Position numbers and translations under genes: made by a program. From NCBI GenBank assembly GCA_015228785.1, contig JADGCU010000011.1, positions 1 to 33,111 of the forward strand: a stretch of DNA of 33,111 nt, written 5' to 3'. The notes beneath the pieces were generated by a model. The model was given only the letters and a program-made list of their open reading frames with translations. It was not told the origin of the DNA and made no database searches. Every line of letters begins with the position of its first letter. Within the stretch, counting starts at the first letter, position 1. Source of the stretch: Candidatus Omnitrophota bacterium (GTDB lineage Bacteria; Omnitrophota; Gorgyraeia; Zapsychrales; Fredricksoniimonadaceae). Below, piece by piece: positions 1-33,111 of this stretch.

Positions 1-1
1 C

Positions 2-850
2 ATCATTATTGATGACAGCTCCACAGATGGAACAGAAGATGTTCTCAAGGCCATCCCTCAGGACGATCGCCTCTCTATCATTCGAACGCACAAAAATTGC
101 GGACCCGCCTATGCACGCAATCGAGGCATTGAAAAAAGTAAAGGACAGTTCATCGCCCTCATTGATTCAGATTGTATAGCTCATCCCAACTGGCTCTCAG
201 AGATTATCCGCCCATTCCATGAAGACCTCACCATCATGATCACAGCCGGAAGAACACAGGATATGAAACCTTCAACTTACTGGGAACTTGTCAATATGGG
301 TGAGAATTTTATTGGAAAGGAATCTGGAATCATCCAGGAAGCTCCCGGATGCAACATGGCAATCCGCCGAGAATTTGCCTTACGCCACCCTTTCGATGAA
401 AGAATAACTGGCGGGGAAGATGCAGATTTGTGCATGTCTTGCCTCCAAGAAGGAAAAACTATCTTCTATAATAAGCAGGCTCACGTATCCCACATTCGCC
501 GATCAACACTTCGATCAACCCTCTTACAACAATTTGCCTATGGCTACAATAATGCATACGCCCGTTTTAAACATAAGAAATTCCCTTTCATCAGCTATGG
601 GGCGTGGATTATCCTAAGCGCAATATCCTTAGGGCTAACAGGATTTTCCTTACATAAATATTTTCTTTACCAGATCGCGATCATCTTATGTATGGTCTAT
701 GTTCTCCTCGTCCTTTATCTTGCCATCCGCCCAAGACAGAAAAATCCTGTAGAAATCTTCCTGACCTTCCCAGGACTTCTGCTGCGCTGCGTTGCCAACA
801 CCACAGGAAGTCTCACCTATCTATGCCAATGCGTCATAAAACGCCGCTAG
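2..850 (+). CDS. Glycosyltransferase family 2 with C-terminal TM segments, 5' truncated by window
   Basis: The listed ORF (236..850) extends in frame to the window edge: IIIDDSSTDGTEDVLKAI...NCGPAYARNRGIEKSKGQFIALIDSDC, with GT-A nucleotide-binding DDSSTDGT, a D-x-D-like DSD, and GGEDADLC. Confidence 0.9.
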   Translation: MIIDDSSTDGTEDVLKAIPQDDRLSIIRTHKNCGPAYARNRGIEKSKGQFIALIDSDCIAHPNWLSEIIRPFHEDLTIMITAGRTQDMKPSTYWELVNMGENFIGKESGIIQEAPGCNMAIRREFALRHPFDERITGGEDADLCMSCLQEGKTIFYNKQAHVSHIRRSTLRSTLLQQFAYGYNNAYARFKHKKFPFISYGAWIILSAISLGLTGFSLHKYFLYQIAIILCMVYVLLVLYLAIRPRQKNPVEIFLTFPGLLLRCVANTTGSLTYLCQCVIKRR

Positions 851-926
851 CGCAATTTACGTAAATACTCAAGATTTCTTATAACGAAGGGAATAAATTC
901 TCAGAAACTCACAAGGAGGGAAAAAA

Positions 927-1466
927 TTATTTATTAAGAGTCAAGACCAACTTCCTAGTACCATCTGCCAACACGACTGTATTCTCTTTGATTTCCTGGA
1001 CTGTCAACCCCATAACAACAGAACCTGCCCCAACAACCTGACCATTGATAATCGCATTAGGCTGACCACCCTTCCACAAAATCCCGCTCAAAATAAACTT
1101 CTTATTGTCAATATCTACCTTTCTTTCAACCAGAACTTTATCAGGCAACGTATTGATTACCTTACTATCAAATGGATTACGATCTCCCCAAGCTGCATCA
1201 AGAACCACTTCAGAAGAATCATTATCCTCTTCAATCAAACGAATCAACTCCGCGTTCCCCACAAAAGATTTTTCTACCAAAACTGCTGGTGCCACTTCCT
1301 TGATCGGTTTTGAATCGCTGACAACTGTCTTCTTTGGCAAAGGCGCTACGGCCTTGACATGTGATTTACGTTGGGCGCTGGGGCTTGTTTTCTGCGCAAG
1401 CGCCCATGAAGAAGTTGCCATCATTAATACAAGAACCGAACAAACAATTCGTTTATTTTTTTCCAT
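927..1466 (-). CDS. PilP/GspC-like periplasmic pilus assembly protein
   Basis: Last gene of the pilMNOP-like block. N-terminal signal/TM; C-terminal small beta domain 'FILSGILWKGGQPNAIINGQVVGAGSVVMGLTVQEIKENTVVL'. Start chosen at MEKNKRIV rather than the longer ORF start at 1490. Confidence 0.65.
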   Translation of the reverse strand: MEKNKRIVCSVLVLMMATSSWALAQKTSPSAQRKSHVKAVAPLPKKTVVSDSKPIKEVAPAVLVEKSFVGNAELIRLIEEDNDSSEVVLDAAWGDRNPFDSKVINTLPDKVLVERKVDIDNKKFILSGILWKGGQPNAIINGQVVGAGSVVMGLTVQEIKENTVVLADGTRKLVLTLNK

Positions 1467-1980
1467 AATTTCTCGCCACAAATAATACAAATGTTATTTT
1501 AGCTGTCACAAGATTCGCATTCGCCTTATCTGGCTCCAAATGAAGAGCCTCCACATCAATCAGCCCCTCAGGCATATTTCGAACACCAGTCAAGAAATTA
1601 CCTAAATTTTGTAAAGACGCTGAAACCCGCATATCGAAAAGAACCTTGCTAAAGAAAACCCCCTCATCCTTGGCTGTAAACGGCGGTCGTAAAGTCTTTA
1701 AAGACGCCTTATTTTTGGCCGCTACCTTTTTAAGGGCTTCCAAAACAGATGCTATCTTACTTTGATCAATCAAACTGATCCCTATCTTTGAAATCTTCTT
1801 GGTCGCTAGAAGGTCACGAGCCATCTTAGCTTCTTGAACATAAGCCGCTTCCTGCTTACTCGTTGCTGCGATCACTTTGAAAAAAGACTGACACAAAATG
1901 AAAGTGCCCAAAGTTAAAAGGATGGCAACACCCGCTACTCCCACAGGAATCAAAGGTTTTAGATTTACCTTAATATTCAT
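1453..1980 (-). CDS. PilO/GspM-like inner-membrane assembly protein
   Basis: One N-terminal TM, coiled coil, then a ferredoxin-like region; 4-bp overlap with the PilM-PilN gene. Confidence 0.65.
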   Translation of the reverse strand: MNIKVNLKPLIPVGVAGVAILLTLGTFILCQSFFKVIAATSKQEAAYVQEAKMARDLLATKKISKIGISLIDQSKIASVLEALKKVAAKNKASLKTLRPPFTAKDEGVFFSKVLFDMRVSASLQNLGNFLTGVRNMPEGLIDVEALHLEPDKANANLVTAKITFVLFVARNYGKK

Positions 1981-3704
1981 TGCCTCCCTCCTCCAGAGCC
2001 GAGACGGCCTTGAATTTGAAAAAGCTCGGTAGCCTTTCCCGGAACGGTTTTTTGTCCTGGCAAAACTCTCGCATCAGGCATAATTCCTTTCCCAAAATCT
2101 TCAGCCAACTGCTCCGCTACCTCTCTGACCCCCTTATCTGCCCCCACAACAAAACCAGCCATGTCCACTTTGCCACCTTTAAAGTCCAACTTTGTCAAAT
2201 AAACATAAGAGGGCAAATAACTCAACTGCTTAATAAAACCACCTAAATCCGGACGATTACGAATCATTTTTCTCAAAAGAAGTCCGTTCTTTAGCTCGAG
2301 AAGTTTAGGTTCCAAAGATTGACATTCTTTCATAGCAACCTGAACGCGCGCTTTTGCCCAATTCGTCCTGGCCATCGTGATAAAATAAAAAGCACTTAGG
2401 ACCGCAAAGAACGCAATGGCTCCTCCCACCAATAGAAGGCGCTCAAAAGAACGCTTCTTCCGTTCTTTCAAAGGCGCAGGGACAAGATTGATGCCCTTAA
2501 TATCACCCAAAGAGGCACCGATCGCCTCAACAAGACGCTGCGCCTCATCTCGATTGGGCAATACACCATCATAAAGAAGCTCCACATCCTGAACAGGATT
2601 GCCTAAAGCTACCGGAAGCCCCAATTCCGCATTCAAAAACTCAGGAAGCCCTTTTAAGCGCGAACCACCGCCAAAGATAATAATCCGGTCGACTCGTCCT
2701 GAGCGCATCTTTTCCTGATAATAATCAAAAGACCGGCTGATCTCGGATGCCAATTGTTCAAGTTTCGGACGAAGCAGGGATAAAACCTGACCAGATGTGA
2801 TCTTGCCTTGTATAAGAAAATTCTCTCCGGGCGCCGGGATCCCATATTCTTTCTTAATCTCCTCAGCCATTTCTATCGTGAGTTCAAGCTTGCCGGCACT
2901 GGTGGATAAAGCCGTTGTCAAACTACGCGTAAAATCATACCCTGTGACAGGGATTTTGCGCGAATACTCCAATTGGGAATTGCGATAAACATTAAGTTCC
3001 GTTGCGATGGTCCCCATCTCAATAACTGCCATGGTCTCATCCATGCGCAACTTAGATTTCATCATAATATTTTCAAGAGCGACCGATAAAGGAACAACAG
3101 CATCCACATTGATTCCCACGGGATTAGAAATCACCCGATCAAACCCGGCCAAAGGCTTGGCCTGTTGGACAATAAAATTCGCTAAAAGATCATCAACCGC
3201 CGTCTTCGGCGCCGCGGCCACCAAAACATTGACCTTCTGAACACCCTTATCCGCAACACGGCCAATAACCTTAAAATCCACAACCGGCCTATCCAGAACA
3301 AAATGAGGAGAACTGCTGACTTCGAGCTTGATCGCTTCCGCCAGCTCTTCCAACGGCATCACCGGCATCACAATAGTCTCAATAACTGTCTGACTACTGG
3401 GCAAAACACAAATGATATCCGCCAGCCGCGTATTAAATTTAGATAACGCCCGTTTTAACGCCTCAAGTGCGGCCGTATCCCGTTCCCGTTCATTAACCAA
3501 CGCAATATCTTCAACCGCCACCTTGATCAAAGTCGGTTTTCCATGATGAAGAGCAGTCTGCGCCACATTGACAGAACTGACGCCAATATCAATCCCAATA
3601 ACCGTCTTTCCCTCCTCGAGGGTCCTTTGAAGATCGAGAATCTCTGTAGAAAGGAAAGTTTTATCTTTTGGAGGCATCACGTTGTTTTTTTCAACCATAA
3701 ACAC
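1977..3704 (-). CDS. PilM-PilN fusion protein (actin-like ATPase plus PilN-like TM/periplasmic domain)
   Basis: N-terminal 'TVIGIDIGVSSVNVAQ' and 'IIIFGGGSRLKGLPEFLNAELGLPV' are typical of PilM. From about aa 405 'INLVPAPLKERKKRSFERLLLVGGAIAFFAVLSAFYF...' resembles a PilN N-terminus plus TM plus periplasmic domain. Confidence 0.85.
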   Translation of the reverse strand: MFMVEKNNVMPPKDKTFLSTEILDLQRTLEEGKTVIGIDIGVSSVNVAQTALHHGKPTLIKVAVEDIALVNERERDTAALEALKRALSKFNTRLADIICVLPSSQTVIETIVMPVMPLEELAEAIKLEVSSSPHFVLDRPVVDFKVIGRVADKGVQKVNVLVAAAPKTAVDDLLANFIVQQAKPLAGFDRVISNPVGINVDAVVPLSVALENIMMKSKLRMDETMAVIEMGTIATELNVYRNSQLEYSRKIPVTGYDFTRSLTTALSTSAGKLELTIEMAEEIKKEYGIPAPGENFLIQGKITSGQVLSLLRPKLEQLASEISRSFDYYQEKMRSGRVDRIIIFGGGSRLKGLPEFLNAELGLPVALGNPVQDVELLYDGVLPNRDEAQRLVEAIGASLGDIKGINLVPAPLKERKKRSFERLLLVGGAIAFFAVLSAFYFITMARTNWAKARVQVAMKECQSLEPKLLELKNGLLLRKMIRNRPDLGGFIKQLSYLPSYVYLTKLDFKGGKVDMAGFVVGADKGVREVAEQLAEDFGKGIMPDARVLPGQKTVPGKATELFQIQGRLGSGGGRQ

Positions 3705-3729
3705 CGTTTCCTAAATTGCGTTGATTTGT

Positions 3730-3738
3730 ATTATAGCA
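3730..3738 (-). promoter_or_regulatory. Extended -10 promoter element (TGCTATAAT) upstream of the pilM-pilN fusion gene
   Basis: Minus strand reads ...CATGCTATAATACAAAT..., 26 nt or more upstream of the 3704 start; no strong -35. Confidence 0.45.
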
Positions 3739-3770
3739 TGCTTTGGTAAACAAAAAAAAACCTCTTCTTA

Positions 3771-6761
3771 TTATTCTTGCCATGACCCATTAACAAACGT
3801 TGCCTGTGTTGCAGATGATGACGCACCACCTTCCTCATAAAGACGAAGCACCTCATCCGCCGAGAGAACACGATTATAAAGGCGCACTTCATCAACGTCC
3901 CCGATCCATTTATGATGATAAGAACCGTACTCACCTCCACCGATTGTCACCGAAGAAGAATTGCTCGGCAACGGACCCGCAAAGGTGGCAGAAGCAACTA
4001 ACGCCCCGTCATAATACAAACGCTGTTGGCCATTCTGATAAGTCGCCGCAACATGATGCCAAGAACCATCTCTCAAATTAAGACTTGTATTATCAATATC
4101 AACATTACCAGTACCCGCATTCCAAACAATAAAAACAGGACTATTACTGTGGCCGCCTTCCACCCCACTACCTATGTATAATTCAAAAGGGTTGCTATTG
4201 GGCCACTCGGCCTTTGAGAACCACATCCTGTAAACATCCTGTTGTCCTGGATCAGACGTCTTTACCCAAGTCGCAATAGTGTAAACGCTGGAAGAAAGAT
4301 CGATATTGCCAACGTCGATATAATTAGTTCCATCAAAACGAACCGCTCCCGTACCCACCTTGCCTGCGATCCGGGTTGGGCTACCTACCAGCGTACCTGC
4401 ATGGCCATTACCGCTTGAATCTGCGGTGATCGTTCCTGATCCTTCGTCAAATTTCCACCAGCCGACGAGCGCCGCATCATCATACAACGAACGCGCATGA
4501 GCGGCTGTTAGCGCCGTATTATAAATGCGCATCGTATCAAGCCGTCCGCTCACAACTTGGGAGCTGCAAGTCGAGGTTTGCGCCCCAAGAACCTTAACAA
4601 GTCCCGCATCGCTAATGGTCGCAGACTGAGTCCTTGTGTTATTAAGGGCCCCGTTAATATACAATTTATAATCTGATCCGCTAAAAACTCCCATCACATG
4701 TGACCATTGATTCAACGGGATCGCTGAGGCTGAATTCACATACTGCCCCCCTGCCCCAAAACGGATATATCCAGCTCCCGTATCAGCAGCCGTCAAGGTC
4801 TGAAGCCACCAGCCATTATTTGAATTATGTGTATACGCCAAGGAATTATACGCAGCAAAACTTGTTGGATATACCCAGCTACTAATCGTCACCTTGTTCG
4901 CAGAGGCGCAGGAAAGGATTGAACTCACAGTTCCACACTGATTACTCCCATTAAGACTGATCGCCCCCCTCTGAACACCATTTGTCCACGAAGGAGAATT
5001 CACCAGTGTCGCTGTATACGCATTTGCGCTGTTATCCACAACAGAGGTTCCTGCCCCCTCGTTAAAATACCACAATCCCCTCAAACCCGCCGGATGACCC
5101 TCCCTGTACATCCGGAGGATCTCATTACCACTCAAAGCACTATTGTAAATACGCACATCATCAATATAACCGTTAAAACCCCAAGCACCACTCTCGTAGG
5201 CACCTATATTCACATGGGCTCCACTAGTTGATGGAAGAGCAACTGTACCTGTGGTCTTTACAAGACCATTATGATAAATCTGCCCGGTTGTTGAACTAAT
5301 CGTTCCGCAAACAAAATTCCAAGCATTAAGGTTCAAGAGCGACCCCGAACTCATCTGCGTCCAACTATTCCCACGCAATGATATTGCCAACCCCTCTTGG
5401 TATATTTCAAACGCAACAGGAGAAACTTCCCCTGTTCCATGAATAACAATTTCTTTAACTTCATTTAATTTGGGATAAACCCAAGCACATACAGATATAT
5501 TTTGAGAAAGGGCCACGTCCCCAGTTGTAACAACTCCATAGTTTCCGCAACTGCTCCCGCAACCTGGGGTCCCATTAAAACTCAATGCCCCGTTTATCTG
5601 CCCATTCGTCCACGTCGGGCTATTGACAAGCGTGCCGTTATTTCCATATAAACTACCATCAACCGCTAGCGAGCCAGAACCGTCATCCAGTTTCCACCAC
5701 CCCACAATCCCAAGCCCCTTTTCATAAAGATCTTTGACTTCATAAGCCGAAAGCGCCCGTGTATAAATACGCGCCTCATCCAAACTACCGCTAAAACCCC
5801 AGGAACCGTCATATCTGGCCCCTACACTCCAAGGGAGCGAGGTGGCGGTCAACCCCCAGGCAGAGCCAGTCTCTATCGCTGCCAAGGAACCATCAATATA
5901 AAGTTTATAATCGTAGGTCGCGCCATTCTTCTCCATGACCCCCACGATATGATGCCACTTGTTGTCCTGGACACCTCTGGAGGCATCACAAGCCATATAA
6001 TGATTAGAAAGACTATGGTCATAATGCCCAAAACATACGCCATTATAAGTATAATTTGTATTTATGGATATCCCATCCTGGGTGTCCCAAACTCCTCGAG
6101 CTAATATATCCGCCCATACATAAGGCGGGCCCTTCTTGATCCAGATCGATAGCGTAATATTGTCATAACTATCCTGAAGGATATTGCCGAGGGTGATATA
6201 TTTTCCTGGAGTAAATCTAAGGGCATTATCGATCCGTCCCGCAACAACAGCAGGATTCCCCACCACCGTTGCTGTATAATTATTACCGCTCACGTCAGGG
6301 GTCGTGCCGCCGGACTTGGAGTCCAGACTTAACTGAAGCTGCGGCGCACTTGTAAAAGAATCTAAAGTGATCTGTTTCGAAACAGTTCTCGTCGTGCCCT
6401 TATACGTTCCGACGCACGTGATCGTGATCGTGTCCCCTGATGAGGCAACAGTCATCGTATAGGTCCCGAGAGAAAGATCGTTGTCGTCCAAATTTTGGGT
6501 TGTGCCTGTAGTGCGCCAGATAGCGCCAGGAGAGTTGTCAGGTGCGGTATGAAGCAAATACCATATCGCTTTATTCATTCCAGCCTCAGCCAGATAAAAA
6601 GCTCTTTTAGAATTTACCTGCCCGGCTGTAATCCGTTGAGAATTGATCACTGACGACAAAAATGTTGACGCAAAGACGCCCAGCACGGTCATGAACATCA
6701 ATGTCAAAAGCATTAAACTGCCGCGGGGACTCAAAAGCGCTGGCTTTCGTAACATGGTCAT
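3771..6761 (-). CDS. PilX/GspK-like minor pilin with four C-terminal LamG/concanavalin A-like repeats
   Basis: N-terminal 'SPRGSLMLLTLMFMTVLGVFASTFLSSVINSQRITAGQVNSKRAFYLAEAGMNKAIWYLL' is PilX_N/GspK-like. Four repeats follow the LamG pattern 'GWWKFDEGSGT..DSSGNGHAGTLVGSPT......WHHVAATY...LYYDG......GDVDEVRLYNRVLSADEVLRLYEEG'. Confidence 0.85.
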   Translation of the reverse strand: MTMLRKPALLSPRGSLMLLTLMFMTVLGVFASTFLSSVINSQRITAGQVNSKRAFYLAEAGMNKAIWYLLHTAPDNSPGAIWRTTGTTQNLDDNDLSLGTYTMTVASSGDTITITCVGTYKGTTRTVSKQITLDSFTSAPQLQLSLDSKSGGTTPDVSGNNYTATVVGNPAVVAGRIDNALRFTPGKYITLGNILQDSYDNITLSIWIKKGPPYVWADILARGVWDTQDGISINTNYTYNGVCFGHYDHSLSNHYMACDASRGVQDNKWHHIVGVMEKNGATYDYKLYIDGSLAAIETGSAWGLTATSLPWSVGARYDGSWGFSGSLDEARIYTRALSAYEVKDLYEKGLGIVGWWKLDDGSGSLAVDGSLYGNNGTLVNSPTWTNGQINGALSFNGTPGCGSSCGNYGVVTTGDVALSQNISVCAWVYPKLNEVKEIVIHGTGEVSPVAFEIYQEGLAISLRGNSWTQMSSGSLLNLNAWNFVCGTISSTTGQIYHNGLVKTTGTVALPSTSGAHVNIGAYESGAWGFNGYIDDVRIYNSALSGNEILRMYREGHPAGLRGLWYFNEGAGTSVVDNSANAYTATLVNSPSWTNGVQRGAISLNGSNQCGTVSSILSCASANKVTISSWVYPTSFAAYNSLAYTHNSNNGWWLQTLTAADTGAGYIRFGAGGQYVNSASAIPLNQWSHVMGVFSGSDYKLYINGALNNTRTQSATISDAGLVKVLGAQTSTCSSQVVSGRLDTMRIYNTALTAAHARSLYDDAALVGWWKFDEGSGTITADSSGNGHAGTLVGSPTRIAGKVGTGAVRFDGTNYIDVGNIDLSSSVYTIATWVKTSDPGQQDVYRMWFSKAEWPNSNPFELYIGSGVEGGHSNSPVFIVWNAGTGNVDIDNTSLNLRDGSWHHVAATYQNGQQRLYYDGALVASATFAGPLPSNSSSVTIGGGEYGSYHHKWIGDVDEVRLYNRVLSADEVLRLYEEGGASSSATQATFVNGSWQE

Positions 6762-6778
6762 TTAGAAAGACCTTATGA

Positions 6779-7273
6779 CTAATTCCTGGGCCTGATTTTT
6801 GTACGCACATGAACAATGGTACTGTTTTTAGTCGCCGTCATGTCTACGGTCACAAGATTATTGGCATAAGCAAAGACAGACCGCTGAATCCCTGTGGCCC
6901 ATACAGTTCCCATCCCGTAAACATACGTATCATTCACAACGGTCTTAATTAAATCATACGATATATTGTCATTATTATAAGCCTGACCAGGATCGTCAGC
7001 GCTGTACAAATACCAACGATAACCGAGTCCGTCTTTATTAAAATAGAGACTATTATCTACATTCTCTAAACTAATATTGGTAGCGTTAGAAAGATCCTGG
7101 GTGATCATATCCACGGACAGGGCCAATGAGGTTCTTAACCCTGTACGGTCCTCCCCCGCATTCCAAATCTTTATAGACGTGAGATAAACAGAGACAACTG
7201 ATGCTGTCAAGACAGTCGTCAATACAATAACCAGGATCAACTCCAAAAGAGAAAACCCGCGCCTTTTCATCAT
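6779..7273 (-). CDS. Pseudopilin/minor pilin, GspJ/PilW-like
   Basis: Prepilin motif 'MMKRRG/FSLLELILVIVLTTVLTASVV', followed by a GspJ-like body 'SVDMITQDLSNATNI'. Confidence 0.8.
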   Translation of the reverse strand: MMKRRGFSLLELILVIVLTTVLTASVVSVYLTSIKIWNAGEDRTGLRTSLALSVDMITQDLSNATNISLENVDNSLYFNKDGLGYRWYLYSADDPGQAYNNDNISYDLIKTVVNDTYVYGMGTVWATGIQRSVFAYANNLVTVDMTATKNSTIVHVRTKIRPRN

Positions 7274-7671
7274 GAGCTTGGTGTCATATCCACAAGATAC
7301 GTCTGAAGGGTCACCGTGTACTCATCATCAAGATCTGTCCAATAGACGTTGACCGTCACAAGCGTAAGACCCTCGTTATCTACTTGGGGAGTAATCACAA
7401 CTTCCCGCTGATACTCAGGAAAGTCTGCATCTATAGGCCCCTTTTCGCTGGCCTCTGCCTCAAGAAGAGGAAAAGAAGTGTTAATTAACTCTTCCATCCT
7501 TTCCTGGGCAAGCAGGGAAGCAATAGCTCTGTTTTCAGAACTAGCATCTACTGATGTTCCACTAGCCAGGGCTTTGACCACCGAAATGACACCTACAACC
7601 AAAAGGATCGTTGTGATCAAAATCTCCAACAACGAAACCCCTTGCCTGCGTAGAGTTCGCCTGCTTTTCAT
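7270..7671 (-). CDS. Pseudopilin/minor pilin, GspI/PilV-like
   Basis: Prepilin motif 'RRQG/VSLLEILITTILLVVGVISVVKALASG'; 4-bp overlap with the downstream GspJ-like gene. Confidence 0.8.
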   Translation of the reverse strand: MKSRRTLRRQGVSLLEILITTILLVVGVISVVKALASGTSVDASSENRAIASLLAQERMEELINTSFPLLEAEASEKGPIDADFPEYQREVVITPQVDNEGLTLVTVNVYWTDLDDEYTVTLQTYLVDMTPSS

Positions 7672-7698
7672 GACAAAAATTTATCGTCTAAGAGATTA

Positions 7699-8052
7699 TC
7701 AATTATAAGGATGATTCTTGTTCGTTTGCCCCTGAGCATTTGGAATGTTTCCCTTAAACATACAACCATAATCACAGCCCTCAAGGATATTAGTCTGCTG
7801 ATTAATAGTACAAGACGTTCCTTCATCAAGACAAAGCCAAAATGTATATCTTGTTGATCCGGATTCATCAACATAATTAAACATGTTGTACCTTTGGGAA
7901 CTAACGCCTGTGGGCGAAAGGACTGTTCCCGTTTCTGCCCCTACGAAATATTCCTTAAGATCATCTATCCCGCTCCATACCGGATCTACGCATACAACAT
8001 TAAACAGTAAGAAAATCAAGCATAGAAAAGAAACCATATGGAGCTTTTTCAT
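7699..8052 (-). CDS. Small secreted Cys-containing protein; candidate C-terminal half of a split pilin (PilA-C-like)
   Basis: Start at MKKLHMV preceded by GTGAGGAATTT (SD). Signal-peptide-like 'MKKLHMVSFLCLIFLLFNVVCVDPVWS'; mature region has four Cys and 'GSTRYTFWLCLDEG', resembling 'GSTYYVVYGLLDSE' in the neighbouring full-length pilins. Confidence 0.6.
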   Translation of the reverse strand: MKKLHMVSFLCLIFLLFNVVCVDPVWSGIDDLKEYFVGAETGTVLSPTGVSSQRYNMFNYVDESGSTRYTFWLCLDEGTSCTINQQTNILEGCDYGCMFKGNIPNAQGQTNKNHPYN

Positions 8053-8092
8053 AAATTCCTCACTTTGCATTGACTCTCAACTGCCTGTTATA

Positions 8093-8290
8093 TCACTCCG
8101 GTAACTGTCCATGATGATTGGCCATATACGCCTTTGCAGCAGCATCAAACGATGCCAACTCTGCCTGGATCGCGGCAATACTCGCCTCTTCCTGCATCCC
8201 CTTGAACCTAGGTATGGAGATACCGATCAACACCGCAATAATTGAAATTACGACCATAATTTCAAGTATAGTGAAGGCATTTTTACCCAC
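8093..8290 (-). CDS. Short pilin consisting of the N-terminal helix only (PilA-N-like), GTG start
   Basis: 'MGKNA/FTILEIMVVISIIAVLIGISIPRFKGMQEEASIAAIQAELASFDAAAKAYMANHHGQLPE*' aligns with the first half of the two neighbouring pilins. SD AAGGAGAAAGT directly upstream. Confidence 0.85.
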   Translation of the reverse strand: MGKNAFTILEIMVVISIIAVLIGISIPRFKGMQEEASIAAIQAELASFDAAAKAYMANHHGQLPE

Positions 8291-8307
8291 ACTTTCTCCT
8301 TAAGAAA

Positions 8308-8316
8308 AGTATAGCA
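8308..8316 (-). promoter_or_regulatory. Extended -10 promoter element (TGCTATACT) upstream of the short pilin
   Basis: Minus strand reads GAACTATATGCTATACTTTTCTTAAGGAGAAAGT(GTG). Confidence 0.45.
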
Positions 8317-8341
8317 TATAGTTCACAAAATAAACACTTGT

Positions 8342-8851
8342 GGAACCAGTAACCTGCCCTTAGTCGCAGTTAAACCCATTCGTCACACAAAGAGAATCCG
8401 TAGCTGCTGATTCTGTTACTTCGCCATCCGCATCACTTATCGATACTGTTGCCTCAGAATCCAGCAATCCGTAAACAACATAATAAGTTGAACCATCAGT
8501 AGAACGCGCGATTTCATAATCTAAAGTAGGAAGATACGCATTCTTCAACCCCGATTCAATGATTCGTGGTCTGGCCCCTTCTAATGTTGTCACTGAATCA
8601 GGATACACTCCCATCGAGTTCTTGTAAGACTCTACTGCTGCCTGAATCGTCCTTAACTCTGCTCTCATCTTCAGAATATTCGCTTCATCCTGCATGCCCT
8701 TGAAACGAACTAAACCGAAGCCGACCAAGATCGTAACAATTGAAATAACAACTAAAATTTCAAGTATAGTGAATGCTTTTTTATTCACACTATCTCCTTC
8801 GAATAAAATATTACCTTAGGATCACCAAAAACCCCAAGGAACCAATAACCT
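8342..8851. repeat. Tandem pilin gene duplication, unit about 0.5 kb (second unit continues to 9284)
   Basis: Near-identical DNA in both genes ('ccatcagtagaacgcgcgatttcataatctaaagtaggaagatacgcattctt' around 8484-8537 and 8985-9038), and conserved 3' flanks 'ggaaccagtaacct' 8342-8355 versus 'ggaaccaataacct' 8838-8851. Confidence 0.75.
8360..8788 (-). CDS. Type IV pilin paralog (GTG start; Ala at -1, Val at position 22)
   Basis: 'MNKKA/FTILEILVVISIVTILVGFGLVRFKGMQDEANILKMRAELRTIQAAVESYKNS...' with a C-terminal pair of Cys. Confidence 0.9.
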   Translation of the reverse strand: MNKKAFTILEILVVISIVTILVGFGLVRFKGMQDEANILKMRAELRTIQAAVESYKNSMGVYPDSVTTLEGARPRIIESGLKNAYLPTLDYEIARSTDGSTYYVVYGLLDSEATVSISDADGEVTESAATDSLCVTNGFNCD

Positions 8852-8858
8852 AACCTTA

Positions 8859-9284
8859 CTAGCAACCAGACCCATTCGTAACACAAATAGCATCCGCATC
8901 TGGTGTTTTTGTTACTGCACCATCCGCATCAGCTATTTCTACTGTTGCTTCAGCATCCAGCAATCCATAAACAACATAATAAGTTATACCATCAGTAGAA
9001 CGCGCGATTTCATAATCTAAAGTAGGAAGATACGCATTCTTCATGCCCGTTTCAATGATTTGTGGTCTGGCCGTTTCTAACGTTGCCACTGCATCAGGAT
9101 ACTCACCGATCTGGTTCTTGTAAGACTCAATAGCGGCCTGGATCGTCCTTAACTCTGCTCTCATCTTAAGAATGTTCGCTTCATCTTGCATACCCTTGAA
9201 ACGCGGGATAGCGATACCGATCAGGATCGCTATGACTGAGATCACAACCAGGATCTCAAGAATCGTAAAACCTTTGTTTTTCAT
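8859..9284 (-). CDS. Type IV pilin, candidate major pilin
   Basis: 'MKNKG/FTILEILVVISVIAILIGIAIPRFKGMQDEANILKMRAELRTIQAAIESYKNQ...'; canonical Gly -1, Glu5, Pro22. Confidence 0.9.
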   Translation of the reverse strand: MKNKGFTILEILVVISVIAILIGIAIPRFKGMQDEANILKMRAELRTIQAAIESYKNQIGEYPDAVATLETARPQIIETGMKNAYLPTLDYEIARSTDGITYYVVYGLLDAEATVEIADADGAVTKTPDADAICVTNGSGC

Positions 9285-9322
9285 ACTTTGTCTCCTTTTA
9301 TTCGTTTTTTCATTCCATTTTA

Positions 9323-9331
9323 ATTATACCA
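9323..9331 (-). promoter_or_regulatory. Extended -10 promoter element (TGGTATAAT) upstream of the candidate major pilin
   Basis: Minus strand reads TTAATGTGTGGTATAATTAAAATGG, about 35 nt upstream of the SD of the 9284 gene. Confidence 0.55.
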
Positions 9332-9349
9332 CACATTAAGTCTCTCTGA

Positions 9350-10585
9350 CTAACGGTGGATCGTCTTGATCATGTCAAACATCGGCAAAAGAACACTGGC
9401 CAAAATGCCTCCTACGCAAACACCTAAAATACTAATAAAAGCAGGTTCAATATATACTAGCAGACCTTTGATAGCATATTCAACCTTATTCTCATAAAAA
9501 TCAGCAGCCTTATTAAGCATGGGTCCTATCTTACCTGTCTCTTCCCCGACAGAAAGCATATACACCACATCCGCGGGAAACTCTTTATGTTTTTTAAGAG
9601 GACCGCTTAATCCCTCACCTTTCTCGGCGCTGTCTCGTACCTCCTGAACAATTTCTGAAAAAAGGCTATTATCAATAACTTCCTTTAAAATAGTGAGCGC
9701 CTGTAAAAGCGGAACACCGGCATTCAATAACGCCCCCATCGTTCGCGTAAAACGCGCCACCAAAACATTGCATCCCAAGCGACCAAACACCGGAACTCTT
9801 AAAATAAACCTTTGCCACTTATCGCGAACTTTAGGGATCTCAAATAAATACCTGACCAAAAAAAACAAAGCGACCAGTCCCCCAATAAAAAACAGCCAAT
9901 AATGCCTCAGCCATACTCCCACGCCATTAAGCATCCTCGTAGGTAATGGTAATACAATTCCCGCCTTCTCAAAGATCTTCACAAATTGTGGCATGACAAA
10001 AGTAATGATCAAAAGAATAACACCAACCCCTGCCACGATCAGAATCATTGGATAAATTAAGGCACCATGAATCTTTTGCCTGAGATCATCCTGTTTTTCA
10101 AGGAACACGGCCAGCGTCTTTAAAACATCGTCCATGGTACCAGATATTTCACCAACCCGCACCATGTTGATAAAGAATTTTGAAAAGACCCTAGGGAAAT
10201 TCTCAAGTGCACTCGACAACGATGACCCCTCAGAAACCATCCTGGCGACACGCCGTACAACTTCCCCCAAATAAGGATTTTCAAGCTGCCCAGAAATAAC
10301 ATTCAAAGCGCCCATCAATGTGATACCGGCACTGATCATGCTGGAAAGATTTATACAAAGAGCTAAAAGATCCTCTGTCTTAACAGGTCTTACCGCAATT
10401 TGCGGAGTCTTGACAACTTTCTCAATCTTAACCTTAGTAGATCCGCCCCGATCAATTTTAACAGGTGTACATTGAAGCTGGCGTAACTGGCCGATCACAT
10501 CCTGCTCGGATTCGGCCATCAAACTACCTGTTACGACCTGCCCCGTATTGTTTCTGGCCTTATAAGAATACTCAACAAATGGAAT
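9350..10585 (-). CDS. PilC/GspF inner-membrane platform protein, probable ATT start at 10585
   Basis: GspF domains ('MISAGITLMGALNVISGQLENPYLGEVVRRVARMVSEGSSLSSALE', 'VPLLQALTILKEVIDN', 'SVGEETGKIGPML'). The listed ATG (10522) lacks the conserved N-terminus; 21 further in-frame codons read (M)PFVEYSYKARNNTGQVVTGSL. Confidence 0.9.
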   Translation of the reverse strand: MPFVEYSYKARNNTGQVVTGSLMAESEQDVIGQLRQLQCTPVKIDRGGSTKVKIEKVVKTPQIAVRPVKTEDLLALCINLSSMISAGITLMGALNVISGQLENPYLGEVVRRVARMVSEGSSLSSALENFPRVFSKFFINMVRVGEISGTMDDVLKTLAVFLEKQDDLRQKIHGALIYPMILIVAGVGVILLIITFVMPQFVKIFEKAGIVLPLPTRMLNGVGVWLRHYWLFFIGGLVALFFLVRYLFEIPKVRDKWQRFILRVPVFGRLGCNVLVARFTRTMGALLNAGVPLLQALTILKEVIDNSLFSEIVQEVRDSAEKGEGLSGPLKKHKEFPADVVYMLSVGEETGKIGPMLNKAADFYENKVEYAIKGLLVYIEPAFISILGVCVGGILASVLLPMFDMIKTIHR

Positions 10586-10598
10586 AGCTTAACTCCTC

Positions 10599-12218
10599 TT
10601 ATTCTTCCTGTGTAACACGAAAAACTTCCTCTTTTCCTGTCAACCCCTCAGCCACTTTCTCCATACCGCAATCCCGCAGGCTCTTCATGCCATGAGAAAC
10701 GGCCGCACGATGGATCTCATCTGAAGAGGCCTTGCGTAAAATAAGCGAACGAATCTGCTCATTAAACACCAACATTTCATAGATACCCGTACGTCCCTTG
10801 TATCCGGTCGCAGAACAACTCTTACATCCTCGACCATCGCACGCCTTACAAAACAAACGAACCAAGCGCTGCGCAACAACCCCAATAATCGAAGATGACA
10901 ACAGAAACGGCTCCACGCCAATATCCAAAAGACGTGTAATAGCTCCTGCGGCATTATTAGTATGAAGCGTGGCCAAGACCAGGTGCCCCGTTAAGGCTGC
11001 CTGAATAGCAATCTGAGCTGTTTCCGCATCACGGATTTCCCCTACCATGATCACATCCGGATCCTGTCTCAGGATCGCTCGTAAACCACGGGCAAACGTA
11101 AGATCAACCTTAAGATCAACTTGTGTCTGACGGATGCCCGGCAGACGATATTCCACAGGGTCCTCGATCGTCACAATAGAGAGCTCTGGGGAATTAATCG
11201 TACTGACAGAAGAATATAACGTGGTCGTCTTCCCGCTTCCCGTCGGACCTGTAACCAGAATGATCCCATTAGGACGATCTAAAAGAGCACGGAATTTTGT
11301 CAGATTTTCATTGAGAAGACCAATCTGTTCAAGCCCCAAATTAATACTCCCCGTATCCAAAAGGCGCATCACCACATTCTCACCATAAACCGTCGGAAGA
11401 AAAGACACGCGAATATCAATTGGCCGGTTGGCTATCTCCATGCGAATGCGTCCGTCCTGAGGCTTGCGATGTTCCGCGATATCCAGGCTCGACATGATCT
11501 TGATACGTGAAATAATAGCCGCCCGAAACTGTTTCGGCGGTTGAGCCTGCTGATGAAGAACTCCATCAACACGAAAACGAATACTCAAGGTTCGCTCCTC
11601 AGGTTCGATATGAATATCAGAGGCCCCGTCATTAACGGCATTAGAGATCATCATGTTAACAAACTTGACGACCGGTGGCTCCTCCCCAATATCCTGTAAA
11701 CGATGAATCGCGATCTCTTCCCCTTCATTAACACCTAATTTACTATCATCCAGGGACTTGATCACATCCTGCATGTTCCCCCGAACCATATAATGATCAT
11801 CCAGGGCCTTCTTTATCTCATCTTCCGTCGATATCGCCGGTTCGATCACAAGCCCTGTCTTTAAAACCAACTCATCAACAGCATGGACATTAAACACATC
11901 CACCATGGCACATGTTAAATTATTAGCGATCCTCATCACGGGAACAACTGAATACTTGCGCGCTAAATCCTCAGGAATCAAATCCAGGACCTGGGGATCA
12001 ATCTTCTGGTTTCCCAACTCAATACGGGGAATACTGGCCTGCTCTGAAACAGTATCTGCCAACTGCTCCTGAGAAATAAAACCAAGTCGCGGCAATACCT
12101 TAAACAAGCTATCGCCCGTCTTCTTTTCCTCACTCCTGGCCTGTTCCAACTGCTCACGAGTGATAGTCCCCTTTTCAAAAAGGAGTTCCCCAACAGTTTT
12201 CTTGGCGTACTTATTCAT
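10599..12218 (-). CDS. PilB/GspE family assembly ATPase
   Basis: Walker A 'GPTGSGKTTTLYS', Asp boxes 'EDPVEYRLPGIRQTQVD', Walker B 'RQDPDVIMVGEIRD', tetracysteine 'CKACDGRGCKSC', MshEN-type N-terminus. Start MNKYAKK with SD GAGGA. Confidence 0.95.
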   Translation of the reverse strand: MNKYAKKTVGELLFEKGTITREQLEQARSEEKKTGDSLFKVLPRLGFISQEQLADTVSEQASIPRIELGNQKIDPQVLDLIPEDLARKYSVVPVMRIANNLTCAMVDVFNVHAVDELVLKTGLVIEPAISTEDEIKKALDDHYMVRGNMQDVIKSLDDSKLGVNEGEEIAIHRLQDIGEEPPVVKFVNMMISNAVNDGASDIHIEPEERTLSIRFRVDGVLHQQAQPPKQFRAAIISRIKIMSSLDIAEHRKPQDGRIRMEIANRPIDIRVSFLPTVYGENVVMRLLDTGSINLGLEQIGLLNENLTKFRALLDRPNGIILVTGPTGSGKTTTLYSSVSTINSPELSIVTIEDPVEYRLPGIRQTQVDLKVDLTFARGLRAILRQDPDVIMVGEIRDAETAQIAIQAALTGHLVLATLHTNNAAGAITRLLDIGVEPFLLSSSIIGVVAQRLVRLFCKACDGRGCKSCSATGYKGRTGIYEMLVFNEQIRSLILRKASSDEIHRAAVSHGMKSLRDCGMEKVAEGLTGKEEVFRVTQEE

Positions 12219-12247
12219 GCTGTTCCTCAACCATCATCATCAAAAAA

Positions 12248-12634
12248 CTACCCCTGCCCTAATAATACTTTAATCTTTGCTAATATCGCTTCCGTATTCA
12301 ACGGCTTATTCATGAAAGCTGAAATCCCTACCTGCTCACTCAGCCTCTGGTCCGCCTTGTCCGCACTGGCCGTCAACATAATGACAGGGATCTTAGAAAA
12401 ACGCGTATCCACTTTAAGAAGACCAGCCGTCTTAATCCCGTCCATCTTGGGCATCATCTGATCCATAATAATCAAATCAGGAATGTTTTTTTTAACAAGG
12501 GATAACGCCTCATAGCCATTGGTCGCCTCAAACACCTCAAATCCATCCTTCTGAAGACACGACCTCAAAATAAGGATACTCGACGGCTCATCATCAACTA
12601 TAAGAATCTTCTTTTTTATACCTTCTGCTGACAT
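12248..12634 (-). CDS. Single-domain response regulator receiver (CheY-like)
   Basis: 'KKILIVDDEPSS', phosphoacceptor 'LIIMDQMMPKMDG', 'PVIMLTASADKAD', 'MNKPLN'. No output domain. Confidence 0.92.
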   Translation of the reverse strand: MSAEGIKKKILIVDDEPSSILILRSCLQKDGFEVFEATNGYEALSLVKKNIPDLIIMDQMMPKMDGIKTAGLLKVDTRFSKIPVIMLTASADKADQRLSEQVGISAFMNKPLNTEAILAKIKVLLGQG

Positions 12635-12655
12635 AAATAAAATCCTCGTTGAAGT

Positions 12656-14449
12656 CTATTTCTTAAGAACTTTGACAGGGGGATCTTCTCTAATAATAAA
12701 TGCTTCCTTGGGGCATCCACGAACCAAAGCCTGGGCTGCGTCAATGTAAGAACTTTGCGGGAACCTGTCTTGCAGTTGGGCCAAGGCTTCCTGAGCTGCC
12801 CCACATTTACCAAAATCTTTCACATAAAGATTCGCGATCTTGAATAAACAGTAGTCGCTTTTTCCAGATAAAGGAAACTCTTTCAAAATAGTTTTATAGG
12901 TCTTTAACAACTCTAATTTTAAATAAAGATTATCTGATTTCTTTATATCCGCATTACTCTCAAGGTCGCTGACATAGGATAAAAGACCTGTTAGCATCTC
13001 GGAATCAGGAGAAACAGCTGCCTGATCAATACGAACTTCATTAGGCATATCGGACTTGACTATTTTTCCATTGGAAACTTCTGGGACCTGAAAGGCCGCT
13101 TCCTGCCCTGGAGAACGAATAATATGAGGCGTAATAAACACCATCAACTCAGACTTGACATCATTAGACACATGCTGCTTAAAGAACCATCCCAAAATAG
13201 GAATAGACCTTAACAGAGGAACTCCGTCCTGAGACGCTGTGTTCACATTGCTAATAAGACCCCCTATCACAATCGTCTCATTGTCCCTGACCCGGATCGT
13301 CGCATCCGCCTCGCGAGTCGAAACAACAGGACCATCCGTTGAAGGCGTTGCGGAAGAAACTTCCGGATGAACCTTCATCGTGATCCATCCATCAGGTGAG
13401 ATCATGGGTGTTACCTTGAGCGTCGTTCCCACATCTATGAACTTGACACTCTGGGTAGTCGTTGTATTTGTCACGGTAGATTCTTTGTAAGGATATTTGT
13501 TTCCAATAATAATCCGCGCCTCTTGACCGTTAAGGGTCGCAATAGACGGGGCCGCCAAAACGCGTGCCCTTTGCTGCTGAACAAGCATGTTGATGGTCAT
13601 ATCTGTATCAATAAACTTCTTAAAACGGGGAATCAACTGGAGTACCCCCCCCGCTGAACCCGATCCGGTAATTGTCGTCGTCGTATTTGTATCCGTAGTG
13701 GCGGTGCTTCCCCCGCTCGTTATCGTTGCCGAAGCAAGGTCACTTCCCGTTGGACTATATGTCGCGTTCAAGACCGTCCCGATATTCTGGGCATCTGTTG
13801 TGTTCATATCCACAAGCTTAGCCTCAATCAGGACCTGCATAGGCGGCTGATCGATCCCCTTGACCATCTCCTTAACATCCTTAATGATCTCAGGGACATC
13901 CGTCACGATAAGAGTATTTGTCGCATCATTGATCTGAAGCGCTCCCCGTTTTGAAATCATCCTGGTCAAGAGACCCTGAGCATCCTTGGCCAACATAAAA
14001 CTTAACGGAATAAACTCCGTAACAAGATCGACATCCGATTGAGGAACGATATAAACTATATTATCCCTTCGGGAAAACCCATACCCATTCACGCGAAGAA
14101 TAGCATTTAACGCATCATCAAGAGAAATATCCTTTAACTGAGCAGTCACCTTCCCTTTTATATCTGTAGCAAGAATAAGATTAAGGTCATATGACGCTGC
14201 TATCGCCTTAAGAACAGTAGGCAAATCAGCGTCAATATAATCAAAAGAAAGAAGGTCCTTAACTGTAGTTTTATTCTCAGAAGCCGCTTTCGCAGAAAGT
14301 TGCCTCACGCCCAAAGGAGTTTTTGTTTCTTGGGCCTTCTGTTTTGATGCGGGTTGAGGTTTCGGTTTTGCAGCCCAAATCGGCGTCTGACTAAACATAA
14401 AAACAGTACACATCAGAATAAGACAACAACGGTCTAAAACACGCATCAA
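12656..14449 (-). CDS. Secretin (PilQ/GspD family) with C-terminal TPR-like extension
   Basis: STN/N0 'LLSFDYIDADLPTVLKAIAASYDLNLILATDIKGKVTAQLKDISLDDALNAILRVNGYGF'; secretin core 'VPLLRSIPILGWFFKQHVSNDVKSELMVFITPHII'; C-terminal 'YKTILKEFPLSGKSDYCLFKIANLYV...ALAQLQDRFPQSSYIDAA'. Confidence 0.92.
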   Translation of the reverse strand: MMRVLDRCCLILMCTVFMFSQTPIWAAKPKPQPASKQKAQETKTPLGVRQLSAKAASENKTTVKDLLSFDYIDADLPTVLKAIAASYDLNLILATDIKGKVTAQLKDISLDDALNAILRVNGYGFSRRDNIVYIVPQSDVDLVTEFIPLSFMLAKDAQGLLTRMISKRGALQINDATNTLIVTDVPEIIKDVKEMVKGIDQPPMQVLIEAKLVDMNTTDAQNIGTVLNATYSPTGSDLASATITSGGSTATTDTNTTTTITGSGSAGGVLQLIPRFKKFIDTDMTINMLVQQQRARVLAAPSIATLNGQEARIIIGNKYPYKESTVTNTTTTQSVKFIDVGTTLKVTPMISPDGWITMKVHPEVSSATPSTDGPVVSTREADATIRVRDNETIVIGGLISNVNTASQDGVPLLRSIPILGWFFKQHVSNDVKSELMVFITPHIIRSPGQEAAFQVPEVSNGKIVKSDMPNEVRIDQAAVSPDSEMLTGLLSYVSDLESNADIKKSDNLYLKLELLKTYKTILKEFPLSGKSDYCLFKIANLYVKDFGKCGAAQEALAQLQDRFPQSSYIDAAQALVRGCPKEAFIIREDPPVKVLKK

Positions 14450-14600
14450 TAGGCACCCTTCCTGTTCATAGTCTTATGCTCACCACTTGATACATTCTGA
14501 AGAAACCCGTTGATAAAATTACCCTTTACAAAACATTTTAATCTAATACGGAAGCTTAACAATAAAAATATGAAATATTTACCCTCTCAACAATAGATCA

Positions 14601-14619
14601 AAGAAACACCCCGTTTCTT
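14601..14619 (-). terminator. Hairpin downstream of the ABC exporter (possible terminator)
   Basis: Minus strand AAGAAAC-GGGGT-GTTTCTT, 7-bp perfect stem, followed by a T-rich but imperfect tract, just after the 14631 stop. Confidence 0.45.
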
Positions 14620-14630
14620 CTGATAACAAT

Positions 14631-16469
14631 CTAAAGCTTCTGAGCCTCCCATTGTTTATAAAAAGCCCCCTTTTTATCAATCAGTTCCTGTAAGGTGCCA
14701 GATTCCACGACCTTCCCTTTATCCAAGTAAATAATTTTATCTGCCTTTTTAATCGTTGAGATCCTGTGCGCAATAATGATCAGCGTCTTTTCCCGGCCAA
14801 CCTCCAACACAAAATCATTGATCCGCGCCTCTGTGGAAGAATCCAAAGCGCTGGTCGCTTCATCCATGATCAAAATTTCAGGATCTTTAATGATCGCACG
14901 CGCAATAGACAACCGCTGACGCTCTCCCCCTGAAAGCCGCGATCCTCTCTCCCCAACCGAAGTATCATATTTGTTAGGCATCTTATCAATAAAGTCGTGA
15001 ACATGAACTCGCATCCCAATCTCCTGAAAAAACTCATCAGACACTTCCGAGGAGGTTCCATAGAGAATATTATTACGAACTGTATCATTAAACAAAAGAA
15101 CTTCCTGACTCACAAAAGCCATGTATTTTCTAAGCGTCGCCACATCATATTCACGGATATCCTGACCATCAACAAAAATAGATCCTTGCGGACAATCATA
15201 AAACCTCAAAAGTAAATTAACCAACGTGCTCTTTCCAGAACCAGAGGGGCCAACAATCGCCAAAATAGAGCGCTTATCTATCGAAAAACTCACTCTGTCC
15301 AAAACCAGAGGTTGATTAGCCGCATATCGAAAAGAAAGGCCCTTGATTTCGATCCCCTTCGTTAAACCTGTAAATTTCTCTTGTCCCCCTGGCACAACCA
15401 CAGATCCATCCTGCTGAAGAACATGCTCAATATCACGCAACGCCGCAGCCGCACTCGCTGATTTAAGTTTAAAATTGCTAAACGCGCTGATTCCCGGAAT
15501 AACCCGCATCGCCAAATAAAGAAAGACTATCATCTGCGACGAATTTTGAACATGCTCTACACGCATAAAAAACGCCAAACCAATAGCAACACATAAAATA
15601 CCCGTCATGGTTCCCACATCTTCGACCGGTCTGGCAAGGGCCATCATTCTTTGTACCTTAAACGACTCCCCAATCTCCTGTTCACTGACAGCGGAAAAAT
15701 TAGCGATCTCCTGCCTCTCCTTAGAAAAGCCTTTAATCACAGGCATACAGTAAAGCATATTAAAAATCTTCTCATTCAGACTTTTCTGAACACGATCATG
15801 TTCTTGAGACAAATTCCGAATCTTCTGAATAATCCTGCGGGTCAGAAGACTTATCAAAGGAAACGCCACTGCCGTAACAAGGGTCAGCTTCCATGAGATT
15901 GTCACCATCACCAAAACACAAACGAGCACCAACAAAGACTGCGAGATGAGAGCCTGGAACAACCCAAATTGAGATTCAATAAGATTTGTCGACTTGGCAA
16001 GAACGGATTGTAAATAAGAAATAGTATTCTGATCATAAAACTTTTTCCCATATCCTAAACATTTCTCAATAAGCATTTGTCTCACATTCACGGTCGCAAT
16101 GCGCGCCTGAATCTGAGTAGACAAAGAAGCCAAATATTGAAATATGTTCTTAGCGATCGTCACTGCATAAATCCAAACGACAAGCAAAACAAAAAGACTT
16201 GAGGATGTGCTAAAAGTATTTGGAAGTTTCCGCACAAAAAAAGAAAGTCCCCACAAATTTTGAACATATGAGAAATCGCCACTGATAAGGCCACGTACTA
16301 AAGGAAAAAGAAGTCGAAAAACATACAACGCAGAAAGGCTGAATAATAAAGAAAAGAGAATAGATAAAGCAAAATACCACATGTTCACCCTTCCCATCTT
16401 TAAGAAAGAAAGAAGCTTCCACGTGTTTTCAAAGACCCCCACCTTGGACGGCGAATCAACATGAGCCAT
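14631..16469 (-). CDS. ABC exporter, fused TM and ATPase (MsbA-like)
   Basis: Walker A 'GPSGSGKST', signature 'LSGGERQRLSIARAI', Walker B 'ILIMDEATSALD', N-terminal multi-TM domain. Confidence 0.88.
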   Translation of the reverse strand: MAHVDSPSKVGVFENTWKLLSFLKMGRVNMWYFALSILFSLLFSLSALYVFRLLFPLVRGLISGDFSYVQNLWGLSFFVRKLPNTFSTSSSLFVLLVVWIYAVTIAKNIFQYLASLSTQIQARIATVNVRQMLIEKCLGYGKKFYDQNTISYLQSVLAKSTNLIESQFGLFQALISQSLLVLVCVLVMVTISWKLTLVTAVAFPLISLLTRRIIQKIRNLSQEHDRVQKSLNEKIFNMLYCMPVIKGFSKERQEIANFSAVSEQEIGESFKVQRMMALARPVEDVGTMTGILCVAIGLAFFMRVEHVQNSSQMIVFLYLAMRVIPGISAFSNFKLKSASAAAALRDIEHVLQQDGSVVVPGGQEKFTGLTKGIEIKGLSFRYAANQPLVLDRVSFSIDKRSILAIVGPSGSGKSTLVNLLLRFYDCPQGSIFVDGQDIREYDVATLRKYMAFVSQEVLLFNDTVRNNILYGTSSEVSDEFFQEIGMRVHVHDFIDKMPNKYDTSVGERGSRLSGGERQRLSIARAIIKDPEILIMDEATSALDSSTEARINDFVLEVGREKTLIIIAHRISTIKKADKIIYLDKGKVVESGTLQELIDKKGAFYKQWEAQKL

Positions 16470-16608
16470 ATTGACCTATTATGAAAAGAGTTATAAATGG
16501 GAACATAATGAATGTGCCGCTTATATTTTTATCAAAATATTAGACGACTACAAGAATTATTCAATAATAATATTGTGGAGGTGATAGCCGAAACAACAAT
16601 GAAGAGAA

Positions 16609-17064
16609 TTATTCCGTAGAAACAACCTTGGCATGATCGATCGCCCCCTTCATGGTATGCCATGCGAGAATGGCACATTTAACACGACTGGGGTATTTCC
16701 AAATACCAGAAAAGACAGTAAGCTTCCCCAAATGATGAATATCTTTTTCAGGATCGAGCTCTTTAGTCACAAGCCGGCGAAATTCATCGAACAGAACCTT
16801 GGCCTCATCAACGGTCTTCCCCTTCAAGCCTGCGGTCATCATAGAAGCCGAGGCCTTGGAAATCGCGCAGCCATCTCCCAAGAAAGAAACATCCCCAATA
16901 ACACCCTCAGCGCTAACCTGAAGATAAACAGTCAAGTGATCTCCACAAAGCGGATTATACCCTTCCGCCTCATGAGAGCACGGCTCCAGCTTCATGAAGT
17001 TACGAGGCTTCTTGTTATGTTCCAGGATCACCTGCTGATAAAGTTCATCATTATGAATAGACAT
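16609..17064 (-). CDS. sufU: SufU (IscU-like Fe-S scaffold / SufS partner)
   Basis: 'YNPLCGDHLTVYLQ', 'GDGCAISKASASMM', 'RVKCAILAWHTM'; downstream of sufS. Confidence 0.92.
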   Translation of the reverse strand: MSIHNDELYQQVILEHNKKPRNFMKLEPCSHEAEGYNPLCGDHLTVYLQVSAEGVIGDVSFLGDGCAISKASASMMTAGLKGKTVDEAKVLFDEFRRLVTKELDPEKDIHHLGKLTVFSGIWKYPSRVKCAILAWHTMKGAIDHAKVVSTE

Positions 17065-17077
17065 ACGCTATAAGCCT

Positions 17078-18301
17078 CTAATGAAATATCTTGATGACAT
17101 TCCCAAGTGCCCTCACAAAAATATCAATCTCTTCCTTAGTATTATAAAACGCTAATGACGCCCTTGATGTCGCCGGGATACCAAAATGCTTCATCACCGG
17201 CTGAGTACAATGATGCCCTGTACGGATCGCCACCCCCTCACGGTCAATCAATGTCCCAATATCATGCGCATGAATATTCTCAAGAACAAACGAAAAGATG
17301 GGCGCCTTATTCCTGGCCGTCCCAATCATCCTCAATCCTTCCACCGCTGTCAGCGCCCGAATGCCATAATCCAGAAGTTCTTTCTTATACGCGATCATAT
17401 CTGCCCAACCAAGCCCCCTGACGTAATCAATAGCAGCTCCCATACCGATAATTCCCGCAATATTAGGCGTACCTGCCTCAAATTTCAAAGGCAGACGGTT
17501 GAAGATCGTTTTATCAAATGTGACACTCAAAATCATATCGCCACCACCCTGATACGGCGGCATTGTTTCAAGAATACTCTCCTTACCATACAATACACCA
17601 ACGCCAGTGGGGCCAAAAAGCTTATGACCTGAAAAAACAAGGAAATCCACATCAAGCGCCTGGACATCGACTGGCTCATGAGACACTCCCTGGGCCGCAT
17701 CCAGCAAAAAGAGAGCCCCTGCCGTATGCGCAAGCTTGATCATGTCAGAAACAGGATTAACAGTGCCTAGAGAATTAGAAACATGGACCATTGACACGAT
17801 CTTTGTTCTTGAGGACAACAACCCTTTGTATTCCTCGAGAATAATTTCCCCCTGATCATTAATGGGCACCACCTTAATCACACACCCCGTGGCCTCACGG
17901 ATAAGTTGCCACGGAACAATATTAGAATGATGTTCCATTTCCGACAATAAGACCTCATCCCCTGACTTCAAGAACGTCCGGCCCCAACATGCTGCCACAA
18001 GATTGATCGACTCTGTCGCGCCCTTCGTAAAAACAATCTCGCTCAAACTTCTGGCATTTAAAAACCGTCTTGCTTTCTCCCGAGTCGCCTCATAATCAGC
18101 CGTCGCCTGCTCACTTAAATAATGAACACCCCGGTGAATATTAGCCGTGCGATGGCAATAATGATCCTGGGTCGATGAGGAAACCTGACAGGGTTTAAAG
18201 GTCGTCGCCGCATTATCAAAATATACGATGGGCTTCTCATCACGGCCCCGGGCCTGTAGATTAGGAAAGTCATCTCTGACACGCTTCACATCAAAAAGCA
18301 T
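17078..18301 (-). CDS. sufS: SufS cysteine desulfurase
   Basis: 'YFDNAATTFKP', PLP Lys 'FSGHKLFGPTGVGVLYG', catalytic Cys region 'IRTGHHCTQPVMKHFG'. Confidence 0.95.
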   Translation of the reverse strand: MLFDVKRVRDDFPNLQARGRDEKPIVYFDNAATTFKPCQVSSSTQDHYCHRTANIHRGVHYLSEQATADYEATREKARRFLNARSLSEIVFTKGATESINLVAACWGRTFLKSGDEVLLSEMEHHSNIVPWQLIREATGCVIKVVPINDQGEIILEEYKGLLSSRTKIVSMVHVSNSLGTVNPVSDMIKLAHTAGALFLLDAAQGVSHEPVDVQALDVDFLVFSGHKLFGPTGVGVLYGKESILETMPPYQGGGDMILSVTFDKTIFNRLPLKFEAGTPNIAGIIGMGAAIDYVRGLGWADMIAYKKELLDYGIRALTAVEGLRMIGTARNKAPIFSFVLENIHAHDIGTLIDREGVAIRTGHHCTQPVMKHFGIPATSRASLAFYNTKEEIDIFVRALGNVIKIFH

Positions 18302-18302
18302 A

Positions 18303-19538
18303 TTAAAACGCAGCCATCTTTCCGATGACGGCCCTCAAATCAGGGTTAACTATCTTATTTAAAACATCATCAACAAAACCACGAACAAGCATCTGTCTGG
18401 CCTCTTGTTTACTGATCCCTCGCGTCTGCAGATAAAAAAGCTCCTCGTCATTCAACTGACCAATCGTGGCCCCATGCGTACACTTCACATCATCTGCATT
18501 GATCTCCAGCTGAGGCTTCGTATCGACACGACATTCGCGACTCAAGATGAGATTTTTATTCAACTGATACGAATTTGTCAACTGTGCTTCTCGACGGACA
18601 AAGATCTTTCCATTAAAAACCGAATGCGCCTTATCCTGCAAAATACATTTATAAAGCTGATCGCTCCTGGTGTTAGGCGCCGCATGATCTACACACGTAT
18701 GACTGTCCGCATGTCGATCTCCCTTTAAGGCATGAAGACCATTAACGCGAGCCTCAGCGCCCTCTCCCTCAAGAACCACATTTACATTATTCCGAAATAT
18801 CCTGGCGCCCGTGGTCAATACAAAGGAATCCAGCCGACTATTACGCTCCTGCCTGATACGGACAGATCCAATATGAAACGCCTGCGCAGAATGTCCCTGC
18901 GCCTGTATGTATTCCAAAGAAGCATCTTCCTCAATAAGCCCCTCCACAACAGGACAATGAAAATACTCCCCTTCATCAAAAGAGGCCACGGTCTCCCAGA
19001 AAATCGCCCCAGCGCCTCGTCCAATCTTAAGAAAAGTCCTGGGGAAAATAGCCTGCCGCCCAACAGCCCCATCCAATAGATGAATAATATGAAAAGGAGC
19101 GCATCCCTTGACCCCTTGAGGCACACCAATAAAGATCGCATCTTTTACAAACGCCTCATTAAGAGCCCGAAAGACCGGTGTTTCATTCTTTGCAAGATCG
19201 GAAACAGAAGATTTTGCAAACCCCATCGCATCGAGGCCTGTCTTCACCTGCCAACGAGGATCAATTTTTCCTGTTTCTGATAAATGTTCCAAAAAGAGCC
19301 CATTGACAAAAACAAAATTAACTGCCCCTGGCATAAAAAGGTCTTTGACCCGATCAGGCAATGCTCCCTCGAATCGACTTACCGGCGTAAAATACTGCTC
19401 CCCTAATCCAGTAAGATTTGTATACTTCCATTCCTCACTCTTAAATGTAGGCCAAGGCATATCTGCCAACGCCGAAATATCCACGCCGGAATCCTTAAAT
19501 CCATCATATAGCTGTGTGCCACGGAAAACAGTTTTCAT
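18303..19538 (-). CDS. sufD: SufD
   Basis: SufBD family: 'WKYTNLTGLG', 'VKCTHGATIGQLNDEELFYLQTRGISKQEARQMLVRGF'. Confidence 0.93.
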   Translation of the reverse strand: MKTVFRGTQLYDGFKDSGVDISALADMPWPTFKSEEWKYTNLTGLGEQYFTPVSRFEGALPDRVKDLFMPGAVNFVFVNGLFLEHLSETGKIDPRWQVKTGLDAMGFAKSSVSDLAKNETPVFRALNEAFVKDAIFIGVPQGVKGCAPFHIIHLLDGAVGRQAIFPRTFLKIGRGAGAIFWETVASFDEGEYFHCPVVEGLIEEDASLEYIQAQGHSAQAFHIGSVRIRQERNSRLDSFVLTTGARIFRNNVNVVLEGEGAEARVNGLHALKGDRHADSHTCVDHAAPNTRSDQLYKCILQDKAHSVFNGKIFVRREAQLTNSYQLNKNLILSRECRVDTKPQLEINADDVKCTHGATIGQLNDEELFYLQTRGISKQEARQMLVRGFVDDVLNKIVNPDLRAVIGKMAAF

Positions 19539-19539
19539 A

Positions 19540-20292
19540 TTATTTGATCAACCAATCGTATCCCTTGCCCTCAACCTCCAGAGCCAATTCCTTACCGCCT
19601 GACTTAATAATCCGTCCCGCATGAAGAACATGAACAACATCAGGCTGAATATAATTGAGCAACCTCTGATAATGCGTGATCACAATCATCGCATTCTTTT
19701 TAGTGCGCAACTTATTCACACCGCCTGCTACGATCTTCATCGAGTCAATATCCAATCCCGAATCCGTCTCATCCAAGACCGCCAGCCGAGGATTAAGAAC
19801 CGCCATCTGAAGGATCTCATTACGCTTCTTCTCACCACCTGAGAAATCTACATTCACAGCACGATCAATATATTTATCATCCATTTCCAGGACTTTCATC
19901 TTTTCATGAAGAAACTGATCAAAATCCAAAGGATCCATTTCCTCAACACCATGATGACGGCAAACCGCATTGTAGGCAGAACGAAGAAATAAGGACATCG
20001 GAACACCCGGGATTTCAACCGGATACTGAAAAGCAAGAAAAACGCCCTCTTTGGCACGAGCTTCTGGTTCAAGCTCACACAAATTCACAACCCGGCCCGC
20101 AGCCTCATATTCCACCGTGCCACTATCTACCGTATACTGGGGATGCCCCGCAATGATCTTAGATAGAGTACTCTTCCCCGACCCGTTAGGGCCCATGATC
20201 GCATGAACTTCCCCCGCCTTAACCGAGAGGTTCAAGCCCTTAAGAATCTGACTTCCTTCAACACTGGCATAAAGATCTTTAATGTTTAACAT
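19540..20292 (-). CDS. sufC: SufC ATPase
   Basis: 'GPNGSGKSTLSKIIAGHP', 'FSGGEKKRNEILQMAVLNPRLAVLDETDSGLDID'. Confidence 0.95.
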   Translation of the reverse strand: MLNIKDLYASVEGSQILKGLNLSVKAGEVHAIMGPNGSGKSTLSKIIAGHPQYTVDSGTVEYEAAGRVVNLCELEPEARAKEGVFLAFQYPVEIPGVPMSLFLRSAYNAVCRHHGVEEMDPLDFDQFLHEKMKVLEMDDKYIDRAVNVDFSGGEKKRNEILQMAVLNPRLAVLDETDSGLDIDSMKIVAGGVNKLRTKKNAMIVITHYQRLLNYIQPDVVHVLHAGRIIKSGGKELALEVEGKGYDWLIK

Positions 20293-20369
20293 ACAACTCC
20301 TGTTTAGCGACAAGCCAAGAACATAACATAAAATACCAGTTCGCTTTCGCTGCTCTGCGCTCCGTTCTT

Positions 20370-21824
20370 TTATCCCACACTTCCTTCTAATTTCATTTCC
20401 AATAATTTCACCGCCTCAACCGCAAACTCAAGCGGCAAAGTCTTAAAAACTTCCTTACAAAAGCCATTGATAACAAGAGAGATCGCCTCTTCTTTGGTCA
20501 AACCCCTTGACTGCAGATAAAACACCTGCTCCGCGCTGATCCGTGACGTCGTGGCCTCATGCTCCATCGTTGCAGTATTATTCTTGATCTCAATCGACGG
20601 GAAGGTGTTAGCCTTGCAATTATTCCCAATCAGCATAGAGTCACACTGAGAGAAATTCCGGGCATTCTCAGCCCCTGGCATAATCCTCACAAGTCCACGG
20701 TAATTATTATTGGAATAATCGGAAGAAATGCCTTTAGAAACAATGGTGCTCCGCGTATTCTTACCGATATGGATCATCTTGGTGCCTGTATCAGCCTTCA
20801 TATGATTATTTGTCAGCGCCACAGAATAGAATTCCCCTACAGAATTATCACCAATCAAAAGACAACTTGGATATTTCCACGTGATCGCAGAGCCTGCCTC
20901 CACCTGGGTCCAGGAAATCTTGGAATTGCGCCCCAAACATTTGCCGCGCTTGGTAACAAAATTAAAGATGCCGCCTCGCCCATCCTTGTCCCCTGCGTAC
21001 CAATTCTGAACCGTTGAATACTTGATCTCCGCTCCCTCAAGAGCCACAAGCTCTACAACAGCCGCATGAAGTTGATTTTCATCACGAATGGGGGCCGTAC
21101 ACCCTTCAAGGTAACTTACGTAAGCGCCCTTATCCGCGATCAAGAGCGTTCTCTCAAACTGCCCTGTCTCTTTGGCATTGATACGAAAATACGTCGATAA
21201 TTCTACAGGACAACGCACTCCTGGCGGAATGTAACAAAAAGATCCATCTGTGAAGACCGCGGAATTAAGGGCCGCAAAGAAATTATCATTATAAGAAACA
21301 ACACTCCCCAAATATTTCTGAACCAATTGAGGATGTTTCAGAACCGCTTCTGAAATAGGACAAAAAATGATCCCCATCTTCTCGAGTTCCTTTTGATGGG
21401 TCGTTCCTACGGAAACACTATCAAAAACAGCATCAACAGCAACCCCTGCCAAACGCTTCTGCTCACTTAAAGGAATCCCCAGCCGTTCAAAGGTTTTCAC
21501 AACCTCTTGATCAACCTCATCCAAACTCTTAGGCGTATCTGTTCTCTTCTTAGGCGCAGAATAATACCGGATATCCTGATAGTCGATCGGTTCATAGGAA
21601 AAGTTAGGCCAATGCGGCTCGGCCATGCGCAACCAATGCTGATACGCATTCAATCGCCAACCAAGCATGAAATCTGGCTCTCCTTTTTTCTGAGAAATAA
21701 TGCGAACCACTTCCTCACTTAACCCCTTAGGCAGAGTATCCGTATCGACATCCGTCGAAAAGCCATACTTATACTCCCCCGTCAAGCTGGATTCAGGAAT
21801 TGTTTTTTGTGGCATGTCTGTCAT
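20370..21824 (-). CDS. sufB: SufB
   Basis: '[41 protein letters not shown]', '[21 protein letters not shown]', '[24 protein letters not shown]'. Confidence 0.95.
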
Positions 21825-21862
21825 ATATCAAATAGTGGAGAAATCCTTCCCCAAACTCCCCA

Positions 21863-22261
21863 TTACATCATTTCACTGACTTTCACATCCTTAAAGACCT
21901 TTAAGACCTTCCCATTGAGCCGCGCCATCGCATCCTTCAAAATACATTTATCAATGCGTTCACAAGCTCCATCCTTTTCAGAACAATCGGTCATAGCAAA
22001 AGGCCCGATGATCATGAGACTCAACTCATAAAGCGTGTGCCTTGAAAGATCAGCAATGAGACGATATCCACCGTAAGCGCCCTGTACGGCCTCAAGGATC
22101 TCACGCTGCGCCATGATTTGTAAAACACGCGATGTCGGATCAAAAGGAATGCCAAAATGACCACAGATCTCCTTAGCCGTTGTCAATTCACCCGGCTTCT
22201 TGGCCTTCATATATTTAAGAGCCGTTAAGGCATATTTGATCTTCTTATGAACACGAATCAT
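21863..22261 (-). CDS. Rrf2/IscR-family transcriptional regulator with Cys cluster
   Basis: 'YALTALKYMA-like' wHTH N-terminus, 'GAYGGYRLIADLSRHTLYEL', Cys motif C-X6-C-X5-C ('CSEKDGACERIDKC'); first-position neighbour of sufB. Confidence 0.88.
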   Translation of the reverse strand: MIRVHKKIKYALTALKYMKAKKPGELTTAKEICGHFGIPFDPTSRVLQIMAQREILEAVQGAYGGYRLIADLSRHTLYELSLMIIGPFAMTDCSEKDGACERIDKCILKDAMARLNGKVLKVFKDVKVSEMM

Positions 22262-22272
22262 CCCGCCACCTC

Positions 22273-22821
22273 CTAGGCCATTTCGATCACGATCTCAGGA
22301 TCGTACTGATCACGTAGAATATTCTGAATCGCATAAAGCGTACCCATGGCCGCATGCGGACAGCATCCGCACGCCCCTTCATATCGGATCGTAAGCGTTT
22401 TCCCATCCAATCCTAAAACTTCAAGGTCTCCCCCATCACGCTGTAAAGACGGTCGGATCGTGGCATTTAAAATCATCTCGATCTTGGCCAATTCTCCGGT
22501 TGACGCTGGCTTGGCTTCTCCTGAAACAGACAATGTAAAATCAGGATTATGACCCCCGATCCCACCCAAGATCACCTTCTTCACGCGCGCCTCAATCGCA
22601 TCCCAATCTCCGGAGCCATTCTGGGTCACCGTAATAAAATTCGAAGAAAAATACACCTCACTCACACTCTCGATTCGCAAAAGATCTCCCGCAATCTTAT
22701 TATCCCCGCACTGCGCGTATTGACGGTAAACAGCACTGTCTTTCGATTTGACAGGTACATTGAGAACAAACTTCATGGCATTAGGATTGGGGGTGGGCTG
22801 AACAGAGATCGTATAATCCAT
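22273..22821 (-). CDS. Nfu-type Fe-S carrier (Nfu_N + NifU C-terminal domain)
   Basis: Nfu_N 'VQPTPNPNAMKFVLN'; NifU-like 'IEMILNATIRPSLQRDGGDLEVLGLDGKTLTIRYEGACGCCPHAAMGTL'. Start MDYTISV. Confidence 0.9.
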   Translation of the reverse strand: MDYTISVQPTPNPNAMKFVLNVPVKSKDSAVYRQYAQCGDNKIAGDLLRIESVSEVYFSSNFITVTQNGSGDWDAIEARVKKVILGGIGGHNPDFTLSVSGEAKPASTGELAKIEMILNATIRPSLQRDGGDLEVLGLDGKTLTIRYEGACGCCPHAAMGTLYAIQNILRDQYDPEIVIEMA

Positions 22822-22854
22822 AAAAGCTCCTTTATTAATTTTTAACGATACGTA

Positions 22855-22883
22855 ACTATACAAGCCTTTTATTAAGTCGTCAA
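22855..22883 (-). promoter_or_regulatory. Sigma70-type promoter TTGACG-N17-TATAGT upstream of nfu/suf operon
   Basis: -35 TTGACG (22883-22878), 17-nt spacer, -10 TATAGT (22860-22855), minus strand. Confidence 0.7.
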
Positions 22884-22900
22884 TTAACTTATTTAACTTA
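22884..22900 (-). repeat. Tandem 8-bp direct repeat TAAGTTAA/TAAGTTAA abutting the suf -35 box
   Basis: Minus strand TAAGTTAA A TAAGTTAA immediately upstream of TTGACG. Confidence 0.5.
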
Positions 22901-22931
22901 CATGACAAGCTGATAAGCGCCCTCTGAGGCT

Positions 22932-24131
22932 TTATGTCTTTAGGACATACTCACGACAGACAAACTCAGCAAAAGGAAAGGCACAGGTGAAGGCAGGAGA
23001 AACAGCATTAAGGACGTGAATCGAATCTTTATCCGCTTCGACGACAAAATCCTGAACAAGCTCAAGACGGGTCTTATCCAAAAGCTGGGCTCTAATACCA
23101 GGACGGGTGAATTCCCCAAAACCCTGGGGATCTACGGGAACCATCTTTGTAGCAAGATTAATAAAATAATTCCTATCGTATTTATGGATCTCCTCAAAAG
23201 CAAGATCCCGAAATCCAAAGGCATTTGTCGTAAAAAGCTTAGCCTCTTGATAAGCAATCTCGGCAAACTCTTCGAACGAGAAATGTTCCCTAAATGAATA
23301 ATTCTCTCTCCAGAAAGCCGGGATCGCTGTGGGGCCGATCTTGATTGTCCCGTCTACTGTCTTTGTATAATGTACGCCCAGGAACGGGTTCTTAAGATTA
23401 GGCACTGGATAAATATTCATACGCACATCAGTCTTGTTCTTGGCATACTTAAGATAAAGCCCCTTAAAAGGGATCATCGTATACTTCTTCCCAAAATCAA
23501 AATCATGCGCAACCTTATCCGCATAAAGCCCTGCACAATTAATAATCTTCTTGCTTTCGAAATCGCCCTGAATCGTTTTTACCACATTCCCCTGATGACC
23601 ACGATAAGCTGTTGAAAACTTAAACTGAACCCCCGCCTTTAAAAGATCGTCTTTAAGCGCAAAAAGAACATCCTGAGGATTAAGGCTTGCCGTATCCGGT
23701 GAATAAAGAGCCTTCTTAAATGTCTGGACTGCCGGCTCCATATCTCTCGCCTGAGCCACATCAATCATCTTAACGTTGGACCCATTACGATTGCCACGGC
23801 GTTCCAATTCATAAAGCTGCTCTAGTTCTCCTTCATCCATCGCGACAACAAGTTTTCCGCAATCATTAAACGGAATCCCCTTGGCCCGACAATAGGACTT
23901 CATGGTCTTATTGCCCTCAACTGTGAACTTAGCCTTAAGACTGTTGGCAGTATAATAAAACCCTCCGTGGAGAACTCCACTATTGCGCCCCGAAGAATGG
24001 GCCCCCACGTCTCCCTCTTTCTCAAGGATACAAATGGTCGCCTGCGGAAAATTCTGGTTCAAATACCTGGCGATCGAAAGCCCAACAATGCCTGCCCCGA
24101 TAATCACGTAATCAAATTTATTTTGCGACAT
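22932..24131 (-). CDS. lhgO: FAD-dependent oxidoreductase, L-2-hydroxyglutarate oxidase-like (LhgO)
   Basis: 'DYVIIGAGIVGLSIARYL', 'SSGRNSGVLHGGFYYTANSLKAKF', 'FKGLYLKY', 'LGVHYTKTVDGTIKIGPTAIPAF'. Confidence 0.85.
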   Translation of the reverse strand: MSQNKFDYVIIGAGIVGLSIARYLNQNFPQATICILEKEGDVGAHSSGRNSGVLHGGFYYTANSLKAKFTVEGNKTMKSYCRAKGIPFNDCGKLVVAMDEGELEQLYELERRGNRNGSNVKMIDVAQARDMEPAVQTFKKALYSPDTASLNPQDVLFALKDDLLKAGVQFKFSTAYRGHQGNVVKTIQGDFESKKIINCAGLYADKVAHDFDFGKKYTMIPFKGLYLKYAKNKTDVRMNIYPVPNLKNPFLGVHYTKTVDGTIKIGPTAIPAFWRENYSFREHFSFEEFAEIAYQEAKLFTTNAFGFRDLAFEEIHKYDRNYFINLATKMVPVDPQGFGEFTRPGIRAQLLDKTRLELVQDFVVEADKDSIHVLNAVSPAFTCAFPFAEFVCREYVLKT

Positions 24132-24146
24132 ATACTTCTTTCTTTC

Positions 24147-24174
24147 CCCCGATTTCGCCCTCGGCGAAACGGGG
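24147..24174 (-). other. Stable hairpin in the 5' leader of the lhgO-like gene
   Basis: CCCCG(A)TTTCGCC-CTC-GGCGAAACGGGG: 12 bp stem with one bulge; lies 16 nt upstream of the 24131 start. Confidence 0.6.
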
Positions 24175-24229
24175 TTAATTCGGCCAACAACTTATGTCAG
24201 CCCAAAGGCCTCCATAAGTTGGGCCTCAT

Positions 24230-24253
24230 TAAAAAAACCGCCCAGAGAGCGGT
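24230..24253 (-). terminator. Rho-independent terminator downstream of metW
   Basis: Minus strand ACCGC-TCTCTGG-GCGGT followed by TTTTTTT. Confidence 0.8.
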
Positions 24254-24279
24254 CTAGAACAAAAACAATACACTACACC

Positions 24280-24864
24280 TTATCCACGACTAAGAACAAA
24301 TATCCCCGCATCCGCCAGAAGATTGGTACACAAAGACACTTCCTGCCCCTCAGCCAAATACCTGGCCTTCTCGATCTTTACCCCTTTTTCACAACAAAAA
24401 GAACGAAAATCCCTTAAGCTCAAAAATCGCAAATTCGGCGTGTTATACCACTTATAAGGAAGACTCTTGGTCACCGGAACCCTCCCATGAAAGAATAACT
24501 GAATACGCGCACGAATATGACAGAAGTTCGGGATCCCAACGATCACATACCGCCCCACACGAAGCGCCTCATCAATGATCTTCTCAATATTAATGATCTG
24601 CTGAAGACTTTCATTCAAGATCACATAATCAAACCGCTTATCCGCATAAACATCCAAATCCCGCCCAATATCGCCATGAGACACAGAAACGCCCTTTTCG
24701 ATCGCGCGCATCACTTCACCATCATCAATCTCGATCCCCGTGCCGCGACAACCCTTCTTTTCCCGAAGAAGTGTCAACAGCTCACCATCGCCGCAACCCA
24801 GGTCAAGGACCTTGGCACCAGGCTCAATAATATTGGCGATAATTTCGTAATCCAGGCGAATCAT
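24280..24864 (-). CDS. metW: MetW methyltransferase-like protein
   Basis: 'IIEPGAKVLDLGCGDGELLTLL', 'ALRVGRYVIVGIPNFCHIRARIQLFFHGRVPVTKSLPYKWYNTPNLRFLSLRDF'; 4-bp overlap with metX. Confidence 0.93.
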   Translation of the reverse strand: MIRLDYEIIANIIEPGAKVLDLGCGDGELLTLLREKKGCRGTGIEIDDGEVMRAIEKGVSVSHGDIGRDLDVYADKRFDYVILNESLQQIINIEKIIDEALRVGRYVIVGIPNFCHIRARIQLFFHGRVPVTKSLPYKWYNTPNLRFLSLRDFRSFCCEKGVKIEKARYLAEGQEVSLCTNLLADAGIFVLSRG

Positions 24865-25982
24865 GCCCGCTCCACTCTTTCTTTCACAACTTTTGCCAAA
24901 TAATTCGATACGATCCTGGTCTGATCATCAAACTCCACAAGAAACGCATCATGACCATAGTCTGACTTAAGCTCCACATAAGACACATCAAGATCGTTCG
25001 CCTTTAGCGAACGAACTAAATGCTGCGACTGATGCGAAGGATACAGCCAATCTGAAGTGAAACTAATAACAAGAAAATCTGCAGTCACGCGCTGAAGAAC
25101 ATCCGTCAGCTTCTTCCCGCCCTCAGTCAGATCAAAATAATCCATAGCCTTAGTAAGATACAAATAACTATTAGCATCAAACCGATCCACAAAGCTCTGA
25201 CCACGATACTCCAGGTATTCCTGAACTTCAAAATCCGTGGCAAAAGAATAACCCAACTGTTCCTTATCCACGAGTTTGCGCCCGAATTTCTGTTCCATGG
25301 ACATCTCGCTCATATACGTGATATGCCCGATCATCCTGGCGATCGCAAGACCACTTTTGGGAATAGCCTTGCCATAATAATCCCCGCCTTTCCAATCTGG
25401 ATCCGCGATCACAGCCTGCCGACCAACCTCGTCAAAAGCAATCTGTTGCGCTGTATGTCGATGGCATGCCGCAATAACAATAGAGGAATGGGTCAAATCA
25501 GGATACATCACAGGCCAGGTCAACGACTGCATCCCCCCCATGGATCCGCCGGCAACACTTAAAAGCTTCTTGATGCCTAAGTGATCAACCAGTCGCTTCT
25601 CAAGAGAAACCATATCCTGAATCGTAATCACAGGAAAACTCAAGCCATATGGCTTTCCTGTTTTGGGATCAATAGAAGAAGGCCCCGTCGTTCCCTTACA
25701 ACTTCCCAAAACATTGGGGCAAATCACAAAATACTTATCCGTATCAAAGGCCTTTCCTGAGCCGATCATGTCATCCCACCAGCCAGGCTTCTTCGCATCC
25801 TTATGAAAAAAAGCGGCGTTCGCATCCCCAGTAAAGGCATGGCAAATAAGAATCGCATTAGACTTATCAGCATTAAGCGCGCCATACGTCTCATAAGCCA
25901 CCGTAATAGGAGAAAGCTTGGCCCCGCTTTTTAAGGTCAGCGTTTCCGAGAAATTAACATATTGCGTTTCAACAAAGGTCAT
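24861..25982 (-). CDS. metX: Homoserine O-acetyltransferase
   Basis: 'LICHAFTGDANAAF', 'VAGGSMGGMQSLTW' nucleophile elbow, C-terminal His 'DYGHDAFLVEF'. Start MTFVETQ chosen; the listed longer start overlaps nadA. Confidence 0.93.
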   Translation of the reverse strand: MTFVETQYVNFSETLTLKSGAKLSPITVAYETYGALNADKSNAILICHAFTGDANAAFFHKDAKKPGWWDDMIGSGKAFDTDKYFVICPNVLGSCKGTTGPSSIDPKTGKPYGLSFPVITIQDMVSLEKRLVDHLGIKKLLSVAGGSMGGMQSLTWPVMYPDLTHSSIVIAACHRHTAQQIAFDEVGRQAVIADPDWKGGDYYGKAIPKSGLAIARMIGHITYMSEMSMEQKFGRKLVDKEQLGYSFATDFEVQEYLEYRGQSFVDRFDANSYLYLTKAMDYFDLTEGGKKLTDVLQRVTADFLVISFTSDWLYPSHQSQHLVRSLKANDLDVSYVELKSDYGHDAFLVEFDDQTRIVSNYLAKVVKERVERA

Positions 25983-25983
25983 A

Positions 25984-27051
25984 TTATTCACACGTTTTTT
26001 TAACACTAGTCGATCCCTGCCCCGCATACATGAACATGGCCTCAAGCGACTTCGCCGCCCGTTGACGAATAGCCTCAGGGATCGTGACAACCTGCCTTGG
26101 CTGAGGGTTTTTAAGCGCCCCCAGAATATCCTCAAGACTGTTTGACTTCATATATTTACACAAGGTACAGCTTCCAACAAGTTCCTTATCAGGGAATTCA
26201 GACTGAAGCCTGGAAGAAAGCCCGCACTCCGTCAGCATTAAAAACTGCTTGGCTGGACTTTTTCTCATATAATCCAGCATCTGCTCCGTCCCACCCACAA
26301 AATCAGAATTAGCAACCACTCCTTCATTACATTCCGGATGACTCACGATCTTGGCATCAGGATATTCAGATCGAACCTTAAAGATCTGTTCCCGCGTGTA
26401 TTCCTCATGAACATAGCAACTTCCCGACCAGAAATGAATCGTCTTATCAATCATGCGACGTTTCATTTCATTCACAAGATTCATCCCCATAAACTTATCC
26501 GGTAGAAAATAAATCTTGTCATTCGGGATCTTTTGAACGATCTGATAGACATTTGCGGAAGTAACACAAATATCACACTCAGCCTTCACCTCTACGCTCG
26601 TATTAACATAACAAATAAACGTATGGTCCGGATACTGAACCCGCAGGCGATTGACATCATCAGCTGTAATAGAATCCGCAAGCGTACAACCAGGATCACG
26701 GGCCGGGATAAGAACTTCTTTCTCAGGATTCAAAATCTTAGCCGTCTCTCCCATAAACCGAACAGCAACAAAAACGATGGTCTTAGCGTGCGTATTGATC
26801 GCATCCCTGCTTAACTTATAAGAATCACCCACAAAATCAGCAACGCCATAAACAATCTCAGGATTCGCGTAAGAATGGACCAAAATAACCGCATTCTTTT
26901 CTACTTTCAACCGCTGGATCTCATTCACAAGCAGTGTCAACTCCTCACACTTCTTCAGAGAATACTGACAGACATTCCCGCCAATGCGAATGTTGCGTAA
27001 TTTCTCATATAGTTCTTGAGCTGTGATCTCGTGAAAAGCGATCATTTTCAT
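25984..27051 (-). CDS. nadA: Quinolinate synthase
   Basis: 'VHSYANPEIVYGVADFVGDSYKLSRDA', 'FLPDKFMGMNLVNEM', 'SHPECNEGVVANSDFVGGTEQML', 'GSCTLCKYMKSNSLEDI'. Confidence 0.95.
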   Translation of the reverse strand: MKMIAFHEITAQELYEKLRNIRIGGNVCQYSLKKCEELTLLVNEIQRLKVEKNAVILVHSYANPEIVYGVADFVGDSYKLSRDAINTHAKTIVFVAVRFMGETAKILNPEKEVLIPARDPGCTLADSITADDVNRLRVQYPDHTFICYVNTSVEVKAECDICVTSANVYQIVQKIPNDKIYFLPDKFMGMNLVNEMKRRMIDKTIHFWSGSCYVHEEYTREQIFKVRSEYPDAKIVSHPECNEGVVANSDFVGGTEQMLDYMRKSPAKQFLMLTECGLSSRLQSEFPDKELVGSCTLCKYMKSNSLEDILGALKNPQPRQVVTIPEAIRQRAAKSLEAMFMYAGQGSTSVKKTCE

Positions 27052-27077
27052 CTCTTTAAAGGTTAATTATTTTGGAT

Positions 27078-27106
27078 ACTATATATCAATTCACATGTGA
27101 ATTCAA
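27078..27106 (-). promoter_or_regulatory. nadA promoter TTGAAT-N17-TATAGT with palindrome in the spacer
   Basis: -35 at 27106-27101, -10 at 27083-27078; perfect palindrome AATTCACATGTGAATT at 27088-27103. Confidence 0.6.
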
Positions 27107-27148
27107 GAAATGATAGGTGACAACAAAAGACCATGGAAACATGAAATC

Positions 27149-27430
27149 CTAATCTTTCCAGAAATACAAAAGAGCACAAAGCCCGAATCCCACAAGCCAG
27201 GTCGCCAAAACTCCTGGAACAAAATAAGGGTAAACCATAAGAAGAATCCCCAAAAACATCCTTTTCCAGGAAGCCTCTTTCTTTCCATTCAAAAATGCAT
27301 AAAACCCAATCACGCTAAAAACAAAGGATCCCAAAAGAGACCACAAGTTAAACCCCCCAGGCTGAAAATTACCGAGCAAGGTTTTGATCGTTTCCGGATC
27401 AACACTATTCAACTGTGTTAAATCGTTCAT
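27149..27430 (-). CDS. Small membrane protein of unknown function (93 aa)
   Basis: Hydrophobic segments 'NLWSLLGSFVFSVIGFYAFL', 'MFLGILLMVYPYFV', 'ATWLVGFGLCALLYFW'; codirectional with neighbours. Confidence 0.7.
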   Translation of the reverse strand: MNDLTQLNSVDPETIKTLLGNFQPGGFNLWSLLGSFVFSVIGFYAFLNGKKEASWKRMFLGILLMVYPYFVPGVLATWLVGFGLCALLYFWKD

Positions 27431-27489
27431 AGAAATCTTTCTACCAACATTGCTAAAACTAATACGCCATTATATCCTTCCTACACTCA

Positions 27490-28797
27490 TCAAGATATAA
27501 TCTCACCTTTAAGTTGATGAGGCGTAGCCCGAATGATCCGGACGCTCATAAAATCCCCAATCTGAAAATTACCCGCCGGGAGAGCAACAACCTTATTAAC
27601 ATCATTCCGAGCATATGCCACACCACCTTTGGCTTTCTCAACATCCTCAATCAAGACTTCCTCAATCGTGCCAACACGCGCCTTATTCTTCTTTAAAGAA
27701 ATATCTGACTGCAACGTGTTGATCCGCATAATCCGCGAAGTCTTCTCATCCTCCGAAACATCATCTTTAAGCTCGCGTGCCGCCTGAGTATTAGGACGTG
27801 GAGAATATTTAAACATAAAAGCTGAATCAAACTCAACTGCCTTCATAACGCGCACCGTATCTTCAAACTCCCCAGCTATCTCCGTAGGAAATCCAACAAT
27901 AATATCCGTTGTAAGCGCTGCCGATGGACAAACCTTTCGGATCTTCTCAACAAGATTAAGATAACCTGTGGCAGTATAATGACGGTTCATAAGCCCCAGA
28001 ATCCTGTCATTACCTGACTGAAGCGGCAGATGAATATGTTTGCAGATCTTAGGGTTCTCTCCCACAACCCTAATCAAGCTCTCAGGAAAGTCCTTAGGAT
28101 GAGGAGACGTAAAACGAATGCGCCTGATCCCGTCAATCCTAGAAACAGCCTCCAGCAAAGCAGCAAAATCCTGCCCCTCATGGTGATAAGAATTAACATT
28201 CTGCCCCAAGAGAGTCACCTGCTGAAACCCTTCCCCAATAAGCCGCTTGACCTCATCCAAAACATTCTCAACAGAGCGGCTCCGCTCACGGCCACGGGTA
28301 AAAGGGACGATACAAAAAGAACAGAAATTGTTACACCCGCGCATAACCGCAACCCAGGCATTAACGCCACCCGTTCTGGTCGGATAAATATCCGAATACG
28401 TTTCGAATTCAGAAAGCGTCACATCATAACCCTGACCATGTTTCTCAAAAACATCTCGAAGAATCTCGGGCAAACGCTTGTAACTGTCAGGGCCAACAAC
28501 AAAATCAAGCCCAAGACTTTTATTGTCGATCAGCTCCTTGCGAAGTCCTGTCGCCATACAACCTAGAATCCCGATCACAACCGGCTTTCCCTTATGGCCA
28601 TGACGAATATCATGAATCAACCCGTAAACCTTACGGTGGGCATTTTCACGGACTGAACAGGTGTTCAACATAACCACATCAGCTAATTGCGCATCCTCTG
28701 TAAAAGAGTATCCCGCCTCAGACAGAATCGCCCGGACAAGCTCCGAATCATACTCGTTCATCTGGCAGCCGAAAGTTTGAAGAAAGATTTTATTCAT
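27490..28797 (-). CDS. miaB: tRNA-2-methylthio-N6-dimethylallyladenosine synthase MiaB
   Basis: 'IFLQTFGCQMNEYDSE', radical SAM 'CNNFCSFCIVPFTRGRERSR', 'LPLQSGNDRIL', TRAM-like C-terminus. Start MNKIFLQ. Confidence 0.95.
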   Translation of the reverse strand: MNKIFLQTFGCQMNEYDSELVRAILSEAGYSFTEDAQLADVVMLNTCSVRENAHRKVYGLIHDIRHGHKGKPVVIGILGCMATGLRKELIDNKSLGLDFVVGPDSYKRLPEILRDVFEKHGQGYDVTLSEFETYSDIYPTRTGGVNAWVAVMRGCNNFCSFCIVPFTRGRERSRSVENVLDEVKRLIGEGFQQVTLLGQNVNSYHHEGQDFAALLEAVSRIDGIRRIRFTSPHPKDFPESLIRVVGENPKICKHIHLPLQSGNDRILGLMNRHYTATGYLNLVEKIRKVCPSAALTTDIIVGFPTEIAGEFEDTVRVMKAVEFDSAFMFKYSPRPNTQAARELKDDVSEDEKTSRIMRINTLQSDISLKKNKARVGTIEEVLIEDVEKAKGGVAYARNDVNKVVALPAGNFQIGDFMSVRIIRATPHQLKGEIIS

Positions 28798-28905
28798 ATA
28801 CCCCACTGTTACACATAAACACAAAACAGTTTTATCAAATTACGCTACCTGAAACCAACCATCAGATATTTGGATCAGGCGCGGACAGAGGAAGAACCTG
28901 TCCAT

Positions 28906-29304
28906 TTATTCCGTAGTCTTACCGTCAAATTCTTCATCCTTCGCTTCAGCTTCTTTCTTAGTCGTGCGAACAATGCCGTCTTTGTGATGTGAGGGAGAAT
29001 ATAGCGTGTACAGCTTCAATTCATTTGAATCCGATGTGTTAATAATGTTATGTTCCGCGCCAGCAGGCACAATGACCGCCGTGCCGTCACTGACCTTGTA
29101 TTCATTGCCGTCAATAATGACTTTCCCTGCCCCCGACTCAAAACGAAAGAATTGGTCGTTTTCATCATGTGTTTCCATGCCAATGTCTTCTTTAGGGCGA
29201 AGACTCATCAACACCAATTGGGTGTGTTTTCCCGTGTATAGCACTTTACGGAACTTCCCATTCTCTAAAGTATCTTTTTCAATGTTCGCTTTAAACCCCT
29301 TCAT
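28906..29304 (-). CDS. Cupin-domain protein
   Basis: 'ETHDENDQFFRFESGAGKVIIDGNEYKVSDGTAVIVPAGAEHNIINT'; SD GGAGGTGAATTT before MKGFKANI. Confidence 0.88.
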   Translation of the reverse strand: MKGFKANIEKDTLENGKFRKVLYTGKHTQLVLMSLRPKEDIGMETHDENDQFFRFESGAGKVIIDGNEYKVSDGTAVIVPAGAEHNIINTSDSNELKLYTLYSPSHHKDGIVRTTKKEAEAKDEEFDGKTTE

Positions 29305-29357
29305 AAATTCACCTCCGGTATTAACGATGCTTGACGTAAACTTCACGCTCTGCCGAC

Positions 29358-29780
29358 TCATTTAAAGATCATAACAAACGTCCCGGCCACGATCAAGCCG
29401 GCACCAAACCACTGATACATATTCAGCTGTTCACCAAGAAATACAACGGAAAGAAGGATCGCAATCGCAAGGCTCAACTTGTCAATAGGGGCAACGACTG
29501 ACGCGGGGCCGCTCTGCAACGCCCGATAATAGCAAAGCCATGACAGCCCTGTGGTAATCCCTGAAAGGACCAGGAACACTAGGCATCTCCTGTTAAGCAT
29601 CAAAGGATTCTTCCATTCATGTCGAATTCCAACCAGCAAGAACAGAAAAATAATAATAACAATAGTCCTGATCAACGTGGCCAGATTAGATGGAACATCT
29701 TTAACGCCAACCTTCGCCAACACCGCCGTCAACCCTGCGAAAAAAGCTGATCCAATAGCAAATATCTTCCAATCGAGCAT
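29358..29780 (-). CDS. Small (half-length) EamA/DMT-type transporter
   Basis: About 5 TM; 'LVLSGITTGLSWLCYYRALQSGPASVVAPIDKLSLAIAILLSVVFLGEQL'. Confidence 0.85.
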   Translation of the reverse strand: MLDWKIFAIGSAFFAGLTAVLAKVGVKDVPSNLATLIRTIVIIIFLFLLVGIRHEWKNPLMLNRRCLVFLVLSGITTGLSWLCYYRALQSGPASVVAPIDKLSLAIAILLSVVFLGEQLNMYQWFGAGLIVAGTFVMIFK

Positions 29781-29864
29781 TTCTCACTCCTTTTTCAAAA
29801 TCCACCATCGTTGCCCTGAGTGGCACCCCATGATCTCACGAGACCGGAAAGCGCGTCACCCTAT

Positions 29865-30860
29865 TTAATGCTGCCGAAACTGACAAGAAACCTGATCGAT
29901 CTCAGCCATCTCCCCTGAAGAAAGCTCAAGATAAAGCGCCTTGGCGTTATCCTCGATATGTGCCGGCTTTGATCCACCCACAACAGTTACTATCGCTCCC
30001 TTATGGAAATGGATCAACCAACTCAGCGCAACCTGGGAAATAGTAGCGTCGTGTTTTAACGCAATTCTCTTAAGCGTATCGATCAAAGGCCTCGTCTTTT
30101 CAATTCTGTCCTCATTGAAGCCGTACATCTTGCGTCGCATCAAACCCAGGCGCTTCATCCGGGAAGGATCCTCATGATAATTTCCCGTCAGCATCCCCTG
30201 ATCTAGCGGAGACCAGGCAATGATCGTGGCGCCGCACTCCATGGCTGTTTCCAGGATACCGTTGGTTTCGATGGACCGATCAAGAAGATTATATTTAACC
30301 TGATTCACTGCCAGCGGCAATCCCCTCCGCTTGAGAGCCTTGTAAGCTAGCCGCATCAGATGCGGACTAAAGTTACTTACTCCGACAGAACGCACTTTTC
30401 CAGACTCAACAAGCGCCGTCATCGCATCCATCTGAGCGCTCACAGATGAGAGCGACCATGGCTGATGAACCAGATAAAGATCGATCGAGTATCCGTCAAG
30501 GGCTCGCAACCGATCGTCAATGGTCCGGCGGATTGAATCAGCGCCCCTCAATGCCGGCCACCACTTCGTCACGATCGTAACATCGCCATTCTTGACCCCG
30601 CACAGCTTAAGTGATTCACTAAGCAACCTCTCCGATCGTCCATTGCCATAACATTCGGCCGTATCAAACCAATTGATGCCGCTGTCCAAAGCTTGTTTAA
30701 CGATCTGTTGAGCTGTCAGGTCTGGTAAATCCGGCCAATACCAACCGGATATGCCCCGATGTCCTCCGGCAAACTGCCAGGTGCCTAAACCAATCGGTGT
30801 GACTGTAATACCCGATTTACCCAAAGCATATCTTGCTGTTCGTGAATTATTCTTTGCCAT
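29865..30860 (-). CDS. Aldo/keto reductase
   Basis: 'VTPIGLGTWQFAGG', 'GINWFDTAECYGNGRSERLL', 'YLVHQPW', 'KVRSVGVSNFSP', 'TVVGGSKPAHIEDNAKAL'. Confidence 0.93.
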   Translation of the reverse strand: MAKNNSRTARYALGKSGITVTPIGLGTWQFAGGHRGISGWYWPDLPDLTAQQIVKQALDSGINWFDTAECYGNGRSERLLSESLKLCGVKNGDVTIVTKWWPALRGADSIRRTIDDRLRALDGYSIDLYLVHQPWSLSSVSAQMDAMTALVESGKVRSVGVSNFSPHLMRLAYKALKRRGLPLAVNQVKYNLLDRSIETNGILETAMECGATIIAWSPLDQGMLTGNYHEDPSRMKRLGLMRRKMYGFNEDRIEKTRPLIDTLKRIALKHDATISQVALSWLIHFHKGAIVTVVGGSKPAHIEDNAKALYLELSSGEMAEIDQVSCQFRQH

Positions 30861-30876
30861 AATAGTTTATCCATCA

Positions 30877-31797
30877 TTATCGTCCGGGTTTATACAAGAT
30901 CGGTCGACCGGCAAACAAATAGCCCTGTTCTGCGGCTTTACGCTCCATCTTAATAAGTTCTGAAACAAAAGCCGCCTTGCCCAGCATTTCTGAGGGAGCC
31001 TGCGCTTCAACCACTTTCAACCCAAACGCCTTGCGATAATGCGCGTAATGCTTGGACATGACGGACTGAATACGCTTTAACGTTGATGGCCGACGTAGAA
31101 GATCCAGGGCTCGCCCTCGCCATAATTCTATATCAAAACCTTCAAGTTTTCCCGGAAGTGCGGCCAAGGCTCGGCCGATATCATCAGACAAAGAACGATC
31201 GATCTCCTGACAAATAAATTTAAGCGCGTGCCACGCCTCGTAAATATCTTTCTTTGAGGCGATCTCAAGCTTCTTAAGCCATACGAACGCATGAAGGCGA
31301 CGGGTGTGATCCCACCACTTCCAGGGACTTTCCAGATCAAGCACAGGAATCAAGAATATGCGCTCTTTTAAGAGCAGTGAACCGAGGACGCCCGGTGGCT
31401 TACCCAGTCTCTTGTCTTTTAAGGTGGTTCGATAAACTCCACAGGTAGGACTGCCTTCCATGAAAAGGAAGGCATCGACGCCTGCGCGATGAAGTGCATC
31501 CATCGAGGCCAGTGAGGCCATCTTGATCTCCTCGGATACATCCCTTCCCAGCCTGTTCTTCAATTTAGCGCTGCCTGCCCACAGATCATCCCCACTGCCG
31601 CCCGATAATTTAACCGGCGGACGGGGGACACCCAGTCCTGCCAGAACTTCAGGGCATACCGGCGACCAGGAATATTCATCTTTCTCGCGGCCAAGGCTTT
31701 CCACACGATCCCATCCGGCCCGGTTATACCGGAACTTGGCGCCAAAATTACAAGCGCTGATACCTAGCTTTATCTTTGCTGTCAGAACAAGATCCAT
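30877..31797 (-). CDS. DUF523/TudS-like N-terminal domain protein with additional C-terminal domain
   Basis: Three conserved-type Cys contexts 'GISACNFGAKFRYN', 'WSPVCPEVLAGLGVPRPPVKL', 'EGSPTCGVYRT'. Start MDLVLTAK chosen over the longer ORF. Confidence 0.75.
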   Translation of the reverse strand: MDLVLTAKIKLGISACNFGAKFRYNRAGWDRVESLGREKDEYSWSPVCPEVLAGLGVPRPPVKLSGGSGDDLWAGSAKLKNRLGRDVSEEIKMASLASMDALHRAGVDAFLFMEGSPTCGVYRTTLKDKRLGKPPGVLGSLLLKERIFLIPVLDLESPWKWWDHTRRLHAFVWLKKLEIASKKDIYEAWHALKFICQEIDRSLSDDIGRALAALPGKLEGFDIELWRGRALDLLRRPSTLKRIQSVMSKHYAHYRKAFGLKVVEAQAPSEMLGKAAFVSELIKMERKAAEQGYLFAGRPILYKPGR

Positions 31798-31810
31798 GTG
31801 AACTCTCCGC

Positions 31811-32317
31811 TTATAGCTTTCTGCTGTCGTAGGCCCAGTGGAGCACAGCCTGCCGATGCCTTGGCCGGCAGGACAAATCGCCTTTAGCGCAATACTTCTT
31901 AATTTGGGAAACGTGCCTGACCATGGCCTTCCAGCGCCTGATCTGCCTCTGATCCTCTTCCGGCAACCGCCGGCCCATGTAATACCGGCAGTACCATTGG
32001 AACCATCCCCGCGGGTCTTCTGGATAAATCCAAAATTTCTTTTGCCAATACGATAACGGTTTACTGGCATTCACCTTGAAATAATTCAGGTTCGGGTCAT
32101 GCTTCTCAGTACAAAGCTTAGCTTTCCTAAACCAGCTCGCAGGAAATTCTTTCCGGCAATCTGTCATGTATTTTCCACCGAAGACGCCCAACTCTAACAT
32201 TTGTTTTGGCGTCAGCTCTGGCTTGAATTCCCTATCAAGATTCCGGCCGATTGGCTCCGAGATAATATATCGATAACCCTTCTGCATCTTATCATTAACA
32301 ATGATTGTTTTTTTCAT
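31811..32317 (-). CDS. Uncharacterised conserved-looking 168-aa protein
   Basis: Codirectional ORF overlapping the SDR gene by 4 bp (ATGA); Trp/Tyr/Arg-rich 'PEDPRGWFQWYCRYYMGRRLPEEDQRQIRRWKAMVRHVSQIKKYC...CRPRHRQAVLHWAYDSRKL'. Confidence 0.8.
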   Translation of the reverse strand: MKKTIIVNDKMQKGYRYIISEPIGRNLDREFKPELTPKQMLELGVFGGKYMTDCRKEFPASWFRKAKLCTEKHDPNLNYFKVNASKPLSYWQKKFWIYPEDPRGWFQWYCRYYMGRRLPEEDQRQIRRWKAMVRHVSQIKKYCAKGDLSCRPRHRQAVLHWAYDSRKL

Positions 32318-33111
32318 TTATAAGCGCCCTTGAATATGTCAACTAAGGCATCTTTCATAAGCGGCTGCTGAAAATTAAAACCTGCGGCCAATAACTTATT
32401 GGACATAACGCGCTGACTCGACAAAACCACAGCGGACATCTCACCCAACACTGCCCGAAGAACAAACACAGGACACCGGATCCATGACGGTTTTTTCAAT
32501 ATCGAACCCAATGTACTGCAAAAATCATTCATGATCAAAGGATTAGGAGAAACACAATTGACCGGTCCCTCGAGACTATCGTTCTTAATCATAAAAAGAA
32601 TAACATCGACCAGGTCTTTTCCTGAGATCCAGGACATCCACTGGCGGCCTGACCCAAGCGGTCCACCCACATACCATCGAAACGGCGGGATAAACTTATC
32701 CAGAACTCCGCCATGACCCAAAACAATCCCCATTCTGGCCAGAACAACACGAACGCCGCACTTCTGAGCTTCTAAAGCCTCCTGCTCCCAATCGCGGCAC
32801 AGATCGGCAAGAAACCCGCTGCCAAGACTCGATCCCTCATCAAGCTTTGATTCTCCGGCATCACCATAGTAACCAACTGCCGACCCGCTAATAAAAACCC
32901 TAGGGCGATTACGGCATCCAGCGATCGCCCTGACAATCAAGTTCGTGGAACCGAGACGACTATCCCGAAGGATCTTTTTATACGGCTCCGTCCATTGCCT
33001 GGCGCTGATATTCTCACCGGAGAAATTAAGGACCGCATCGGCTCCCTCCAGGGCAGCGCACCATTCTCCCAAGGTCTTGCCATCCCAATGGATCATGAGA
33101 GCCTTCGGCGA
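32314..33111 (-). CDS. TIGR01777-like SDR (epimerase, SDR39U1/YfcH family), N-terminus outside window
   Basis: 'ADAVLNFSGENISARQWTEPYKKILRDSRLGSTNLIVRAI', 'VFISGSAVGYYGDAGESKLDE', 'RMGIVLGHGGVLDKFIPPFRWYVGGPLGSGRQWMSWI'. Frame stays open to the window edge (SPKAL upstream of the listed Met). Confidence 0.92.
   Translation of the reverse strand, partial: SPKALMIHWDGKTLGEWCAALEGADAVLNFSGENISARQWTEPYKKILRDSRLGSTNLIVRAIAGCRNRPRVFISGSAVGYYGDAGESKLDEGSSLGSGFLADLCRDWEQEALEAQKCGVRVVLARMGIVLGHGGVLDKFIPPFRWYVGGPLGSGRQWMSWISGKDLVDVILFMIKNDSLEGPVNCVSPNPLIMNDFCSTLGSILKKPSWIRCPVFVLRAVLGEMSAVVLSSQRVMSNKLLAAGFNFQQPLMKDALVDIFKGAYK

Follow-up and report, generated by a model that had tools for sequence, protein, structure and literature searches.

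Does the type IV pilus operon of this Omnitrophota bacterium encode a pilin that is divided into two separate proteins? The operon is located on the minus strand of the window, i.e. the whole stretch of 33,111 nt that was analysed (contig 107 in a draft genome of 2.02 Mb, 123 contigs and 82% completeness). In Geobacter the pilus consists of a heterodimer of PilA-N (61 aa) and PilA-C (104 aa) (PMC11046646). Both are present in equal parts in the pilus (PMC12954529). The pair was proposed to go back to a single full-length gene that underwent fission (PMC5174107). An earlier note on this DNA had suggested a comparable arrangement for the third tandem pilin and the gene that follows. Our analysis favours a split pilin of the PilA-N/PilA-C kind whose origin is separate from that of Geobacter, with a probability of roughly 0.6.

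The operon begins with a secretin (12656..14449 (-), PF00263, E 7e-50) and a response regulator, followed by the assembly ATPase PilB/GspE (10599..12230 (-), TIGR02533 and TIGR02538, E about 1e-178) and the platform protein PilC/GspF (9350..10522 (-), TIGR02120, E 1.6e-100). Then come two full-length pilins, pilin 1 (141 aa, 8859..9284 (-)) and pilin 2 (142 aa, 8360..8788 (-)), each with PF07963 and a partial TIGR01710 match and 76% identical to one another. They are followed by the short, helix-only pilin (8093..8290 (-)) and a secreted 117-aa orphan protein as candidate detached pilin head (7699..8052 (-)). Downstream lie a PilV/GspI-like minor pilin (7270..7671 (-), TIGR02523, E 1.1e-7, below its cut-off), a minor pilin at the PilW/GspJ position (6779..7273 (-), PF07963 over cut-off), a 996-aa protein at the PilX position (3771..6761 (-)), a PilM-like protein (1977..3704 (-), PF11104, E 1e-28), a PilO-like protein (1453..1980 (-), PF04350, E 1.2e-5) and a gene at the PilP position (927..1490 (-)). 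The latter was assigned by its place in the operon, its weak matches being all below the cut-offs.

The short pilin had been described as a helix-only copy of 65 codons that stops where its paralogs read YPD, and reading the sequence confirmed this. It starts with GTG at 8290 behind a Shine-Dalgarno (SD) sequence (TTAAGGAGAAAGT-GTG) equal in strength to those of pilins 1 and 2. Its end reads MANHHGQLPE-TGA, the TGA taking the place of GEYPDA in pilin 1 and GVYPDS in pilin 2. By its class III signal it is a type IV pilin (PF07963, E 6.6e-5, and TIGR02532, each over the cut-off). The prepilin motif with Glu5 is joined to a hydrophobic helix, and the mature part starts with FTILE and comprises about 60 aa. 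The residue preceding Phe at the cleavage site is Ala in the short pilin (KNAFT) and in pilin 2 (KKAFT) and Gly in pilin 1.

The description of the second gene held as well, including its own SD, a signal peptide and a mature part with four Cys. It begins at 8052 (ATGAAAAAG), 40 nt past the short pilin, and extends over 117 codons to 7699. Upstream we find GTGAGGAATTT-ATG with GAGG five bases 5' of the ATG; an alternative in-frame ATG at 8070 lacks an SD. The signal peptide (KK followed by a hydrophobic stretch) and the prepilin cleavage site were both read by eye from the sequence. The mature protein has a size of about 91 aa.

Are these genes intact? Both ORFs share the codon usage of the large genes in the window, and 0 of 500 random synonymous recodings were as good. 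The helix of the short pilin is intact at about 40% divergence. Moreover dN is smaller than dS wherever both were computable, with synonymous sites mostly saturated. Apart from the secreted ORF itself, no remnant of a pilin head was found 3' of the stop in any frame, and simple recent decay is therefore unlikely. Judged from the sequence, the short pilin has a clean gene end and no fresh nonsense mutation. Read-through of the TGA was rejected, as numerous stops interrupt the frame downstream and the secreted ORF is read in a different one. Alternatively the short pilin might be a truncated, non-functional copy of a duplicated pilin, with the work left to pilins 1 and 2 and the pair being lost. 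Full-length pilins at the same locus of relatives, a long branch of the short pilin (0.81 in the helix tree described below) and the occurrence of the pair in one genome only would fit such a scenario. Against it speak the preserved SD, helix and codon usage, dN < dS where measurable and the missing head remnant, and we regard it as improbable.

The pair was studied in a single draft, metagenome-derived genome, and the fragmentation into 123 contigs leaves some room for the short pilin being an assembly or sequencing error. However, a single error could not create a second ORF with signal peptide, SD and normal codon usage, and the contig continues past the locus on both sides. An artefact is thus highly improbable.

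The pilin locus was read in nine related genomes (L064-L072), with contig ends interrupting L065 and L068. Where covered, the pilin cluster comprises between one and four full-length pilins. PilV usually comes next; in L072 it is separated from the pilins by other pil genes. None of the clusters covered combines a helix-only pilin with an adjacent gene for a secreted protein, so the conserved adjacency that the earlier note had named as a check did not hold: relatives carry only full-length pilins at this locus. According to the same note, full-length copies there would mean local decay. The first part of this statement applies, but decay itself is unsupported in view of the SD, codon usage, helix and missing remnant. 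Among the matches listed from 386 genomes of the phylum and 83 of the order, no second helix-only pilin turned up clear of the contig edges. Other short pilins were discarded, since those on G359 C12, G359 C180 and G010 C8 reach the contig ends and that on G231 C52 lies near one. With the head of pilin b, a full-length pilin of the related genome G007, as query, heads were found in 386 genomes of the class only within frames of at least 111 aa. Neither the pair nor a homolog of the secreted protein was detected among the relatives searched. Hence, by these searches, the pair is lineage-specific as far as sampled. In G000 and G001 a pilin helix and head of the present class open long frames of 667, 418 and 1018 aa (G000:C2:18478-18894, G000:C101:5855-6280 and G001:C20:11834-12247, respectively), which suggests fusions to large extra domains.

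In a tree of the helix region (58 residues) the short pilin clusters with pilin b of G007 (Ca. Omnitrophus SulCav_GS10_10_48_10, a different genus of the same family) at a support of 91/84. Because of the few columns and the long branch this placement is tentative. Of all full-length pilins collected, pilin b also gives the best gapless match to the short helix, with 61% identity over 56 residues. In G007 it is the last pilin before PilV, and the short pilin occupies the equivalent operon position. Kinship of the short helix with the full-length pilin b of this relative has moderate support. The earlier note had expected the full-length copies next door to give a before/after view of the split. 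This does not apply to pilins 1 and 2, which form a clade of their own (99/94), but pilin b of another Omnitrophota genome offers a candidate for the 'before'. Tentatively, the unsplit state would be of the pilin b type and not that of the adjacent pilins 1 and 2.

Does the secreted protein represent the missing head? It had been reported to share a motif with the C-terminus of the full-length pilins. The motif pair GSTRYTFWLCLDEG / GSTYYVVYGLLDSE is indeed present, but local alignment on it yields p = 0.16 against shuffles. No significant similarity of the secreted protein to its own pilins 1 and 2 was found, nor of its gene to their 3' halves at the DNA level (p 0.34-0.73). The head of pilin b gives a local p of about 0.01 against shuffles (rank 1 of 72 by score) and a p of 0.032 in global alignment. 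Among 50 pilin heads it shows the highest z (3.3) and the second-lowest p. Its score is equalled by 3 of 1178 unrelated real windows, all of them EGF-like Cys repeats or similar. A CDxxC motif, found in the secreted protein, occurs in pilin b only among the heads compared, and pilin b is one of two heads that likewise have four Cys. Comparison with head profiles resulted in p values of 0.007, 0.016, 0.047, 0.013, 0.12 and 0.18, the mean score against 20 heads in a local p of 0.002 and a global p of 0.012, and hhalign in 0.33 (local) and 0.047 (global), whereby several of the head tests were picked after earlier results and hence are not independent. Taken together the similarity is weak, and suggestive of a secreted protein derived from the head of pilin b.

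The secreted protein has no homologs in the related genomes searched or in genome_contigs, and no significant match to any family in Pfam and TIGR profile searches. A phmmer search against all PDB chains returned two chance-level matches only, neither of them a part of a pilin. A MORN-like match between the end of the secreted protein and L033 (score 64) was rejected: Pfam finds no MORN repeat, and the match is of chance level because the locus had been fetched by a weak match to the secreted protein itself, obtained from a single genome out of 56 with E 0.025. Further weak matches (L029-L032 and L084) overlap unrelated genes and were discarded. AlphaFold without alignment predicts an all-beta protein past the signal peptide with low confidence (pLDDT 44). 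With an alignment that presupposes homology the pLDDT is 52, a rise which proves nothing since homology is already presupposed. A fold search with both low-confidence models retrieved no pilin structure or other match.

One may ask whether the short pilin acts on its own, as a minor or filler pilin made of the helix only, next to an unrelated pilus-associated or periplasmic newcomer, with no two-piece head involved. The lack of significant family homology, the part of the profile tests without significance and the fold search are in line with this. On the other hand, helix and secreted protein both match pilin b best, and CDxxC is common to the secreted protein and pilin b. We consider this explanation unlikely, albeit less so than the truncated duplicate. 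Of the proposed PilA-N/PilA-C-like arrangement, the helix-only pilin and the adjacent secreted protein within one operon stand, while the homology of the partner to pilin heads is suggestive.

For the preferred split pilin the following course would be the likeliest. The last full-length pilin gene of the operon would have split in this lineage. Its first half would have retained prepilin signal, membrane helix and assembly contacts, stopping in the loop after the helix, and the four-Cys head would have acquired its own signal peptide and be exported on its own. Once in the envelope, the head would bind to the mature short helix at the end of the latter and join the filament with it. One PilB/PilC machine could then use the two-piece subunit alongside pilins 1 and 2, both full-length. 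Export, pairing and filament entry of the two proteins we infer from Geobacter. An independent split in one lineage, with an unsplit counterpart in another genus and filaments that may mix one- and two-piece subunits, has in our view a slightly better than even chance of being correct.

In organisation the pair resembles that of Geobacter. The pilin ORF ends in the post-helix loop, as a helix-only pilin of about 60 aa like PilA-N, and the next ORF of the operon encodes a second protein whose length of about 100 aa is near that of PilA-C. Mature sizes are about 60 and about 91 aa here and 61 and 104 aa in Geobacter (PMC11046646). In contrast to Geobacter, the pair resides in a different phylum, is accompanied by two full-length pilins in the operon, is not conserved in relatives and has a short pilin of low aromatic content; the pairing of the two proteins is putative here. 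Geobacter PilA-N as a specific match of the short pilin was dismissed, for pilin 1, cut to its first 65 aa, yields the same top match with a stronger score. Homology of the secreted protein to PilA-C (GSU1497) was not found by phmmer against PDB chains; the two may be remotely related. Among Omnitrophota pilins of the GspG/PilA class, pilin b resembles the pair in helix, operon position and the CDxxC of the head, but is one continuous protein with the head attached, in contrast to the two ORFs here.

The two-piece pilins with structure and fission model that we found in the literature are those of Geobacter, which are tied to the debate on conductive filaments. An independent case in a second phylum, if true, would make pilin fission a repeatable step, and the unsplit relative would make it possible to compare, before and after the split, the way in which a head is bound without covalent link. 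Conductive short pilins usually have an aromatic content above a threshold of about 9%. Only 4 of 60 residues (6.7%) are aromatic in the short pilin, below the high aromatic content of such e-pilins, and owing to this low content we do not propose conductivity. Conductive pilins in Omnitrophota were predicted from aromatic content (PMC10066038); on these predictions the locus bears as a case of a pilin that is short yet not rich in aromatic residues.

Two further features of the operon were observed. Four Laminin_G_3 domains (PF13385) are found in the 996-aa protein at the PilX position, which is possibly an adhesive tip. Its positional counterparts in L066 and L070 have 144 and 153 aa, and in G007 (L064 4099-5040) no PilX-position gene is seen from the PilW-position pilin to PilM. 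Between pilins 1 and 2 a terminator-like hairpin of 10 pairs is located at 8839-8814 (-), followed by TAATATTTTA. Such sites number 3, with 1.7 expected by chance. The hairpin might determine how much pilin 1 is made relative to the downstream genes.
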